Assembly (NCBI RefSeq): GCF_004363095.1
Contig: NZ_SNYO01000012.1
Coordinates: 1 to 64,000 of the forward strand
Source of the DNA: Actinomycetospora succinea
GTDB lineage: Bacteria > Actinomycetota > Actinomycetes > Mycobacteriales > Pseudonocardiaceae
Length of the DNA stretch: 64,000 nt
Reading direction: 5' to 3'
The position numbers and the translations under genes were made by a program. Positions 1-64,000 of the stretch are shown in pieces. The first letter of the stretch is position 1; the number at the start of each line of letters is the position of its first letter. Under the pieces are notes generated by a model, which had not been told where the DNA came from, did not search any database, and saw only the letters and a list, made by a program, of their open reading frames with translations.

Positions 1-1
1 T

Positions 2-100
2 GGGGCGGGCGGCGTCAGACACCCCCACCTCGCCCGAAGGGCCTTCCTCGTTCAATCAGCCACGCCGACCGTCACCAACGTCCTGGCCGAGTACAACTAG
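2..100 (+). CDS. 3' end of an unidentified gene (partial)
   Basis: An open frame enters from the left edge and ends at TAG 98-100. The last residues read SATPTVTNVLAEYN, which looks like a real C-terminus, and a hairpin follows at 170-188. Only about 32 codons are visible, so the family cannot be named. The alternative is that this is chance open frame, which is common at this base composition. Confidence 0.35.
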   Translation, partial: GAGGVRHPHLARRAFLVQSATPTVTNVLAEYN

Positions 101-169
101 ACCGGCGAGGGGCGCCCGCCGCCGGCTCGCGGGATCGGGAGCGAGGGTCACCCCGGCTGCCTGGTAGGC

Positions 170-188
170 AGCGAGGGAGTCCCTCGCT
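170..188. terminator. hairpin AGCGAGGGA-G-TCCCTCGCT
   Basis: Perfect 9-bp arms around one base, between the partial upstream gene and the carboxypeptidase. The same AGCGAGGGA core recurs in the hairpins at 22224-22268 and 54755-54801, so it is probably a terminator stem type of this genome. No strong U-tract follows, as is usual in actinobacteria. Confidence 0.5.
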
Positions 189-258
189 CGACGGTCGCTC
201 CCCCCGACACGACCCGTCGGTCCGCGCGAGCCCGACCCCGGCGTCTAGGGTCGCCCCG

Positions 259-1470
259 GTGCGTTCCCGACGTCGCGTCGCGACGGTGACGGTGCTCCTC
301 GCGCTGGTCCTGTGTGCCCTGCCGGGCGTGGCGTCCGCCCACCCGGCGCTCCCCGCCGACGCCTCCTGCCCCTTCGGCACCGCGCCGGGCCCGCCGGTGG
401 ACGAGTCCGAGGTGCTGAAGCCCGGCCAGCCGGAGCCCACGCCGCTCCCGATCCCGGACCCGCCGATCGGCGGCGCGGCGCTGGGCGCCTGTGGCGACGT
501 CGTCGGAGACGGCGCGCCGCCCGCGCCCGCGGTCGGCGTCGTGTCCTACGTGCTCGCCGACCTCGACTCCGGCCAGGTCCTCGCCGCCCGCAACCCCCAC
601 GCGCGGCTGCGCCCGGCGTCGCTGATGAAGACGCTGACCGGCCTGCTCGTCGCCCGGCAGCTCCCCCTCGACGAGACGATCACCGGGACGCAGGAGGACG
701 CCGACCAGGAGGGCACGCGGGTCGGCATCGGGCCCGGCGGGCAGTACACGATCCGTCAGGTCTTCGACTCGATGATGATCGCCTCGGGCAACGACGCCGC
801 CCACGCGCTCGCCGTGCGGCTGACCGGCAGCGTCCCCGCGACCGTCGACCTCATGAACACCACGGCCCGCGAGCTCGGCGCGCTCGACACCCGCGCGGCC
901 ACCCCGTCCGGGCTCGACGGCCCCGGGATGCAGACGTCGGCCTACGACCTCGCGTCGATCTTCCGCGTCGCGATGCGCGAGGCCCCGTTCGCCCAGGCCG
1001 TCGCCACCACGCGCATCCCGTTCCCGGGCTACGGCACCAACCCGCCGTTCGAGGTCGTCAACGACAACAAGCTCCTGACCAGCGGCTACCAGGGCTACCT
1101 CGGCGGGAAGACCGGCTTCACCGACGACGCGCGGCACACGTTCATCGGGGCCGCCGAACGCAACGGGCGGCGGCTCGTCGTCGTCCTGATGCACGGCGAG
1201 CAGCGCCCCACGCCGATGTACCAGCAGGCGGCCGCGCTGCTCGACCACGGCTTCGCGCTCCCCGACGTGCGCGGCGTCGGCACCCTCACCGACGGGCCGG
1301 CCCCGGGCGACGGCCCCCAGGTCAGCGTGGTCCCGGAGACAGGCGGCGGCGACGCCGGGCCGGCACCGTCGTCCGGCGCGACGTCGTCGTCGTGGGGCAC
1401 GCCGCTGCTGCTGATCGCCGTCGTCGCGGGCGTCGGCGGCCTGGTTGCCCTGCGCTCGGGACGCCGCTGA
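259..1470 (+). CDS. D-alanyl-D-alanine carboxypeptidase (class A low-molecular-weight PBP)
   Basis: A 403-residue exported peptidase S11 homologue. An Arg-rich n-region and a hydrophobic stretch (about residues 8-27) form a signal peptide ending in ASA-HP. The penicillin-binding triad is complete: S121-L-M-K, the SGN motif near residue 176 and KTG near residue 284. A Pro/Gly/Ser-rich linker leads to a C-terminal hydrophobic helix followed by RSGRR, so the enzyme should be held on the outer face of the membrane. There it would trim the terminal D-Ala of peptidoglycan pentapeptides. The GTG start sits just before the basic signal-peptide region. It lies 15 bp before an acyl-CoA ligase on the same strand, though no functional link is evident. 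The family call is firm; substrate preference (DD-carboxypeptidase or endopeptidase) is inferred. Confidence 0.9.
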   Translation: MRSRRRVATVTVLLALVLCALPGVASAHPALPADASCPFGTAPGPPVDESEVLKPGQPEPTPLPIPDPPIGGAALGACGDVVGDGAPPAPAVGVVSYVLADLDSGQVLAARNPHARLRPASLMKTLTGLLVARQLPLDETITGTQEDADQEGTRVGIGPGGQYTIRQVFDSMMIASGNDAAHALAVRLTGSVPATVDLMNTTARELGALDTRAATPSGLDGPGMQTSAYDLASIFRVAMREAPFAQAVATTRIPFPGYGTNPPFEVVNDNKLLTSGYQGYLGGKTGFTDDARHTFIGAAERNGRRLVVVLMHGEQRPTPMYQQAAALLDHGFALPDVRGVGTLTDGPAPGDGPQVSVVPETGGGDAGPAPSSGATSSSWGTPLLLIAVVAGVGGLVALRSGRR

Positions 1471-1485
1471 GCGCAGGATCGGGGC

Positions 1486-2964
1486 ATGGAGCCCGAACCC
1501 CTCGGCGAGGCGTTCACCCGCATGGCGCGCGAGCGGCCCGACCGCCAGGCGGTGACCGACGATGTCTCCACCTGGACCACCGCCGAGCTCGAGGCCCACG
1601 CCAACCGCTGGGCCCACGACCTCGCCGGGCGCGGCGTCCGCCCCGGCGACTTCGTCTCGATCGCGCACCCCAACGTCGCCGAGCACTACGCGCTGACGCT
1701 CGCGGCGTGGAAGCTCGGCGCGGTCCCGCAGCCGGTGTCGCACAAGCTCTCGGCGGCCGAGCTCGCCGCCGTGCTCGACGTGGTGCGCCCGCCCGTCGTC
1801 GCCGGCCTCGCGCCGGGCACCGACCCGGGTGTCGCGCCACACGGCACGGACGCGCTGACGCTCGGCCACGAGCCCGACGGCCCCGACACCCCGCCGCCGC
1901 CCGCCCCGGCGCCGCCGGCCTGGAAGGCGCCGACCTCGGGCGGCTCGACCGGCCGCCCCAAGGTCATCGTCGCCGGCGAGCCGGGCGTCCTCGACATCGT
2001 CGCCAGCCGCGCCGACGTCTACCGCATCGAGCCGGACGGCACGTTCCTGTGCACGGCGCCGCTGTTCCACAACGCGCCGTACCTGTTCTCGCTGCTCGCG
2101 CTGCTGCGGGGCAACCACGTCGTGCTGATGGGGCGCTTCGACGCCGCCCGCGCGGTGGCGCTCGCCGACGAGCACGCGGCGACGTGGATCTACGCGGTGC
2201 CGACGATGATGGGGCGGATGGTCCGGCTGGCGGGAGACGGAGCGCAGCGGAGCTCGACCGGTGGATACGGCTCGTTGCCGGCCCTCCCCGCCCTGCGCAC
2301 CCTGTTCCACATCGGCGCCCCGTGCCCGCCCGCGGTGAAGCGCGCGGTCATCGAGTGGCTGGGCCCCGACCGCGTCCTCGAGGGCTACGCCGGCACCGAG
2401 GCGCAGGCGCGCACGTCGATCACCGGCCGCGAGTGGCTCGAGCACCCCGGCTCCGTGGGCCGCGTGACCGGTGGGGAGATCGAGGCCCGCACCCTCGACG
2501 GGGACCGGCGCTGCGCCGTCGGCGAGGTCGGCGAGCTCTGGCTGCGTCCCGAGCCCGGGCGCACGACCTACCGCTACATCGGGGCGGAGGCGCGCGCACG
2601 CCCCGGCGGCTGGGAGTCCCTCGGCGACATGGGGTCCTTCGACGCCGACGGCTACCTCTACCTCGCCGACCGCGCCAAGGACATGATCGTCGTGGGCGGC
2701 CAGAACGTGTACCCGGCCGAGATCGAGGCGGCGGTCCTCGAGCACCCGGCCGTCGTGTCGGTCGTGGTCGTGCCGGCCCCCGACGAGGATCTCGGCTCGG
2801 TGGCCCACGCCGTGGTGCAGACGGACGGCGACGTCACCGACGCCGACCTGGACGCCCACGTTGCCGCGCGGCTCTCCCCGGCCAAGCGGCCACGGGCGTG
2901 GCGGCGCTCGGCCGAGGCGCTGCGCGACGACGCGGGCAAGGTCCGGCGCTCGGCGTACCGCTAG
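1486..2964 (+). CDS. AMP-binding acyl-CoA ligase
   Basis: A 492-residue ANL-superfamily adenylating enzyme that would activate a carboxylic acid to acyl-AMP and then acyl-CoA. Visible motifs are the Ser/Thr/Gly-rich P-loop TSGGSTGRPK (about 146-155), GYAGTEAQ (A5-like, about 302), the LGDMG...D-G-Y-L-Y-L-A-D-R block with KDMIVVGGQNVYPAEIE (A7/A8, about 385-418), and a C-terminal DAGKV-R with the catalytic lysine. At about residues 250-260 there is a loop GDGAQRSST whose DNA (2232-2260) also occurs inside the helicase gene at 44306-44335; it looks like an inserted short repeat. Substrate is not predictable. The convergent monooxygenase and nearby esterase suggest lipid, steroid or ketone degradation. 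Resembles bile-acid or medium-chain acyl-CoA ligases. Confidence 0.85.
   Translation: MEPEPLGEAFTRMARERPDRQAVTDDVSTWTTAELEAHANRWAHDLAGRGVRPGDFVSIAHPNVAEHYALTLAAWKLGAVPQPVSHKLSAAELAAVLDVVRPPVVAGLAPGTDPGVAPHGTDALTLGHEPDGPDTPPPPAPAPPAWKAPTSGGSTGRPKVIVAGEPGVLDIVASRADVYRIEPDGTFLCTAPLFHNAPYLFSLLALLRGNHVVLMGRFDAARAVALADEHAATWIYAVPTMMGRMVRLAGDGAQRSSTGGYGSLPALPALRTLFHIGAPCPPAVKRAVIEWLGPDRVLEGYAGTEAQARTSITGREWLEHPGSVGRVTGGEIEARTLDGDRRCAVGEVGELWLRPEPGRTTYRYIGAEARARPGGWESLGDMGSFDADGYLYLADRAKDMIVVGGQNVYPAEIEAAVLEHPAVVSVVVVPAPDEDLGSVAHAVVQTDGDVTDADLDAHVAARLSPAKRPRAWRRSAEALRDDAGKVRRSAYR
2232..2260 (+). repeat. short dispersed element inside the acyl-CoA ligase gene
   Basis: The sequence encodes GDGAQRSST and is nearly identical (GGAGACG-A/G-AGCG...GCGGAGCTCGACCG) to the minus strand of 44306-44335 inside the helicase gene, where it encodes GDEAERSST. 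The two host proteins are unrelated and the element is in the same reading frame in both. Confidence 0.55.
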
Positions 2965-4476
2965 CTACTCGTAGTGCAGCGTCCCGTCGTCGAGGTCGGC
3001 GGCGGGCAGGGTGTGGCGTTCCTCGGCGTACTCGTGCATGTGCGTCCACGGCACGCGGTCGCCCTGCTTGAACATCTTGTCCTGCGAGCGCATGACGTAC
3101 CCGGAGTTGAAGTTCTCCGGGTCCGACCACGGACGGATCTCCATGTCCGCGTCCTCGGCCCGCAGGGTCGGGGTGACCGAGCGGGCCCCCCGGTTCTCCA
3201 TCGTCGTCATCAGCCGGCAGATCAGGTCGCTGACGAGGTCGGCCCGCAGCGTCCAGCTGTGGCGGAAGTAGCCGAAGACGTAGGCCATGTTCGGCAGGTT
3301 CGAGATCATGATCCCGCGCCACGTGACCTGCTGCGACACGTCGACGGGCTCGCCGTCCACGGTGAACGGGATGTCACCGAGGGCGCTGAGGTTGAACCCG
3401 GTCGCCGAGACGACGATGTCGGCCTCGAGCTCCTCGCCCGAGGAGACCCGGATGCCGGTCTCGGTGAAGGTGTCGATGGTGTCGGTGACCACCGACGCCC
3501 GGCCCTCGCTGATTGCGGTGAAGATGTCGCCGTCCGGGACCACCGCGATCCGCTGCTGCCACGGGCGGTAGCCCGGGTTGAAGTCCTTCTCGACGTCGTA
3601 GCCCTCGGGCAGGTAGGGCCGCATCTCGTCGAGGAGCCAGGTCCGCGCCTCCTCCGGGGTCTCCTGGCACATCCGGGTCAGCTCGTTGAACTGCTCGATG
3701 TAGGCCCGGCGGAGGATCTCGTGGGTCCACTCCTCGGGGATGTCGAGCGCGCGCAGCTGGACCGCGAGCTCGTGGGTCTTCGGCACCGCGGCGACGAACG
3801 TCGGCGTGCGCTGCAGCATCGTCACGTGCGCGGCCGACTCGGCCATCGCCGGCACGACCGTCGCCGCCGTCGCGCCGCTGCCGATGACGACGACGCGCTT
3901 GCCGGTCCAGTCGAGGTCCTCCGGCCACTGCTGCGGGTGGACGATCACCCCGCGGAAGCGGTCCGTGCCCGGCCAGTCGGGCTTGTAGGGGTCGGCGTGG
4001 TTGTAGTAGCCCTGGCACATCCACAGGAAGCCGCAGGTCATCTGCAGCGTGTCGCCCGTGTCCTCGCGGTGGACGTCGACCGTCCACAGCTGCTCGGCCG
4101 ACGACCAGCTCGCCGCCGTCACGGTGTGCCGGTAGCGGATGACCGCCTTGAGGTCGTCCTCCTCGATGACCTCGTCGAGGTAGTTGGTGATCTCCTCGGA
4201 GGTGGCGATCGACGGCCCGCGCCACGGCTTGTGGGCGTAGCCGTAGGTGAACAGGTCGGAGTCCGAGCGGGCGCCCGGGAAGCGGTGGGTCCACCACGTC
4301 CCGCCCCGGCCGGGCAGCTTCTCGAGGATGGCGAACGTCTTGTCGGGGAAGCGCTCACGCAGGTGGTGACCGGCGTCGATGCCGGAGACGCCGGCGCCGA
4401 TGACGAGGACGTCGACGTGCTCGACGTCCCCGCTCCCGCCGGCCCGCGTGGTGGGGCTGCTCTCGGTGATGGTCAC
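2965..4476 (-). CDS. flavin-containing monooxygenase (Baeyer-Villiger type)
   Basis: A 503-residue FAD/NADPH monooxygenase. The N-terminal FAD Rossmann motif GAGVSG is near residue 27, followed by EKLPGRGGTW. The central BVMO fingerprint F-R-G-x-x-x-H-P-Q-Q-W and a second, NADPH-binding motif GSGATA are present. It would insert oxygen into a ketone or oxidise a heteroatom. The GTG start at 4474-4476 was chosen because GAGGAGG lies just upstream and the FAD motif then sits at the usual distance; the open frame continues 31 codons further without conserved sequence. It follows the esterase gene (25-bp gap), which could cleave the ester product of a Baeyer-Villiger reaction, so the two form a plausible ketone-degrading pair. 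Its stop abuts that of the convergent acyl-CoA ligase. Confidence 0.88.
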   Translation of the reverse strand: MTITESSPTTRAGGSGDVEHVDVLVIGAGVSGIDAGHHLRERFPDKTFAILEKLPGRGGTWWTHRFPGARSDSDLFTYGYAHKPWRGPSIATSEEITNYLDEVIEEDDLKAVIRYRHTVTAASWSSAEQLWTVDVHREDTGDTLQMTCGFLWMCQGYYNHADPYKPDWPGTDRFRGVIVHPQQWPEDLDWTGKRVVVIGSGATAATVVPAMAESAAHVTMLQRTPTFVAAVPKTHELAVQLRALDIPEEWTHEILRRAYIEQFNELTRMCQETPEEARTWLLDEMRPYLPEGYDVEKDFNPGYRPWQQRIAVVPDGDIFTAISEGRASVVTDTIDTFTETGIRVSSGEELEADIVVSATGFNLSALGDIPFTVDGEPVDVSQQVTWRGIMISNLPNMAYVFGYFRHSWTLRADLVSDLICRLMTTMENRGARSVTPTLRAEDADMEIRPWSDPENFNSGYVMRSQDKMFKQGDRVPWTHMHEYAEERHTLPAADLDDGTLHYE

Positions 4477-4501
4477 GGTGCTCCTCCTCTGGTCGTCGGG
4501 A

Positions 4502-5446
4502 TCAGGCGGAGACGGTGGGGCTGAGGGCGGGGCGCAGGGCGGCGACGGCGTCGTCGACCAGGACGGCACCCGACGGCGTCGCGCCGAGCGTCCAGAGGAA
4601 GCCGTGGATCATGCCGTCGTAGCGCTTCGCGGTGACGGTGTTGCCCGCCTCCTCGAGCCGGCGGGCGTACGACTCGCCCTCGTCGCGCAGCGGGTCGTAC
4701 TCGGCGGTGCCGACGAACGCCGGGGGCAGCCCGGAGAGGTCGGGGGCGCGCAGCGGGAAGGCGTACGGGTCGTCGGCGGGGTCGGTGGCGCCCAGGTAGT
4801 GCGCCCAGAACCACTGCATGGTGGCGCGCCCGAGCAGGTAGCCCTCGGCGTTCTCGGTGATCGAGGGGCTGGTCCAGTCGAAGTCGACGACCGGGTAGAG
4901 CAGCATCTGGAACGCGATCGCCGGGCCGCCGCGGTCGCGCGCGGCGAGGCTGACCGCGGCCGCGAGGTGGCCGCCCGCCGAGTCGCCGCCGACCGCGAGG
5001 CGCGACGCGTCGACGCCGAGCTCGTCGGCGTGGTCGGCGACCCACGCGGTGGCCGCGTAGCAGTCGTCGAACGCGGCGGGCTGCACGTGCTCGGGCGCGA
5101 GGCGGTACTCGACCGACACCACGACGACGTCCGCGGCGTTCGCGATCGAGCGGCACGGCCGGTCGACGGTCTCGAGGTCGCCGATCACCCAGCCGCCGCC
5201 GTGGAAGTACACGAGCACGCCGCCGCTGCCGCCGCCGTGCGGGACGTAGATCCGCGCGGGGATGTCGCCGCCGGGGCCGGGGATCGCGCGGTCGGACACG
5301 GTGCCGACCTCCTCCGCCGGGGGCTGCAGGTCGACGAAGGCCCCGGCGGCCTGGCGGGCCTGCGGGACGGTCATGCACTCGATCGGCGGCATGCCCTGTT
5401 CGACCAGCGCGTCGAGGAGTGCCTGCGCCTCGGGGTGGACGGCCAT
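4502..5446 (-). CDS. alpha/beta hydrolase (HSL-type carboxylesterase)
   Basis: A 314-residue esterase of the hormone-sensitive-lipase group. Visible are the oxyanion-hole motif HGGGW, the nucleophile elbow GDSAGG, an acidic residue in EYDPLRDEG and the catalytic histidine in IHGFLW. No signal peptide, so cytoplasmic. The ATG at 5444-5446 has an AGGGAG ribosome site about six bases upstream. It is the first gene of a two-gene unit with the monooxygenase, consistent with hydrolysis of the ester made by that enzyme. It is divergent from the PucR-type regulator at 5671, which may control it. The link to the monooxygenase is inference from position; the fold assignment is firm. Confidence 0.88.
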   Translation of the reverse strand: MAVHPEAQALLDALVEQGMPPIECMTVPQARQAAGAFVDLQPPAEEVGTVSDRAIPGPGGDIPARIYVPHGGGSGGVLVYFHGGGWVIGDLETVDRPCRSIANAADVVVVSVEYRLAPEHVQPAAFDDCYAATAWVADHADELGVDASRLAVGGDSAGGHLAAAVSLAARDRGGPAIAFQMLLYPVVDFDWTSPSITENAEGYLLGRATMQWFWAHYLGATDPADDPYAFPLRAPDLSGLPPAFVGTAEYDPLRDEGESYARRLEEAGNTVTAKRYDGMIHGFLWTLGATPSGAVLVDDAVAALRPALSPTVSA

Positions 5447-5670
5447 GTGGGGGCTCCCTGGGAGGTCGGGGACGGGTCCCACCGAGCGTGATGCAGCGCA
5501 CACGGACGTCGCTTGTGCGCCGGGGACGAATCACCGCGCCCGGCCTTGTCCCCGCCGTCGTCCCACGGTGCGGTGTCGCGGCGAGTGCTGGTCGTCACAT
5601 CCCGGGGCGGCTACGGTCGGCCGGAGGGGGCCGGCGCAGGCGCACTCGGGGTGGTGGTCGCAGGGTGGTC

Positions 5671-6954
5671 ATGGTCGAGCCGTCCCCCACCCCGGAGGAC
5701 GCGGTGGCCGAGGTCGCCGAGGTCGCGGCCGCACTCGCCCCCCACCGCGCCGAGGTCAGCGCCTCGATCAGCGACGTGCTCGCCAGCCGCATCGACGACC
5801 TGCGCGGCGACCCCGCGCTGCTCGACCTGCTGGCCGCGAGCGTCGAGGGCAACGTCGAGACGATCCTGCACGTCCTGCGCCACGACCTCGACCCGCGCGA
5901 CGTCGAGCCCCCGGCGGCGGCGATGGCCTACGCGCGGCGCCTCGCCCAGCGCGAGGTCCCCGTCAACGCCCTCGTCCGCGCCTACCGCGTCGGCCAGTCG
6001 CACCTCATGGAGTGGGCGTTCGCCGAGGCCGCGCGCCGGCCCGGGGAGGCGGCCGCGGCGGCGTCGCAGCGGATCGTGCTCGTGGTCATGGACTACGTCG
6101 ACCACGTCACCCAGCACGTCATCGGCGCCTACGAGTCCGAGCGCGAGCACTGGCGCCAGGGCCGGCACGCCTTGCGTCTCGCGCGCGTGCGCGACGTCCT
6201 CGCCGGGCGCACGCCCACCGACCCCGACGAGCAGCTCGCCGTCGAGACGACGCTGGCCTACCGGCTCGCGCCCGTGCACCTCGGGCTCGTGGTGTGGGCC
6301 GACGAGCCGCCGTCGTCCGGGACCGCCGACGCGGTCGCGGCCCTGGAACGGGTGGCGCTGGACGTCGGGGCGGCGCTCGACGCGGTCGGGCGGCCGCTGG
6401 TGGTGCCGTGGGACGCCGGCAGCGCCTGGGTCTGGGTCACGCGCCGCGACGAGGGCGACCCGCCGCGCGAGGCGCTCGCCCGGGCGGTCGCCCGCCACGG
6501 CCCGGGGCTGCACGTCGCCGGCGGCGCGCCGCTGGCCGGCGTCGCCGGGTTCCGCACCACCCACGACCAGGCCCGACGGGCCCGCGACGTCGCGCTCGCG
6601 TCGGGCACGGGCGCGCCCGCGGTGACGCTGTTCGACGAGGTCGGCGCGGTCGCGCTGCTGTGTGCCGACCGCGAGGGCGCGCGGGCCTGGGTGCGGCGCG
6701 TCCTCGGCCCGCTCGCCGATCCCGAGCCCGGCGTCGGGCGGCTACGCGAGACCCTGCGGGTGTTCCTCGCGACCGGCGGCAGCCTCGCGACGGCCGCGAC
6801 GCGCCTGCAGGTGCACCGCAACACCGTCAAGTACCGCGTCGCGCGGGCCCACGAGGTCCGCGGCCGGCCGCTCGGCTCCTCGGAGAACGACCGGCTCGAC
6901 GTGGAGCTGGCGCTGATGGCCTGCGCGTGGCTGGGGCCCGCGGACCAGCCCTAG
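5671..6954 (+). CDS. PucR/CdaR-type transcriptional regulator
   Basis: A 427-residue regulator. The N-terminal half is an all-helical sensory region, the middle has the GGDEF-like fold of CdaR regulators, and the C-terminal 50 residues form the PucR helix-turn-helix, seen as LRVFLATGGSLATAATRLQVHRNTVKYR in two adjoining pieces. The ATG at 5671 was preferred over upstream starts because the N-terminal residues then begin the conserved helical domain; the preceding sequence is low-complexity Arg/Gly. It is transcribed away from the esterase/monooxygenase pair across a 224-bp gap, so local control of those genes is plausible. Its stop overlaps the stop of the convergent YihY gene by 4 bp. The ligand is unknown. 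Confidence 0.8.
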   Translation: MVEPSPTPEDAVAEVAEVAAALAPHRAEVSASISDVLASRIDDLRGDPALLDLLAASVEGNVETILHVLRHDLDPRDVEPPAAAMAYARRLAQREVPVNALVRAYRVGQSHLMEWAFAEAARRPGEAAAAASQRIVLVVMDYVDHVTQHVIGAYESEREHWRQGRHALRLARVRDVLAGRTPTDPDEQLAVETTLAYRLAPVHLGLVVWADEPPSSGTADAVAALERVALDVGAALDAVGRPLVVPWDAGSAWVWVTRRDEGDPPREALARAVARHGPGLHVAGGAPLAGVAGFRTTHDQARRARDVALASGTGAPAVTLFDEVGAVALLCADREGARAWVRRVLGPLADPEPGVGRLRETLRVFLATGGSLATAATRLQVHRNTVKYRVARAHEVRGRPLGSSENDRLDVELALMACAWLGPADQP

Positions 6955-8009
6955 GAGTCGCGGTCGCGGCGCCGGCCGCCCAGCCCGAGGCCGAGCACGC
7001 CGAGGATGGCGCCAGCGCCGAGCAGGCCCGCCGTGGCGCGCGGTCCGGGCACGCGCCCGACCGTCACCGCGGGCCGGACGATCACCGGGGCGGGCTCGGG
7101 GAGCTCCTCGCGCTCGTTCTCCTTGAGCGTGGCGGCCCAGGCGGTGACGAACAGGATGAACCGCGAGACGAAGTTCGCGAACACCAGCAGACCGATGATC
7201 GGGCCGAAGGCGGCGCCGGCGGGCGAGTTGGTCACGCTGCTGATGTAGACGGTCATGATCTGCTGCAGGATCACGAACCCGACCGCGGCGAGCAGGGCCG
7301 CGCGGGCCGCCGACCGCAGGGTCACCGGTTCGCGGGGCAGCCGGGCGATGACCCAGAGGAAGACCAGCCAGTTCGCGGCGACGGTGATGACGATGCCGGC
7401 GATGACGAACAGGACGTGCGCCCAGCCGGCGTCGCCGAGGCCCAGGAAGTCGAGGATCGTGTTCGACAGGCCGGTCGCGACCGCGGTCACGGCGAACGAG
7501 AGCCCGAACGCCAGCCCGAGCCCGACCATGGCGAGCAGGTCGCTGCCGTAGCGCTTGACGATCGACGGCGGCTCGCCGCGCTGGTCCCACTGCTCCGAGA
7601 GGGCCTCGCGCAGGTTGCTCATCCACCCGAGCCCGGAGAACAGGGCACCGAGCAGACCGATGATGCCGACCGCGTTGCGCTGCGCGATGGCCTGGTCGAT
7701 GACGGAGTTGAGCAGGTCGCCCAGGCCGGGCGGGACCGCTGCCGTGATGCTGTTCTGGATCTCGGTGAGCAGCGCCTGGTCGTTGGCCAGCACGAAGGCC
7801 GCCGCGGCGAACGCGACCATGAGCAGCGGGACGAGCGCGAGGATCGAGAAGAACGTGATCGCCGCGGCGTAGTGGTCACCGTGCTTCTCGGTGTACCGGG
7901 TGGCGGCCTTGACGAGGTGGTCGAGCCAGGGGTACTTGGCCCGCAGCTTCTCCAGCTGCGTCGGCTCGGCCGCCCCGTTCTCCGTGTCGGTCGTGCTGGC
8001 GCTCGTCAT
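6951..8009 (-). CDS. YihY/virulence factor BrkB family membrane protein
   Basis: A 352-residue inner-membrane protein. A cytoplasmic N-terminus (about 50 residues) is followed by six or so hydrophobic helices. The family signature H-Y-A-A-A-I-T-F-F-S-I-L-A-L-V-P-L is at the first helix, and the QW-D-QRGEPPS loop comes later. The basic C-terminal tail ends GGRRRDRDS. The family was once called ribonuclease BN by mistake; its role is unknown, with transport or envelope functions proposed. It stands alone, with the 3' end overlapping that of the PucR gene by 4 bp. Confidence 0.87.
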   Translation of the reverse strand: MTSASTTDTENGAAEPTQLEKLRAKYPWLDHLVKAATRYTEKHGDHYAAAITFFSILALVPLLMVAFAAAAFVLANDQALLTEIQNSITAAVPPGLGDLLNSVIDQAIAQRNAVGIIGLLGALFSGLGWMSNLREALSEQWDQRGEPPSIVKRYGSDLLAMVGLGLAFGLSFAVTAVATGLSNTILDFLGLGDAGWAHVLFVIAGIVITVAANWLVFLWVIARLPREPVTLRSAARAALLAAVGFVILQQIMTVYISSVTNSPAGAAFGPIIGLLVFANFVSRFILFVTAWAATLKENEREELPEPAPVIVRPAVTVGRVPGPRATAGLLGAGAILGVLGLGLGGRRRDRDS

Positions 8010-8094
8010 CGCTGGCGCGTTCCTCTCGCGGTCCCCGACTCACCGCGGACCGGCGCGGCCCGCGTGGGACGTAGCTACCCCGCGTGGCCGCCGG

Positions 8095-9576
8095 TCACTC
8101 GCCGCCCGCAGGAGCAGCGGACACCGCCGACTGCCCGTACGGCCGAGGGTCGAACGTCCCGTTCCGCGCCCGGAACGACCGGGCCGTGCCGGGCCAGAGC
8201 AGCGTCAGGCGCCCGCTGGTCTCGTCGACGTACCAGCTGCGGCACCCGCCCTGCAGCCACACCGTGTCCGCGCTCATCGCGTCGATCTCGCGGGTGTAGG
8301 CCTCCTCGGCCTCGGCGGTGACCTCGAGGGGCTCCCCCGTCCCGGCGAGATGGTCCAGCGCGCCGAGGACGTGGTCGATCTGCGCCTCGATCATGTAGAC
8401 GGCGGAGTTGTGCCCGAGGCTCGCGTTGGGCCCGTTGAGCACGAACATGTTGGGGAAGCCGTGCACCGCCGTGGACGCGTGCGCGGTCATCCCGTCGGCC
8501 CAGCGGTCGGCGAGCAGGCCGAGACGGCCCTCGATGCGCTGCGCGAACGGCAGCCGCGTCGTCCAGAACCCGGTGGCGAGCACGAGCGCGTCGAGCGGGT
8601 GGTGGGCGCCCGACGCCGCGACCGCGGTGGTCTTCTCGACGCGGTGCAGCGCGCTCGGCTCGAGGGTCACGTCGTCGCGACCCAGCGCCGGGTAGAGGTC
8701 GTCGGAGATGACGATGCGCTTGCAGCCGATCTCGTAGTCCGGGCGCAGGCGGGCGCGCAGGCGGGCGTCGGGCACCTGCGCGGCGAGGTGGTCCAGGGCG
8801 CGGTCGCGCAGCCGGTCGATGTCGGGGCGGACCCGCCGACGGGCCCCGATGGCGCCCTCGGCCTCGTCGAAGAGCTCCTCGCGCAGGGCGCGCTCGGCGG
8901 CGGGGTCGAGCGCGAACGTCCGGCGCTCCTGCTCGGTGTAGGCGCGGTCGCCGCGCGGCACGACCCAGGGCGGGGTCCGCTGGAAGACGACGAGGTGGGC
9001 GGCCGTGCCGGCGAGCGCGGGCACGATCTGCGCGGCCGAGGCCCCGGTGCCGACGACGCCGACGCGGCGCCCGCCCAGCGCGGCGGCGCCGTCCCAGCGC
9101 GCGGAGTGGAAGACGGGGCCGTCGAAGTCCGAGAGGCCGGGGATCTCGGGGATGCGCGGCTCGGACAGGCGCCCGGCGGCGACGACGAGCACCCGCGCGC
9201 GGTAGGTCCCCGACGACGTCGCGATCCGCCACCGCGTGCCGTCCCAGCGGGCGCGCTGCATCTCGGTGCCGAGGCGCAGGTGCGGGTCGAGGCCCTCGTC
9301 GCGGGCGGAGTCGCGCAGGTAGTCGTGGATCTCCGAGCCCGGCGCGAACACCCGCGACCAGTCGGGCTTCGGGCGGAACGAGAACGAGTACAGGTGGCTC
9401 GGCACGTCGCAGGCGACGCCGGGGTAGCGGTTGTCGCGCCACGTCCCGCCCACCCCGTGGGCGCGCTCGAGCAGCACGAACGACTCGCGCCGGCGGCGGG
9501 CCAGCCGCACGCCCAGGCCGATGCCGGCGAACCCGGCCCCGACCACGGCGACGTCGACGTCGACGGGTGCGCTCAC
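8095..9576 (-). CDS. flavin-containing monooxygenase (second copy)
   Basis: A 493-residue FAD-dependent monooxygenase of the same superfamily as the 2965-4476 gene but clearly distinct in sequence. FAD motif GAGFAGIG is near the N-terminus with GVGGTWRDNRYPGVACD following. The fingerprint region reads FDGPVFHSARW and the NADPH motif GTGASAAQ. The late NGPNASLGHNS segment is typical of actinobacterial cyclohexanone/steroid-type BVMOs. Cytoplasmic. It is a single-gene unit; a 33-codon open frame and the cof genes lie upstream on the same strand. Substrate cannot be deduced. Confidence 0.87.
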   Translation of the reverse strand: MSAPVDVDVAVVGAGFAGIGLGVRLARRRRESFVLLERAHGVGGTWRDNRYPGVACDVPSHLYSFSFRPKPDWSRVFAPGSEIHDYLRDSARDEGLDPHLRLGTEMQRARWDGTRWRIATSSGTYRARVLVVAAGRLSEPRIPEIPGLSDFDGPVFHSARWDGAAALGGRRVGVVGTGASAAQIVPALAGTAAHLVVFQRTPPWVVPRGDRAYTEQERRTFALDPAAERALREELFDEAEGAIGARRRVRPDIDRLRDRALDHLAAQVPDARLRARLRPDYEIGCKRIVISDDLYPALGRDDVTLEPSALHRVEKTTAVAASGAHHPLDALVLATGFWTTRLPFAQRIEGRLGLLADRWADGMTAHASTAVHGFPNMFVLNGPNASLGHNSAVYMIEAQIDHVLGALDHLAGTGEPLEVTAEAEEAYTREIDAMSADTVWLQGGCRSWYVDETSGRLTLLWPGTARSFRARNGTFDPRPYGQSAVSAAPAGGE

Positions 9577-9642
9577 GGTGATCCCGGGGACCCCGCGCCG
9601 TGATCAGCCACGACCCGAACCTACGCCCGGTGCGTCCGGCTG

Positions 9643-9744
9643 TCAGGCGAGCTGGAGCACCGCGACCGCACCGCCGACGGCCGGGATCGCGAGGAGGGTG
9701 AGCGCGAGCCACAGACGTGCGCGCCCGGTGTCGCCGTCGACCAT
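9643..9744 (-). CDS. possible small membrane protein (33 aa)
   Basis: The frame reads a charged start (MVDGDTGRARLW) and then one hydrophobic helix ending VLQLA. It fills part of the space between cofH and the monooxygenase, on the same strand. No good ribosome site is visible, so it may not be translated. Single-helix proteins of this size are common near redox genes in actinobacteria, but no family is recognised. Confidence 0.3.
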   Translation of the reverse strand: MVDGDTGRARLWLALTLLAIPAVGGAVAVLQLA

Positions 9745-9769
9745 GGCGTCACCGTACGGCCGGGCGGGG

Positions 9770-10852
9770 TCAGGCGCGCAGGACCGCCATCCGTTCGGGG
9801 GGCGGGTCGCCGTAGACGGTGGTGCGCTGGCGCGGCGTGCGGCCGAGGTCGGCGGCGAGCGCCTCGACCTGCACGAGCGTGAGCTGCCGGCCCGCCTCCG
9901 CCCCGGCGGCGGGATCGAGCGCGCCGTCGAGGAGCAGGCCGCCGGCGTCGTCGGCACCCCCGCGCAGCACCGCGGTCGTGAGCTCGGGCCCGAGCTTGGG
10001 CCACGCCGCCTGGACGTGCGCGATCCGCCCGTGCAGCAGCAACCGCGCGACGGCGTGCAGGGCTCGCGTCTCCCGGGGTCTGTCAGCCTGGCGGCCACGC
10101 TGGCGTTCAACGTCAGGAAATCCGCCCGCTGGGTGGGCCTCGGGCATGAGTGGCATGGCGATGAACTCGGTGAACCCGCCCGTCCGGTCCTGGATCGCGG
10201 CGAGGGCGCGCAGATGCGCGACCTGCTCGGCCGGCGTCTCGACGTGCCCGTAGACCATCGTCGCCGTGGAGCGCAGGCCGACCTCGTGCGCGGTGGTGAC
10301 GAGTTCGATCCACCGGGCGGCGGGGATGTCGGTGCCGTCGGTGAGCAGCGCGCGGACGTCGTCGTCGAGGATGCGCGCCGCGGTGCCCGGCACCGACCCG
10401 AGACCGGCCTCGCGGGCGGCGATCAGGAACTCCCGCGGGCTGAGCCGGAGGCGCGCGGCGGCGTCGGCGACCTCCGCGGGACGGAACGCGTGCAGGTGCA
10501 GCGGCAGCCGCCCGGTGACCAGCGCGACGAGGTCGAGCGGCGCCCGGTCCGGGACGTCGGCCGGCAGCGGGCCCTGCACGCAGACCTCCGTCGCGCCGAG
10601 CGCCCACGCCTCGTCGACCAGGGCGTCCGCGTGGTCGGGGTCGCGGACGACGGCGGTATCGAGGTTGCGGTTGGCGACGAAGGTCAGCTGGTCGCCGACC
10701 GCCTCGCGGCGCACGCCGTCGGCGATCGCGGCCAGCGCGTCGAGCTCCTCGCCGTCGGCGCCGAGCAGCTCGACGTAGGCCTCGTCGGACAGGCCGGCGG
10801 GGTCGGCCTCGGCCGCGGAGAGGTGGGGGCCGAGGTGGGTGCGGACGCTCAC
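9770..10852 (-). CDS. cofH: CofH-like FO synthase subunit 2 lacking its radical SAM cluster motif
   Basis: A 360-residue homologue of the CofH half of FbiC, recognisable from LTFVANRN, GATEVCVQG, LHLHAFRP, GSVPGTAARILDD, TTAHEVGLRSTATMVYGHVETP, IQDRTGGFTEF and RQRTT. In known CofH/FbiC the NRN motif leads into a CxxxCxxCAF cluster-binding loop. Here NRNLDTAVV (from residue 61) runs straight into DPDHADALVDEAWALGATEVC: about 30 residues including all three cysteines are absent. Residues about 244-260 are encoded by a copy of the dispersed repeat (10074-10123), read through without a stop. The GTG start overlaps the cofG stop by 4 bp. Canonical CofH makes FO with CofG from tyrosine and diaminouracil; without the cluster this protein should not start radical chemistry. 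It may be a decaying paralogue or a repurposed scaffold. Confidence 0.8.
   Translation of the reverse strand: MSVRTHLGPHLSAAEADPAGLSDEAYVELLGADGEELDALAAIADGVRREAVGDQLTFVANRNLDTAVVRDPDHADALVDEAWALGATEVCVQGPLPADVPDRAPLDLVALVTGRLPLHLHAFRPAEVADAAARLRLSPREFLIAAREAGLGSVPGTAARILDDDVRALLTDGTDIPAARWIELVTTAHEVGLRSTATMVYGHVETPAEQVAHLRALAAIQDRTGGFTEFIAMPLMPEAHPAGGFPDVERQRGRQADRPRETRALHAVARLLLHGRIAHVQAAWPKLGPELTTAVLRGGADDAGGLLLDGALDPAAGAEAGRQLTLVQVEALAADLGRTPRQRTTVYGDPPPERMAVLRA
10074..10123 (-). repeat. repeat copy R1 (core module), inside the CofH-like gene
   Basis: A copy of the dispersed palindromic repeat core (CAGCCTGGCGGCCACGCTG followed by GGCGTTCAACGTCAGGAAATCC). It is read in the CofH frame as GGFPDVERQRGR. 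It replaces part of a variable loop between FTEF and the RALHAVARLLLHGRI segment. Other copies are R2 12203-12313, R3 13519-13663, R4 15287-15349, R5 36641-36741 and R6 60693-60835. Confidence 0.85.
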
Positions 10853-12183
10853 CGCGCCGCGGCCGGCTGGCGGGGGCGGGCCAGCCCCTGCTGGTCGGCG
10901 AGGGCGATGACCGGGTCGACGAGGTCGGGGTGCAGCCACTGGTTCGGCTCGCGGACGTAGCGCGGGTAGATCGTCAACCTCGGGCTGAGGGTGAACCCCG
11001 CCGCGCCGGTGACGGCCCGCAGCGCGTCGAGGCCGGGCCAGGGGCGTTCGGGGTTGACGTGGTCGGGGGTGACGGGCGAGACGCCGCCCCAGTCGTCGAT
11101 GCCGGCGCGCAGCAGCAGGGCCTGGTCGTCGGCGGCGCTCTGCGAGTCGTCGAGGTCGCCCGCGAGGTTCGGCGGGGCCTGGACACTGACACCGAGTGGC
11201 ATGATCAGGCGCGCGACGGCGACCGCGGCGACGAACGCGTCGAACTCGGCGTCGGGCTCCCCGCGCATGGCTGTGTCGGGCTTGGCGCGGAAGTTCTGGA
11301 CGATGACCTCCTGCAGGTGCCCGCCCCGGCGCGCCGACTCCGCGAGCACGAGCAGCGACTGCGCCCGCTCGGCGCGGTGCTCGCCGATGCCGACGAGGAT
11401 CCCGCTGGTGAACGGCACGCGCGCACGGCCGGCGTCGTCGATGACGCGGCGGCGCAGGGCGGGCTCCTTGTCCGGGGAGCCGAAGTGCGCGCCGCCCGGC
11501 TGCGACCAGAGCCGCGTCGCCGTCGTCTCGAGCATCATCCCCATCGACGGCGACACCCCGCGCAGCCGCTGGAGCTCGACGAGGTCCATGACGCCGGGGT
11601 TGAGGTGCGGCAGGAGGCCGGTCTCGTCGAGGACGGCTCGGGCCGACTGTTCGACGTGCTCGAGGGTGGTGCTCAGGTCGCGGGCGCCCAGCCAGTCGCG
11701 GGCGGCGGCCCAGCGCTCCTCGGGCCGGTCGCCGAGCGTGAACAGCACCTCGGTGCAGCCCTGCTCGGCGCCGGCGCGGGCGATCTCGAGGACCTCGTCG
11801 CGCTCGAGGTACGCCGCGGGCAGGCGCCCGGGCACGGTGGCGAACGTGCAGTAGTGGCAGCGGTCGCGGCACAGCCGGGTCAGCGGGACGAAGACCTTGG
11901 GGCTGTACGTGACGACGCCGGGGCGCCCCTCGCCGGCGAGGTGCTCGTCGCGGCGGGCGGCGGCGAGCCCCAGCAGCGCGTCGAGCTCCTCGCCCCGCGC
12001 GGCGAGCAGCGTCGTCGCGTCGGCCAGCGTCGCGGGGTGCTCGGGGTCGTCGGCGAGCGTTCCGTCCGCGGCCCGCCCGAGCGCCACCCGCACGTCGGTG
12101 CGCGACGGTTCCGCCGGTGCGGGGAGCTCGGCCAGCGGTCGCGGGAGCGACAGGGGGTGCGGGAGATCGGCGGGGACGACCAC
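10849..12183 (-). CDS. cofG: CofG-like 7,8-didemethyl-8-hydroxy-5-deazariboflavin synthase subunit 1
   Basis: A 444-residue radical SAM protein matching the N-terminal half of FbiC. The cluster motif CRDRCHYC (C105, C109, C112) is intact, followed by EVLFTLGDRPEERW, LLPHLNPGVM, SPSMGMMLETT, SGILVGIGEHRAER, HLQEVIVQNFRAK, WGGVSPVTPDHVNPERPWP. With CofH it would build the deazaflavin FO of cofactor F420 from tyrosine and 5-amino-6-ribitylaminouracil. In mycobacteria and streptomycetes the two halves are usually one FbiC chain; here they are separate genes with a GTGA overlap, cofG first. The GTG start at 12181-12183 gives the usual N-terminal length; a copy of the repeat (R2) lies directly upstream. 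CofG itself looks functional, unlike its partner. Confidence 0.87.
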   Translation of the reverse strand: MVVPADLPHPLSLPRPLAELPAPAEPSRTDVRVALGRAADGTLADDPEHPATLADATTLLAARGEELDALLGLAAARRDEHLAGEGRPGVVTYSPKVFVPLTRLCRDRCHYCTFATVPGRLPAAYLERDEVLEIARAGAEQGCTEVLFTLGDRPEERWAAARDWLGARDLSTTLEHVEQSARAVLDETGLLPHLNPGVMDLVELQRLRGVSPSMGMMLETTATRLWSQPGGAHFGSPDKEPALRRRVIDDAGRARVPFTSGILVGIGEHRAERAQSLLVLAESARRGGHLQEVIVQNFRAKPDTAMRGEPDAEFDAFVAAVAVARLIMPLGVSVQAPPNLAGDLDDSQSAADDQALLLRAGIDDWGGVSPVTPDHVNPERPWPGLDALRAVTGAAGFTLSPRLTIYPRYVREPNQWLHPDLVDPVIALADQQGLARPRQPAAAR

Positions 12184-12202
12184 GGCCTCGAACGTACGCG
12201 CC

Positions 12203-12313
12203 GTGCGAGCGATGCGGCATCGCCGGCGTGTGCGCCGCGGGATCACCGAGGCACGGGGTGTCTCAGCGTGGCGGCCACGCTGACGTTCAACGTCAGGAAA
12301 GCCCCCACGATCA
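12203..12313 (+). repeat. repeat copy R2 between cofG and the MFS gene
   Basis: Contains both modules in the same order as R6: the AGCGATGC-G-GCATCGCC box (12208-12224) and, after a shortened spacer, CAGCGTGGCGGCCACGCTG plus TGACGTT-C-AACGTCA (12264-12296), ending in GCCCCCACGATCA. It fills most of the 168-bp gap between divergent cofG and the MFS gene, so both promoters must lie in or next to it. Confidence 0.85.
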
Positions 12314-12351
12314 CGGAGCACGCCGCGTGCCCGTGGTCCAGGGTGGGCGAT

Positions 12352-13512
12352 GTGGAGGCCCGGAGCCGCGCCCTCGCCGCGCTGTGCGTGACCGAGATCG
12401 TCAGCTGGGGTGTCCTCTACTACGCGTTCCCGGTGCTCGTGACGGCGATCAGCACCGACACCGGCTGGTCGATCGGGGCCGCGACCGGCGCGTTCTCCCT
12501 CGGGGCGCTCGTGTCGGCGGGCGCCGGGATCGTCGTCGGCCGCTTCATCGACCGCCACGGGCCGCGGGTCGTGATGACCACGGGCTCCGTGGTCGGCGTC
12601 CTCGCCGTCGTCGCGATCGCCGCCGCGCCGACCCTGCCCCTGTTCTACGCGGCGTGGGCGCTCGCCGGGCTCGCCCAGTCCGCGACGTTCTACCCGCCCG
12701 CGTTCGCGGCGCTCACCGGCTGGTACGGCGAGCAGCGCGTCCGCGCCCTCACGACCGTCACCCTCGTCGCCGGCTTCGCCAGCACCGTGTTCGCACCGCT
12801 GACGGCCGCCCTGCTCGGCGGGCTCGGGTGGCGCGAGACCTACCTCGTGCTGGCCGTCGTGCTCGCCGTCGTCACCGTGCCGCTGCACGCGGTCTTCCTG
12901 ACGCCGCCGTGGCGTCCGCACGGGAAGGGCACGTCGGAGGCCGACGACGCGGCGCACGCACGGTCGGTGCTGCGCAGCCCGCGGTTCGCCGTGGTCACCG
13001 TCGTCATGACCGTCGGCACCTTCGGGCTCTTCGCGGCGACGATCAACCTGATCCCGCTGCTCATGGACCGCGGCCTCGACCTCGATCTGGCCGCGCTGGG
13101 ACTCGGGCTCACCGGCGCGGGGCAGGTGCTCGGCCGGCTGGCGTTCGTGCCGCTGGTGCGACGGTCGACCCCGCGCACCCGTCTCGCCGGCGTCCTCCTG
13201 CTCGGCAGTGCCGGTGTGGTGGCGCTCGCGTTCGTCCCCGGTCCGGCGGCGCTGCTCATCGCGCTCGCCGTCGTCGCCGGCGCCGGTCGCGGCCTGAGCA
13301 CGCTGCTGCAGGCCTCGACCGTCTCGGACCGCTGGGGCACCCGCGCCTTCGGCCGGATCAACGGTGTCTTCTCGGCGCCCGTCAGCCTCGCGGTCGCGCT
13401 CGCTCCGGCCGGCGGCGTCGCCGTGGCCTCGATCGTCGGTGGGTTCCCGATGGCCTTCCTCGTGCTCGGACTCGCCACCGTGCTCGCGGCACTCGTGGGC
13501 CTCGCCGCCTGA
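12352..13512 (+). CDS. MFS transporter
   Basis: A 386-residue major facilitator with about 12 hydrophobic helices. The loop-2/3 signature region reads GRFIDRHGPRV (the usual G-x-x-x-D-R-x-G-R-R variant). A hydrophilic central loop (PPWRPHGKGTSEADDAAH, about 185-202) separates two six-helix halves. Composition resembles oxalate/monocarboxylate or multidrug MFS proteins. GTG 12352 was chosen: VEARSRALAALC then begins just before the first helix, with GGGTGGG nearby. It is bracketed by repeat copies R2 and R3. No substrate can be assigned. Confidence 0.8.
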   Translation: MEARSRALAALCVTEIVSWGVLYYAFPVLVTAISTDTGWSIGAATGAFSLGALVSAGAGIVVGRFIDRHGPRVVMTTGSVVGVLAVVAIAAAPTLPLFYAAWALAGLAQSATFYPPAFAALTGWYGEQRVRALTTVTLVAGFASTVFAPLTAALLGGLGWRETYLVLAVVLAVVTVPLHAVFLTPPWRPHGKGTSEADDAAHARSVLRSPRFAVVTVVMTVGTFGLFAATINLIPLLMDRGLDLDLAALGLGLTGAGQVLGRLAFVPLVRRSTPRTRLAGVLLLGSAGVVALAFVPGPAALLIALAVVAGAGRGLSTLLQASTVSDRWGTRAFGRINGVFSAPVSLAVALAPAGGVAVASIVGGFPMAFLVLGLATVLAALVGLAA

Positions 13513-13518
13513 TGCCGA

Positions 13519-13663
13519 TGATCGTGGCGGCTTTCCTGACCTTCAACGTCAGCGTGGCCGCCACGCTGACTCACCCCGGACGACGCCCGCTCCCCGGCGT
13601 GTCGCGTCACCGAGGATGTGGCGATCCTGGCTTCTGACGCCAGCGATGCCGCATCGCTCGCAC
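13519..13663 (-). repeat. repeat copy R3 (full composite, about 145 bp)
   Basis: A complete composite in the opposite orientation to R6. From high to low coordinates: AGCGATGC-G-GCATCGCT box, an internal section with GAAGCCAGGATCGCCACATCCTCG, the CAGCGTGGC palindrome, the TGACGTT palindrome and a GGAAAGCC...ACGATCA end. It fits almost exactly into the 152-bp gap between the stops of the MFS gene and the convergent TetR gene. Confidence 0.88.
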
Positions 13664-13664
13664 G

Positions 13665-14222
13665 TCAGAGCCTCGCCAGGTGCGCGGCGACGGCGGCGTC
13701 GAGACGGGCGGCGTCGCCGGTCGCGAGGAGGTCGAGCAGCGCCCCGCGCAGGACCGCGAGGAGCAGGGCGCGCTCGGCGGGGTCGTCGACGGACTGGTGC
13801 TCGGCGAACAGCGCGTCCCAGTCGGCGACGGTGCGCGCCGCGAACCCCGCCCACGGGCCGTCGCCGGGGTCGGCGACGGAGTGCGTGTAGCCCTCGAGCC
13901 ACAGCCGCAGGAGCGCGCGGTGCTCGGGCGCCGCGAGCCACGCCCAGACGCGCCCGCCCACCGCGGCGAGGTCCCCGCCCCCGCCGACGGCGTCGACGAC
14001 CGCGAGCTGGTCGGCCCGCGAGCGCGCCAGCAGCGCGCGCACCAGCCCGTCCTTGCTGCCGAAGAGGAACAGCAGCACACGCGGGCTCGACCCGATCGCC
14101 TCGGCCAGCGGGCGCAGCGACATCCCCGCCCAGCCGCGCTCGAGCACCCACGCGTACGCGGCCTCGAGCAGCTCCTGCTGCCGCGCGGAACCCTCCTCGG
14201 ACACCGGACCAGTGTGCTTCAC
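13665..14222 (-). CDS. TetR-family repressor
   Basis: A 185-residue regulator. The N-terminal helix-turn-helix reads RQQELLEAAYAWVLERGW, then MSLRPLAEAIGSSPRVLLFLFGSKDGLVRALLAR, as in TetR proteins. The C-terminal helical ligand domain is unassigned. The first GTG (14220-14222) lies at the edge of the perfect palindrome ACTGAAAC-AGTC-GTTTCAGT (14221-14240), so a leaderless transcript is likely; GTG 14202-14204 is an alternative start giving a protein six residues shorter. It is divergent from the GNAT gene at 14253, which shares the operator, so the protein probably represses both itself and the acetyltransferase. Confidence 0.85.
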   Translation of the reverse strand: MKHTGPVSEEGSARQQELLEAAYAWVLERGWAGMSLRPLAEAIGSSPRVLLFLFGSKDGLVRALLARSRADQLAVVDAVGGGGDLAAVGGRVWAWLAAPEHRALLRLWLEGYTHSVADPGDGPWAGFAARTVADWDALFAEHQSVDDPAERALLLAVLRGALLDLLATGDAARLDAAVAAHLARL

Positions 14223-14240
14223 TGAAACAGTCGTTTCAGT
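14221..14240. promoter_or_regulatory. TetR operator ACTGAAAC-N4-GTTTCAGT
   Basis: A perfect 8+8 bp inverted repeat with a 4-bp spacer, the only symmetrical site in the 30-bp space between the divergent TetR and GNAT genes. It overlaps the TetR start and lies just before the GAGGAGG ribosome site of the GNAT gene. Autoregulation is inferred from its position. Confidence 0.75.
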
Positions 14241-14252
14241 GAGGAGGTCGCG

Positions 14253-14735
14253 ATGGGTGAGGTGACGATCCGGGAGCTCGGGCGCCCCGGGGATCTGGGC
14301 TGGGTGCTCATGGCCCACGGGGAGCTCTACGCCGCCGAGTACGACTGGGCCGTCGAGGCCGTGACCTCGCGGATCGTCGCCGACCACGCCGCGCACGCCC
14401 GCCCCGGACGCGACGCCGGCTGGATCGCCGAGCTCGACGGCGTCCGCGTCGGCAGCGTGCTGTGCGTCCGCGACGACGAGCGGACCGCGCGGCTGCGCCT
14501 CCTCCTCGTGGCCCCCGCGGCCCGCGGCCACGGCGTGGGCCGCGACCTCGTCGCGCGGTGCATCGCGTTCGCCCGCGACGCCGGCTATGCGCGCCTCGTC
14601 CTGTGGACCAACGAGCCGCTCGCCGCCGCCCGGCACCTCTACCTCGAGGCCGGCTTCGTGCTCACCGGCGAGGAGCGCCACACCGAGTTCGGCGACGAGC
14701 TCCACGGGCAGTCGTACGAGCTCGCTCTCAGCTGA
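14253..14735 (+). CDS. GNAT-family N-acetyltransferase
   Basis: A 160-residue acetyl-CoA-dependent acetyltransferase. The acetyl-CoA binding loop is APAARGHGVGRDLV (R/Q-x-x-G-x-G/A type, about residues 89-102), followed by the conserved LVLWTNEPLAAARHLYLEAGF motif B region. Similar proteins are often fused behind MarR regulators; here the companion is a TetR protein, divergently encoded. ATG 14253 is preceded by GAGGAGG at ideal spacing. Substrate unknown; resistance or small-molecule detoxification is plausible given the repressor. Confidence 0.85.
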   Translation: MGEVTIRELGRPGDLGWVLMAHGELYAAEYDWAVEAVTSRIVADHAAHARPGRDAGWIAELDGVRVGSVLCVRDDERTARLRLLLVAPAARGHGVGRDLVARCIAFARDAGYARLVLWTNEPLAAARHLYLEAGFVLTGEERHTEFGDELHGQSYELALS

Positions 14736-14805
14736 CCCCTTGACCGCACTCCTTGGTCCTGTTTTCATATCCAACCAACAGGTTGTCCAACCGAGGAGAT
14801 GCACG

Positions 14806-15237
14806 ATGAGCACCACGACCGCCACCGAGGCCCCGACCGCCACGCGTCCCCGGGCGGCGCGCTGGGGCCTCGTCGTCCTGCAGGTCCTGCTGGCCGCGCT
14901 GTACCTGTTCTCCGGGTTCGGCAAGGTCTCGCTCGACCCGGCCAACGTCGCCGGGTTCGCGATGATGGGCATCGGCCCGGCCGGCGTGGTCGCGCTCGGC
15001 GTCGTCGAGCTCGCGGCGGCGGTCGGCCTGCTGATCCCCCGCCTCGCCGGGCTCACCGCCACCTGCTGCGTCCTGCTGATGATCGGCGCGGTGACGACGA
15101 CCGCGGCCACCATCGGTGGCGCGATGATCCTCCTGCCGGCCGTCGTCCTCGTGCTCGTCGCCGTCGTGGCGTGGGTGCGCCGCGCCGAGACCGCGGCGCT
15201 GGTCCGCGACCCGCGCGGAGTGCTGCTCGGACGCTAG
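14806..15237 (+). CDS. DoxX-like membrane protein
   Basis: A 143-residue protein with four predicted membrane helices. The first holds the family pattern QVLLAALYLFSGFGKV, then VVALGVVELAAAVGLLIP. DoxX-family proteins are quinone-linked or redox-stress membrane subunits; the exact role of this subgroup is unknown. ATG 14806 is preceded by CCGAGGAG; the earlier ATG at 14799 is out of frame. Upstream sequence is unusually AT-rich for the window (TTTTCATATCC) and contains the small inverted repeat CAACC-AACA-GGTTG (14772-14785), a possible operator. Confidence 0.75.
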   Translation: MSTTTATEAPTATRPRAARWGLVVLQVLLAALYLFSGFGKVSLDPANVAGFAMMGIGPAGVVALGVVELAAAVGLLIPRLAGLTATCCVLLMIGAVTTTAATIGGAMILLPAVVLVLVAVVAWVRRAETAALVRDPRGVLLGR

Positions 15238-15240
15238 GCC

Positions 15241-15286
15241 CGCACGACGAGGGCCGGCCCGGAACGTCCGGGCCGCCCCTCGTGCG
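15241..15286 (+). terminator. stem-loop terminator after doxX-like gene
   Basis: Arms of about 18 bp (left arm starts CGCACGACGAGGGCCGGCCC, right arm CCGGGCCGCCCCTCGTGCG) with one bulge and an AACGT loop, starting 3 bp after the stop codon. Repeat R4 follows immediately. Confidence 0.7.
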
Positions 15287-15349
15287 CGATCGAGCTGGCG
15301 GATTTCCTGACGTTCAACGTCAGCCTGGTCGCCACGCTGAGACACCCCG
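15287..15349 (-). repeat. repeat copy R4 (core module)
   Basis: Core module only: GATTTCCTGACGTTCAACGTCAG and CCTGGTCGCCACGCTG, then GAGACACCCCG. It lies between the doxX terminator and the stop of the convergent AI-2E gene. No AGCGATGC box accompanies it. Confidence 0.8.
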
Positions 15350-15353
15350 CGCC

Positions 15354-16634
15354 TCAGGTGCGCGGGGTCGTCGCCGTTCCCGGGGTCGTCCCGTCGCTGT
15401 CCGCCGCGGTGGGCCGATCCGCGGGTTCGATCGAGTCGCCGGAATCGGTCTCCGTGTCGGGCTCGGGCTCGAACTCCGCGTCGTCGTCCTGCATCTCGGC
15501 GACCGCGTCCTCGCTCGGCTCGTCCTGGGCGCCGGTGCGCAGGTCGATCTGCTCGCCGAAGTAGCGGAGGATCTCGGCGATCACCGCCGCCACCGGCACC
15601 GCGAGGAACGCCCCGGCGATGCCCGCGAGGCTCGAGCCCGCGGTCACGGCGAGGATGACGATCGCCGAGTTGAGCCCCAGCCCGCGGCCCTGGACCAGCG
15701 GCTGGAGCAGGTTCCCCTCGATCTGCTGCACGGCGAGGATGAGGATCAGCACGCCGATCGCCGTCCCGGGGCCCTGCACCACCAGCGCGATGAGCACCGA
15801 CAGCGCCCCGGCGACGAGCGCGCCGATGATCGGGATGAACGCGCCGAAGAACGTCAGCACCGCGAGCGGCAGGGCGAGCGGCACCCCGAAGATCACGAGG
15901 CCGACGCCGATGAACAGCGCGTCGACGAACCCGATGAGCGCCTGGCTGCGGATGAAGCCGCCCAGGCGCAGCCACGAGCGGGCGCCGATCTCCGCGAGGT
16001 GGCCGCCGGACGTCGGGCCCGCGACGCGGCGCAGCCACGGCAGGAACGTCGGGCCGTCCTTGACGAACAGGAACGCGAGCACGAGCGCGAGCACGGCGTT
16101 GATGACGCTGTTGGCCACCGTGGTGAGGCCGGTCAGCACACCGGTGGCGATCTGGCCCGCGCTCTGCTGGAGGCGCTCGACCGCGGCCTGCACGTACTGG
16201 CCGATCTGGCTCGCGCCCAGGTTGAACGGCGGGCCCTGCAGCCAGCCCTGGATCTGCTGGATCCCGCCGACGGCCCCCTGGCCGATCGCCGGGGCCTGCC
16301 CCGCCACCGCGGGGGCGATGGCCGCGATGATCCCGCCGAACACCGCCAGCCCGAGCAGCAGCACCACCGCGGTCGCCAGCGTCCCGGGCCACCGGTGGTT
16401 GCGCAGCCACGTCACCGGCGGCTCCAGCACCGTCGCGATGACGAGGCCGAGGAACACCGGGAACATGACGTCCCACAGCGCGATGACCAGGTACCCGACC
16501 ACCGTCAGGGCGGCCACGACCAGCAGGAACCGCAGGCTCCACCGCGCGGTCCAGGCCAGCCCCTCGCCGATGAGGTGTCCGCGCGTGGGCGTGTGACCAC
16601 GAGCGATGTCCCGGGAGGCGGGGGCCTCGTCCAT
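15354..16634 (-). CDS. AI-2E family transporter (YdiK/PerM fold)
   Basis: A 426-residue membrane protein with the typical order for this family: two N-terminal helices, a further hydrophobic pair, an amphipathic stretch (about residues 100-160, GWLQGPPFNLG), then the conserved core FVKDGPTFLPWLRRV, FVDALFIGVGLVIFGVPLALPLAVLTFFGAFIPIIGALVAG (split across helices 6-7) and QQIEGNLLQPLVQGRGL. An acidic C-terminal tail (about 70 residues rich in E, D, P, S) is cytoplasmic. The family carries out transport or exchange of unknown substrates. ATG 16632-16634 gives MDEAPASRDIARGH. Monocistronic, convergent with doxX, downstream of icd on the same strand beyond a terminator. Confidence 0.85.
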   Translation of the reverse strand: MDEAPASRDIARGHTPTRGHLIGEGLAWTARWSLRFLLVVAALTVVGYLVIALWDVMFPVFLGLVIATVLEPPVTWLRNHRWPGTLATAVVLLLGLAVFGGIIAAIAPAVAGQAPAIGQGAVGGIQQIQGWLQGPPFNLGASQIGQYVQAAVERLQQSAGQIATGVLTGLTTVANSVINAVLALVLAFLFVKDGPTFLPWLRRVAGPTSGGHLAEIGARSWLRLGGFIRSQALIGFVDALFIGVGLVIFGVPLALPLAVLTFFGAFIPIIGALVAGALSVLIALVVQGPGTAIGVLILILAVQQIEGNLLQPLVQGRGLGLNSAIVILAVTAGSSLAGIAGAFLAVPVAAVIAEILRYFGEQIDLRTGAQDEPSEDAVAEMQDDDAEFEPEPDTETDSGDSIEPADRPTAADSDGTTPGTATTPRT

Positions 16635-16745
16635 GGACCCGAGTGTGTCAGTGATGGGGGATCCTCCGGCGGCGACGGGCTGCGGGGCGTGCCAACGGCC
16701 CGGGGTGCCCACCCGGCGCCACGCCGTACCCACGGAGCCCGACGA

Positions 16746-16784
16746 CGACGGGCCCCGCCCGACGAGGTCGGACGGGGCCCGTCG
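16746..16784 (-). terminator. terminator of icd
   Basis: An 18-bp stem with one mismatch (CGACGGGCCCCG...GTCG) and a 3-base loop GAG, 17 bp beyond the icd stop codon. Strongest simple hairpin in the 167-bp gap between icd and the AI-2E gene. Confidence 0.75.
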
Positions 16785-16801
16785 CGCGGACGTCGAGCGG
16801 A

Positions 16802-18019
16802 CTAGCTCGCGACGGCCTTCTGCAGGCCCTCGTCGATCGCGTCGAGGAAGTCCTGGGTGTTGAGGTACGGCGCGTCCTTGCCGATGAGCAGCGCCAGGTC
16901 CTTGGTCATCTTGCCGTCCTCGACGGTCGCGATGCAGACGTCCTCGATCTTCTGCGCGAAGTCGACGAGGGCGTCGTTGCCGTCGAGGCGGCCGCGCTGG
17001 GCGAGGCCACGGCTCCAGGCGAAGATCGACGCGATCGGGTTGGTCGACGTCTCCTTGCCCTGCTGGTGCTGGCGGAAGTGCCGGGTCACCGTGCCGTGGG
17101 CGGCCTCGGCCTCGACGGTGCCGTCGGGCGTCATGAGCACCGAGGTCATGAGACCGAGCGAGCCGAAGCCCTGCGCGACGATGTCGGACTGCACGTCGCC
17201 GTCGTAGTTCTTGCAGGCCCAGACGTAGCCGCCCTCCCACTTCAGGGCGGCGGCGACCATGTCGTCGATGAGGCGGTGCTCGTAGGTGAGACCGGCCTTC
17301 TCGAAGTCGGCCTTGAACTCCGACTCGAAGATCTCCTCGAAGGTGTCGCGGAACATGCCGTCGTACGCCTTGAGGATGGTGTTCTTCGTCGACATGTAGA
17401 CCGGGAAGCCGCGGTCGAGGCCGTAGCGCAGCGAGGCGCGGGCGAAGTCGACGATCGAGTTCTTGTAGTTGTACATGCCCAGCGCGACGCCCCCGTCCTC
17501 CGGGAACTTCGCGACCTGGAACTCCATCGGCTCACCCCCGCCGTCGGGGGTGTAGGTGATGGTGACGGTGCCCGGGCCGGGGACCTTGAAGTCCTGCGCC
17601 AGGTACTGGTCGCCGTGCGCGTGACGGCCGACGACGATCGGCTTCGTCCAGTGCGGGACGTAGCGCGGGATGTTCGAGCAGACGATCGGCTCGCGGAAGA
17701 TGGTGCCGCCGAGGATGTTGCGGATCGTCCCGTTGGGCGAGCGGTACATGCGCTTGAGGCCGAACTCCTCGACGCGCGCCTCGTCCGGCGTGATCGTCGC
17801 GCACTTGACGCCGACACCGTGCTTCTTGATCGCGTTCGCCGCGTCGACCGTGACCTGGTCGTCGGTCTCGTCGCGCTTCTCGATGCCCAGGTCGTAGTAC
17901 TCGAGATCGATGTCGAGGTACGGGTGGATCAGCTTGTCCTTGATGAACTGCCAGATGATCCGGGTCATCTCGTCACCGTCGAGCTCGACGACGGTGCCCT
18001 CTACCTTGATCTTCGCCAC
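16802..18019 (-). CDS. icd: NADP-dependent isocitrate dehydrogenase
   Basis: A 405-residue homodimeric-type IDH (the eukaryote-like class, not the 80-kDa monomer). It converts isocitrate and NADP to 2-oxoglutarate, CO2 and NADPH in the TCA cycle. Visible are GDEMTRIIW at the N-terminus, the substrate-binding segment [30 protein letters not shown] with the metal-binding aspartates, and [30 protein letters not shown] (in two pieces) for NADP binding and metal. The GTG start 18017-18019 (VAKIKVEG) matches the usual N-terminus; GAGGAGG lies about 11 bases upstream, slightly far. Cytoplasmic, single-gene unit with its own terminator. Confidence 0.96.
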
Positions 18020-18131
18020 GACTCGAGAGACCTCCTCATGGGGCGCCGACCACCGGCGCCGGCTGGCTTGCCCGCACGCTATCAACGTGGGCGCGGGGCA
18101 CGACGGGTGAGGAATACCCAGGTGGGCGGCA

Positions 18132-18713
18132 TCACCGGGCCGCGATCGGGCCACCCGTGATGGTGAGCGAGACGAGGATCATCACGAGCCCGAACAGGAC
18201 GTAGGTGACGATGTCGACGCGCCGGCTGCGGACGGCGAGCAGACCGGCCGCGGTGCGGGTCAGGCTCGCCCGCAGCACCCCGCCGAGCAGCAGCGCGAGG
18301 CCCAGCTCGGTGGTGCCCTCGCGCCAGTGCTGCAGGCCGATCCGGGCGAACGCGACGGCCACGACGAGCATGACCGCGAGGAAGGGCAGGTGCCCGCGGA
18401 CCTTGCGCCACGTCTCGGCGCGTGTGCGCGGCGGGCGGGCGTGCCGGCCCGCCGGGAGCATCTCGGTGGGGCTCTCGTCGGGCGGCGGCACGCCGGGACG
18501 GGAGGTCGGGGGCGCGACGGGCGGCGCCTCTGGCTGGGGGCCGGACCGCGGAGAGGACCGCGGGGCGGGGGGCCGGAGCGGGGCCTGGTCCGGGGCCTGA
18601 CCCGGCGGCTGACCCGGCGACTGACCCGGTGCCGGGGCGGGCCGCGACCCGACCGCCGGTGGCCCCGGTGGGGGCCCCGACGGTCGTCCCGATCGAGGGG
18701 TCACGGCGGTCAT
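18132..18713 (-). CDS. DUF3017 membrane protein
   Basis: A 193-residue protein. The first 100 residues are Pro/Gln/Gly/Ser-rich disorder; the last 90 carry three hydrophobic helices with [22 protein letters not shown] and [24 protein letters not shown], as in actinobacterial DUF3017 proteins. The gene follows folD by 16 bp and is almost certainly cotranscribed. DUF3017 genes often sit next to folD in actinobacteria. Function unknown. The charged VRSRRVD motif near the third helix is the most conserved-looking part. Confidence 0.8.
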
Positions 18714-18729
18714 CCGCGGCGTCCGGTGA

Positions 18730-19584
18730 TCATCCCTGGGCCAGTCGCTCCGCGCTCTCGACGACGTTGGTGACCAGCATCCCGCGCGTCATCGGGCCGA
18801 CGCCGCCGGGGACCGGGGCGAGGTAGGACGCGACCTCGGCGACCTCCGGGGCGACGTCGCCGACCAGGCCGTTCTCGCCGCGGGTGATACCGACGTCGAG
18901 CACGGCGGCACCGGGCTTGATCATGTCGGCGGTGACGAGGCCGGGGACACCGGCGGCCGCGACGACGACGTCGGCGGCGCGCAGCTCGGCGGCGACGTCC
19001 TTGGTGCCGGTGTGGCACAGGGTCACGGTCGCGTTCACCGAGCGCAGGGTGAGCAGCAGGCCCAGCGGGCGGCCCACGGTGACGCCGCGCCCGAGCACCG
19101 TGACCTTGGCGCCGTTCAGCGGGACGTCGTAGCGGCGCAGCAGCTCGACGACCCCGCGCGGCGTGCACGGCAGCGGGCCCGGCTCCTGGAGCACGAGCCG
19201 CCCGAGGTTGGTGGGGTGCAGCCCGTCGGCGTCCTTGGCGGGGTCGATCCGCTCGAGAACGGCGCCCGAGTCCAGGCCCTTGGGCAGCGGGAGCTGGACG
19301 ATGTAGCCGGTGCACGCCGGGTCGGCGTTGAGCTCGTCGATCGCGCGCTCGACGTCGGCCTGGGTCGCGTCGGCGGGCAGGTCGCGGCGGATCGACTCGA
19401 TGCCGATCTTCGCGCAGTCGTTGTGCTTGGCCTTGACGTAGGAGTGCGACCCCGGGTCGTCGCCGACGAGCACGGTGCCGAGGCCCGGCGTCCGGCCCGC
19501 GGCGGTCAGCGCCTCGACCCGCGTCTTCAGGTCGTCGAGGATCGCGGCGAGGGTGGCCTTCCCGTCCAGCTTGGTCGCGGTCAC
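18730..19584 (-). CDS. folD: bifunctional methylenetetrahydrofolate dehydrogenase / methenyltetrahydrofolate cyclohydrolase
   Basis: A 284-residue enzyme interconverting 5,10-methylene-, 5,10-methenyl- and 10-formyl-tetrahydrofolate with NADP; it supplies formyl groups for purN and purH elsewhere in this window. Motifs seen: [17 protein letters not shown] (catalytic Lys), [57 protein letters not shown] (Rossmann loop), and [17 protein letters not shown]. The GTG start 19582-19584 is 4 bases after the DMT transporter stop, so the three genes DMT, folD and DUF3017 could form one transcript. GRGVTVGRP replaces the more usual GRS-x-x-VGxP; the Ser to Gly change is seen in actinobacterial FolD as well. 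Confidence 0.95.
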
Positions 19585-19588
19585 ACCC

Positions 19589-20620
19589 TCATGATGGCAG
19601 GTCGGACCCCGTGTTCCGCGCAGCTGACCGCCGCAGGGGCCACGGGGCGGACGCGACCCCCGCCGCGACGAGGGTGAGGAGCGCCCCGAGCACGGTCGTG
19701 AGGCCGGGCGTCCCGGCGGCCGAGGGCAGCACGACGTCGAGCACGAGCGCGCCGACGATCTGCCCCGCGACCGCGCCGAGCGAGAGCAGCAGCACCCCGA
19801 CCTGCCCGACGACCCACGCCCCGAGCCCGATGAACAGCGCGCCGAACGGCCCGCCGAGGTAGAGGTACCAGGCGCTCGGCAACGGGTTCGGCGGGCCGAG
19901 CAGGAGCACCGCGACGACGGCGGCGACCGCCAGCGCCGCGCCCCCGACGACGAAGTTGACCGTCGCGGCGGGCAGCACCGAGGCCACCACGGAGTCGTTC
20001 TCGTCCTGCGCCGACCCGGTCCCCGAGCCGCCCGCGACCGCCGCCACCCGCCCGTTGAGGGCCTGCTGGGTCGCGACGGCGAGCCCGGCGGCGAGCGGGA
20101 GCAGCGCCAGCACCACCGGGGCGTCGGTGCTGATCGACGGCGCCACCGATAGCACGACCGCGCCCAGCATGAGGACCGCGCCGACGATGCGCGGCGGGGT
20201 CGTGGCCTGCGGCCCGGCGGGCCCGAGCCCGACGCGGTCGACGACGAGCCCGCCGCTGGACTGCCCGGCGACCACGGCGATCGTGAACAGCGCCGTGCCC
20301 AGGACGTGCGCCGTCAGGCCCTGCCCGGCGACGAGCAGCGCGCCACCGAGACCGCCCAGGAGCTGCCAGGGCCGCAGCCGCCCACGACGCCGTGCCGCGC
20401 CGACGCGCCCGAGCCCGCGGCGGCCCGCCGGCAGCAGCGCCAGGAGCACGAGCAGCAGGACCAGGCCCAGCCCGAAGGAGATGACCGCCGCGACCAGACC
20501 GTCGCCGAGCTGGGCGCCGAGCTCCGCGTTGACCCGGGCCTGCGCGACGATGAACGCGCCGGTCACGAACGCCCCGGCGAGCCCGAGCGCGGTGCGCGAG
20601 GAGGGTGCAGCCACGGTCAC
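19589..20620 (-). CDS. DMT-family transporter (DUF606/YdcZ type)
   Basis: A 343-residue protein with ten hydrophobic segments in two similar halves, each starting with the DUF606 pattern ([20 protein letters not shown] and, in the second half, [18 protein letters not shown]). A long polar loop (about 205-225, [15 protein letters not shown]) divides the halves. Bacterial members are normally about 150-residue single units or about 300-residue tandem forms; this is the tandem form. Probably an exporter or carrier of a small metabolite; no substrate known. It starts with GTG and its stop is 4 bp before folD. Confidence 0.8.
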
Positions 20621-20714
20621 GGGAACCTAGCGCGCGTGCGGCTGTCCCGCGCCGCGGCCGATCGTCCGCGACCGGATCCGTGGCGCAGCGAACGGGTATC
20701 TCGTCGGCCTAGAC

Positions 20715-20737
20715 GCAGCGAACGGCTCGTTCGCTGC
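20715..20737 (-). terminator. hairpin GCAGCGAACG-GCT-CGTTCGCTGC
   Basis: Perfect 10-bp arms with a 3-base loop, beginning at the stop codon of the 20737-21330 gene. It separates that gene from the downstream DMT transporter. The arm sequence GCAGCGAACG occurs once more, unpaired, at about 20684-20693. Confidence 0.65.
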
Positions 20738-21330
20738 TATCGGGGGGCGCGGCGTCCGAGTGGGGCGAGTCGGGCGCCGCGGGCGAGGCGCACGAGTCGG
20801 GCGGTCGGCGCCGGCGGGGCGGTCGCGGTGTTCGCCGCCGCGACGACACCGGCGTAGATCGCGTGCTGGACGAAGCTCGTGACGACCAGGCGCCGTTCCC
20901 AGCGCCACGGCGGCGGGGTCTCGCCGAGCACCGGGAACAGGCCGAGCGCCATCACCTGGGACGCCGCGAAGAACGCCAGCCCCGGCCGCGGCTCGCGGCC
21001 CAGGACGTGCTGGAGCGCGACGTGGCCGGCGCCGACCGCCGAGCCGTACCCCCAGTGCACGAGCCAGAACAGGGCCTGACGCTCCTGCGGCGACCGCGGA
21101 GCCCACCCGATGACGTGGCGCGTCAGCACCGAGGCGGCGATGACGACGTGCTCGCTGTCGTCGTAGTCGAGGACCACGCCGGCGTCCTCGGGGGTGACCC
21201 CGTGGCGCCGGGTGAAGCGGCGACGGCGACGATGGGCCGCGAGGGCCATCGCGGCGGTGCCGACGGCGCCGCCGAGCACCCCTCGGGCGGCTCCGCGGAG
21301 CACCCGTGCGTCCCCCCGCCGTCCGGTCAT
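20737..21330 (-). CDS. predicted membrane protein, unknown function
   Basis: A 197-residue protein. After an Arg-rich start come LRGAARGVLGGAVGTAAMALAAH (helix 1), then a polar region with YDDSEHVVIAASVLTRHVIGW, and three further hydrophobic stretches containing ALFWLVHWGYGSAVGAGH, LAFFAASQVMALGLFPVLG and VTSFVQHAIYAGVVAAANTAT. The pattern resembles small DUF1440/DUF6789-type membrane proteins, but no firm family was recognised. Four helices with histidines near the membrane faces. Monocistronic, with a hairpin at its end. Coding is supported by consistent codon position bias and length. Confidence 0.65.
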   Translation of the reverse strand: MTGRRGDARVLRGAARGVLGGAVGTAAMALAAHRRRRRFTRRHGVTPEDAGVVLDYDDSEHVVIAASVLTRHVIGWAPRSPQERQALFWLVHWGYGSAVGAGHVALQHVLGREPRPGLAFFAASQVMALGLFPVLGETPPPWRWERRLVVTSFVQHAIYAGVVAAANTATAPPAPTARLVRLARGARLAPLGRRAPR

Positions 21331-21531
21331 GGGGCCAGCATGCCCTGGATCGGTTCACGATGCGGACGGACAGGTCCCCCCTCCGTTCGGTCCCCTCCGT
21401 TCGTCCGGTGCCCTCTGAGTCGTGTCCCACACCACACTCATCTCACACACCGGATTCACGCTGTTGCGCCTCGTAGCGCAAGGGGGCGAGCCCCGTGCGC
21501 GGATCCCGGTCGGACACACGAAGGAGTGGGG

Positions 21532-22200
21532 ATGACCACGATCGACGAGCAGGCCGGCGCCGCCCACGCGGCACCGGACACCGGGGCGGACGAGGCGGCG
21601 GCGGCCGCGGCGGCCGCCAACCCGGCACTGGTGGGCGTACCCACCTTCGTCATCGGGTCGGTGGCACTGGGTCTCTACCTGATCGGGTTCACGGGCGCCT
21701 CGAGCACCGCCCTGGTCGGCATGCTCCCGATCCTGTTCATGTGCACCGGTCTCGGCCAGGTCATCGCCACGGTCTGGGCGATCCGCACCGGGGCCGGGCC
21801 GGTCGCCGCGATCTTCGGCATCTTCGCCGGGTTCTGGTTGAGCTTCGCCGTGCTCGCGACGTCGCTGGGCGCGGACTGGTTCGGGCCGACGTCGACCGAC
21901 ACCACCGTGGCCACCGGCGCCCAGGTGACGTTCCTGCTGAGCTGGCTGGTCGGCATCGTCATGCTCACCCTGGCCTCGCTGCGGCTGCCGTCGGTGTTCA
22001 CGCTGCTGTTCGTGCTGGTCGACGCGGCGCTGCTGCTCGTGCTGCTGGGCACCTCGAGCGGCTCGACCGGGCTGCTGTTCGGCGGCGGCATCGCGGTGTT
22101 CGCGTTCACCCTGGTCGGCGTCTACCTGTTCTTCGACGCCCTCGGCCAGGCCACCGGCGGCAAGGCGCTCCCGATGGGCAAGCCGATCATCGGCGGCTGA
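21532..22200 (+). CDS. GPR1/FUN34/YaaH-family acetate transporter
   Basis: A 222-residue protein with six hydrophobic helices. After an Ala-rich N-terminus comes NPALVGVPTFVIGSVALGLYLIGF, the variant of the family's N-P-x-P-L-G-L signature, then GLGQVIATVWAI and GIFAGFWLSF, matching family helix pairs. Relatives such as E. coli SatP carry acetate and succinate across the membrane. AAGGAG at 21520-21525 supports ATG 21532. Monocistronic, with a strong hairpin beyond the stop. The second half is rich in Leu/Val as expected; nothing unusual. Confidence 0.85.
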   Translation: MTTIDEQAGAAHAAPDTGADEAAAAAAAANPALVGVPTFVIGSVALGLYLIGFTGASSTALVGMLPILFMCTGLGQVIATVWAIRTGAGPVAAIFGIFAGFWLSFAVLATSLGADWFGPTSTDTTVATGAQVTFLLSWLVGIVMLTLASLRLPSVFTLLFVLVDAALLLVLLGTSSGSTGLLFGGGIAVFAFTLVGVYLFFDALGQATGGKALPMGKPIIGG

Positions 22201-22223
22201 GCCACCGCACCACCCGCGGGGAG

Positions 22224-22268
22224 CGAGGGGCTCCTTCGCTGCGTCCGGCGCAGCGAGGGAGCCCCTCG
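22224..22268 (+). terminator. stem-loop terminator between the acetate transporter and dnaE2
   Basis: Arms of 20 bp (CGAGGGGCTCC-T-TCGCTGCG against CGCAGCGAGGGAGCCCCTCG) with one G-U pair and a 5-base loop. The two genes are convergent, so it can serve both strands. It shares the AGCGAGGGA core with hairpins at 170 and 54755. Confidence 0.8.
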
Positions 22269-22289
22269 TGCTGTCCCCGGGGTGCGGGC

Positions 22290-25200
22290 TCAGCGGAAGT
22301 CGCGGGAGCTCGACGGCACGCGGAGCTCGAGGCGTTCGACGCGGTCGGCGATCAGGTTGACCACGGTCGGCGCGTCGTGGGCCCGCTCGACGCGGCCCCG
22401 GATCACGAGCGCGGCGCTGGTGCGGGCGACGACGCGGTGGCGCGCCCAGAGGCCCTCGGAGCAGACGACGTTGAGCATGCCGGTCTCGTCCTCGAGGTTG
22501 AGGAACGTCGTGCCGCCCGCCGTCGCGGGGCGCTGGCGGTGGGTGACCACCCCGCCGACCTCGATCCGCTCGCCCTCGGGCACCCCCGCGACCCCGGCCA
22601 CCGAGAACGCGCCGCGCTCGTCGAGGGCCGCGCGCAGGTGGGTCACCGGGTGGCTGTCGGGGGTCAGGCCGGTGGCCCACACGTCGGCGACGGTGAGCTC
22701 GACCGCGCTCATGCCGGGCAGCGCCGGGGCCTCGAGCCCCACCGCGGTGTCGGGCAGGCGGTCGTGGCGCACGCCGTCGCGGACCACCCCGACCCCGGCG
22801 GCGGCCGCGCCGGCGGCCCAGAGCGCCTCGCGGCGGTCGAGCCCGAAGCAGCCCAGCGCCCCGGCCGTGGCGAGGGCCTCGACGTGGGCGGTGGTCAGCT
22901 CGGCACGGCGGGCGAGGTCGGCGACGTCGCGGTAGGCGCCGTTCTCGGTGCGCTCGGCCACGATCCGCGCGGCCACCTCGTCGCCCAGCCCCCGCACGCT
23001 CGCGAGCCCCAGCCGCACCGCGACCCCGCCGGCGCTGCCCTCGTGCGGCTCGAGCCCCGGGGTGTCGTCGGCGACCAGGACGTCGGGGCCCAGCACCACC
23101 GCCCCGTGCCGGCGGGCGTCGGCGGTGAGCGACTGGGGCGAGTAGAAGCCCATCGGCTGGGCCCGCAGCAGCGCCGCGCAGAAGGCGGCCGGGTAGTAGA
23201 GCTTGTACCAGGCGCTGACGTAGACCAGCGACGCGAAGCTGATCGAGTGGCTCTCGGGGAAGCCGAAGTTCGCGAACGCCCTGGTCTTGTGGAAGATCGT
23301 GTCCGCGAGGTCGCCGGTGATCCCGTTGGCCGCCATCCCCTCGTAGAACCGCTCGCGCATCCGCTCGATCCGCTCGGTGGAGCGCTTGGCCGACAGGGCG
23401 CGGCGCAGCTCGTCGGCCTCCGCGGCGGAGAAGCCGGCGACGTCGACCGCGAGCTGCATGAGCTGCTCCTGGAACAGCGGCACGCCGAGCGTCTTCTCCA
23501 GCGCCGGCTCGCAGAGCGGGTGGTCGTAGACGACGCGCTCGAGCCCGTTGCGCCGCCGGATGTAGGGGTGCACCGACCCGCCCTGGATCGGGCCGGGCCG
23601 GATGAGCGCGACCTCGACCACCAGGTCGTAGAACTCGCGGGGGCGCAGCCGCGGCAGCGTCGCCATCTGGGCCCGCGACTCGACCTGGAACACGCCCACC
23701 GAGTCGCCCTCGGCGAGCATGGCGAACACCGCCGGGTCGGTGGGCTGCAGGTCGTGCAGCTTCACCCGCACCCCGTGGTGCTCGGCGACCAGGTCGGACG
23801 CGTAGTGCAGCACCGAGAGCATCCCCAGCCCGAGCAGGTCGAACTTGACCAGCCCGACCGCCGCCGCGTCGTCCTTGTCCCACTGGATGACGCTGCGCCC
23901 CGGCATCCGCCCCCACTCCACGGGCACCACCTGGTCGACCGGGCGGTCGCAGATGACCATGCCGCCGGAGTGGATCCCCAGGTGGCGCGGGAAGCCCGCG
24001 ATCTGCTCGGCGAGCGAGGCCACCGCCGGCGGCATCTCGGGCACCTGCCCCGCGAGCTCGGCGCCCGGGCCCCAGCGGTCGATCTGCTTGCTCCACGCGT
24101 CCTGCTGGCCCTGCGAGAACCCCAGCGCGCGGGCGGCGTCACGCACCGCCGACCGCGGCCGGTAGGTGATGACGTTGGCGACCTGCGCGGCACGGTCGCG
24201 CCCGTAGCGCGCGTAGACGTACTGGATGGCCTCCTCGCGGCGGTCGGACTCGATGTCGAGGTCGATGTCGGGGTAGCCGTCGCGCTCCGGGGAGAGGAAG
24301 CGCTCGAACAGCAGGCCCATCAGCACGGCGTCGACGTGGGTGATGCCCAGCGCGAAGCAGACCGCCGAGTTGGCCGCCGACCCCCGACCCTGGCAGTAGA
24401 TGTCGTGGTCGGCGCAGTACTTCACGATGTCGGCGACGATGAGGAAGTAGCCGGGGAAGCCCTGGCGCTCGATGACGTCCAGCTCGTGGTCGATCACCTC
24501 GTAGGCCCGCGGCGAGCGCAGCCGATCGCCGTAGCGCACGCCCGCCCCCAGCCACGTCAGGCGGCGCAGCCAGCTCGCCTCCGTCTCGCCCTCGGGCACC
24601 GCGAACGGCGGCAGCTCGGGCGCCAGCAGCTCGAGGGAGAACGCGCACTCGCGCCCCAGCGTCGCGGCGTGCTCAACGGCCTGCGGGTGGCGCGCGAACC
24701 GCTGCGCCATCTCCGCCCCCGAGCGCAGGTGCGACGGGCCCGGCGGCAGCCAGCCCTCCGCGTCGTCGAGGCTGCGCCGCGCCCGGACCGCCCCGAGCGC
24801 GGCCGCGAGCCGCGCGCGGTCGGGCGTCGCGTAGTGGGCGCCGGTGGTGGCCACGGTGCGCAGGCCCCGGCCCCGGTCGGCCCGGTCGGCGATCTCGGCC
24901 AGCGCCGCGTTGCGCTCGGTGTCGTCCGGGAGGCCCTGGTCGGTGAGCTCGACCGCGACGTTCTCGGCCCCGAACAGCGCGACGAGCCGCTCGATCTCGC
25001 GGGCCGCCGCCTCCGCGCCGCCCGCCGCGAGCGCCCGGCGCACCGACCCCTTGCGGCACCCCGTCAGCACCTGCACGTGCCCCCCGAGCGTCGACGCGAC
25101 GCGCTCGGGGTCGTACACCGGGCGACCCTTCTCGCCGTGGGTGTGCATCTGCCCCTCGGTGATCGCCCGCGAGATCGCCCGGTAGCCGTCGGGGTCGCGG

Positions 25201-25829
25201 GCGAGGACCAGCAGGTGGTCGCCCTCCGGGTCGGGCACGCCGTTCTGCGGCGCCGACAGGCCCAGCGAGAGCTCGGCGCCGTAGACCGTCGGGACCCCCA
25301 GCTCCTGCGCGGCCTCGGCGAAGCGCACCACCCCGTACATGCCGTCGTGGTCGGTCAGCGCGATCGCCTCGAGCCCCAGCCGCGCCGCCTCCTCGACCAG
25401 CTCCTCGGGGTGCGACGCGCCGTCGAGGAAGCTGAAGTTGGAGTGCACGTGCAGCTCGGCGTAGGGGACGGTCGTGCCCGTGGACCGCTGCCCGGCGGGC
25501 GGGCGGTAGGGCGTGCGGTGCCTGCTCCACGCCGGGCTGTCGCCCCCGTCGCCGGGGAACTGCTCGTCGCGCGGCGCGCGGATCGTGCCCGGGCCGTCGA
25601 CCCGGTCGCCGTCGTCGAAGGCGAGGGGGTCGCGGACGAAGTCGTCCGGGGGCCAGGGGCCGATGTGGCCCTCGTGCGGCTCGTCGTCCTTCCGCCGGAC
25701 CTTGGCATCCCCCTGGATGGCCTTGCGCGTCCCGTTGCCCCGCCCCTGCAGACTGGGCCCGTCGGCCGGGCGCCCGGCCAGCAGGCGCTCCATCTCCGAC
25801 CAGCTCACCGGCGGGTTGCCCCACCCCAT
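22290..25829 (-). CDS. dnaE2: error-prone DNA polymerase III alpha subunit DnaE2
   Basis: An 1179-residue C-family polymerase, the catalytic part of the SOS mutasome that copies across lesions with ImuB and ImuA'. N-terminal MGWGNPPVSWSEMERLLAG is typical of actinobacterial DnaE2, then about 100 low-complexity residues. The PHP domain starts at YAELHVHSNFSFLDG (about 123), with LTDHDGMYGV. The polymerase active site is PDIDLDIESDRREE (about 520), followed by QGRGSAANS-type and KFDLLGLGMLSVL segments. The OB-fold C-terminus ends ADRVERLELRVPSSSRDFR. The ATG at 25827-25829 lies 22 bp from a perfect LexA box (25851-25866). Error-prone DnaE2 lacks the beta-binding and tau regions of DnaE1, consistent with this length. 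Confidence 0.95.
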   Translation of the reverse strand: MGWGNPPVSWSEMERLLAGRPADGPSLQGRGNGTRKAIQGDAKVRRKDDEPHEGHIGPWPPDDFVRDPLAFDDGDRVDGPGTIRAPRDEQFPGDGGDSPAWSRHRTPYRPPAGQRSTGTTVPYAELHVHSNFSFLDGASHPEELVEEAARLGLEAIALTDHDGMYGVVRFAEAAQELGVPTVYGAELSLGLSAPQNGVPDPEGDHLLVLARDPDGYRAISRAITEGQMHTHGEKGRPVYDPERVASTLGGHVQVLTGCRKGSVRRALAAGGAEAAAREIERLVALFGAENVAVELTDQGLPDDTERNAALAEIADRADRGRGLRTVATTGAHYATPDRARLAAALGAVRARRSLDDAEGWLPPGPSHLRSGAEMAQRFARHPQAVEHAATLGRECAFSLELLAPELPPFAVPEGETEASWLRRLTWLGAGVRYGDRLRSPRAYEVIDHELDVIERQGFPGYFLIVADIVKYCADHDIYCQGRGSAANSAVCFALGITHVDAVLMGLLFERFLSPERDGYPDIDLDIESDRREEAIQYVYARYGRDRAAQVANVITYRPRSAVRDAARALGFSQGQQDAWSKQIDRWGPGAELAGQVPEMPPAVASLAEQIAGFPRHLGIHSGGMVICDRPVDQVVPVEWGRMPGRSVIQWDKDDAAAVGLVKFDLLGLGMLSVLHYASDLVAEHHGVRVKLHDLQPTDPAVFAMLAEGDSVGVFQVESRAQMATLPRLRPREFYDLVVEVALIRPGPIQGGSVHPYIRRRNGLERVVYDHPLCEPALEKTLGVPLFQEQLMQLAVDVAGFSAAEADELRRALSAKRSTERIERMRERFYEGMAANGITGDLADTIFHKTRAFANFGFPESHSISFASLVYVSAWYKLYYPAAFCAALLRAQPMGFYSPQSLTADARRHGAVVLGPDVLVADDTPGLEPHEGSAGGVAVRLGLASVRGLGDEVAARIVAERTENGAYRDVADLARRAELTTAHVEALATAGALGCFGLDRREALWAAGAAAAGVGVVRDGVRHDRLPDTAVGLEAPALPGMSAVELTVADVWATGLTPDSHPVTHLRAALDERGAFSVAGVAGVPEGERIEVGGVVTHRQRPATAGGTTFLNLEDETGMLNVVCSEGLWARHRVVARTSAALVIRGRVERAHDAPTVVNLIADRVERLELRVPSSSRDFR

Positions 25830-25850
25830 CCGCACCTCCGGCTCCGTCGA

Positions 25851-25866
25851 TCGAACACGTGTTCGA
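25851..25866. promoter_or_regulatory. LexA (SOS) box upstream of dnaE2
   Basis: TCGAACACGTGTTCGA, a perfect match to the actinobacterial/mycobacterial SOS box TCGAAC-N4-GTTCGA. It is identical, including the central ACGT, to the box upstream of imuA' at 29278-29293. Confidence 0.95.
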
Positions 25867-25949
25867 CACGATAGACGACGGGCCCGACAGGCGGGGGCCG
25901 GTCGCGTGACGGCGGCGGCTCTCGGGAGGGGCGAGCGGACCCAGGGTCG

Positions 25950-25987
25950 TGATCGCGTCGAGACGGACGTCGGCCTCGACGCGATCA
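25950..25987 (-). terminator. inverted repeat TGATCGCGTCGAG / CTCGACGCGATCA
   Basis: Perfect 13-bp arms with a 12-base loop, nested inside a further imperfect pair (GGGCGAGCGGA near 25929 and TCCGCTCGCC near 25993). It lies after the toxin stop (26060) and before the dnaE2 promoter, so it probably terminates the toxin-antitoxin unit. Confidence 0.6.
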
Positions 25988-26059
25988 TCCCCTCCGCTCG
26001 CCGAGCCGACGTCCTCGTGGAACCGGGAGCGACGGCGGTGCTCGACGACCGCCGCGCCG

Positions 26060-26311
26060 TCACCCGGCCACCAGGCGCAGGACGATCACGCGCGGCGGTC
26101 GCTCGACCAGCGCGAAGAGGATCAGGCCGGCACCGTCGCCGTAGACGGTGGTCCACTGGTCAGTGAGGTGGTCGTACGCACTGCGAGGGACCTGACGAGG
26201 ATTCTCGGCGAGCTGATCGAGTCGGGCGTCGATGTGGTCCCGGGCTTCACCCGGCAGGCCGTCGTACTGCTCTCGCGCGACCTCGAGCCACACCACCGAG
26301 TAGCGCGCCAT
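26060..26311 (-). CDS. RelE/ParE-family toxin-like protein
   Basis: An 83-residue protein starting MARYSVVWLEVAREQYDGLP, with the ParE/RelE layout: N-terminal strand, two helices (about residues 12-38, AREQYDGLPGEARDHIDARL), then strands with WTTVYGDGAGLILFALVERPPRVIVLRL. RelE-type toxins cleave mRNA on the ribosome; ParE-type poison gyrase. The conserved central basic residues of active RelE are not clear here, so activity is uncertain. The ATG follows the stop of the upstream 98-residue gene with no gap, a tight operon. The pair sits inside the SOS mutasome locus between dnaE2 and imuB. Confidence 0.75.
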   Translation of the reverse strand: MARYSVVWLEVAREQYDGLPGEARDHIDARLDQLAENPRQVPRSAYDHLTDQWTTVYGDGAGLILFALVERPPRVIVLRLVAG

Positions 26312-26608
26312 CTACATCCGGATCCAGTTCCCCTGGTCGTCGCGGGCCAGGAGCCCGTCGACATCGCCTCGACCGACCCCGGCAACCTGCTCCTTCTCGG
26401 CGTCGGTGAGAGGGTTCGCGCGAATCGCAGCGATGCCCCACCACCGGTCCAGGACTGCCTCCACCGGAGCGAGGTCGAAGGTGTCACGCGCGCGATCGAG
26501 AGCTTCGCGGAACTCGGCCTCGAACGCCGCGCCCTCCTCGGGCCGGTGTTTCGCGAGGGCGGCCCTGATCGCTGGACCGGAACGTTCAACGGTGATCGTC
26601 AGCGTCAT
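26312..26608 (-). CDS. DUF6247-like protein, probable antitoxin partner
   Basis: A 98-residue protein with SGPAIRAALAKHRPEEGAAFEAEF and DLAPVEAVLDRWWGIAAIRANPLT, which matches actinobacterial DUF6247 proteins as I recall them. Such proteins are commonly found next to RelE/ParE-type genes, so antitoxin function is inferred from context. GGGGAGGG just upstream of ATG 26606-26608. The acidic character and the position before the toxin gene fit the usual antitoxin-first order. No DNA-binding motif is visible. Confidence 0.7.
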   Translation of the reverse strand: MTLTITVERSGPAIRAALAKHRPEEGAAFEAEFREALDRARDTFDLAPVEAVLDRWWGIAAIRANPLTDAEKEQVAGVGRGDVDGLLARDDQGNWIRM

Positions 26609-26687
26609 GACCCCTCCCCTCGACGAGCTGCGGTTCCGGACACTCTCCCATCGTCGGCGCCTCGCCGGGTCGGAACGGAGATGTCGG

Positions 26688-28394
26688 TCAGTCGTAGATC
26701 CCCTCCACCGCCCACCGGCCGTCGCGGTGGACCAGGAGCAGGGCGCGGCCGACGGCGTCGGCGCCGGAGGCGACCGGGTCGGGGGCGAGGTCGGCCGCCG
26801 GGTCGGGCTCGGGGTCGCGGCCGGCGGCGATCTCGTCGGCGTCGGTGCTGCACACGACCTGGACGCGCAGGCTGCCCCCGGCCACCGCCCGCGGGTCCCA
26901 CCAGCGGCCGGGATCGGGCCAGGGCCCGCCCCACGCCCGCACCGGCGCGGTGGGGGCCGACGGGTCGGTGCCCAGCGCCACGTGGGCGGGCGGGGCCGTG
27001 AGCCGGCCGCGGGAGGCCCGGCGCACCGGCGCACCGTCGGCGTCGAGGACCCGTGCGGGCAGCGGCTCGGGCGGCACCCGCGCCGGCGAGGGCGCGGGGA
27101 GCACACCGGGCCACGGCGCCTCCGGGTCGGCGCCCTGGGGCGCCCGCTCGTCGCCCCAGGGCACGAGCCGGATCCGCTCGCCGGGACCGCGGCCGCCGCC
27201 GGACACCCCGGTGAGCACCTCCTCGGGACCGAGCAGACCCTGCACCCGCACCAGCGCCCGCCCGGCCCGCTCGTCGGCCACCCCGACCTCGCCCCAGAGC
27301 CCGAGCTGCAGCCGCCCGGCGTCGACGACCTCCTCGGGCACCAGGCGCAGCACCGTCAGGCCGCCGTCTCGACTGTGGCCCTGCCGGCGGGACAGCCAGC
27401 CCTCGAGCTGCCAGCGCACGCGGTCGGCCGTGCCGTGCGGGGTGAGCGGCTCGGCGCAGCGCCAGACCCGGGCCAGCTCGTCGCCCTCGGTGGTGCGCGC
27501 CTGCACCCCGAGACGCGTGCACGCGAGGCCCGCCCGGCCCAGCGCCTCGTGCAGCCGCTCGGACAGCGAGCGGGCGGCGAAGGCGGCGGCGTCGACCCGG
27601 TCGACCGGGGGGTCGAGCGGGAGCTCGACGGTGAGCTCGTCGGGAATCCGGCGGCGCGAGGGCGGGCGCTCGTCGAGCCCGCGGGCCACCCGGTGGGCCC
27701 GGACCGCGGCCGCGTCGAAGCGCGAGGCCACGTCGGTGGCGGACAGGCCGGCGAAGGCGCCCAGCGTGCTGAGCCCGAGCCGGCGCAGCAGGCCGATCAG
27801 CTCCGCGCGGGTCGCGCTCGCGTCGTCGTCGGCACCGGCGGTGTCGGGCTCCACGCCCGGCTCGAGCTCGAGCTCGGTGATCGGCAGCGGCGCCAGGAAC
27901 GCCGGGCTCCCGCCGGGCGGCACCAGCAGCGAGCGGCGGGCGGCGAGGCCGGCCGCGAACAGCCCGTCGGCCACCCCCACCTGGCACTCGACGCGGGTGC
28001 GCGCCGCCACGTGGTCGACCAGGCGCTCGGCCACGACCTCTTCGCCCCCGAAGTACCGCGCCGGCCCACGCGCCGAGAGCGCGACGAGCCCCGGGCGCAC
28101 CACCTCGACCCCCGGCGCGATCTCCTCGACCGCCGACGCGACCGGCTCGAAGCAGCGGGCGTCACGCTCGGGGTCGCGGGCGAGCACCGCGAGGTCCGGG
28201 CAGCGGGCCTGGGCCTCGCGGCGCCGCAGCCCCCGCCGGATCCCCTGCGCCCGCGCCGTCGCCGAGCACGCCACGACCCGGTGGGACGCCAGGACCGCCG
28301 CGGGCCGCGCGGGCGGCAGCCCCGCCTCGGCCGCGCCCGCCACCACCGGCCAGTCGGGACACCAGAGCGCGAGCACCCGCGCCGGCGCGCTCAC
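26688..28394 (-). CDS. imuB: ImuB, Y-family polymerase-like mutasome adaptor
   Basis: A 568-residue protein related to Y-family polymerases (DinB) but of the ImuB type. It begins VLALWCPDWPVVAG and continues with palm/fingers sequence LARDPERDARCFEPVASAVEEIAPGVEV and the HhH-containing LRRLGLSTLGAFAGLSATDVASRFDAAAVRAHRVARGLDERPP (two segments). ImuB lacks catalytic acidic residues in known cases and acts as a hub linking DnaE2, ImuA' and the beta clamp. A long C-terminal Pro-rich region (about 395-500) precedes a final domain ending HRDGRWAVEGIYD, as in mycobacterial ImuB. The GTG start overlaps the imuA' stop by 4 bp (GTGA). SOS control is via the 29278 box. Confidence 0.92.
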   Translation of the reverse strand: MSAPARVLALWCPDWPVVAGAAEAGLPPARPAAVLASHRVVACSATARAQGIRRGLRRREAQARCPDLAVLARDPERDARCFEPVASAVEEIAPGVEVVRPGLVALSARGPARYFGGEEVVAERLVDHVAARTRVECQVGVADGLFAAGLAARRSLLVPPGGSPAFLAPLPITELELEPGVEPDTAGADDDASATRAELIGLLRRLGLSTLGAFAGLSATDVASRFDAAAVRAHRVARGLDERPPSRRRIPDELTVELPLDPPVDRVDAAAFAARSLSERLHEALGRAGLACTRLGVQARTTEGDELARVWRCAEPLTPHGTADRVRWQLEGWLSRRQGHSRDGGLTVLRLVPEEVVDAGRLQLGLWGEVGVADERAGRALVRVQGLLGPEEVLTGVSGGGRGPGERIRLVPWGDERAPQGADPEAPWPGVLPAPSPARVPPEPLPARVLDADGAPVRRASRGRLTAPPAHVALGTDPSAPTAPVRAWGGPWPDPGRWWDPRAVAGGSLRVQVVCSTDADEIAAGRDPEPDPAADLAPDPVASGADAVGRALLLVHRDGRWAVEGIYD

Positions 28395-29266
28395 CCGGCC
28401 ACCACCCCGAGCGACGCGGCCACCGGCTCCGTCGGCCCTGCCGGCTCCACCGGCCGTGGCGGACCCGTCAGCGGCGCCCCGACCGGCAGCTCCCCGTCCG
28501 GCAGGCACGTCCCCGCCGGGCCGGGCAGCAGCAGCGGCTCCTCCCGCTCGCCCGGACGCCCCCGCGCTGCGGAGCGCACCCGGACCCGCCGCGAGCGCAG
28601 GCGCCCCGCGCCGTCGCCCCCGAGCCCGGCCCAGGCGCTGCCCTGCGCCCGCAGCTCGACCTCGGCGCCCGGCCACGTGCCCGGCGCCCCGACCGGCACC
28701 AGCACCGCGCCCCGCTGGCGGACCCGCGCGCCGAGCCGCTGCCGATCGCCCGCGGGCCACCGCACGCCGGGCAGCGCCGTGTCGAGCACGACCACGTCGA
28801 CCCCGTCGACCAGCGCCGCCACCACCGCCGCCGGACGCGGCCCGGGGCGGGGCACCAGCGCCGTGCGTGCCAGGTCGAGCCCCGCCTCGGCGGCGGCCTG
28901 GACCCCGAGGTCGGGCAGCCCCACCACCGCGCACCACGACCCGGCCCGCGAGGCCTCGGCCAGCACCGCGAGCAGCAACGACGTCGACCCGGAAACCGCC
29001 ACCGTCGACCCGCGCCGCAGCCCGCCGTCGGGCAGCAGGCCGGCCAGCGGGGCCGCCACCGGCAGCACCGCGCTGCCCTCGCGGTCGACGCGCGGCGGCT
29101 CGGCGACCGGCTCCTCCACCCTCTCCGGCACCGGCGCGGACTCCGGGGCCGCCGGCGCCGGGGCGCGCCGCCGGCCCCGCAGCTCCGAGGCCCGCACCAC
29201 CCCGAGGTCGGCCCACCGCCGCGACGGGGAACCCTGCTCGTCGAGCAACGACGACGCACCACCCAT
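28391..29266 (-). CDS. imuA': ImuA' (SOS-induced RecA-like mutasome protein)
   Basis: A 291-residue protein with a degenerate RecA/SulA-like fold: LAGLLPDGGLRRGSTVAVSGSTSLLLAVLAEAS at the phosphate-binding-loop position (no canonical GKT), then SWCAVVGLPDLGVQAAAEAGLDLARTALVP and a hydrophobic VDGVDVVVLDTALPGV strand. In mycobacteria this protein is required with ImuB and DnaE2 for damage-induced mutagenesis. First gene of the imuA'-imuB operon. ATG 29264-29266 has GAGGAGGGC just upstream. It sits 12 bp from the LexA box. Confidence 0.88.
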   Translation of the reverse strand: MGGASSLLDEQGSPSRRWADLGVVRASELRGRRRAPAPAAPESAPVPERVEEPVAEPPRVDREGSAVLPVAAPLAGLLPDGGLRRGSTVAVSGSTSLLLAVLAEASRAGSWCAVVGLPDLGVQAAAEAGLDLARTALVPRPGPRPAAVVAALVDGVDVVVLDTALPGVRWPAGDRQRLGARVRQRGAVLVPVGAPGTWPGAEVELRAQGSAWAGLGGDGAGRLRSRRVRVRSAARGRPGEREEPLLLPGPAGTCLPDGELPVGAPLTGPPRPVEPAGPTEPVAASLGVVAG

Positions 29267-29277
29267 GAGCGCCCTCC

Positions 29278-29293
29278 TCGAACACGTGTTCGA
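29278..29293. promoter_or_regulatory. LexA (SOS) box upstream of imuA'-imuB
   Basis: TCGAACACGTGTTCGA, identical to the dnaE2 box. Its position so close to the start codon implies a very short leader or operator overlap with the ribosome site. Confidence 0.95.
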
Positions 29294-29380
29294 ACACCGG
29301 AACGCTAACCCACACCCCCGACAGCCGCCGAGCCCTGCGGGCAGGGTCACGAGAACGAGACCCGACAGCGAAGGAGACCC

Positions 29381-30157
29381 ATGCGCGTCCTCGTCACCGG
29401 AGCGGCCGGGCGGATCGGCGGCTACCTCCGGGCCCGCCTCCCCCGCCCCGACCGCACGCTGCGCCTGCTCGACATCACCACCCCGGACGCGGTCGGCGAG
29501 CACGAGGAGGCGATCACCGCGGACGTCACCGACCTCGACGCGATGGTCGCCGCGTGCGCGGACGTCGACGCCGTCGTCCACCTCGGCGGACAGAGCGGCG
29601 AGGCGCCGTGGGAGGAGATCCTCGCGACGAACATCCACGGCACCTACGTCGCGTTCGAGGCCGCCCGGCGGGCCGGCGTCGGCCGCGTGGTGTTCGCGAG
29701 CAGCAACCACGCCGCCGGCTTCCACCCCGCCACCGACCCCGTCCCCGACGACCTCCCGACCCGCCCGGACACCTACTACGGCGTCAGCAAGGTGACCGGC
29801 GAGGCGCTCGGCAGCCTGTACCACGACCGCTACGGCCTCGACGTGGTCTGCCTGCGCATCGGCACCTGCAGCGACACCCCGCCGAACGCCCGCGGGCTCG
29901 CGACCTGGCTCTCGCCCGACGACTGCGGCCGGCTCGTCGAGGCCTCGCTGACCTGTCGGGCACCGGGGTTCCGCGTCGTCTGGGGCGTCTCGGCGAACAC
30001 CCGCCGCCGGTGGTCGCTGGCCGGCGCGCACGAGATCGGCTACCGCCCGCAGGACGACGCGGAGGTCTTCGCCGCGCAGGTCGGCGACCGGACCGCCGAC
30101 ACCGACGGCTACGTCGGCGGCGAGTTCGCCGGCCCGTCGTTCGACACCCCCGCCTGA
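29381..30157 (+). CDS. NAD-dependent epimerase/dehydratase family (uronate-dehydrogenase-like)
   Basis: A 258-residue extended short-chain dehydrogenase. The cofactor loop GAAGRIGG is at residues 7-14; ADVTD and the catalytic YYGVSK (Tyr-x-x-x-Lys) follow near residue 135; SSNHAAG is at the substrate side. The length and SSNHA...G pattern resemble NAD-dependent uronate dehydrogenases, which oxidise galacturonate or glucuronate to aldarolactones. Other sugar-type substrates are possible. ATG 29381 is preceded by GAAGGAG. Its last 49 bp overlap the 3' end of the convergent chorismate mutase gene. Confidence 0.8.
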   Translation: MRVLVTGAAGRIGGYLRARLPRPDRTLRLLDITTPDAVGEHEEAITADVTDLDAMVAACADVDAVVHLGGQSGEAPWEEILATNIHGTYVAFEAARRAGVGRVVFASSNHAAGFHPATDPVPDDLPTRPDTYYGVSKVTGEALGSLYHDRYGLDVVCLRIGTCSDTPPNARGLATWLSPDDCGRLVEASLTCRAPGFRVVWGVSANTRRRWSLAGAHEIGYRPQDDAEVFAAQVGDRTADTDGYVGGEFAGPSFDTPA

Positions 30158-30441
30158 CCCGTCCCCCGAGCCACGATCGCCTCCTCGACGCGGATGGCCT
30201 CCGCCATGAGCAGGTCGGCCAGCCGGACCAGGAAGCCCTCGTCGAGGCCGTGCTCGCGGGCGCGGGCCGCGGCCTGGCGCTCCACCTCGGCGGCCCGGCC
30301 GGGCTGGAACACCGGTGTCCCCGCGCGCGCCTTCACCGCCCCGACCCGCTCGATGCAGCGCATCCGGTCCCGCACGAGGGCGTACAGCGCCTCGTCGATG
30401 CCGTCGAGCTCCGCGCGCAGCACCTCGAGCTCGTCGGACAT
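30109..30441 (-). CDS. chorismate mutase (AroQ type)
   Basis: A 110-residue all-helical AroQ-class chorismate mutase, converting chorismate to prephenate for Phe/Tyr synthesis. The first helix reads LEVLRAELDGIDEALYALVRDRMRCIERVGAVKAR, with the conserved Arg, Asp and Lys of the active site; the later AAEVERQAAARAREHGL and LADLLMAEAIRVEEAIV give the second and third helices. No fused domain, no signal peptide, so cytoplasmic. Its tail runs 49 bp into the convergent dehydrogenase gene. A second, different chorismate mutase is at 46249-46584. An isochorismate-pyruvate lyase role is possible, since such enzymes share this fold. Confidence 0.8.
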   Translation of the reverse strand: MSDELEVLRAELDGIDEALYALVRDRMRCIERVGAVKARAGTPVFQPGRAAEVERQAAARAREHGLDEGFLVRLADLLMAEAIRVEEAIVARGTGQAGVSNDGPANSPPT

Positions 30442-30505
30442 CGGACCCCCACTTTATCGACGCAGAGTGATGACGATCCGGGTATGACTCCCTAACGTAC
30501 CTCTC

Positions 30506-31906
30506 ATGGCCCTGTCCACGGCTACGTTGCGTGCTTCGTTGCCGTTCCTCCCTGCCGCGGCGGGCCTCTTCTGCATCCAGCTCGACTTCTTCTCGCTCGG
30601 CCTCGCCCTGCCGACGATGGCCGTCGAGCTCGGCACGACCGTCACGAACCTGCAGTGGCTGCTGAGCGGCTACATGATCGCCCTCGGGGCGCTGCTGATC
30701 CCGAGCGGACGGCTCGGCGACATGCTCGGGCGGCGCGAGGTCATGCTCGCGGGCATCGCGCTGTTCGGGCTGAGCTCGCTCGTGTGCGGGCTCGCGAGCG
30801 CGGTCCCGGTGCTCATCGCCGCCCGCGTGGCGCAGGGCGTCGGCGCGGCCATGATCATGCCGTCGAGCTTCGCGCTGGTCACCAACGCGACGAGCGAGGA
30901 GGAGCGCCCGAAGGTCACCGGGGTGCTGCTCGGCGTCTCCGGCGTCGGCACCGCGCTGGGGCCGGTCGTCGGCGGCGTGCTGTCGTCGACGGTGGGCTGG
31001 CGCTGGGTGTTCCTCGTCAACGTGCCGGTCGCCCTGCTCGCGCTCTGGGGCGGGCGGCGGATGCGCACGTCGCGCGACGAGGAGGCGGGCCGCGACCTCC
31101 GGACCCTCGACTGGTGGGGCGTCGTCACCGTCGTCGGCGGGCTGGTCGCGATCAGCGTCGCCATCGACGACGTCGGCGTGCAGGGCTGGACGACCCCCGC
31201 GACCTGGGGGCCGCTGCTCGGCGGGCTGGCCCTGCTCGTCGCCTTCGCGGTCCGCGAGCGCCACGCCCCCGCGCCGCTGGTCCGGCCGTCGCTGGTGCGC
31301 AACCGGCTGTTCGTCCTGCTCTGCGTCGCCGGCACCCTCGCGAACATCGGGACCGTGACCTACATCGTCGCGGCCACCATCGACCTGCAGACCCTGCGCG
31401 GCCTGCCCGCGGCGGCGGCCGGGCTCGCGTTCGCCGTGTCGTCGGTCGGGCTGGCGGCGTGCGGGCCGCTGTCGGGCTGGGTGACGACGAAGGTGCCCGC
31501 CGGCCTGGTGATGGCCGTGTCCGTCCTGGCCTGCGCGCCGGCGCTCGTCCTGCTCGCCGCGGCCGGGCCGCTCCCGCTCTACGTCGTGGCGCTCGGGCTG
31601 TGCGGGCTGACCACCGGCATGGGGTACGGGCTCGGCCCGCTCGCCGCGCAGAACGTCCTGCCGGCCCGGCGCTCCGCGGAGGGCACCTCGGTCATGCTCA
31701 CGTCGCTGATCTGCGTCGGCGGCATCGGCGTCGTCGCCGCCACCGCGGTCATCGAGGCCGTCGGGCCGCGCCCGCCCACCGAGGCCGGTCTGGCGCTCAC
31801 CCTCGTCGCGATCGCGGCCCTCCTGCTCGTCGCCGGCGTGGCGACCCTCGTCAGCCAGTGGCCGCGGCGGCGCACCGCCGAGACCACCGATCCCGTACCC
31901 GCCTGA
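30506..31906 (+). CDS. MFS drug transporter, DHA2 (14-helix) type
   Basis: A 466-residue efflux protein with 14 predicted helices. Motif A reads GRLGDMLGRREVM (after helix 2), motif B RVAQGVGAAMIMPSSFALV, and motif C GVSGVGTALGPVVGGVLSS, the hallmark of drug:proton antiporters. It probably exports a toxic or signalling compound. The downstream esterase gene begins 10 bp after its stop, so the two are likely cotranscribed. ATG 30506 begins a short basic-free N-terminus before helix 1; no obvious ribosome site, possibly leaderless. Confidence 0.87.
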   Translation: MALSTATLRASLPFLPAAAGLFCIQLDFFSLGLALPTMAVELGTTVTNLQWLLSGYMIALGALLIPSGRLGDMLGRREVMLAGIALFGLSSLVCGLASAVPVLIAARVAQGVGAAMIMPSSFALVTNATSEEERPKVTGVLLGVSGVGTALGPVVGGVLSSTVGWRWVFLVNVPVALLALWGGRRMRTSRDEEAGRDLRTLDWWGVVTVVGGLVAISVAIDDVGVQGWTTPATWGPLLGGLALLVAFAVRERHAPAPLVRPSLVRNRLFVLLCVAGTLANIGTVTYIVAATIDLQTLRGLPAAAAGLAFAVSSVGLAACGPLSGWVTTKVPAGLVMAVSVLACAPALVLLAAAGPLPLYVVALGLCGLTTGMGYGLGPLAAQNVLPARRSAEGTSVMLTSLICVGGIGVVAATAVIEAVGPRPPTEAGLALTLVAIAALLLVAGVATLVSQWPRRRTAETTDPVPA

Positions 31907-31916
31907 GGAGACGCCC

Positions 31917-32816
31917 GTGGTCAGCGCCGAGGCCGAGAAGTTCGCCGACATGCTGCGGCAGGCGCCGCGCATGGCCGAGATGCCGCTCACCGCGCAGCGG
32001 GAGGCCGGGGAGCACGCCGAGGACCTCACGGCGACGCCGGAGGGCGTCACCTACGCGCCGGTCGCCGAGGACGGGGTGACGGGCGTCTGGGTCACCGGCG
32101 CCACGGCCACCAGCACCGTCCTGTACCTGTTCGGCGGCGGGCACGTCATCACCTCGCCGGCGTCGCGGCACAAGTTCGCCGGCCACCTGGCGCTCGCCCT
32201 CGACGCCCGCGTGCTGCTGCTGGACTACCCGCTGGCGCCCGAGCACCCCTACCCGCAGGACGTCAACGCCGCCGTCGCGGCCGCGCGCTGGCTGCTCGAG
32301 CGGCAGGGGGTGCCGGCCGACCGGCTCGTCGTCGTCGGCGAGTCGTCCGGGGGCGGGCTCGTCCTCGAGACGCTGCTCGCCGCCGCCCGCGCCGGGCTGC
32401 CCCGTCCCGCCGCGGCCTACCTCATGTCCCCGTGGGCGGACCTGACCTGCTCGGCGCCGTCCTTCGAGGCCCGCCGCGACGTCGACCTCGAGTGCAGCCG
32501 CGAGAGCCTGACGCGGATGGCCCGCCAGTACCTCGACGGCCGGGACCCCACCGACCCGGGCGCCTCGCCCGCCCTCGCGCTGCCCAAGAACGTCGCCGTG
32601 GCGTGGCCGCCGCTGCTGGTGCAGGTCGGCAGCCACGAGGTCCTGCTCGACGACGCCCTCGCCGTCACGCGCGTGGCGGCGCTCGCCGACGTCCCCGTCA
32701 CGCTGGACGTCTGGCCGCAGATGCAGCACTTCTTCCAGCTCGGTGTCGGCGTCTACCCCGAGGCCGCCGACGCGCTGGCGCGGGCCGGGGAGTGGGTGCG
32801 CCGACAGCTGGCCTAG
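31917..32816 (+). CDS. alpha/beta hydrolase, HSL-like esterase with altered oxyanion motif
   Basis: A 299-residue hydrolase. The nucleophile elbow is GESSGG (about residue 141), the family segment YPLAPEHPYPQDV is present, and the catalytic acid and histidine are likely in HEVLLDDA and MQHFFQ. The oxyanion-hole motif that is HGGG in most relatives reads FGGGH, so the leading His is replaced by Phe. GGAGACGCCC precedes the GTG at 31917. It is the second gene after the DHA2 exporter, perhaps for modification of the exported compound. Cytoplasmic; substrate unknown. Stop lies 6 bp from the purH stop. Confidence 0.83.
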   Translation: MVSAEAEKFADMLRQAPRMAEMPLTAQREAGEHAEDLTATPEGVTYAPVAEDGVTGVWVTGATATSTVLYLFGGGHVITSPASRHKFAGHLALALDARVLLLDYPLAPEHPYPQDVNAAVAAARWLLERQGVPADRLVVVGESSGGGLVLETLLAAARAGLPRPAAAYLMSPWADLTCSAPSFEARRDVDLECSRESLTRMARQYLDGRDPTDPGASPALALPKNVAVAWPPLLVQVGSHEVLLDDALAVTRVAALADVPVTLDVWPQMQHFFQLGVGVYPEAADALARAGEWVRRQLA

Positions 32817-32822
32817 TGCGCT

Positions 32823-34436
32823 CTAGTGCGCGAAGTGGCGGGTGCCGGTGAGGTACATCGTCACGCCGGCCTTCTGCGCCGCCTCGATCGTCTGCTCGTC
32901 GCGCACCGACCCGCCGGGCTGGACGACGGCCGCGACGCCCGCCTCGGCGAGCACCTCGAAGCCGTCCGGGAACGGGAAGAACGCGTCCGACGCGGCCACC
33001 GCACCGCGGACGCGGTCGCCGGCGCGGGTGACGGCGAGGCGTGCGGCGTCGACGCGGTTGACCTGGCCCATGCCGACGCCGACGGTGGCGCCGTCGTGGG
33101 CCAGCAGGATCGCGTTCGACTTCACCGCGCGGCAGGCGCGCCAGGCGAAGGCGAGGTCCGCCAGGAGCTCGGGCGAGGCCGCCTCGCCGCAGGCCAGGGT
33201 CCAGGACGCCGGGTCGTCGCCGGGGGCGTCGACGGCGTCGCGCTGCTGGAGCAGCAGGCCCCCGGAGATCGCGCGCTGCTCGGCCGCGGCCGGCGCCCAG
33301 GTCGCGGTGAGCACGCGGATGTTCTTCTTGCGCGCCAGCACCTCGACCGCGCCGTCGGCGTACGACGGCGCGACGATCACCTCGGTGAAGATCTCCGCGA
33401 CGGTCTCGGCCATGGCCACGCTGACCTCGGTGTTCGCGGCGATGACGCCGCCGAACGCGCTGGTCGGGTCGCAGGCGTGGGCCTTGCGGTGCACGGCGGC
33501 GACAGCGTCATCAGCGGGGTCGTTCGCCGTCGCCACCGCGATCCCGCACGGGTTGGCGTGCTTGATGATCGCCACGCAGACGCCGTCGTGGTCGTGCGCG
33601 GCACGCCAGGCGGCGTCGGTGTCGACGTAGTTGTTGTACGACATCTCCTTGCCGTGCAGCTGCGTCGCGCCGGCGATGCCCGAGGTGACCTCCGGGTCGC
33701 CGTAGAGCGCGGCCGCCTGGTGCGGGTTCTCGCCGTAGCGCAGCACCGCGCGGCGCCGGGCCGTCGTGCCGACCCAGCCGGGGAACGGCGAGCCCGGCTC
33801 GGCGTCCGAGGTCAGGACGTTGCCCATCCACGACGCCACGGCGACGTCGTAGGAGGCGGTGTGGCGGAAGGCCTCGGCGGCCAGCCCGCGCCGGTCGGCG
33901 AGCGTGACGCCGCCCGCCCCGACCTGCTCGAGCACCCAGGCGTAGCGGGTGGGGTCGGTGACCACGGCGACCGACTCGTGGTTCTTGGCCGCCGCGCGGA
34001 TCATCGCGGGCCCGCCGATGTCGATCTGCTCGACGCAGTCGTCGGGCGAGGCGCCGGAGGCAACGGTCTGGGTGAACGGGTAGAGGTTCACGACCAGCAG
34101 GTCGAACGGCGCGATGTCCAGCGACTCGAGCGCCTCGGTGTGGGTGGGCAGGCGCATGTCGGCGAGCAGGCCGGCGTGCACCCGCGGGTGCAGCGTCTTG
34201 ACCCGCCCGTCGAGGCACTCGGGGAAGCCGGTGACCTCCTCGACCCGCGTCACCGGCACCCCGGCGTCCTGGATGCGCGCGGCCGTCGAGCCGGTGGAGA
34301 CGACCTCGACGCCGGCCGCGTGCAGGCCGGTGGCGAGGTCGAGCAGGCCGGCCTTGTCGAACACGCTGACCAGGGCGCGGCGGACGGGGCGCCGACCCTC
34401 GACGGTGCTGGTGGCCTGGGCCTCGGTGGCGGTCAC
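32823..34436 (-). CDS. purH: bifunctional AICAR transformylase / IMP cyclohydrolase
   Basis: A 537-residue enzyme for the last two steps of IMP synthesis, using 10-formyl-tetrahydrofolate. N-terminal MGS-like cyclohydrolase domain ([29 protein letters not shown]) covers about residues 15-160. The transformylase domain has [80 protein letters not shown] and [15 protein letters not shown] start overlaps the purN stop by 4 bp. The order purN-purH, with a PerM-like protein upstream, is conserved in mycobacteria. Confidence 0.96.
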
Positions 34437-35038
34437 GGAATCCTCACTCCTCGTCCGGTGACGGTGGCGCCGTGGCGGGCCAGGGCGGCCACGGTCTCGA
34501 CGAGCACGCGGCGCTCCACCACCTTGATGCGCTCGTGCAGCGTGTCCTCGGTGTCGTCCGGCGCGACGGTGACGGCCTCCTGGGCCAGCACCGGGCCGGT
34601 GTCCACGCCGGCGTCGACCAGGTGCACGGTCGCCCCGGTGACCTTCACCCCGTAGGCGACGGTGTCGCGCACCGGGTGCGCGCCCGGGAACGCCGGCAGC
34701 AGCGCCGGGTGCGTGTTGATCGTGCGGCCGCCGAACCGGGCCAGGAACGCCGTCCCGAGCAGCCGGGCGAACCCGGCGGACACGACGAGGTCGGGCTCGG
34801 CGGCGGCGACGGCCTCGGCCAGCGCGGCATCCCAGGCGGCGCGGTCGGCGAACTCGGCCGGCGGCACCACGGCGGTGTCGACGCCCTCGGCCGTCGCGCG
34901 GTCCAGCGCACCCACCGCCGTGCGGTCGGAGACGACGGTGACGACGCGCGCGGGGTAGTCGTCCGCGGCGCAAGCGTCGAGCAGCGCCTGCAGCAGGCTC
35001 CCCGAGCCGGAGGCCAGGACGACGACGCGGGCGGGCAC
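34433..35038 (-). CDS. purN: phosphoribosylglycinamide formyltransferase
   Basis: A 201-residue enzyme transferring the formyl group from 10-formyl-tetrahydrofolate to GAR in purine synthesis. The N-terminal phosphate loop is [15 protein letters not shown], and the catalytic segment is [47 protein letters not shown] (shown here in two overlapping parts: [12 protein letters not shown] and VDTGPVLAQ), holding Asn, His and Asp. Cytoplasmic. The GTG start at 35036-35038 begins [13 protein letters not shown] directly at the first strand. Translationally coupled to purH. Confidence 0.95.
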
Positions 35039-35111
35039 GGGCAGAGTCAGCCGGTGCTGCTCGGTGGTGGTCAGCGCTGCTCCCGGGCCGCCGTGGATGT
35101 CGGCGTCCAGG

Positions 35112-36590
35112 TTAACCGCGCGGCTCCTCCGCAGGTCGGACGGCCTCGCCTGCCTCCGACACCGCCTCGTCGGGCGGGGTCTCCCCGGCGTCGTCGGGCG
35201 GGTCCTCGGCGCTCGTATCGTCGGCGTCGGCCGTGTCCTCGGCCGCGGGCTCCTCGGTGGCGGTCGTCGCGGTCTTGTCGGTCTTCGCGGTCTTCTCGGT
35301 CTTCTCGGTGGCGCGGCGGCGGGTCGTGGACACCGGCCGGCGACGGGTCCGGGCGGGCGCGGTCCCCAGCGGGACGGCGAGCAGCGCGACGACGAGGCCG
35401 GGCACGAGCACCCAGACCAGCACCGCGAACGCGACCGGCGCGGCCGGCACGTCGACCGGGTCGAACGGCCCCGCCCCGAGGCGCCCGCCGGACAGGGCCG
35501 CCGCGAGCCCCAGGAGCAGCGCCGCGGTGAGGGCCGCGGTGACGACCGCCTTGACGCGCGGCGGGGCCTCGGCGGCGGAGGGGGCGAGGCGCCAACCGAC
35601 GATGCTCCCGACCGCGAGCGGCACCGCGAACGCGAGCCCCGCCCAGGTCGGCGGGGTGCTCTGCGGGAGCACCGCCGCGAGCGGCACGGGCGGCAGCAGG
35701 CCCGACGTGATCGCCGTCGGCGTCGCCGAGGCGGCCCCGATCGACACCCCCGGCCCGACCAGCCACGCCGCGGCCCCGACGACGGCGTTGGGCAGATAGG
35801 CGAGCGTGAGCAGGGTGAGGCCGGCGCCGCTGCCGGCCTCCGGGGCGATGTCGGCGAACACCCCGCGTACCGCGGTCAGGTCGGCGAGCAGGGCCGCGAG
35901 CAGCAGGCCCGCGCCGGCGGTCAGGAGCGCGGTCGTCGCGAGCAGGCCGCCCTGCAGGCCGTGGCGCGCCCACGCGGGCAGGCGGCGGGGCAGCGCGAGC
36001 AGGCCGCAGGGGCGGGCGACACCGGCCAGCGCGGCGAGGCCGGCGAGCAGGCCGCACACGACCCCGGCGAGGCCGGGTGACGCGTCGACGACGTTCTCGG
36101 GGGTGAGCAGGGCCGCCGCGAGCACGCCGATCACCGCGTGCGCCGCCGCGGCCGTGGCGACGACCGGCACGCCGACGCCGTGCAGGAGGCCGGCGGTCCG
36201 CCCGTCGGCGCGGCCCTCGAGCCGCGCGACCGCGCCGCGCGCGACCGTCGCGACCAGGACCGCGAGCAGCAGCGCGGGGGCGAGGGGCAGCATGCCCAGC
36301 GGCACCCCGGTGACCTGCAGCGGGACCAGGTGGGCGACCAGCCACAGCGGGATCCCGACGGCGAGCGCCTGCCCGAGACCGGGCTCGCCGCCCGGCGTCG
36401 TGCCGGACGCCAGCGCGGCGATCACGCCGGCGAGGACGACGGCGACCCCGTACAGGGTCAGCGGCGGCAGCAGCGCCACGCGCGCGAGGACCGGCACCCA
36501 GCCCGGGGGCCCGGGGGCGGCCGGGGTGGCGGTCGCCGGGCGAGTCCCGCGACCGCCGCGTCGCGGGGACTGGCTGGTCGGGGCGGTCAC
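35112..36590 (-). CDS. PerM-like integral membrane protein (DUF6350)
   Basis: A 492-residue membrane protein with about ten hydrophobic helices and a cytoplasmic tail of roughly 90 residues. The tail first carries a Thr/Lys repeat (TEKTEKTAKTDKTATTATEE) and then becomes strongly acidic (E/D/P-rich). Position next to purN, purH, a DUF5336 gene and sucCD matches Rv0955 (PerM) of M. tuberculosis, which is needed for cell division under stress. Sequence identity was not measured, so the name is from context and topology. GTG 36588-36590 (VTAPTSQS) was preferred; further upstream the open frame runs into repeat copy R5 and is not credible. Confidence 0.8.
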   Translation of the reverse strand: MTAPTSQSPRRGGRGTRPATATPAAPGPPGWVPVLARVALLPPLTLYGVAVVLAGVIAALASGTTPGGEPGLGQALAVGIPLWLVAHLVPLQVTGVPLGMLPLAPALLLAVLVATVARGAVARLEGRADGRTAGLLHGVGVPVVATAAAAHAVIGVLAAALLTPENVVDASPGLAGVVCGLLAGLAALAGVARPCGLLALPRRLPAWARHGLQGGLLATTALLTAGAGLLLAALLADLTAVRGVFADIAPEAGSGAGLTLLTLAYLPNAVVGAAAWLVGPGVSIGAASATPTAITSGLLPPVPLAAVLPQSTPPTWAGLAFAVPLAVGSIVGWRLAPSAAEAPPRVKAVVTAALTAALLLGLAAALSGGRLGAGPFDPVDVPAAPVAFAVLVWVLVPGLVVALLAVPLGTAPARTRRRPVSTTRRRATEKTEKTAKTDKTATTATEEPAAEDTADADDTSAEDPPDDAGETPPDEAVSEAGEAVRPAEEPRG

Positions 36591-36640
36591 GCTCCCGACA
36601 CTGTCAAAGAGCGGGCACCGGGACCCGCCGCCACGCCGTC

Positions 36641-36741
36641 GCCCGGGGTGTTCCAGCGTGGCGGCCACGCTCACACTCAGTGTCAGGAAATCCACCACGA
36701 TCATGGGCGGGGCGTGCGAGCGATGCGGCATCGCTGGCACC
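36641..36741 (+). repeat. repeat copy R5 (rearranged modules)
   Basis: The core palindrome (CAGCGTGGCGGCCACGCT at about 36655-36672) is followed by a changed second stem (TCACACT-C-AGTGTCA) and then, unlike R3 and R6, by the AGCGATGC-G-GCATCGCT box on the far side of ACGATCA. Two of the three changed bases in the left arm of the second stem are matched by changes in the right arm. Confidence 0.8.
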
Positions 36742-36768
36742 ACCGAGCCACGCCGACTGGCGCTCGCA

Positions 36769-36829
36769 TGATCAGGAGCGCCTCAGACACCTCACCAGCG
36801 CCACGAGGTGCACCACGCGCTCCTGATCA
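36769..36829 (-). terminator. long hairpin downstream of the DUF5336 gene
   Basis: Arms TGATCAGGAGCG (36769-36780) and CGCTCCTGATCA (36818-36829) pair perfectly; inside, CACCTC and GAGGTG make a second short stem. It lies 14 bp after the stop of the 36844-38349 gene, so it may be its terminator; its large loop and dyad could equally be a binding site for the PerM promoter. Confidence 0.6.
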
Positions 36830-36843
36830 CCCGAGAGCGCAGG

Positions 36844-38406
<1,563 letters not shown>

Positions 38407-39288
38407 TCAGCTGACCAGGGAGCGCGCGAGGTCGGCGGTCTCGGTGGGAGTCTTGCCCACCTTCACCCCCGCGGCCTCGAGCGCCTCCTTCTTGGCCTGC
38501 GCGGTCCCCGCGGAGCCCGAGACGATGGCGCCGGCGTGGCCCATCGTCTTGCCCTCGGGGGCCGTGAACCCCGCAACGTAGCCGACGACGGGCTTGGTCA
38601 CATTGGCCTTGATGTAGTCCGCGGCCCGCTCCTCGGCGTCACCACCGATCTCGCCGATCATCACGATCGCCTCGGTCTCGGGGTCGGCCTCGAACGCCGC
38701 GAGGGCGTCGATGTGCGTCGTGCCGATGATCGGGTCGCCGCCGATGCCGATGCCGGTCGAGAAACCGATGTCCCGCAGCTCGTACATCATCTGGTAGGTC
38801 AGCGTGCCCGACTTGGACACGAGGCCCATCTTGCCGGGACCCGAGATGTTCGCCGGGATGATCCCCGCGAGCGACTTCCCGGGCGAGATGATCCCGGGGC
38901 AGTTCGGGCCGATGATGCGGGTGCGGTTGCCGTTCGCGGTGGCGTGCGCCCAGAACCAGGCGGAGTCGTGCACCGGGATGCCCTCGGTGATCACGACGGT
39001 CAGGCCGATGCCCGCGTCGATGGCCTCGATCGCCGCGTCCTTGGCGAACTTCGGGGGCACGAAGAGCACCGAGACGTCCGCCCCGGTCTCCTTCATGGCC
39101 TCCTCGACGCCGCCGAACACCGGCACGTTCGTGCCGTCGATCTCGACGCTCGTGCCGGCCTTGCGGGCGTTGACCCCGCCGACGAGCTGCGTGCCCGCGG
39201 CCAGCATCTTGCGGCCGTGCTTCATGCCCTCGGAGCCGGTGAGGCCCTGGACGATGACCTTGCTGTTCTCGTTGAGGAAGATCGACAT
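38407..39288 (-). CDS. sucD: succinate-CoA ligase alpha subunit
   Basis: A 293-residue subunit. The CoA-binding Rossmann segment [17 protein letters not shown] lies at about residues 13-29, with NCPGIISPG and [16 protein letters not shown] following. The phosphohistidine is in [12 protein letters not shown] near residue 255. With SucC it interconverts succinyl-CoA and succinate with ADP or GDP. It begins 3 bp after the sucC stop, in one operon. The protein ends LARSLVS. Confidence 0.97.
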
Positions 39289-39291
39289 CTC

Positions 39292-40467
39292 TCAGGCACC
39301 AGCCTTCGCGGCGAGCTCGGCGGCCTTCGCGGCCGCGTCGTCCATCGTGTCCACCACGGTGACCAGCGGGTGGTTCGCCTCGGCGAGGATGCGGCGGCCC
39401 TCGTCGACGTTGTTGCCGTCCAGCCGGACGACGAGCGGCTTGGTCGCGTTGTCACCGAGGATCTTCAGGGCCTCGACGATGCCGTTCGCGACCGCGTCGC
39501 ACGCGGTGATGCCGCCGAAGACGTTGACGAAGACGCTGCGCACGTCGTCGTCGCCGAGGATGACGTCGAGCCCGGCCGCCATGACCTCGGCCGACGCGCC
39601 GCCGCCGATGTCGAGGAAGTTGGCGGGCTTCATGCCGCCGTGCTGCTCACCGGCGTACGCCACGACGTCGAGCGTCGACATGACCAGCCCGGCGCCGTTG
39701 CCGATGATGCCGACCTGGCCACCCTCGAGCTTGACGTAGTTGAGGTTCGACTCCTTGGCCTTGGCCTCGAGCGGGTTCTGGCTCTTCTCGTCGACGAGCT
39801 GGGCGTGGGCCTCGTGGCGGAACTCGGCGTTCTCGTCGATCGTGACCTTGCCGTCGAGCGCGACGATCCTGCTCTCGGGGTCGCGGACCAGCGGGTTGAC
39901 CTCGACCAGCGTCGCGTCCTCGCCGACGAAGGTGTCCCAGAGCTTGACGATGACCTGCGCGGCCTCGTCGGCGACCTCGGCGGGCAGCTTGCCCTGCTTG
40001 ACGATCTCGTCGGCCTTCGCGCGGTCGACGCCCGCGATCGGGTCGATCGGCACCCGGGCCAGCGCCTCGGGCCGCTCGACCGCGAGCTCCTCGATCTCCA
40101 TGCCGCCCTCGGCCGAGCACATGGCCAGGAAGTTGCGGTTCGAGCGGTCGAGCAGGAAGGAGAAGTAGTACTCCTCCGCGATGTCGCTGGCCGCGGTGAC
40201 CAGGACCCGGTGGACGATGTGGCCCTTGATGTCGAGCCCGAGGATGGCCTCGGCCTTCTCCTTGGCCTCGGCCGGGCTCTGCGCCAGCTTGACGCCGCCG
40301 GCCTTGCCGCGGCCGCCGGTCTTCACCTGCGCCTTGACGACGACCGAGCCGCCGATCTCCTCCGCGGCCCGCTCCGCCTCGGCGGCGGTGTCGACGGTGC
40401 GACCGGGCAGCACCGGCACCCCGTGGGCGGCGAAGAGGTCCTTCGCCTGGTACTCGTACAGGTCCAC
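39292..40467 (-). CDS. sucC: succinate-CoA ligase beta subunit
   Basis: A 391-residue ATP-grasp subunit. [22 protein letters not shown] is the standard N-terminus; [21 protein letters not shown] binds nucleotide; [22 protein letters not shown] and [11 protein letters not shown] follow, with [18 protein letters not shown] near the C-terminus. Start is GTG 40465-40467, with GAGGAG about 9 bases upstream. First gene of sucCD. The 297-bp upstream region divides it from a divergent lipase and should hold both promoters. Confidence 0.97.
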
Positions 40468-40764
40468 TCGTGAACTCTCCTCACCAACTCCCCGGGCGCC
40501 GCCGGACGGCGGTCGCCGGGCGAGGTCGCGCGGCGCCCTCGGTGTGGAGTGGAGCGCCTGCGTCCGACGGATGCGCGGCGACCCTATCCACGCGGGGACG
40601 CGCCGGGCGCCACGGTGGGGGGCGACTCCCGACACACGAGCAGGTCGACCGGGGTCTGGATCGATTCGCCGGTGCCCCGAACGGGCCCACCTCCGGGCGA
40701 TCTTGATCGGTTCGGCGCAGACCCTGGTGAGAATTGGGAGTGAACAACGCTTAACGTCCGTCTC

Positions 40765-41718
40765 ATGGACGTGACGGGCGTCATGTCGCCGGCGACGGAG
40801 CCGGCGGACGCGCTGGGACCCGCGGAGCGACCGGTGACGGCCGTCGCCGGTGCCGTCTGGCGCGGGCTCGGCTACGTCGCGCGCACCTTCGGGGTGCCGG
40901 CGGGCGTGCGCGGCCTCGCGGTCGAGATCGCCTACACGGCCGTGCACATGTCGCTCTACCCGTGGGGCCTGGTCGACGAGGTGCTGCGCCCGGTGGGCAC
41001 GTTCGTCCACCACCGCACCGAGGCGCTCTCCCCCGCCCAGCGCAGCCTCGTCGTCTCCGACATGGAGAGCTCGACGACGCCGGTCCTGCTCGTGCACGGC
41101 ATCGTCGACAACCGCTCGATCTTCGCGCTGCTGGCCCGCGCCCTGCGCCGCCGCGGGTTCGGCGTCGTCCACGCGATCAACTTCAGCGTCCTCACGGCGT
41201 TCACCGGCGACATCCGCGAGGCCGCGCGCGACCTCGGCCACCACGTCGAGCGGCTGTGCGCCAGCACGGGCGCCGACCGCGTGCACATCGTCGGGCACTC
41301 CCTCGGCGGGCTCATCGCGCGCTACTACGTGCAGCGTCTCGGCGGCGACGCCCGCGTGGACACGCTGGTCACGCTCGGCACCCCGCACGAGGGCAGCCTC
41401 ATCGCGCACGTCCTGCCGCCCACCCGCGTCCCGATGCAGCTGCAGCCGGGCTCCGACCTGCTGCGCGAGCTCGAGGAACCGGCCCCGGGCTGCCGCACGC
41501 GCTTCCTCGCGGTGTGGAGCCGCCAGGACCAGCTGATCATCCCGCAGCGCGCGGCGCGGCTGACCCATCCCGACCTGCAGGTCACCGAGGTCGAGCTGGA
41601 GCACGTCGGGCACCTGTCGATGACGATCGACGCCGACGTCGTGCACCTGGTCACACGGTTGTTGTCCCGACAGCCTGTCGTGGGCAACCGCGAGCCGACG
41701 GGCCGCCTCGCCGGCTGA
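40765..41718 (+). CDS. alpha/beta hydrolase, lipase-like
   Basis: A 317-residue protein. About 95 residues with hydrophobic or amphipathic helices ([41 protein letters not shown]) precede the hydrolase core: [20 protein letters not shown], then nucleophile elbow GHSLGG (near residue 178), [11 protein letters not shown], an acid in WSRQDQL and His in [11 protein letters not shown]. The family resembles bacterial triacylglycerol lipases and mycobacterial esterases. No clear signal peptide; the N-terminus may attach to membrane. Divergent from sucC; not part of the purine/TCA operons. Confidence 0.82.
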
Positions 41719-42089
41719 CGGGCGTGACCCGGGCGACACGGGCACGGCGAACGGTCGGCGCCACGTGCCGGCGGGCGCCGCGCACGCGCCGAACGGGCCG
41801 GTCACGGTCCCGCGGCACGGGCGGGACCCCGACGGTGCCGCCGACCGAGCGAACCGCTGTCACCCGACCCGGTGACGACCGCTCGGCGCGTACGCCCGCA
41901 CGCACGGCGTAGCGACCGACTCGGGGCACTCCTGTCGTTTGCTCCCGCCGTGACCTCGTCGCTACCTTTCCGCCGTCCTCATCACGGCCAGGTCACGAAC
42001 GACATACGGAACGACCCCGACGTTCCCCAGGGCACTCCCCGAACCACCGCCCTGCATGTCGCCGCGACCGGCCCCGATCTGCGGGAAGG
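41719..42089. other. 371-bp intergenic region, no gene seen
   Basis: Between the lipase and the M23 peptidase. No open frame with a credible start or protein-like sequence was found. It is a little less GC-rich near 41930-42000 (TTTGCTCCCGCC, CTACCTTTCCGCCG), where the peptidase promoter may lie. I looked for a c-di-AMP (ydaO) riboswitch, common before actinobacterial wall-lytic genes, and could not make the conserved pairing. Confidence 0.5.
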
Positions 42090-43343
42090 ATGGTCTTGGC
42101 GAACAGCTCCCCACGCCCGCCGTCCGCGCCCCTGTTCGGTTCCCTCGGTCTCACCCCCGCCCTCGCCGGCGCCGGTGGAGCTCCGTCGGGACCGCGATTC
42201 CCCGATCTCTCCGGCCTCGCCGGAGGACTGCCCGGGCTCGGCGCCCGCGGTGGCCGGCGCGGCGGTGACGCCGCCGGCCTGGTGAACGCCCCGGCGCACG
42301 CCCCCGGCCCCGTGCCCGGCCGCCCCGTCGGGGTCCGCCCCGGCTCCCCGCCGCCCGCGCCCCCGCGTCCGGCCGGCCCGCCGCCGCAGGGACCCACGAC
42401 CGGCGGTCACCGCCGTCCCCCGCGGACCGAGGAGACCCTCCGCGACCTCCCGCGCGAGCACCGGGCGCCCCAGGGCCCGCCCCCGGGTTCGCCGCAGCGT
42501 CGGCCGCAGGGCGCTCCCCAGCGCCGCGACGTCGACCCCCGCCGCGGTGCCCGTCCCGCGCCGCCCGCCGAGCGCGGCCCCTCGCCGCTGCGCGGCCGCC
42601 TGGCCGTCGCCGCGGTGGCCGCGGGCGCCCTGGCCACGGCGGGGCAGAGCTTCGCCGGCCTCGACGCCCTCGGCGACGCCCCGACCACCGCGGAGCTGGC
42701 CCTCGCCGCCGACCGCGGCAGCACCGAGGGCACCGGCGGGTCGTCGCGCAGCGCGACCGACCTCGACCCCGCCACCTCGGGAGTCCTCCCGGTCACCACG
42801 ACGACCGGCTCGGGGTCCACGACGGGCGCATCGAGCACCTCGTCGTCGTCCGACGCCGACGACGCGCACCAGGTCGGCTCGCTGAGCAAGGCCGCCGACC
42901 GTGCGGCCGCCGCGGCGCGCGCCGCCGCCGAGGCCGCCCGCCCCGACTTCGTCAAGCCCGCCGACGGCCGCTTCACCTCGGGCTTCGGTGCCCGCTGGGG
43001 CTCGTCGCACCGCGGCATCGACATCGCCGGCCCGATCGGCACCCCGATCGTCTCGGTCGGCGACGGCACCGTCATCGAGTCCGGCCCGGCCAGCGGCTTC
43101 GGCCAGTGGGTCCGGGTGGAGCTCGAGGACGGCACGGTCAACGTCTACGGCCACGTCAACCGCTCCTACGTCCGCGAGGGCCAGCGGGTCCGCGCGGGCG
43201 AGGAGATCGCCGAGATCGGCAACCGCGGTCAGTCGACCGGCCCGCACCTGCACTTCGAGGTGTGGAAGAACGGCAGCCAGAAGATCAACCCGCTGCCGTG
43301 GCTCGCGGAACGCGGCATCTCGCTGGGTTCCCCTCAGGACTAG
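42090..43343 (+). CDS. M23 peptidase (LytM-type endopeptidase)
   Basis: A 417-residue protein. The first 170 residues are Pro/Gly/Arg-rich. A hydrophobic segment (RLAVAAVAAGALATAGQSFA, about 171-190) can act as an internal signal or membrane anchor, followed by Ala/Glu-rich and Ser/Thr-rich linkers. The C-terminal LytM domain (about 290-410) has GFGARWGSSHRGIDIAGPIGT (zinc His and Asp), YGHVNRSYV and HLHFEVWKNG (the H-x-H pair). It likely cleaves peptidoglycan cross-links outside the membrane or activates a cell-wall hydrolase. ATG 42090 touches GGGAAGG directly; TTG at 42096 has the better spacing and may be the true start. Equivalent to Rv0950c by order. Confidence 0.87.
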   Translation: MVLANSSPRPPSAPLFGSLGLTPALAGAGGAPSGPRFPDLSGLAGGLPGLGARGGRRGGDAAGLVNAPAHAPGPVPGRPVGVRPGSPPPAPPRPAGPPPQGPTTGGHRRPPRTEETLRDLPREHRAPQGPPPGSPQRRPQGAPQRRDVDPRRGARPAPPAERGPSPLRGRLAVAAVAAGALATAGQSFAGLDALGDAPTTAELALAADRGSTEGTGGSSRSATDLDPATSGVLPVTTTTGSGSTTGASSTSSSSDADDAHQVGSLSKAADRAAAAARAAAEAARPDFVKPADGRFTSGFGARWGSSHRGIDIAGPIGTPIVSVGDGTVIESGPASGFGQWVRVELEDGTVNVYGHVNRSYVREGQRVRAGEEIAEIGNRGQSTGPHLHFEVWKNGSQKINPLPWLAERGISLGSPQD

Positions 43344-43364
43344 TCCGCTCCCCGCAAGACGACC

Positions 43365-43394
43365 AGGGCCCCGGAGCACGCGCTCCGGGGCCCT
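43365..43394. terminator. bidirectional terminator between the M23 peptidase and pcrA
   Basis: Arms AGGGCCCCGGAG and CTCCGGGGCCCT, perfect 12 bp with a 6-base loop, flanked by short ACGA/TCGT pairs, in the 75-bp space between convergent genes. Confidence 0.85.
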
Positions 43395-43418
43395 CGTCGT
43401 GGGGGCGTCGGCGGCGGG

Positions 43419-45977
43419 CTACAGCTTCGTCAGCGGGACGCCGCCGATGAGCATGAGGCGCACGGTGCCCGAGGAGCCGAAGTCGATGGTGGCGGTGGCC
43501 CGGGAGCCGACGCCGTCGACGGTGACGACCGTGCCGAGGCCGTACTTGTCGTGGGTGACGCGGTCGCCGACCTCGAGCGAGATGGTCGGCGCCTCCTTCC
43601 AGTCCGGGCGCATCGGCGACGGGCGCGAGGTGCGCCCCGACAGGTCGGTGCCGGGGCTCGCCCAGCGTCCGGAGCCGAACCGGGTTCGGCCCACCGGCGA
43701 GGACCGCTCGGAGCTGGGCTCGACACGCCGCCACTCCCACACGTCGCCGGGGACCTCGTCGAGGAACCGCGAGGGCGGGTTGGCCTGCGGCTGCCCGAAC
43801 GCCGAGCGCATCACCGCGCGCGAGAGGTAGAGCCGCTTCTGCGCCCGTGTGATGCCGACGTAGGCGAGCCGGCGCTCCTCGGAGAGCTCCGCCGGGTCGG
43901 CCAGGGCGCGGGAGTGCGGGAAGACGCCGTCCTCCCAGCCCGTCGCGAACACCACCGGGAACTCGAGGCCCTTCGCGGTGTGCAGCGTCATCAGGGTGAC
44001 GACGCCGTCGCCGCCGTCGGGGATCGAGTCGGCGTCGGCGACCAGCGAGACCCGCTCGAGGAACGCCTCCAGCGAGCCGGGCTCGGGGGTGCCGTCGGTG
44101 CCCGCGGCGGGCGTCTCGTCGTCACCCTCGAGGCCCTCGGCGTTGCGCGCGTCCTGGACGAACTCGCGGGCGACGCTGACGAGCTCCTGCAGGTTCTCGA
44201 GGCGGGACTGCTCCTGCGGGTCCTCCGAGCCCTCGAGCTCGGCGCGGTAGCCCGAGCGGTCGAGGATCGCGTCGAGCACCTCGTCGACCGGCGCAGCGCC
44301 TCGATCGGTCGAGCTCCGCTCCGCTTCGTCTCCCCCCACCAGCAGCCCCGCCAACCCGTCCATCATCTCGACGAAGTCGGCGATGTTGCGCTGCGAGCGC
44401 GTGGCCAGCCCGTGCACCTCGCCCGCGGCCGCGCGGCGCAGGGCGGCGGCGAAGGTGATGCGCTCGCGGTCGGCCGCGTCGGCGACCACCGACTCGGCGC
44501 GGTCGCCGATCCCGCGCTTGGGGACGTTGAGGATGCGCCGCAGCGAGACCGTGTCCTCGGGGTTGGACAGCACCTTGAGGTAGGCCATGGCGTCGCGGAC
44601 CTCGCGGCGCTCGTAGAACCGCACGCCGCCGACGATCTTGTACGGCAGCCCGAGGCGGATGAACACGTCCTCGAAGACGCGGGACTGACCGTTGGTGCGG
44701 TAGAAGACGGCGACCTCGCCGAAGCGCACCTCGCCGGCGTCGACGAGGCGGTCGATCTCGGCGGCGACGAAGGCGGCCTCGTCGTGCTCGTTGTCGGCGA
44801 CGTAGCCGACCACCAGCTCGCCGTCGCCCGCGTCGGTCCAGAGCCGCTTGTCGCGGCGCTCCGGGTTGCGGCTGATGACGGCGTTGGCCGCGGTGAGGAT
44901 GCGCTGGGTGGAGCGGTAGTTCTGCTCGAGCAGGATCGTGCGCGCCTCGGGGTAGTCGCGCTCGAACTCGATGATGTTGCGGATGGTCGCGCCGCGGAAG
45001 GCGTAGATCGACTGGTCGGCGTCGCCGACGACGCAGAGCTCCGCGGGCTTCACCGAGCCGTCAACGCTGCCCGCCGCCAGGGCCCGGACCAGCATGTACT
45101 GGGCGTGGTTGGTGTCCTGGTACTCGTCGACCAGGATGTGCCGGAAGCGGCGCCGGTAGTACTCCGCGACGTCCGGGAAGCGCGTCAGCAGGTCGACCGT
45201 GCGGCCGATGAGGTCGTCGAAGTCGAGCGAGTTCGACTGCTGCAGGCGCTGCTGGTAGACGGCGAAGACCTCGGCGGTGCGCTTCTCCGCGTCGGTGGTG
45301 GCGGCGTCGGCGGCCTCGATCGGGGAGACCAGCTCGTTCTTCCACGCCGAGATGCGCGCGAGCAGGCCGCGCGGCGAGTACTTCTTGGCGTCGAGGTCGA
45401 GCCCCCGGGCCACCGACGCGACCAGCCGGCGGGAGTCGTCCGCGTCGTAGATCGAGAACGTGGAGCTCAGCTCCAGGTGGCGGTACTCGCGGCGCAGGAT
45501 GCGCACGCACATGGAGTGGAACGTCGAAACCCACATCGCGTTGGCGCGCCGGCCCACCAGCGCGGCCACGCGCTCGCGCATCTCGGCGGCGGCCTTGTTG
45601 GTGAACGTGATGGCCATGACCTGGCCCGGCCCGACCCCCTGGTGGCGCATCTGCCAGGCGATCCGGTGGGTGAGCACCCGCGTCTTGCCCGACCCGGCGC
45701 CCGCGACGATCAGCAGCGGCGAGCCGGTGTGCATCACGGCCTCGCGCTGCGGCGGGTTCATGCCCTCGAGCAGGGGATCGTCGGCCGGGTCCGGCGTGTC
45801 GGACGAGCGGCGCAGCGCCGCGCCGCCGCCCGCGTCACCCCCGCCGGCGGCGGCCGCGGCGAGGCGCCGGGACAGGGCGGAGGCCGCCGAGCGCGCAGGG
45901 GGACCCGACCCGGCGTCCGGCCCGGCCTCGAGGGCGGCGTCGGACCCGGCGGGACGGGTGGCAGGACCGGTGCTCAT
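43419..45977 (-). CDS. pcrA: ATP-dependent DNA helicase PcrA/UvrD
   Basis: An 852-residue superfamily 1A helicase. N-terminal low-complexity Ala/Gly stretch (about 1-70), then NPPQREAVMHTGSPLLIVAGAGSGKTRVLTHRIAW (two pieces), the Walker A loop being GAGSGKT. Motif II LVDEYQDTNHAQY, motif III VVGDADQSIYAFRGA, motif IV ILLEQNYRS, motif V LMTLHTAKGLEFPVVF, motif VI EERRLAYVGITRAQKRLYL. The C-terminal 50 residues make a Tudor-like RNA-polymerase-binding domain (VGDRVTHDKYGLGTVVTVDG). Functions in nucleotide excision repair and transcription conflict resolution. Between motif IV and V it contains VGGDEAERSSTDR, encoded by the dispersed element at 44306-44335. Equivalent to Rv0949 by order. Confidence 0.95.
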   Translation of the reverse strand: MSTGPATRPAGSDAALEAGPDAGSGPPARSAASALSRRLAAAAAGGGDAGGGAALRRSSDTPDPADDPLLEGMNPPQREAVMHTGSPLLIVAGAGSGKTRVLTHRIAWQMRHQGVGPGQVMAITFTNKAAAEMRERVAALVGRRANAMWVSTFHSMCVRILRREYRHLELSSTFSIYDADDSRRLVASVARGLDLDAKKYSPRGLLARISAWKNELVSPIEAADAATTDAEKRTAEVFAVYQQRLQQSNSLDFDDLIGRTVDLLTRFPDVAEYYRRRFRHILVDEYQDTNHAQYMLVRALAAGSVDGSVKPAELCVVGDADQSIYAFRGATIRNIIEFERDYPEARTILLEQNYRSTQRILTAANAVISRNPERRDKRLWTDAGDGELVVGYVADNEHDEAAFVAAEIDRLVDAGEVRFGEVAVFYRTNGQSRVFEDVFIRLGLPYKIVGGVRFYERREVRDAMAYLKVLSNPEDTVSLRRILNVPKRGIGDRAESVVADAADRERITFAAALRRAAAGEVHGLATRSQRNIADFVEMMDGLAGLLVGGDEAERSSTDRGAAPVDEVLDAILDRSGYRAELEGSEDPQEQSRLENLQELVSVAREFVQDARNAEGLEGDDETPAAGTDGTPEPGSLEAFLERVSLVADADSIPDGGDGVVTLMTLHTAKGLEFPVVFATGWEDGVFPHSRALADPAELSEERRLAYVGITRAQKRLYLSRAVMRSAFGQPQANPPSRFLDEVPGDVWEWRRVEPSSERSSPVGRTRFGSGRWASPGTDLSGRTSRPSPMRPDWKEAPTISLEVGDRVTHDKYGLGTVVTVDGVGSRATATIDFGSSGTVRLMLIGGVPLTKL
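44306..44335 (-). repeat. short dispersed element inside pcrA
   Basis: Reverse complement of GGAGACGAAGCGGAGCGGAG-CTCGACCG. Encodes GDEAERSST in a region of PcrA (between domains, before DEVLDAILDRSGY) where length varies in the family. Matches the element at 2232-2260 in frame and sequence. Confidence 0.55.
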
Positions 45978-46056
45978 CGTCGGTCCACGCTACCGGGGCC
46001 CCCTGACAACGGACGGGCGGCGCAGCGGGCGGTTGGCGGCACGGGGGCGCGGTGGC

Positions 46057-46131
46057 ATGATGTTCGTCGTGCACGCGCAGACCGTTCGATTTTTCTACGG
46101 GTACCGGACCCCGGTGCCCGTGGACATCTGA
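46057..46131 (+). CDS. leader peptide of the chorismate mutase gene (24 aa)
   Basis: A short frame with two ATG codons at its start and TGA 46129-46131, ending 117 bp before the chorismate mutase. The middle reads VRFFYGYRTP, that is Phe-Phe-Tyr-Gly-Tyr: four aromatic codons among five. The gene it precedes makes prephenate, the precursor of Phe and Tyr, so these would be control codons for attenuation. The T-rich codons (TTTTTCTAC) stand out from the GC-rich surroundings. Stem-loops follow at 46157-46184 and 46191-46228. Translation has not been shown; the aromatic run upstream of exactly this gene makes chance unlikely. Confidence 0.72.
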   Translation: MMFVVHAQTVRFFYGYRTPVPVDI

Positions 46132-46156
46132 CGCGCCTGCCGCGCCCGACCCACGC

Positions 46157-46228
46157 CGCCCCGGAGTCCACGGACCCCGGGGCGTTCTCGTGTCCGGGGT
46201 TCCTCGTGGAGCCACCCAACCCCGGACA
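46157..46228 (+). promoter_or_regulatory. attenuator-like stem-loops upstream of chorismate mutase
   Basis: First stem: CGCCCCGGAGTC (46157-46168) with GACCCCGGGGCG (46173-46184), one mismatch, then TTCT, a plausible terminator. Second stem: TGTCCGGGGTT (46191-46201) with AACCCCGGACA (46218-46228), perfect. CCCCGGA (46159-46165) can instead pair with TCCGGGG (46193-46199), so the structures exclude one another as in amino-acid attenuators. The leader peptide ends 25 bp before the first stem. Confidence 0.65.
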
Positions 46229-46248
46229 CCCCCTGGAGGCCGATCCCC

Positions 46249-46584
46249 GTGAGTGCTGCGACCAGCGACTCCACCCCGACCACCGCCGACGAGGACGCCG
46301 ACCCCGATCGGGGCGCGGCGCTCTCCCCCGCGAGCGCCGAGGAGATCCCCGACCTGCGCGTGGAGATCGACAGCATCGACGCCGAGATCCTGCGGCTGAT
46401 CCAGCGCCGCACCGAGATCTCCCAGCGGATCGGGCTGGCGCGCATGGCGGCCGGCGGGCCGCGGATCGTCTACAACCGCGAGATGGCCGTGCTGGCCCGC
46501 TTCCGCGACCTCGGCGCCGAGGGTCGCGAGCTGGGCATGCTGCTCCTGCGCCTCGGGCGCGGCCGCCTCGGCGGCCGCAGCTGA
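46249..46584 (+). CDS. chorismate mutase (Rv0948c-type AroQ)
   Basis: A 111-residue AroQ-delta chorismate mutase, cytoplasmic. The helix 1 motif LRVEIDSIDAEILRLIQRRTEISQRIGLARM, then GGPRIVYNREMAVLARFRDLG, then the C-terminal MLLLRLGRGRLGGRS, match the M. tuberculosis enzyme, whose activity is low until bound by DAHP synthase; its LGRGRLG tail makes that contact. The first 33 residues are disordered and acidic. GTG 46249-46251 has GGAGG at 46235. A Phe/Tyr-rich leader peptide and alternative stem-loops upstream suggest transcription attenuation by aromatic amino acid supply. It is divergent from pcrA, as Rv0948c is from uvrD1. Confidence 0.92.
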   Translation: MSAATSDSTPTTADEDADPDRGAALSPASAEEIPDLRVEIDSIDAEILRLIQRRTEISQRIGLARMAAGGPRIVYNREMAVLARFRDLGAEGRELGMLLLRLGRGRLGGRS

Positions 46585-46671
46585 CGAGCCGGGGACCCTG
46601 AGGCGCGACCCCGAACAACACGGGGGTCGCGGCGAGCACCGACCACACGCGTGTGGTGGCACTCTGGTGTC

Positions 46672-46989
46672 ATGGGAAGCGTCATCGATCTGATCGCCAC
46701 GATCGTCACGGTGCTCAGCCTGCTGGCCGCCGTCGGCTACGGCGGCTACCTGCTCATGATCTCGTCGGTGGCCTCCAAGCGCCCCGGGGCGTCGCACCTC
46801 GCGATCGACGCCCGCAAGCGCCTGCCGGCCGCGGGTGGTCTGGCCCTCGGTGCGCTCGTCGCACTGCTCCTGACGGGTGGCGGCATCCCGCTCGACGTCA
46901 TCGGGCTGCTCGTCGGTGGCGGGGTGGGTCTCGTCGCGACGAACCAGCTCCAGAGCGCCCGCAAGCGCCTCGCCGCGCCGCCCCACTGA
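46672..46989 (+). CDS. small membrane protein, unknown function
   Basis: A 105-residue protein with three hydrophobic segments: VIDLIATIVTVLSLLAAVGYGGYLLM, GGLALGALVALLLTGG and LDVIGLLVGGGVGLVA. Basic residues (SKRPG, DARKRLP, SARKRL) fall between and after them. No known family recognised. ATG 46672 is preceded by no clear ribosome site and could be leaderless. Same strand as the chorismate mutase, 87 bp away. Confidence 0.6.
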   Translation: MGSVIDLIATIVTVLSLLAAVGYGGYLLMISSVASKRPGASHLAIDARKRLPAAGGLALGALVALLLTGGGIPLDVIGLLVGGGVGLVATNQLQSARKRLAAPPH

Positions 46990-47240
46990 GCCGGACGGTC
47001 CGCTCCTCGCGCCGGACGGCACATGACGTGGTGCCTGTCCGGGGAACGAAGTGCTGTGTTCGGTCGCCCCGGGGGATACGCCCGTCCGGCGACCAGACCC
47101 GAACGATGGCCAGCCGTCGCCCGGACGACGTCTCCCCCGCCGGGTGACGTCGGAGTAGCCATTCCCTCACGCGGAGTGGAGACGACGTCACCGGTCGGGG
47201 ACCCGGGACACGGACGGCAGCGGACGAGGAGCACGGACGA

Positions 47241-49244
47241 ATGAACGAGCGTGAGGGGCGGCACGCGTGGTTCGACGACCCCGGCGAGGTCACGGGCGCT
47301 CTGCTCGTGCCGCCGACGGTCCCCCCGCCGGCCCTGCCCGCCGACGTCGACCCGGAGGGCGTCGAGACCGCGCAGACCCCCGGGGCCGACGACACCGGTG
47401 AGCACTGGGTCGAGCTCCTGCCGGCGCCCCGCCGGCCCGCCGACGACATCCCGGCGGCCGAGGCGCCGGAGCCGGAGCACGAGCCGGAGCACGAGCCGGA
47501 GCCGGTCGAGTCCCGCCACACCGACGGCATCCCGGTCACGGAGATCCTCGCCCGTCTGACCGGCCCGCAGCCCGTGGTCGAGGACAGCCCGGACGACGAG
47601 ACCCCCGAGCCCGACGAGGAGCCGGACCCCGACTCCGACCCCGACTCCGCCGCGCTCGCCAAGGCCCTCGCGTTCGCCGCGGCCCTGGACGCCGCCGAGG
47701 CCCGGGAGACGACGCGGAGCACCTCCGCCGGCCGTGCCCCGCGGCCGCCGCGCGCCGCCCCCGTGCGCCCGCAGCCCACGCCCGGACGCTCGGCGCGCCG
47801 GCGCACCAACCCGTTCCGGTTGGGCCGCGGGCGGTCGCTGGGCGCGAGCACGGGCGTGTTCCTGGTCGCGGGCACGATCGCGAGCGTCGCCGGCCAGCTG
47901 CCCGGCCTCCCGATCGAGGACGTGCCCTACCCCGGCGACCCCCGCGCGCTCCCGCCCGGCGTCGCCCTGGTGCCCGGCCTCCCCGGGACGTTCGGCGCGC
48001 TGCCCGGCACGACCGTCGGCGGCGTCCCGGTCCCGGGCGTCACCCTCAGCGCCTCGGTCAGCGACCTCGGCCTCGGCGCACCCGGCGGCAACGCCGTCGC
48101 CGGCGGCGGTCTCGCCGGGGTCCGGGGCCCGCTCGCCGCCCCCGCCGGCGCGCTCCCCGGCGCCGCGGCACCGGGTGCGGGTGCGCCCGGTGCCGCCGGC
48201 GGCGGCGCCCCGGGTGCCGGCCCCGTCGCGCCCGGTCCCGGCGGCACGCCCGGGAGCCCCGGCAGCCCGGGCGGCACCCCCGGGAGCCCCGGTGGCACCC
48301 CCGGCATCGTCCCCGCCGTCGTGGACGGCCTCGGGAACACCGTCACGAACGTCGGGGACGGTCTCGGGACCACCGTGACCGGCGTCGGCACCACCGTCAC
48401 CGGCGTGACCGGCGGGCTCGGGACCACGGTCCGCAACGTCGGCACCGGCCTCGGGACCACCGTGACCGGCGTCGGCACCACGGTGAACGGGCTGACCGGC
48501 GGCCTCGGGACGACGGTCGACGGGCTCGCCGGCGGGCTCGGGGCCATCGGCAACAACGACGCCCCCGCCGGGGACCCGGGCCTCGTCGGGCGCGTCGGCA
48601 CCCTCGTCGGCGACACCACCAGCGGCGTCGCGGGCGCCCTGCCCGGGCCGCTCGGCGTGCCGGTGGAGGCCCTGGGCACCACCGTGGACACCACGGTCGG
48701 CACGGTCCAGCACCAGGTCGTCGCGCCGCTCGCCACGACGACGTCGGGGCTGGTGCGCGACACCGGCCAGACCCTCGGGACCACGCTGCACGACACGACC
48801 CACGAGGTCGTCGCGCCCGCCACGGGGACCGTCACCGGCGCCGTGCGCGACACCGGAGAGACCACCGGGACCACCCTGCGCACCACCACCCGCGAGGTCG
48901 TCGAGCCCGCGACCGAGACGGTCACCGGCGCCGTGCGCGACACCGGCCGGACCGCCGGGGACGCCGTCGACGACGTCTCCGCCGTCGGCCGCACGACCTC
49001 GCGCGTCGTGGAGGACACGACCGACCGGGTCAGCGACACCGTGGACGACACCGTGGAGGACGTGTCCTCGACCGTCGACGACACGAGCGACGCGGTCGAG
49101 GACACGACCGACGAGGTCGGCGACACCGTGGACGACACGGTGGACTCCGTGTCGTCGACCGTGGACGACACGGGCGACGCGGTGGAGGACACCACGGACG
49201 CGCTCGGCGACACCGTCGGTGGCCTGCTCGGCGGCGACGACTGA
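47241..49244 (+). CDS. long repetitive membrane-anchored protein, unknown function
   Basis: A 667-residue protein, not a known family. Residues 1-190 are acidic, Pro-rich and apparently cytoplasmic (EPEHEPEHEPEPVE, DEEPDPDSDPDS), ending in an Arg cluster PGRSARRRTNPFRLGRGR. A short hydrophobic helix (GASTGVFLVAGTIASVAG) follows. The outside part has Gly-Pro collagen-like runs (GTPGSPGSPGGTPGSPGG), then units of about 16-20 residues around GLGTTVTGVGTTVTGVTGG, and then Thr/Val/Asp units such as DTVDDTVEDVSSTVDDT repeated to the end. The last 100 residues are strongly acidic. Likely exposed on the cell surface and extended. It precedes a Ser/Thr kinase gene by 103 bp; the many Thr residues could be targets, which is only a guess. 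Confidence 0.8.
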   Translation: MNEREGRHAWFDDPGEVTGALLVPPTVPPPALPADVDPEGVETAQTPGADDTGEHWVELLPAPRRPADDIPAAEAPEPEHEPEHEPEPVESRHTDGIPVTEILARLTGPQPVVEDSPDDETPEPDEEPDPDSDPDSAALAKALAFAAALDAAEARETTRSTSAGRAPRPPRAAPVRPQPTPGRSARRRTNPFRLGRGRSLGASTGVFLVAGTIASVAGQLPGLPIEDVPYPGDPRALPPGVALVPGLPGTFGALPGTTVGGVPVPGVTLSASVSDLGLGAPGGNAVAGGGLAGVRGPLAAPAGALPGAAAPGAGAPGAAGGGAPGAGPVAPGPGGTPGSPGSPGGTPGSPGGTPGIVPAVVDGLGNTVTNVGDGLGTTVTGVGTTVTGVTGGLGTTVRNVGTGLGTTVTGVGTTVNGLTGGLGTTVDGLAGGLGAIGNNDAPAGDPGLVGRVGTLVGDTTSGVAGALPGPLGVPVEALGTTVDTTVGTVQHQVVAPLATTTSGLVRDTGQTLGTTLHDTTHEVVAPATGTVTGAVRDTGETTGTTLRTTTREVVEPATETVTGAVRDTGRTAGDAVDDVSAVGRTTSRVVEDTTDRVSDTVDDTVEDVSSTVDDTSDAVEDTTDEVGDTVDDTVDSVSSTVDDTGDAVEDTTDALGDTVGGLLGGDD

Positions 49245-49347
49245 GCAGCGCCGCCGTGGGCAGGGCCGCGGGTGCTCGGGCGCGTGGTCGTCACCCGGTC
49301 GGGACCTCTACTGTGACCCCCGTGGACACACCGACGGGGAGCGGCCA

Positions 49348-51045
49348 GTGAGCTCTCCCCGCGTGGTCGCCGGGCGCTATCGCCTCGAGGAGCGCATCGG
49401 CTCCGGGGCGATGGGCGTGGTGTGGCGCGGCACCGACGAGCGCCTGGGTCGCGTCGTCGCGGTCAAGCAGGTGTTCCTGCACGCGGGTCTGGACGACCGG
49501 GAGGCCGAGGAGGTCCGCCAGCGCACCCTGCGCGAGGGCCGGATCGCCGCGCGCCTCCAGCACCCGCACGCGATCTCGGTGTTCGACGCGTCCATCGAGG
49601 GCGACGAGCCGTGGCTGGTCATGGAGTACCTGCCCTCGCGCAGCCTCGCCAACGTGCTGGGCGAGCAGGGCACGCTCGAGCCGCGCACGGTCGCGCGCAT
49701 CGGGCGCCAGGTCGCCGACGCCCTCGACGCCGCCCACCAGGCCGGCATCGTGCACCGCGACGTGAAGCCCGGGAACGTCCTGCTCGGCGCGGACGGCACC
49801 GTCAAGATCACCGACTTCGGCATCTCCCGCGCCACCGGCGACCTCACCCTCACGCGCACCGGGATGCTCGCCGGCACGCCCGCCTACCTCGCGCCCGAGG
49901 TCGCCCGGGGCGACGACTCGACGGCGGCGTCCGACGTGTTCTCCCTCGGCGCCACGCTGTACGCGGCGGTCGAGGGCATGCCCCCGTTCGGCGCGGACGA
50001 CAACGCGCTCGCCCTGCTGCACTCGGTGGCCGCCGGCAAGGTCGTGCCGCCCTCGCAGGCCGGGCCGCTGACCGCGCTGCTCATGCGGCTGCTCCGCAAC
50101 GACCCCGCCGAGCGCCCGTCCGCCGCCGAGGCCCGCCAGGAGCTGGGCCGCATCGCGCACGCGGGCGGGCGGCCCGAGGAACCGCTCGGCAACCTCGTCC
50201 CGCTCGGCGCCCCGGCGGCAGTCCCCGAGGCGCGGCACTCGTCCGACCCGTGGATGCCCGGTCCGGGGGGCTCCGGCGGCGGCTCGGGCTCCGGCTCCGG
50301 CGGCCCGGCCGGTCCCCCGACCCGCCAGGGCATGCCCGCCCCGGACCCCCCGCCGCGGCGACGCCCGGCCCGGCGCCCGACCACCGCGATCGTCGTCCTC
50401 GTCCTGCTCGTCGCCCTCGCCGCCGGCGGGGTCGTCGGGGTCGCGCTGCTGTCGTCGTCGTCGGGCTCCGACTCGACGGGGGCGAGCGTCGCGGCACCCG
50501 GGGGCGCGGCCGCCGACGATCCGCAGGCCGCGATGGTGGCCGCGGTCCGCGACTACTACGGCGTCGTCACCGGCAACGAGGCCGCGGGCTGGGCGCGCCT
50601 CGGACCCAACCTGCAGTCGCAGGCCGGCGGCTTCGCGCGCTACCAGGCGTTCTGGACGACGATCTCGTCGGTCCAGGTCGTCGACGCGAGCGCCCTCGAC
50701 GCCGACACGGTGCGCGCCACCCTCGACTTCGTGCCCGAGGGCCGCGAGCGCATCCGCGAGGTCCACGAGCTCGGCATGGTCCGCGGCCCCGACGGGCGCT
50801 GGCTGATCGACACCGACGAGAGCGTCGACGGCGCGAGCCCGCGGGCGGCGGCCACCGGCCTGCAGCTCGACACCCCGCTCGCGGAGGCCGCGCCGACCAC
50901 GTCGGCGTCCCCCTCACGCGCGGCCGAGGACCACCACTCCGGGGACGACCACGGCGGTCACCACGGCGACGACCACTCCGGGTCCGACGACCACTCGGGT
51001 GACGACTCCGGGCACGGCGGGGACGACCACTCCGACGAGGGCTAG
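49348..51045 (+). CDS. Ser/Thr protein kinase (PknB-like) with His/Asp-rich tail
   Basis: A 565-residue Hanks-type kinase. The kinase domain (about 9-270) has GSGAMGVVWRG, VAVKQV, HRDVKPGNVLL (near residue 136), DFGIS, GTPAYLAPEVA and ASDVFSLGATLYAAVEG. A Gly/Ser/Pro linker leads to one transmembrane helix (about 346-368, IVVLVLLVALAAGGVVGVALL). The outside part (about 390-510) resembles a small ligand-binding domain (VRDYYGVVTGNEAAGW...FVPEGRERI). The C-terminal about 38 residues are nearly all His, Asp, Ser and Gly (DDHGGHHGDDHSGSDDHS), a possible metal-binding tail. Start GTG 49348; upstream sequence is non-conserved. It would phosphorylate cytoplasmic targets in response to an outside signal. 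Confidence 0.9.
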   Translation: MSSPRVVAGRYRLEERIGSGAMGVVWRGTDERLGRVVAVKQVFLHAGLDDREAEEVRQRTLREGRIAARLQHPHAISVFDASIEGDEPWLVMEYLPSRSLANVLGEQGTLEPRTVARIGRQVADALDAAHQAGIVHRDVKPGNVLLGADGTVKITDFGISRATGDLTLTRTGMLAGTPAYLAPEVARGDDSTAASDVFSLGATLYAAVEGMPPFGADDNALALLHSVAAGKVVPPSQAGPLTALLMRLLRNDPAERPSAAEARQELGRIAHAGGRPEEPLGNLVPLGAPAAVPEARHSSDPWMPGPGGSGGGSGSGSGGPAGPPTRQGMPAPDPPPRRRPARRPTTAIVVLVLLVALAAGGVVGVALLSSSSGSDSTGASVAAPGGAAADDPQAAMVAAVRDYYGVVTGNEAAGWARLGPNLQSQAGGFARYQAFWTTISSVQVVDASALDADTVRATLDFVPEGRERIREVHELGMVRGPDGRWLIDTDESVDGASPRAAATGLQLDTPLAEAAPTTSASPSRAAEDHHSGDDHGGHHGDDHSGSDDHSGDDSGHGGDDHSDEG

Positions 51046-51065
51046 AGCCCGCTCGGACCAGGCGG

Positions 51066-51746
51066 TCAGACCAGGCGCCGGTCGCTCGCCCACCGCGAGA
51101 GCTCGTGGCGGTTCGACGACTGGGTCTTGCGCAGGACGCTCGACACGTGGGTCTCGACGGTCTTCACCGAGATGACGAGCTCGGCGGCGATCTCCTTGTA
51201 CGACCAGCCCCGGGCCAGCAGGCGCAGCACGTCGCGCTCGCGGCGGGTCAGCTGGTCGAGCTCGGGGTCGACGACGCCGGTCGCGCCCGGGCGGTCGGCG
51301 AACGCGTCGAGCACGAACCCCGCCAGCCGCGGCGAGAACACGGCGTCGCCGGCCCGCACGCGCACGACGGCGTCGGCGAGCTCGTGCCCGGAGATCGTCT
51401 TGGTGACGTAGCCCCGGGCGCCCGCGCGGATGACCGAGATGACGTCCTCGGCGGCGTCGGACACCGACAGCGCGAGGAACACGACGTCCGGGTGGTCGGG
51501 GCGCGTGCGGCTGAGCACCGCGGCGCCGCCGCCGTCGGGCATGTGCACGTCGAGGAGCACCACGTCGGGCTTGCGGTGCCCGATGACGGCGACGGCCTCG
51601 TCCACCGAGCCCGCCTCGCCGACGACGCTGACGGTGCGGCGGGCGAGCGACTCGAGCTCGGCGCGCACGCCGCGGCGGAAGAGCGCGTGGTCGTCGACGA
51701 GGACGACGGTGACGGGCTCGTCTGGCGCACTCGCCGGCTCGGTCAT
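51066..51746 (-). CDS. LuxR-family response regulator
   Basis: A 226-residue NarL/FixJ-type regulator. The receiver domain has VVLVDDHALFRRGVR with phospho-acceptor Asp in VVLLDVHMPDGGG (about residue 60), and GYVTKTIS holds the switch Lys. The C-terminal helix-turn-helix is LTRRERDVLRLLARGWSYKEIAAELVISVKTVETHVSSVLRKT. Partner of the upstream histidine kinase: its ATG overlaps the kinase stop (ATGA). It probably controls the PspC-type genes across the divergent promoter, which is inferred. Confidence 0.93.
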   Translation of the reverse strand: MTEPASAPDEPVTVVLVDDHALFRRGVRAELESLARRTVSVVGEAGSVDEAVAVIGHRKPDVVLLDVHMPDGGGAAVLSRTRPDHPDVVFLALSVSDAAEDVISVIRAGARGYVTKTISGHELADAVVRVRAGDAVFSPRLAGFVLDAFADRPGATGVVDPELDQLTRRERDVLRLLARGWSYKEIAAELVISVKTVETHVSSVLRKTQSSNRHELSRWASDRRLV

Positions 51747-53119
51747 CGGGACTCCTCCTGGGCGGTGGCGGGGGCGGGCGTGCCACGACGGCTGCGGGGC
51801 AGCACGAGACCGACCTCGGTGCCCTCGCCGGGCGCGGTGCGCAGGCGCACGCGGCCCCCGTGGCGGGTCATGCGGTCGCGGACCGAGCCGGCGAGACCGC
51901 GGCGGTCCTCGGGCACGGCGTCGGGGTCGAACCCGCGGCCGCGGTCGCGCACGAACACCTCGACGACGTCCGGCTCGACCTCCACGTAGACGTCGATCTC
52001 GTCGACGCCGGCGTGCTTGGCGGCGTTGACCATCGCCTCGCGGGCGGCAGCGACGAGCGCGGTGGTGTTCGGGTCGAGCTCGGTGTCGCCGACGACGACC
52101 GGCGCCACGCGGACCCCGTAGTCGTCCTCGACCTCGCCGGCGGCGGTGGCCAGCGCGGCCGCGAGCGTCGCGTCGGTCGAACCCGCGGGGCGTCCGGCGT
52201 CGCCGCCCGGCGGGCCGTAGAGCCACGCGCGCAGCTCGCGCTCCTGGCTGCGGGCGAGCCGGCGCACCTCGCGGCCCGCGACGTCCTCGCCGGCCTGCTT
52301 CTGGATCAGCGCCAGGGTCTGGAGCACCGAGTCGTGCAGGTGCGCGGCGATGTCGGCGCGCTCCTGGCCCCGGATGCGCTCGCGGCGCTCGGTGCCGAGC
52401 TCGCGCACCAGGCGCATCCACCAGGGCACGGTGATGACGACGACCCCGGCGAGCGTCGCGAGGGCGGCGAGGACGCCGAACTGGACCTGCCCGAGGTCGA
52501 CGTTGCCGAGCAGGAACACCGCGATGCCCATGGTGACGAGCAGCGCGCCCGCGAGCAGCCGCAGCAGCCCGAGCCGGCGCCCGACGAGCCAGCGCGCCCG
52601 CCACCCCGTCTCGCCCTCGACGGCGGCGCCGCCGGTGTCGGCCTCGCGCCACACCAGCGCGACACCGATGACCACGACGACCAGCGGCCCGATCACCCAG
52701 CCGGAGAGCTGGCCGCCGAGCCCGGAGAGGATGAACGCGAGCAGCACGCCGAGCGTGGCCAGACCGAGGCCCTGGCGGCGCTCGCGGGGCGGCACGTCGC
52801 GCCGGACGCCGCGCGGCTCGATCGGGCAGAAGAGCCACAGCCCGGCGTAGGCGACGAAGCCCGCGCCCGCGGCCGCGACGAGCAGCACGAACACCAGGCG
52901 CACGCGCAGGACGTCGACGCCGAGGTGGTCGGCCACCCCGCCCGTCACGCCCGCGATCACCGCGCCCTGCCGGCGGCGCCGGATGCGCGGGATCGCCGGG
53001 CCCGGCCGGGTCGGCGGCTCGGTGGGGGTGGGGGCGGGCGTGGGGGCAGGCGTCTCCGCGGTCACCGGCGGGGTGCCGGTGTGCAGGGTCGTCGCCTCGT
53101 CCACGGGAACCATCGTCAC
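51743..53119 (-). CDS. PspC-domain sensor histidine kinase
   Basis: A 458-residue membrane kinase. After a Pro/Thr-rich N-terminus comes a PspC domain (RRQGAVIAGVTGGVADHLGVDVLRVRLVFVLLVAAAGAGFVAYAGLWLFCPIEP, two pieces, about 49-105), then four more helices. The dimerisation/phospho-acceptor motif is ERADIAAHLHDSVLQTLALIQ with the phospho-His. The HATPase domain has REAMVNAAKHAG and DRGRGFD. PspC-kinase fusions in actinobacteria sense envelope state. It pairs with the LuxR regulator and is divergent from another PspC gene at 53267. The ATG 53117-53119 has GACGATGG context rather than a strong ribosome site. Confidence 0.9.
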   Translation of the reverse strand: MTMVPVDEATTLHTGTPPVTAETPAPTPAPTPTEPPTRPGPAIPRIRRRRQGAVIAGVTGGVADHLGVDVLRVRLVFVLLVAAAGAGFVAYAGLWLFCPIEPRGVRRDVPPRERRQGLGLATLGVLLAFILSGLGGQLSGWVIGPLVVVVIGVALVWREADTGGAAVEGETGWRARWLVGRRLGLLRLLAGALLVTMGIAVFLLGNVDLGQVQFGVLAALATLAGVVVITVPWWMRLVRELGTERRERIRGQERADIAAHLHDSVLQTLALIQKQAGEDVAGREVRRLARSQERELRAWLYGPPGGDAGRPAGSTDATLAAALATAAGEVEDDYGVRVAPVVVGDTELDPNTTALVAAAREAMVNAAKHAGVDEIDVYVEVEPDVVEVFVRDRGRGFDPDAVPEDRRGLAGSVRDRMTRHGGRVRLRTAPGEGTEVGLVLPRSRRGTPAPATAQEESR

Positions 53120-53266
53120 ACGTCACCGACCCCCGGTGGGCCCGGTGCGACCCCCGAGGTCCTCGGGGTCGTCTCGGGGGCAGGACCGGGGTCGCTCCCG
53201 GATTCCGGGGGCCGGACGCCCGCGCAGTCTCGGTACCCGGATCGACCGCACCGAGGAGGATGAGGC

Positions 53267-54481
53267 GTGATGAGCAGTCCGGGAGAGGGGTCACGGGCGC
53301 CGGCGGGGGCCGACGTCGGCGCGACCCTGCGCGAGATGTGGGCGACGCGCCCCGCGCGTCTCAAGGAGGACCGCAAGATCGGTGGCGTGTCCGCCGCGAT
53401 CGCGCGGCGCTACGCGATCGACCCGACGCTCGTGCGGGTCGCGTTCGTCGTCACCGCGTTCTACGGCTTCGGCCTGCTCGTCTACCTGGCCGGCATGCTG
53501 GTGCTGCCGCGGGTCGACGCGCAGGGCCGGCGCGAGACGCCGGTCTGGGCGATCGTCGTCGGCACACTGCTGGGGATCGTGGCGGTCGTCGGGGCGTTCT
53601 CCGGCGACCTGGGCACGGTCATCGGGATCGTCACCGTGCTGGCCCTGGTCTACGCGCTGCACCGCAGCCGGGGGCACCTGCGCGACCCGCAGCGCCCGAT
53701 CGTCACCGGTGACACGGCGACCGAGCCCGTGGAGGGCCCGGACGGGACCCTCCGCCCGCCGTCGTGGGACCCGCTGGGCGCCGCGCCGTTCGCGTGGGAC
53801 CTGCCCGAGCCGGCGGCCCCGGTGCCGCCGAAGCCGCCGCGCTCGCGGCTCGCGCCGCTGACCCTCGCCGTCGCGCTGGTCGCGTCCGCGGTCGTCGCGG
53901 GGCTGGGCCTGCTCGGGCTCGTGCCGCTCGGCGTGACGGCCGTGGTCGGCACCGCGCTGGCCGTGGTGGGTGCCGGCCTGGTCGTCGGCGCCTTCCGGAA
54001 CAAGGGCCGCAGTCTCATCGTGGCCGCGGTGCCGCTCGCACTCGTGCTGGTGGCCGCCGCGAACGACGACGGCCGCACCGGCCCGCCGCCCTGGGTCGAC
54101 CAGTTCGACGGGTACCAGCAGACGGACGGCGCCGTCCAGACCCTCGGCGACGCGCAGTGGCGGCCGATGGCGAACGCCGTGGCGCCGGCCTACGAGACGG
54201 CCTACGGCGACGCGCAGCTCGACCTGCGCGACCTCGCGCCCACCCCGCCCGGGGTGCCGCCGGTGCGCACCCAGGTGCAGAGCGGCGCGGGCGACGTCAC
54301 CGTGATCGTGCCCGCGACCGCCGACGTGACGGCGACGTGCGAGTCCGGCGGCGGCGACGCCGACTGCCTCGGGCGCGGCGCCGGCCCCGTGAACGACCTC
54401 GGGCCCGACGGGCCCGGAGGACCCCGGATCGACCTGCAGGCCGTCAGCGGCGGCGGGGACGTGGAGGTGCGCCGTGGATGA
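53267..54481 (+). CDS. PspC-domain membrane protein
   Basis: A 404-residue protein. The N-terminal PspC domain (about 30-90) reads RPARLKEDRKIGGVSAAIARRYAIDPTLVRVAFVV, then FGLLVYLAGMLVLPRVD. Four or five further helices follow to about residue 265, then an exported-looking C-terminal region with DQFDGYQQTDGAVQTLGDAQWRPM and VTATCESGGGDADCLG, where two Cys might form a disulfide. The gene is in an operon with an 88-residue membrane protein (8-bp overlap) and divergent from the PspC kinase. GTG 53267 and ATG 53270 are both possible, after GAGGAGG. A stress-envelope module is likely. Confidence 0.85.
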   Translation: MMSSPGEGSRAPAGADVGATLREMWATRPARLKEDRKIGGVSAAIARRYAIDPTLVRVAFVVTAFYGFGLLVYLAGMLVLPRVDAQGRRETPVWAIVVGTLLGIVAVVGAFSGDLGTVIGIVTVLALVYALHRSRGHLRDPQRPIVTGDTATEPVEGPDGTLRPPSWDPLGAAPFAWDLPEPAAPVPPKPPRSRLAPLTLAVALVASAVVAGLGLLGLVPLGVTAVVGTALAVVGAGLVVGAFRNKGRSLIVAAVPLALVLVAAANDDGRTGPPPWVDQFDGYQQTDGAVQTLGDAQWRPMANAVAPAYETAYGDAQLDLRDLAPTPPGVPPVRTQVQSGAGDVTVIVPATADVTATCESGGGDADCLGRGAGPVNDLGPDGPGGPRIDLQAVSGGGDVEVRRG

Positions 54482-54740
54482 GAAGACTCCTGACCAGCCG
54501 TACACGATCCACCGCGACGTCGACGTCGTCCACGACCAGGACGCCGGCGAGTCCGCGCCGGCCACGCGGCCCGGACCCGACCCGCTCGGTCTCGTCGCCG
54601 GGCTGACCGCGATCGTCATCGCGGTCCTCGCCCTCACCGGCGCGCTGGCGAGCGTCGACCCGCGCTGGGTGCTCGTCATCGGCGCGGTCGGCGTGGGCTC
54701 CGCCGTCCTCTGGATGACCCTGCGCCGCCGTCAGACCTGA
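54474..54740 (+). CDS. small membrane protein in the PspC operon
   Basis: An 88-residue protein: an acidic N-terminal 38 residues (DEKTPDQPYTIHRDVDVVHDQDAGES) and then two hydrophobic helices (GLVAGLTAIVIAVLALTGALASV; WVLVIGAVGVGSAVLWMTL) ending in RRRQT. GTG start lies 8 bp inside the upstream gene. No family recognised. Cotranscribed with the PspC protein, so a partner or accessory of it. Confidence 0.75.
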   Translation: MDEKTPDQPYTIHRDVDVVHDQDAGESAPATRPGPDPLGLVAGLTAIVIAVLALTGALASVDPRWVLVIGAVGVGSAVLWMTLRRRQT

Positions 54741-54754
54741 CCCGGCCCGCAACG

Positions 54755-54801
54755 ACTACTGGCTGGTATCCCTCGCTCAGCGAGGGATACCAGCCAGTAG
54801 T
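54755..54801. terminator. perfect 23-bp palindromic hairpin
   Basis: Two 23-bp arms separated by one base (54778), between convergent genes. The inner part is TCCCTCGCT-C-AGCGAGGGA, the core shared with the hairpins at 170-188 and 22224-22268. Acts as terminator on both strands. Confidence 0.9.
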
Positions 54802-54811
54802 GCGTCTCGGG

Positions 54812-56746
54812 TCAGCTGTGGCAGTGCCCGTTCGACGACGGCGGCACGTCCAGCGTGGGGTTGCGGTCGAAGAACCCGACGGGCATCAGGCGGAAGCCCG
54901 CGTAGTCGACGGGCATGATCGGCCAGTCCTCCGGGCGCGGCACGTGGGTCAGCCCGAAGGTGTGCCACAGGACGACGTCGGCGCCCTGTCCGTCCTCGTC
55001 GAGGGACCGGTCGGCCGCGGTCCACTCCGGCAGGCCGGCGCCGCCCGCGTGCTGGTTGACGAAGTCACCGGCGGGATAGCGCTCGTCGCTGTCGTACGCG
55101 GTGACCCAGAGGTGCCGGGTCGCGAAGGCGGCGCGGCCGGCGACGACGGAGCTCGGGTCGGCGAGCAGCGTCGGGCTCCCCTCGGCCTGCAGCGCGTACC
55201 CGACGGGGCGGCCGTGGCGGTTGGTCGACCCCGGGTTGACCACCTGCCACGTGCGCCCCCGGCCCGGGTCGGCGACGCGCTGGGCGTCGGCCTCGCTGGT
55301 GAGCCGCGTGCGGGACTCGGTGAAGGCGTTGCCCCAGGGGTTGCCCTCCCCCATCGGCAGCGCGACGGCCTCGCACTCCTCGACGGCGTTGCGCGTGCCG
55401 TCGACGGCCATGTCGAGGCGCGCCGAGAACAGGTGCTGGTGGTACGGCAGCCCGAGCCCCGGGGCCACCTGCGTGGCGTACGGGTGCCCCTCGGAGGGAT
55501 AGGCCGAGGTGAACGGGATGCCGGTCAGCTTCGACTCGCACGCGATCGTGCCGTCGAGGTACAGGTACCAGTAGAACCCGTAGTCGTAGTTGCCGATCGT
55601 GGTGAAGAACGAGATCACCATGCGGCGCTGACGGCGGGTCTCCTGCGCGTTCGTGAACAGGTCGAAGTGCTTCCAGAGGACGCCGTAGTCCTCCTCGTGC
55701 AGGCAGATCGCGTTGGTGATCGTGCGCGGCGAGCCGTCGTCGTCGGCCACCACGACGTCCATGTAGGTGATCTCGCCGAGGCAGTCGCAGCCGAGCTCGA
55801 GCGAGTTGGCGTACCGGGCGAACATGTACTCGCCGGCGTCGAAGTAGTTCTGCCAGAACCGGACCGGCGACGGGTCGGCGTAGGGCACCACCATCTCGGC
55901 GATCGATGCCCGGTAGACCACCGGGCGGCCGTGGATGCCGATCTGGTGCAGGGTCAGGCCCTCGCGCTCGTTGAACCCGACGCGCAGGTCCCAGCCCTCC
56001 CAGCGCAGCCGGTTGCCCTCGAGGGTGAAGCTGACGCCCTCGGGCTGGGTGATCTCGATGGGCTTCAGCGTCGTGCGCTGCGGCCCGACCTGCTCGGGGT
56101 CGTCGAAGTTGCCGGGCTCGTCGGGCACCGGCAGCGGCGCGTGGTCGATCACGCGGGTGACCTCGCGGCGGGTCAGGTCGACGTAGGCGACGACACCGTC
56201 CACCGGGTGGGCCCAGGGCGAGTCCTTCTCGTGGTCCTGGCGGAACCCGAGCACCCGCGCCATGCGGTGCCCGGTCTCCTCGGGGTAGTAGGCGCCGGCC
56301 GAGAGCGGCACGGCCCGCACCGTGGCCGGGTCGATGCCGCGGCGGCGCAGCGCGTCGCACCACTCCTGCGAGCCGTTGACGATCTCCTCCATGATCTCGA
56401 ACTCGGAGTCGATGATCGGGAGCTGGCCGCTGGTGGCCGGGTCGAGCTCGACCGCCGAGTCGATCTCGCGGCGGGAGGCGGAGACGACGACGTCGCGCGA
56501 GGGCCCGCCGCTCATGTCGAGCAGCAGGACGCGGAAGCGCCGGTCGACGCGGTCGCCGTCGGCGTGGGCGAGGACCTCGGCCTTGGCGGGCTCCTCGAGG
56601 CCGGCGAAGCAGTAGCGGACGGCGTCGCCGAGCAGCCCGGCGCCGTCGAGGACCTCGCGGACGGCGCGGAACTCCTCGGTGGTGGCCAGGTCGAGCGGGT
56701 GGGTGGCGGCGCCGGTGTCGACGTGCGCGGGGGCAGTGGCGGTCAT
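54812..56746 (-). CDS. copper amine oxidase (primary-amine oxidase)
   Basis: A 644-residue topaquinone enzyme that oxidises primary amines to aldehydes, ammonia and H2O2. The cofactor tyrosine is in NYDYGFYWY (Y387). The catalytic base is the Asp of YFDAGEYMF (D303). Copper ligands are HQHLFSARLDM (two His) and HVPRPEDWPIMP (third His). N2 and N3 domains are present (about 20-220). No signal peptide, so cytoplasmic, as for many actinobacterial amine oxidases such as histamine or phenethylamine oxidase. Followed by no other gene on its strand. The upstream APC permease (45-bp gap) is probably cotranscribed and brings in the amine. Confidence 0.94.
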   Translation of the reverse strand: MTATAPAHVDTGAATHPLDLATTEEFRAVREVLDGAGLLGDAVRYCFAGLEEPAKAEVLAHADGDRVDRRFRVLLLDMSGGPSRDVVVSASRREIDSAVELDPATSGQLPIIDSEFEIMEEIVNGSQEWCDALRRRGIDPATVRAVPLSAGAYYPEETGHRMARVLGFRQDHEKDSPWAHPVDGVVAYVDLTRREVTRVIDHAPLPVPDEPGNFDDPEQVGPQRTTLKPIEITQPEGVSFTLEGNRLRWEGWDLRVGFNEREGLTLHQIGIHGRPVVYRASIAEMVVPYADPSPVRFWQNYFDAGEYMFARYANSLELGCDCLGEITYMDVVVADDDGSPRTITNAICLHEEDYGVLWKHFDLFTNAQETRRQRRMVISFFTTIGNYDYGFYWYLYLDGTIACESKLTGIPFTSAYPSEGHPYATQVAPGLGLPYHQHLFSARLDMAVDGTRNAVEECEAVALPMGEGNPWGNAFTESRTRLTSEADAQRVADPGRGRTWQVVNPGSTNRHGRPVGYALQAEGSPTLLADPSSVVAGRAAFATRHLWVTAYDSDERYPAGDFVNQHAGGAGLPEWTAADRSLDEDGQGADVVLWHTFGLTHVPRPEDWPIMPVDYAGFRLMPVGFFDRNPTLDVPPSSNGHCHS

Positions 56747-56791
56747 GCGGGCGGACCTCCTGTCGTGGGCGGTGTCGGGACGGGTCGCTGG

Positions 56792-58264
56792 CTAGACGTT
56801 CTCGCGCGGCGTGTCCCCGGGGACACCGCCGGGCGCCGCGGGGTCGCCGGACAGTGCGGGCTCCGCCGGCTTCCGCGTGACCGCGACGACGACGCCCGCG
56901 AGGAACACGACGACGAGCACGGCGCCGATCCCGAGGGCGAGCCCGGTGGAGCCGCCGATGAGCGTCGGGAAGTTCCGGATCGTCAGCGCGAGGCAGACGA
57001 GCAGGCCGACGAGGCCCAGCGCCGGCGCGATCCGGGTGTGCCACACGCGCCGGTCGACGCGGCTGCGGGCGAAGAAGGCGAGCACGGCGATGCAGGTCAG
57101 CACCATCAGCAGGAGGATGCCGAGCGTCGCGGTGCCGGCCATCCAGGCGAAGACCTGGGCGACCGGGTCGAGCCCGGCGACGGCGAACACGATCACGAGC
57201 GCCGCCGCGAGGATCGTCTGCGTCAGCGACGCGACGTGCGGCGAGCCGTGGCGGGCGTGGGTGCGGCCCACGGCGCTCGGGAAGGCGCCGTGGCCGCCGA
57301 GGGCGTACCAGTAGCGCGCGGCCACGTTGTGGAACGCCAGGATCGCGGCGAACAGGCTCGTGACCAGCAGGATCGTGACGATGAGCCCGCCGGCCGGGCC
57401 GAGCCAGTTCTCGAACGTCGTGAGCAGGAACGTGGCGGGGTTCGCGCCGGACTCGGCGACGGCGGCCTCGTCGCCCCAGGCGGAGACGATCGCCCAGGTC
57501 GAGATCGCGTAGAAGACGCCGACGATGACGAGCGCGAGGTAGGTGGCCCGCGGGATCGTGCGCTGCGGGTCGCGGGCCTCGTCGCGGAACACCGCGGTGG
57601 CCTCGAAGCCGATGAAGCTCGCGATCGCGAACATGATCGCGATGCCGACCTCGCCGGAGGCCACCTGCACGGGGTCGAACAGGGCCGTCGAGAGACCCTC
57701 CGGGCCACCGCCGCTGGCGAAGACGACGACGTCGAGGACCAGCACGATCGCGATCTCGGCGAGCAGCAGCACGCCGAGCACGCGGCTCGAGAGCTCGATG
57801 TGGCGGTAGCCGAGGACGCCGACGATCGCGACCACCGCGAGCGTCCACACCCACCATGGCACGCTCGGGCCGCCGAGGCTCGCGACGAGCTCGTCGATCG
57901 CCGCGCCGATGTAGCCGTAGACCGCGGCCTGCACCGCGGTGTACGTGGCGAGGGCCAGGAACGCGGCGCCGAGCCCGAAGGGACGGCCCAGGCCGTGGCG
58001 GATGTAGGTGAAGAAGGCGCCGGCGTCGGGGACGTGCGGGCTCATCGCGCAGAACCCCACCGCGAACAGCAGGAGCACGACGGCGCACAGCACGAAGGTC
58101 ATCGGGAACGCGGCGCCGTTCCCGGCGCCGACGCCCAGCGGGATGGTGCCGGCGATGACGGTCAGCGGCGCTGCGGCGGCGATGACCATGAAGACGATCG
58201 AACCCACGCCGAGGGTGCCGGTGAGACGCGATGCCGGCGCGGTGGATTCGGCGGGTGCAGCCAT
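56792..58264 (-). CDS. APC-family permease (amine or amino acid uptake)
   Basis: A 490-residue membrane protein with 12 helices. GSIVFMVIAAAAPLTVIAGTIPLGVGAGNGAA, the N-terminal family motif, is read across helix 1-2. FIGFEATAVFRDEARDPQRTIPRATYL is the conserved helix 6 region, which binds the substrate carboxyl or amine in relatives. The C-terminus is cytoplasmic and Pro-rich. ATG 58262-58264 was chosen, with GGGAG at good spacing; the open frame runs further to a poor start. First gene before the amine oxidase gene, so it likely imports its substrate. Confidence 0.87.
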   Translation of the reverse strand: MAAPAESTAPASRLTGTLGVGSIVFMVIAAAAPLTVIAGTIPLGVGAGNGAAFPMTFVLCAVVLLLFAVGFCAMSPHVPDAGAFFTYIRHGLGRPFGLGAAFLALATYTAVQAAVYGYIGAAIDELVASLGGPSVPWWVWTLAVVAIVGVLGYRHIELSSRVLGVLLLAEIAIVLVLDVVVFASGGGPEGLSTALFDPVQVASGEVGIAIMFAIASFIGFEATAVFRDEARDPQRTIPRATYLALVIVGVFYAISTWAIVSAWGDEAAVAESGANPATFLLTTFENWLGPAGGLIVTILLVTSLFAAILAFHNVAARYWYALGGHGAFPSAVGRTHARHGSPHVASLTQTILAAALVIVFAVAGLDPVAQVFAWMAGTATLGILLLMVLTCIAVLAFFARSRVDRRVWHTRIAPALGLVGLLVCLALTIRNFPTLIGGSTGLALGIGAVLVVVFLAGVVVAVTRKPAEPALSGDPAAPGGVPGDTPRENV

Positions 58265-58413
58265 GGCGACTCCCGGAAAGGAACGGAGGGGGACTCGAAG
58301 AATGTCGCGGGTCACGTTTGCGGAGCCGTTCCGCCCCGGTCAACCCCTCGTTGAGCTGGGCGGGGCAGAATGAGATCCGGACTCTCAGTCCGCCGCGGCA
58401 CCGACCCGGGGAA

Positions 58414-58429
58414 TTCTCCGAACGGAGAA
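58414..58429. promoter_or_regulatory. palindrome TTCTCCGAACGGAGAA
   Basis: A perfect 7-bp dyad with a two-base centre in the 269-bp divergent space between two APC permease genes. Possible operator of the IclR-type regulator encoded at 59955, which belongs to the same cluster. Confidence 0.6.
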
Positions 58430-58450
58430 CGGGACGACCGTTCCGGCGGT

Positions 58451-58484
58451 CGAACGAGAAAACACGGTGTCCGATTCTCGTTCG
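58451..58484. promoter_or_regulatory. inverted repeat CGAACGAGAA-N14-TTCTCGTTCG
   Basis: Perfect 10-bp arms, 21 bp from the palindrome at 58414. The half-site TTCTC is common to both, as expected of two sites for one regulator. Lies about 50 bp upstream of the second permease. Confidence 0.6.
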
Positions 58485-58533
58485 GCATTTCTCGGTCCTT
58501 CGCTCGGCGGCCTCCGGGCTCTACGGTGTCGGC

Positions 58534-59958
58534 GTGACACGGATCCCGGGGCTGCGCTCGCGCTCCCCCGTGGCGGGGCTGGACCGCCGTGCGCTGCGCC
58601 CGCTCGGGGTGTTCGCGCAGTCCGTGGCGACCACCGCCCCGGCCGGCGCGATGGCCTCGACGCCGCTGCTCGTCATCGCCGTCGCGGGCCGCGGGGCGCT
58701 CTGGTCGTTCGCGATCGCGGCGGTGGTCGTCGGCCTCGTCGCCGCGTGCATCACGGCGTTCGCGCGGCGGATGGCGGCCGCCGGCGGCCTGTACAGCTTC
58801 ACCGCCAAGGGCCTCGGTCCCGGCGGCGCGTACGCCTGCGCGGTGGCGATGATCGTGGGCTACGGGGTGCTCGTGGCCGTCGCCCTCGCCGGGGCCTCCT
58901 GGTACGGCGGGGCCCTGGTGGCGCGCCTGGCGTCGGGGTCCGGGGCGGTCGCCGTCGGCGCCGGGGTCGCCCTCGTCGTCCTCCTCGCGGTGACGGTCGC
59001 GGTCTGCGCGATCCGCGGCGTCCGCCTCGCCGGGCGGGTGATGCTGGTGATCGAGGCCGTGTCGATCGGGCTCATCCTGCTGGTGCTCGTCGCGCTCGCC
59101 CTCACGACGACGCCGGGCGCCCCGCCGCCGCTCGGCGTCGGGGGCGGTCTCGGCGGGGTGGCGGTCGGCGTGCTCCCCGCGCTGGCCGCGTTCATCGGGT
59201 TCGACAGCGCCGCGTCGCTGGGCGTGGAGGCCCGGCGGCCCTACGCGTCGGTGCCTCGGGCGATCATCGCGACCGCCACCGTCGCCGCGGTGCTCTACCT
59301 CGTCGCGACCGTGGTGGTCCTCGCCGCGCCCGGGGCCACCGAGGGGGCGACGAGCCCGCCGACCGGCGTGTCCGGCGGCGACATCGGGTGGGCCTCGGTG
59401 CTCATGGACCTCGGCATCGTCGCGTCGTTCGGCGCCTGCGCGCTGGCGGCGCTGAACACGCTGGTCCGCGTGCTGTTCTCCCTGGCCCGCGAAGGCGTGG
59501 CGCCCGCGGTGCTCGGGCGCACCCACCGTCGCCACCTCACGCCGGCGGTGGCCGTCACGGTGACGGTGCCGGTGATCGCCGCGGTGGTCGTCGTGGGCAC
59601 GCTCGCCGGGGTGCCGCCCGCGACGGTGTTCGGCGCGCTGGTGTCGGTGGCGACCCTGGGCTTCCTCGCCGCCTACCTGCTGGTCTGCGTCGCCGCGCCC
59701 CGCTTCCTCGCCCGGATCGGCGAGCTGACCCGCGGGATCGTGGTGGCCTCGGTCCTGGCGTCGGCGGCGCTCGTCGCGATCCTCGTCGTGGTCCTGGTGA
59801 ACGCCGGGACCGGGCTGCTGATCACCGTCGCCGCCCTCGCCGCCCTCGGGCTCGGCGGGTGGTTCGTGCTGCGCCGGCGCCGCGGCGCCGCCCTGCGGGC
59901 CATGGGCGTCTACGACGAGACCACGACCGCCGACGTCCTCGCCGCTGGCCAGCGGTGA
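58534..59958 (+). CDS. APC-family permease (second copy)
   Basis: A 474-residue membrane transporter with about 12 helices. Early segment RPLGVFAQSVATTAPAGAM and the helix 6 region AFIGFDSAASLGVEARRPYASVPRAIIATATVA fit amino acid or amine permeases of the APC superfamily. Further landmarks: ALNTLVRVLFSLAREGVAPAVLGRTHRRHLTP (helix 8-9 region). GTG 58534 begins VTRIPGLRSRSP. Its stop overlaps the start of the IclR-type regulator (GTGA). Together with the amine oxidase and the divergent permease it forms an amine-uptake module. Confidence 0.83.
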   Translation: MTRIPGLRSRSPVAGLDRRALRPLGVFAQSVATTAPAGAMASTPLLVIAVAGRGALWSFAIAAVVVGLVAACITAFARRMAAAGGLYSFTAKGLGPGGAYACAVAMIVGYGVLVAVALAGASWYGGALVARLASGSGAVAVGAGVALVVLLAVTVAVCAIRGVRLAGRVMLVIEAVSIGLILLVLVALALTTTPGAPPPLGVGGGLGGVAVGVLPALAAFIGFDSAASLGVEARRPYASVPRAIIATATVAAVLYLVATVVVLAAPGATEGATSPPTGVSGGDIGWASVLMDLGIVASFGACALAALNTLVRVLFSLAREGVAPAVLGRTHRRHLTPAVAVTVTVPVIAAVVVVGTLAGVPPATVFGALVSVATLGFLAAYLLVCVAAPRFLARIGELTRGIVVASVLASAALVAILVVVLVNAGTGLLITVAALAALGLGGWFVLRRRRGAALRAMGVYDETTTADVLAAGQR

Positions 59959-60683
59959 CCTCGCCGATCAGCGGGCGCCAGCCCCAGGCGGTGCGCAGCG
60001 CGCTGCTGATCCTCGAGGAGGTGGCGGCCGCCGGGGTCGGGATCACCGCGAAGGAGATCTCGGCGGCGCTGCGCATCCCGCCGGCGACGACCTACCGACT
60101 GCTCAACCTGCTCGTCGCCGAGGAGTACCTCGTGCGCCTGCCCGACCTCGGCGGCTTCGCCCTCGGGCGGCGCTCCGCGAACCTCGCCCCGCTGCCCCTG
60201 GCGACGCCGACCGCCGCGCGCACCGTGATGCGCCGCCTGCGCGAGCGCGTGCGGTGGGGCGCGCACCTCGTCGCGTTCGACCGCCACCGGATGCAGTTCC
60301 TCGACCCGGACCCCGACCACCCCCCGACCGACGCCGACGAGCTCTCCCGCCACCCGCACGCGAGCGGTCTCGGGCGCCTCCTGCTCGCCGAGCACGACCT
60401 CCCCGACGGCCCCCTGACCCGCCTGACCCCGCACACGACCGTCGACCGCGACACGCTGCGCGCGGTGCTCGCCGAGGTGCGGGAGAGCGGGTTCGCGCGC
60501 CAGTGCGGGGAGTTCCACGCCGCCCTGGGCTGCCTCGCCGTCGCCATCCGCGCGCCCGGCGACGGTCGCCTCGTCGCGGGCCTCGCGCTCACCGGCCCCG
60601 CCGACCGCGTCGCCGCCCCGAACGCCGAACTGATCGACCTCCTGCGCGACCACGCCGCCGAACTCGCCCCGCTCCTGGCGTAG
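59955..60683 (+). CDS. IclR-family-like transcriptional regulator
   Basis: A 242-residue protein. The N-terminal winged helix is VRSALLILEEVAAAGVGITAKEISAALRIPPATTYRLLNLLVAEEYLVRL. The C-terminal half resembles the IclR effector domain: HPHASGLGRLLLAE, then ESGFARQCGEFHAALGCLAVAIRAPGDGRLVAGLALTGPADRV. GTG start overlaps the permease stop by 4 bp. Likely represses or activates the permease/amine oxidase genes through the palindromes at 58414-58484; inference. The 3' end is 9 bp before repeat R6. Confidence 0.83.
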   Translation: MTSPISGRQPQAVRSALLILEEVAAAGVGITAKEISAALRIPPATTYRLLNLLVAEEYLVRLPDLGGFALGRRSANLAPLPLATPTAARTVMRRLRERVRWGAHLVAFDRHRMQFLDPDPDHPPTDADELSRHPHASGLGRLLLAEHDLPDGPLTRLTPHTTVDRDTLRAVLAEVRESGFARQCGEFHAALGCLAVAIRAPGDGRLVAGLALTGPADRVAAPNAELIDLLRDHAAELAPLLA

Positions 60684-60692
60684 CCGGTCCCG

Positions 60693-60835
60693 GTGCGAGC
60701 GATGCGGCATCGCTGGCGTGTGAAGCCAGGCTCGCCACATCCTCGCTCGCGCGACACGCCGAGCTGGACGTCGCCCGGGGTGTTCCAGCCTGGCGGCCAC
60801 GCTGACGTCAGGTATCAGGAAAGCCCCCACGATCA
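60693..60835 (+). repeat. repeat copy R6 (full composite, about 143 bp)
   Basis: Full arrangement: AGCGATGC-G-GCATCGCT box, AGCCAGGCTCGCCACATCCTCG, then CAGCCTGGCGGCCACGCTG, a diverged second stem, and AGGAAAGCCCCCACGATCA. It lies at the convergent 3' ends of the IclR and PucR-type genes and supplies the last residues and stop codon of the latter. Confidence 0.88.
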
Positions 60836-61956
60836 CTCGCGAGCGCCAGCAGCAGGACCGCGGCGTCGGCCGGCACGGTGACGTCGCGTCCGGTCAGCTC
60901 GGCGACGCGCCGCAGGCGGTTCAGCACCGTGTTGCGGTGGCAGAACAGCGCCGCCGCGGTCCCCCGCACCGACCCGTCGACGGCGTACCGCCGCACGGTC
61001 TCCACGAGGCGCTCCCGCTCCGCGGGCGCCGCGTCCCCGAGGCCCCCGAGCTCCGCGGTCACCAGGTCCCCGCGCACGTCCCCGAGGCGGGCGGCGGCCA
61101 GGGGGAGCCAGACCGACGCGAGGGTCCGCGGCTCGGCCGGCCCGCCCGCGGTGACGTCGGCGAGCTCCGCGGCCAGCCGCGCGCTGCGCGGGACGTCGGC
61201 GAGCCCGTGCGCCGTCGGGCCCACGCCGCACCGCACCCCGTCGAGCGCCGCCCGCACCGGCGCGCCCTCCGGCCCCGCCCACCGGGCGAGCAGCACGCTG
61301 TGGCGGCCGGTCGGCTGCACGTGGACGGGGCGGCCGTCGCCGCCGAAGCGGTCCGCCGCCCGCCGCAGCGCCGCGCCGTCCTCGCCGGCGGCCGCGACGA
61401 CGAGCACGTCGTCGTCCTCGGCCATCTGCAGCGCGATCGCCGCGCGGGTCACGTCCTCGGGCGCGGGGTCGTCGGCCGCGAGCAGGGCGGCGACGAGCGC
61501 CGTGCGCTCGCCCTGGCGCTCGTGGGCCAGGATCGCCTGTTCCTCCTCGTAGGCGACGCGGATGCGCGTCGAGTACTCCTCGACCACCGACCACACCGTC
61601 TGGACGTGCTCCACCAGCAGCGCCGCCTCCTCCGGGGCCGCACGGGCGCGGAAGGCCTCCCAGAGCACCTGGAAGTCCTGGCGGACCGCGGTGAGCAGGT
61701 CGTCGAGCGGCACACCGCGCCGGGCCCGGTCCCGGCCGATCGCCGGGCCCACCGCGACCAGCCGGTCCGGCACGGGACGCCCGGCGAGGCGCCCGAGCAG
61801 GTAGGCGAACGTGTCGTCGGCGTCGGTCTCGAGGCGCTCGGCGGGCACGAGACCGCGGGCGTAGGCGGGGACGAGCCGCAGCCGTAGGAGGAACGCGGCG
61901 CGCAGCGCGTCGACGTCGTCGCCGACCTGCGCCACGAGGTCCTCCCAGTTGTGCAT
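60808..61956 (-). CDS. PucR-type transcriptional regulator; C-terminus formed by repeat R6
   Basis: A 382-residue regulator of the CdaR/PucR group. An all-helical N-terminal domain (about 1-165) is followed by a divergent middle domain; the C-terminal helix-turn-helix reads LVETVRRYAVDGSVRGTAAALFCHRNTVLNRLRRVAELTG. The last residues, GGFPDT and the stop TGA, come from repeat R6, which ends the gene just after the DNA-binding domain. It is divergent from the urease-like operon (99-bp gap) and probably regulates it; PucR relatives control purine and urea catabolism, which fits. ATG 61954-61956 gives MHNWEDLVAQVGDD. Confidence 0.83.
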   Translation of the reverse strand: MHNWEDLVAQVGDDVDALRAAFLLRLRLVPAYARGLVPAERLETDADDTFAYLLGRLAGRPVPDRLVAVGPAIGRDRARRGVPLDDLLTAVRQDFQVLWEAFRARAAPEEAALLVEHVQTVWSVVEEYSTRIRVAYEEEQAILAHERQGERTALVAALLAADDPAPEDVTRAAIALQMAEDDDVLVVAAAGEDGAALRRAADRFGGDGRPVHVQPTGRHSVLLARWAGPEGAPVRAALDGVRCGVGPTAHGLADVPRSARLAAELADVTAGGPAEPRTLASVWLPLAAARLGDVRGDLVTAELGGLGDAAPAERERLVETVRRYAVDGSVRGTAAALFCHRNTVLNRLRRVAELTGRDVTVPADAAVLLLALASDRGGFPDT

Positions 61957-62055
61957 CTGCCCAAGCTAGAGCGAGAAGGACGCGACGAACACGCCTTACG
62001 CCGACCTCATCCCGGCGGGCAGGCTGGTCAGACCGTCGCCGCACCGGGAGGACCC

Positions 62056-62646
62056 GTGCACCTCACCCCGCGCGAGCAGGAGAGAGTGCTGCTGCACAGC
62101 GCGGCCGAGCTCGCGCGCCGTCGACTGGCGCGCGGTTCCGTGCTGGGCGCCGCCGAGGCCGTCGCGCTCGTCTGCGACGAGATCTGCGAGCTGGCGTGGG
62201 ACGGCCACGACCTCGACGACGTGGTGCGCCGCGCCCGCGAGCTCGTGGGCCCCGACCAGCTGGTCGACGGCGTCACCGCGGCCGTCCCGTCGCTGCAGGT
62301 CGAGGCGCTCTTCCCCCACGGCACGACGCTCGTGCACGTGGACCGCCCGTTCGGTCCACCGGTCCCCGACGGTCCGGGCACCGTGCGGCCGGCCGCGGGG
62401 ACGATCGAGCTCGCGCCCGGACGGGACCGGCACGACGTCGTCCTGCGCAACGACGGCGACCAGGCGATCTGGGTGAGCTCGCACGTCCCGCTCGACCGGC
62501 TCAACCGCCGGCTGCGGGTCGACGTCGCCGACGGCGCCGACCCCGCGCACCTGCGCCTCGACATCGCCGCGGGCACGGCCCTGCGCGTGGAGGTCGGGAC
62601 GACGCGCACCGCGACCGCGGTCGGCCTCCGGGGAGGGTCCCGATGA
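62056..62646 (+). CDS. fused urease gamma-beta subunit
   Basis: A 196-residue fusion, as in other actinobacterial fused UreAB. Gamma part (1-100): MHLTPREQERVLLHSAAELARRRLARGSVLGAAEAVALVCDEI, then LQVEALFPHGTTLVHVDRPFG. The beta part (about 115-196) has GTIELAPGRDRHDVVLRNDGD but is short: the usual GSHxHFFEVN turn is SSHVPLDRLNRR and later sequence ends at VGLRGGSR, so the second half of beta is reduced. GTG 62056-62058; the stop overlaps the alpha subunit start (ATGA). Structural subunit of a urease-like amidohydrolase; nickel-binding is in the alpha subunit. Confidence 0.83.
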   Translation: MHLTPREQERVLLHSAAELARRRLARGSVLGAAEAVALVCDEICELAWDGHDLDDVVRRARELVGPDQLVDGVTAAVPSLQVEALFPHGTTLVHVDRPFGPPVPDGPGTVRPAAGTIELAPGRDRHDVVLRNDGDQAIWVSSHVPLDRLNRRLRVDVADGADPAHLRLDIAAGTALRVEVGTTRTATAVGLRGGSR

Positions 62647-64000
62647 CCACGATGGACCGCACCGAGTACGCCCGGCTCTACGGCCCGACCACCGGCGACC
62701 GCGTGCGCCTCGGCGACACCGACCTCTGGGTGGAGGTCGACGCCGACGACACCGAGCCCGGCGAGGAGATGCTCGGCGGCTGCGGCAAGACCGCCCGCCA
62801 CGGCGCGCTCGTCACCGACCGGGCGCCCCGGGACAGCGCGCTCGACCTCGTCGTCCTCGGGGTCCTGCTGCTCGACCCCGTGCTGGGTATCCGGAAGACG
62901 TCGATCGGGGTCAAGGACGGGCGGATCGTGGGGGTGGGCCGCGCCGGCAACCCCGACGTGCAGGACGGCGTCGAGCTCGTCGTCGACGCCCACACCGCGA
63001 TGGTGCCGGGCGAGGGGCTGATCGCGACGCCGGGCGCCGTGGACTCCCACGTGCACCTCTCCAACGCCGACCTGGCCCCGGTCGCCCTGTCCACCGGCGT
63101 GACGACGCTGGTCGGCATGGGCATCGGCGGGGTCTGGGACGTCGGCGCCAACCCCGCACCCAACCTGCACACGCTGATGGCCTCGTGGACCGGCGCGCCG
63201 GTGAACGCCGCGTTCCTCGCCCGCGGGTCGTCCGGGTCGGCGGACCTGCTGGAGCGCGCGGTGCTCGCCGGGGCGGGCGGGTTCAAGGTCCACGAGGACT
63301 GGGGCGCCGGCCCGGACGCCATCGACACGTGCCTGGGCGTCGCCGAGCAGGCCGACCTGCCCGTCGCCCTGCACACCGACACCCTGAACGAGTCCGGCTA
63401 CCTCGACGACACCCTCGACGCGATCGGCGGGCGAACGGTGCACGCGTACCACGTCGAGGGCGGCGGCGGGCATCCCGACCTGCTGCGCATCGTCGGTCGC
63501 GCGTCGGTGCTGACGTCGTCCACCACGCCCACCCTCCCGCTCACGGCGGCGACCGTGCGCGAGCTGGGGCCGATGACGATGACCGTGCACCGCGGGCACC
63601 CCGACCTGCCCAGCGACCGCAGCATCGCCGCGAGCCGCATCCGCGAGCACGCCATCGCCGCGGAGAACCGGCTGCACGACGACGGCGCCATCGCGATCGT
63701 CAACTCCGACGCGCTCGGCATGGGCCGCATCGGCGAGACCGTGCGCCGCACCTGGCAGCTCGCCCACGTGCAGGCCCACCTCGCCGGTGAGATCGGCCCG
63801 GACGTCGCGAACAACGCCCGGGTGCTGCGCTACCTGGCGAAGCTCACCCACAACCCGGCCGTGGCGCACGGGCTCGCCGGCCACGTGGGCTCGCTGCGGA
63901 CCGGGCGGGTCGCCGACATCGTGCTGTGGTCGCCCGCGTGGTTCGGCGCGGCGCCCGAGCTGGTGATCAAGTCCGGGTTCGTCGCGTGGGGTGCGGCCGG
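62643..64000 (+). CDS. urease alpha subunit-like amidohydrolase (3' end outside window)
   Basis: About 452 residues are visible of the expected 570. Nickel/lysine residues are conserved: SHVHL (H136, H138), GFKVHEDWG (carbamylated K215), ALHTDTLNESGY (H244), HVEGGGGH, and NSDALGMGR (D356). Differences from known ureases: the GGGTGP-A-GT and ATTCTPGPW segments after the first His pair are missing, shortening the chain, and the mobile flap CHH is VHR (V315, H316), losing the Cys that borders the active site. So the enzyme may be a slow urease or act on a related amide. Translationally coupled to the gamma-beta gene. Accessory genes (ureEFGD) are not in the window. Confidence 0.82.
   Translation, partial: MTTMDRTEYARLYGPTTGDRVRLGDTDLWVEVDADDTEPGEEMLGGCGKTARHGALVTDRAPRDSALDLVVLGVLLLDPVLGIRKTSIGVKDGRIVGVGRAGNPDVQDGVELVVDAHTAMVPGEGLIATPGAVDSHVHLSNADLAPVALSTGVTTLVGMGIGGVWDVGANPAPNLHTLMASWTGAPVNAAFLARGSSGSADLLERAVLAGAGGFKVHEDWGAGPDAIDTCLGVAEQADLPVALHTDTLNESGYLDDTLDAIGGRTVHAYHVEGGGGHPDLLRIVGRASVLTSSTTPTLPLTAATVRELGPMTMTVHRGHPDLPSDRSIAASRIREHAIAAENRLHDDGAIAIVNSDALGMGRIGETVRRTWQLAHVQAHLAGEIGPDVANNARVLRYLAKLTHNPAVAHGLAGHVGSLRTGRVADIVLWSPAWFGAAPELVIKSGFVAWGAA

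Follow-up and report, generated by a model that had tools for sequence, protein, structure and literature searches.

The chorismate mutase gene at positions 46249-46584 of the window (the whole 64-kb stretch of Actinomycetospora DNA that was analysed) is divergent from a pcrA helicase gene on the reverse strand (43419-45977; TIGR01073, 947.5 bits against a cut-off of 911.2). Its product scores well above the cut-off of NF005894 (115.7 bits, cut-off 73) and matches the intracellular chorismate mutases in PDB entries 2qbv (Rv0948c) and 6ygt with a best E of 1.5e-26, which bears out the assignment of the gene to the Rv0948c-type, or AroQ-delta, chorismate mutases in the initial annotation. The gene and all leader features described below are on the forward strand, and a ribosome-binding site, GGAGG, is evident in the sequence at 46235-46239. 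At 47241-49244 lies the frame of a repeat-rich protein with many VGTTVTGV-like repeats, for which no match above any curated cut-off was found in Pfam or NCBIfam.

The DNA ahead of the gene had been described as carrying a 24-codon frame, read from an ATG at 46057 through 46131, that includes Phe-Phe-Tyr-Gly-Tyr. This frame is present, but its ATG is probably not the start codon: the ATGATG at 46057-46062 overlaps a -10-like hexamer, CATGAT (46056-46061), and relatives keep a GTG at 46069 instead. The -10-like assignment draws on hexamer spacing in relatives, and 17 nt before it stands a -35-like TTGGCG (46033-46038), a weak match read by eye; a strict consensus sigma-70 scan of 45900-46400 returned no site. 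The GTG follows the -10-like hexamer by 7 nt, which is the arrangement expected of a leaderless message. Among 38 gene-anchored leaders of the Pseudonocardiaceae, whose start was taken as the nearest in-frame one regardless of promoter, 34 show a [T/C]ANNNT hexamer at a distance of 6-7 nt upstream of that start, compared with 192 of 10,260 background positions (1.9%); the spacing claim uses these leaders only, since the starts of the leaders found with a covariance model had required the hexamer.

Taken together, the conserved GTG and the hexamer spacing in relatives indicate that the real leader peptide is probably one of 20 codons, VHAQTVRFFYGYRTPVPVDI, encoded with its stop codon at 46069-46131, and its core is conserved in 76 distinct family leaders. 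Transcription is predicted to start at or next to GTG 46069, with leaderless initiation of translation. This predicted start is upstream of 46131, whereas a start downstream of that position had been named initially as evidence against a leader. Conservation in the 76 leaders marks Phe8 (UUU), Phe9 (UUC) and Tyr10 (UAC), at 46090-46098, as the candidate control codons.

Predicted competing RNA structures and ribosome position

The RNA from 46069 to 46260 is predicted to be more stable than 200 of 200 dinucleotide shuffles (z -4.5), and the same holds for 46095-46196 (200 of 200, z -4.4). Folding, together with pair changes in relatives, places a protector hairpin, formed by segments 1 and 2, inside the ORF at 46095-46123. 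Also within the ORF is an antiterminator strand (46106-46123) composed of GGACCCCGG (46106-46114) and CGTGG (46119-46123), which, judging from core pairs, folding and relatives, can pair with CCGGAGTCC (46161-46169) and CCACG (46151-46155), the two parts of a partner strand at 46151-46169. CCGGAGTCC overlaps the 5' arm of a terminator hairpin, and a mutually exclusive pairing, as proposed initially, is predicted and conserved; its partners, however, are ORF positions 46106-46114 and downstream positions 46161-46169 rather than the two stem-loops that follow the frame. Those two stem-loops are themselves present, as the terminator (46158-46183) and a further hairpin (46190-46229), and are followed by the chorismate mutase gene.

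The terminator (46158-46192) has arms at 46158-46164 and 46177-46183, inner pairs and a U-enriched tail, GUUCUCGUG, and is assigned from folding and from the tail in the 76 leaders. A terminator hairpin with such a tail is found in 76 of 76 family leaders, well upstream of the ribosome-binding site, and the 8 nt after its 3' arm contain on average 3.75 U, compared with 12.4% T before the terminator. In the window itself the U tract is short, and no terminator was called in 45900-46400 by a strict scan. Judged on sequence, the stem and its U-enriched tail have the make-up of an intrinsic terminator placed before a gene, and we designate it a predicted terminator.

The third stem-loop (46190-46229), identified by folding, precedes the ribosome-binding site. 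In the 7 Actinomycetospora loci folded (of 23 listed), hairpins of varying sequence occupy this place, and no consistent pattern of Shine-Dalgarno sequestration by them was seen. The 5' arm of this stem-loop could also pair with the 3' arm of the terminator, a possible further alternative structure in Actinomycetospora. A scan of 45900-46650 found no Rfam family at gathering score, the matches below threshold look unrelated, and at that score the region thus matches neither a T-box nor another described Rfam riboswitch.

We propose that a ribosome would initiate at the 5' end of the RNA, at GTG 46069. When Phe-tRNA is plentiful, it would run on to the stop codon (46129-46131) and cover segment 2 of the ORF, whereupon the terminator at 46158-46183 would form and RNA polymerase would stop. 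When Phe-tRNA is scarce, the ribosome would wait at Phe8 (UUU 46090) and leave 46106-46123 free to pair with 46151-46169; the terminator would then lose its 5' arm and the gene would be transcribed. If translation were absent altogether, the in-ORF hairpin would hold segment 2 and the terminator would form.

This scheme was compared with folding around a simulated ribosome, in which RNA became available for pairing 15 nt downstream of the A-site codon's first base. With a stall at Phe8 and RNA made up to the terminator loop, the antiterminator forms, with a mean pairing of 0.885 at -30.0 kcal/mol. A ribosome placed on the stop codon gives the terminator a probability of 0.999, and without a ribosome the antiterminator and the terminator stand at 0.015 and 0.999. 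Once the full terminator has been transcribed during a Phe8 stall, its helix still reaches 0.559, which is near a draw; the antiterminator must therefore win by forming first, and timing matters. A stall at Phe9 gives an antiterminator pairing of 0.553 and a completed terminator at 0.342. A ribosome stalled at Tyr10 or Tyr12 allows antiterminator-type pairing of 0.454 or 0.867, respectively, as long as the 3' arm has yet to be transcribed, and the terminator wins when completed (0.996 and 0.998). Because a stall at Phe8 favours the antiterminator, and because Phe8 is invariant among family leaders and Tyr12 variable, we infer that the sensor reads mainly Phe, and Tyr to a lesser degree. In the window, the modelled choice between the mutually exclusive antiterminator and terminator thus appears to be set by the position of the ribosome.

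Synonymous recoding of the Pseudonocardiaceae leaders raised antiterminator pairing in the absence of a ribosome from 0.03 to 0.21 and lowered it only slightly in the stalled state, from 0.53 to 0.44. In these models it is as if codon choice guards the protector hairpin.

Conservation in the Pseudonocardiaceae

Conservation across relatives had been set beforehand as a test of the initial annotation, and the Pseudonocardiaceae leaders that were read keep the frame with its Phe codon, the hairpin within the ORF, the antiterminator strand and the terminator. A covariance model built from 37 leaders (R1) matches at E ≤ 0.01 in 294 of 297 genomes and in 46 of 46 genera; in 4 of the 294 the best E is above 1e-10, and these may be weaker relatives or bare hairpins. 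The 76 distinct leaders come from at least 26 genera, with 37 found through the gene and 39 among the best R1 matches, and the latter favour conserved leaders and were assigned a start only where a promoter hexamer precedes it. The family reading leaves aside one locus with no core (L049) and eight duplicate records, the 37-row alignment leaves aside L005 (its piece is identical to that of L003), and L090, for which the script found no proper core, was removed along with identical rows before the set of 76 was formed. Eleven non-actinobacterial loci (L051-L061) lie outside the counts.

Position 8 is Phe in 76 of 76 distinct leaders, position 9 is Phe in 61 and position 10 is Tyr in 74, and position 12 is Tyr in only 36. 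Gly11, Arg13, Pro17 and Val18 are invariant (76 of 76). By its sequence, the leader ORF is a short frame enriched in codons for the amino acid product of the pathway.

The RNA pairings are kept as well. All nine core pairs of the antiterminator can form in 42 leaders, eight in 31, seven in 2 and six in 1, so that 73 of 76 have at least eight of nine. Columns 16 and 30 of the in-ORF hairpin pair (as A-U, U-G, U-A or C-G) in 65 of 76 leaders, compared with a maximum of 50 in 10,000 permutations. Peptide residues 12 and 16 change together with these columns, with Y-V, N-A, T-A, I-A, P-A and L-A among the pairs, and the RNA stem therefore seems to dictate these residues of the peptide. Likewise, leaders with GTGG in the ORF tend to have CCAC in the linker and those with GTGA to have TCAC, in a table of 52/3 versus 0/12 for the 67 unambiguous leaders (9 of the 76 are ambiguous and were excluded); the associated Fisher p of 7.6e-11 ignores relatedness. 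A longest-duplex test is clear in the family, with 34 of 76 leaders passing individually.

Covariation on the 37-row alignment is weak because the element hardly varies. In a tree-based test, with the tree taken from the gene, helix 2 has two supported independent pairs and columns 16-30 have one, which is not significant; the independent pair changes all go the expected way or are neutral. For ORF columns 29-41 and the linker, the duplex score of 5.18 does not beat that of permuted linkers (mean 5.04, maximum 5.25).

The excluded locus L049, on a contig from a Pseudonocardia MAG, has a gene match at 2501 and no recognisable leader core, and a promoter-like GTGGCACAAT stands before the gene match. 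The attenuator may have been lost here within the family, or the assembly may be at fault.

Leaders across the class and in the rest of the pathway

At E ≤ 0.001, R1 matched in 63 of 296 class genomes, many of the matches being weak. Among the 28 class-level R1 loci outside the Pseudonocardiaceae that were examined (L093-L120; many further weak matches fall outside this count), 27 are upstream of an Rv0948c-type chorismate mutase, and one weak match (L120) has no chorismate mutase. An extra R1 match, on contig 4 of the window's genome, is a hairpin without a leader.

The chorismate mutase gene itself (profile A2, E ≤ 1e-8) is found in 89 of 296 class genomes. We called aromatic leaders with a scan rule, written after examples had been seen, that demands a start after [T/C]ANNNT, a length of 8-40 codons and at least two F/Y in five. 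By this rule 73 of the 89 genomes with the gene have an aromatic leader, compared with 1 of 89 reverse strands and 11 of 890 shuffles, and 49 of 89 have at least three aromatics in five codons, compared with no reverse strand and no shuffle. Reading by hand adds seven leaders, which the scan missed because of a longer ORF or a differing hexamer, for a total of 80 of 89 genomes. None of the six second gene copies in the class survey has an aromatic leader (0/6).

Eight genomes lack a leader (L143, L151, L156, L157, L160, L165, L168 and L170), all of them members of family f2 in the same order; another locus (L190) is cut by a contig end, and the denominator of 89 keeps all genomes. In four of the eight (L151, L165, L168 and L170) the start of the chorismate mutase itself seems to lie beside the promoter, and L157 keeps a terminator-like hairpin and has a leader without aromatic codons.

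Representative leaders are RFFYGYRSAVPV from group g47, which we take to be Mycobacterium, and MLTHPTFLFTYGNRPTGCHGRAA from f20/g68, presumably Streptomyces; VTRSAFFFYGSGRVR, VLRSRDFFYALTGVRSGLGC and PFYGDRARSPLHR are further examples from the class. The dipeptide YG recurs in many distant leaders, and other lineages keep little besides the F/Y cluster (FFYALTGV, FYGDRARS). GC-rich hairpins follow the leader in these lineages too, and the loci read outside the Pseudonocardiaceae clearly have a putative leader peptide with a hairpin after it. Good support for the antiterminator is confined to the Pseudonocardiaceae; outside the family the longest-duplex test is near chance (0/16, 1/26, 2/11 and 4/25). 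An automatic switch test came out as expected in 30 of 38 Pseudonocardiaceae, 4 of 15 g47, 16 of 26 f20, 0 of 19 f19 and 7 of 10 other rows, where in at least some Pseudonocardiaceae and g47 rows it picked a hairpin other than the terminator.

Two g47 loci, L107 (G484) and L118 (G553), keep the peptide and appear to have the terminator deleted. Such natural variants should express the gene without attenuation. At L099, an in-frame start (MRPE...) lies downstream of the leader and upstream of the likely ATG; presumably, because of starts of this type, Rv0948c-type proteins could be annotated with N-termini that reach into the untranslated leader.

Codon usage at the sensor is also distinctive. 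Phe8 is UUU in 73 of 76 leaders (36 of 38 gene-anchored ones), and of the 54 leaders with an Arg before Phe8, 51 encode it by CGA. In three ORFs of the window, none of 35 Phe codons is UUU, and 3 of 157 CGN codons are CGA. Among the Phe codons of the aromatic cluster, UUU accounts for 19 of 20 in f19, 26 of 47 in f20/g68 and 17 of 30 in g47. These rare codons may slow decoding at the sensor, and a role in the RNA or in polymerase pausing is equally possible.

Chorismate mutase is the first step of the Phe/Tyr branch, and the window holds a second chorismate-mutase-like gene on the reverse strand at 30109-30441 (PF01817, 66.4 bits), which fits best with the chorismate-mutase-like subfamily TIGR01803 (59.4 bits, below the cut-off of 73.35). 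As noted initially, it has no leader: the 400 nt upstream contain no short aromatic ORF. It adjoins what reads like a divergent transporter gene. The class II DAHP synthase, prephenate dehydratase and prephenate dehydrogenase genes are each single in the window's genome, and about 600 nt upstream of each contain no promoter-linked aromatic leader; the aromatic frames that do lie upstream of the latter two have no promoter hexamer and are inside apparent upstream genes. Among the genes checked, then, attenuation would act at the branch-point enzyme alone.

Interpretation and comparison with known attenuators

We consider it highly probable that the element is a ribosome-mediated transcription attenuator that measures the charging of Phe-tRNA, and less so of Tyr-tRNA, and controls the Rv0948c-type chorismate mutase. 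The initial proposal of attenuation by charged aromatic tRNA gains support from the conservation of the leader, from orthologous leaders in 80 of 89 genomes and from simulated ribosome folding. The frame, its codons, the hairpins and the gene are conserved together and the folding logic is consistent with them; leaderless initiation, stalling, termination and a response to Phe and Tyr are what we infer from this.

Two other readings retain the leader peptide and assign it a different action. The stalled ribosome might control translation or Rho-dependent termination by altering access to the ribosome-binding site or the access of Rho. The short U tract in the window, which the strict terminator scan misses, and the third stem-loop just before the ribosome-binding site would suit such control, and mycobacterial cysteine attenuators are described as translational in the main text of PMC13236596. 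Nevertheless, a terminator hairpin with a U-enriched tail is kept in 76 of 76 family leaders at a distance from the ribosome-binding site, and GC-rich hairpins come after the leader in other lineages as well; we judge this reading improbable. We give still less credence to an arrest peptide, in which RFFYGYRTPVPV itself would stall the ribosome on a ligand (free Phe, Tyr or prephenate) rather than on tRNA charging. Such a peptide would account for the invariance of Gly11, Arg13, Pro17 and Val18, which goes beyond the aromatic codons, and for the recurrence of YG in distant leaders. However, residues 12 and 16 change together in the way that the RNA stem requires, and RNA pairing thereby accounts for much of the peptide conservation, and lineages outside the family preserve little of the peptide beyond its F/Y cluster.

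A reading without any leader peptide would hold that ordinary conserved intergenic hairpins, such as the terminator of another transcript, happen to lie next to a chance ORF. GC-rich hairpins are common here, and weak R1 matches do include L120, without chorismate mutase, and the contig 4 hairpin, without a leader. This reading is already contradicted, and we regard it as scarcely credible, given promoter-spaced aromatic leaders at 73 of 89 genes versus 1 of 89 reverse strands and 11 of 890 shuffles, their absence from all six second gene copies, and a Phe codon found without exception in 76 distinct leaders of at least 26 genera.

If transcription attenuation is the correct reading, soil bacteria such as this one and many of their relatives would very probably switch on the enzyme of the Phe/Tyr branch only when those amino acids are short, as the sequences and folding models suggest. 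More tentatively, and with rather less than even confidence, we suggest that this is an ancient Phe attenuator that predates the split of the sampled class families and provides the single RNA-level control of the Phe/Tyr branch, acting through the amount of AroQ-delta enzyme. It would read mainly the invariant, rare UUU, usually behind a rare CGA, with slow decoding sharpening the response, and its loss would have made natural constitutive variants of 7 genomes, which are the sampled members of three neighbouring genera, and of 1 of 17 g47 genomes.

On its own the Rv0948c-type enzyme has little activity; DAHP synthase stimulates it more than 100-fold, and feedback inhibition occurs only in the complex of the two (PMC4281200, in its accessible text), so the supply of this enzyme is a natural control point. 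According to the accessible text of a 2005 survey (PMC1262725), Phe and Tyr operons of Actinobacteria showed no conserved RNA structures in their upstream regions. A Phe attenuator of wide occurrence would close this gap and add gene-level feedback, and it would be a defined point at which to increase the supply of aromatic precursors in actinomycetes that make antibiotics. In the literature searched, most subscription papers being outside it, we found no actinobacterial chorismate mutase attenuator or gene-level control of this enzyme, and neither chorismate mutase nor Rv0948c is mentioned in the main text of PMC13236596. The mechanism follows a known plan and belongs to a classical class; this chorismate mutase element was found in neither Rfam nor the literature searched.

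An actinobacterial likeness, by description only, is the aromatic leader peptide AroR of C. glutamicum, a peptide with Phe-Tyr-Phe upstream of aroF whose expression rises under Phe limitation and is unaffected by Tyr availability (PMC11802643, on Neshat 2014, in its accessible text). AroR controls a DAHP synthase, whereas the leader described here precedes chorismate mutase. In the accessible part of a reannotation of S. lividans (PMC8079986), eight leaders are given (two Leu, two Trp, Ala, Ile, Met and Thr), none of them for Phe or Tyr; LeuL, TrpL and IlvL share the plan of a short leaderless ORF with hairpins after it, in some cases including terminators. For M. tuberculosis ilvB1, the main text of PMC13236596 describes uORF control codons and a terminator/antiterminator switch shown by reporters. 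That element is a branched-chain sensor, whereas the one proposed here would sense Phe.

In E. coli pheL-pheA, a leader peptide with Phe codons, competing hairpins and a terminator place a chorismate mutase under the control of charged Phe-tRNA, and the element proposed here would resemble it in each of these respects. Regulation of pheL by charged tRNA-Phe is covered in the accessible text of PMC11802643. E. coli belongs to another phylum and its pheA codes for a fused chorismate mutase-prephenate dehydratase, whereas the enzyme here is a stand-alone AroQ-delta protein. Moreover, unlike pheL, the actinobacterial leader is probably leaderless, and its predicted antiterminator strand lies wholly inside the leader ORF.
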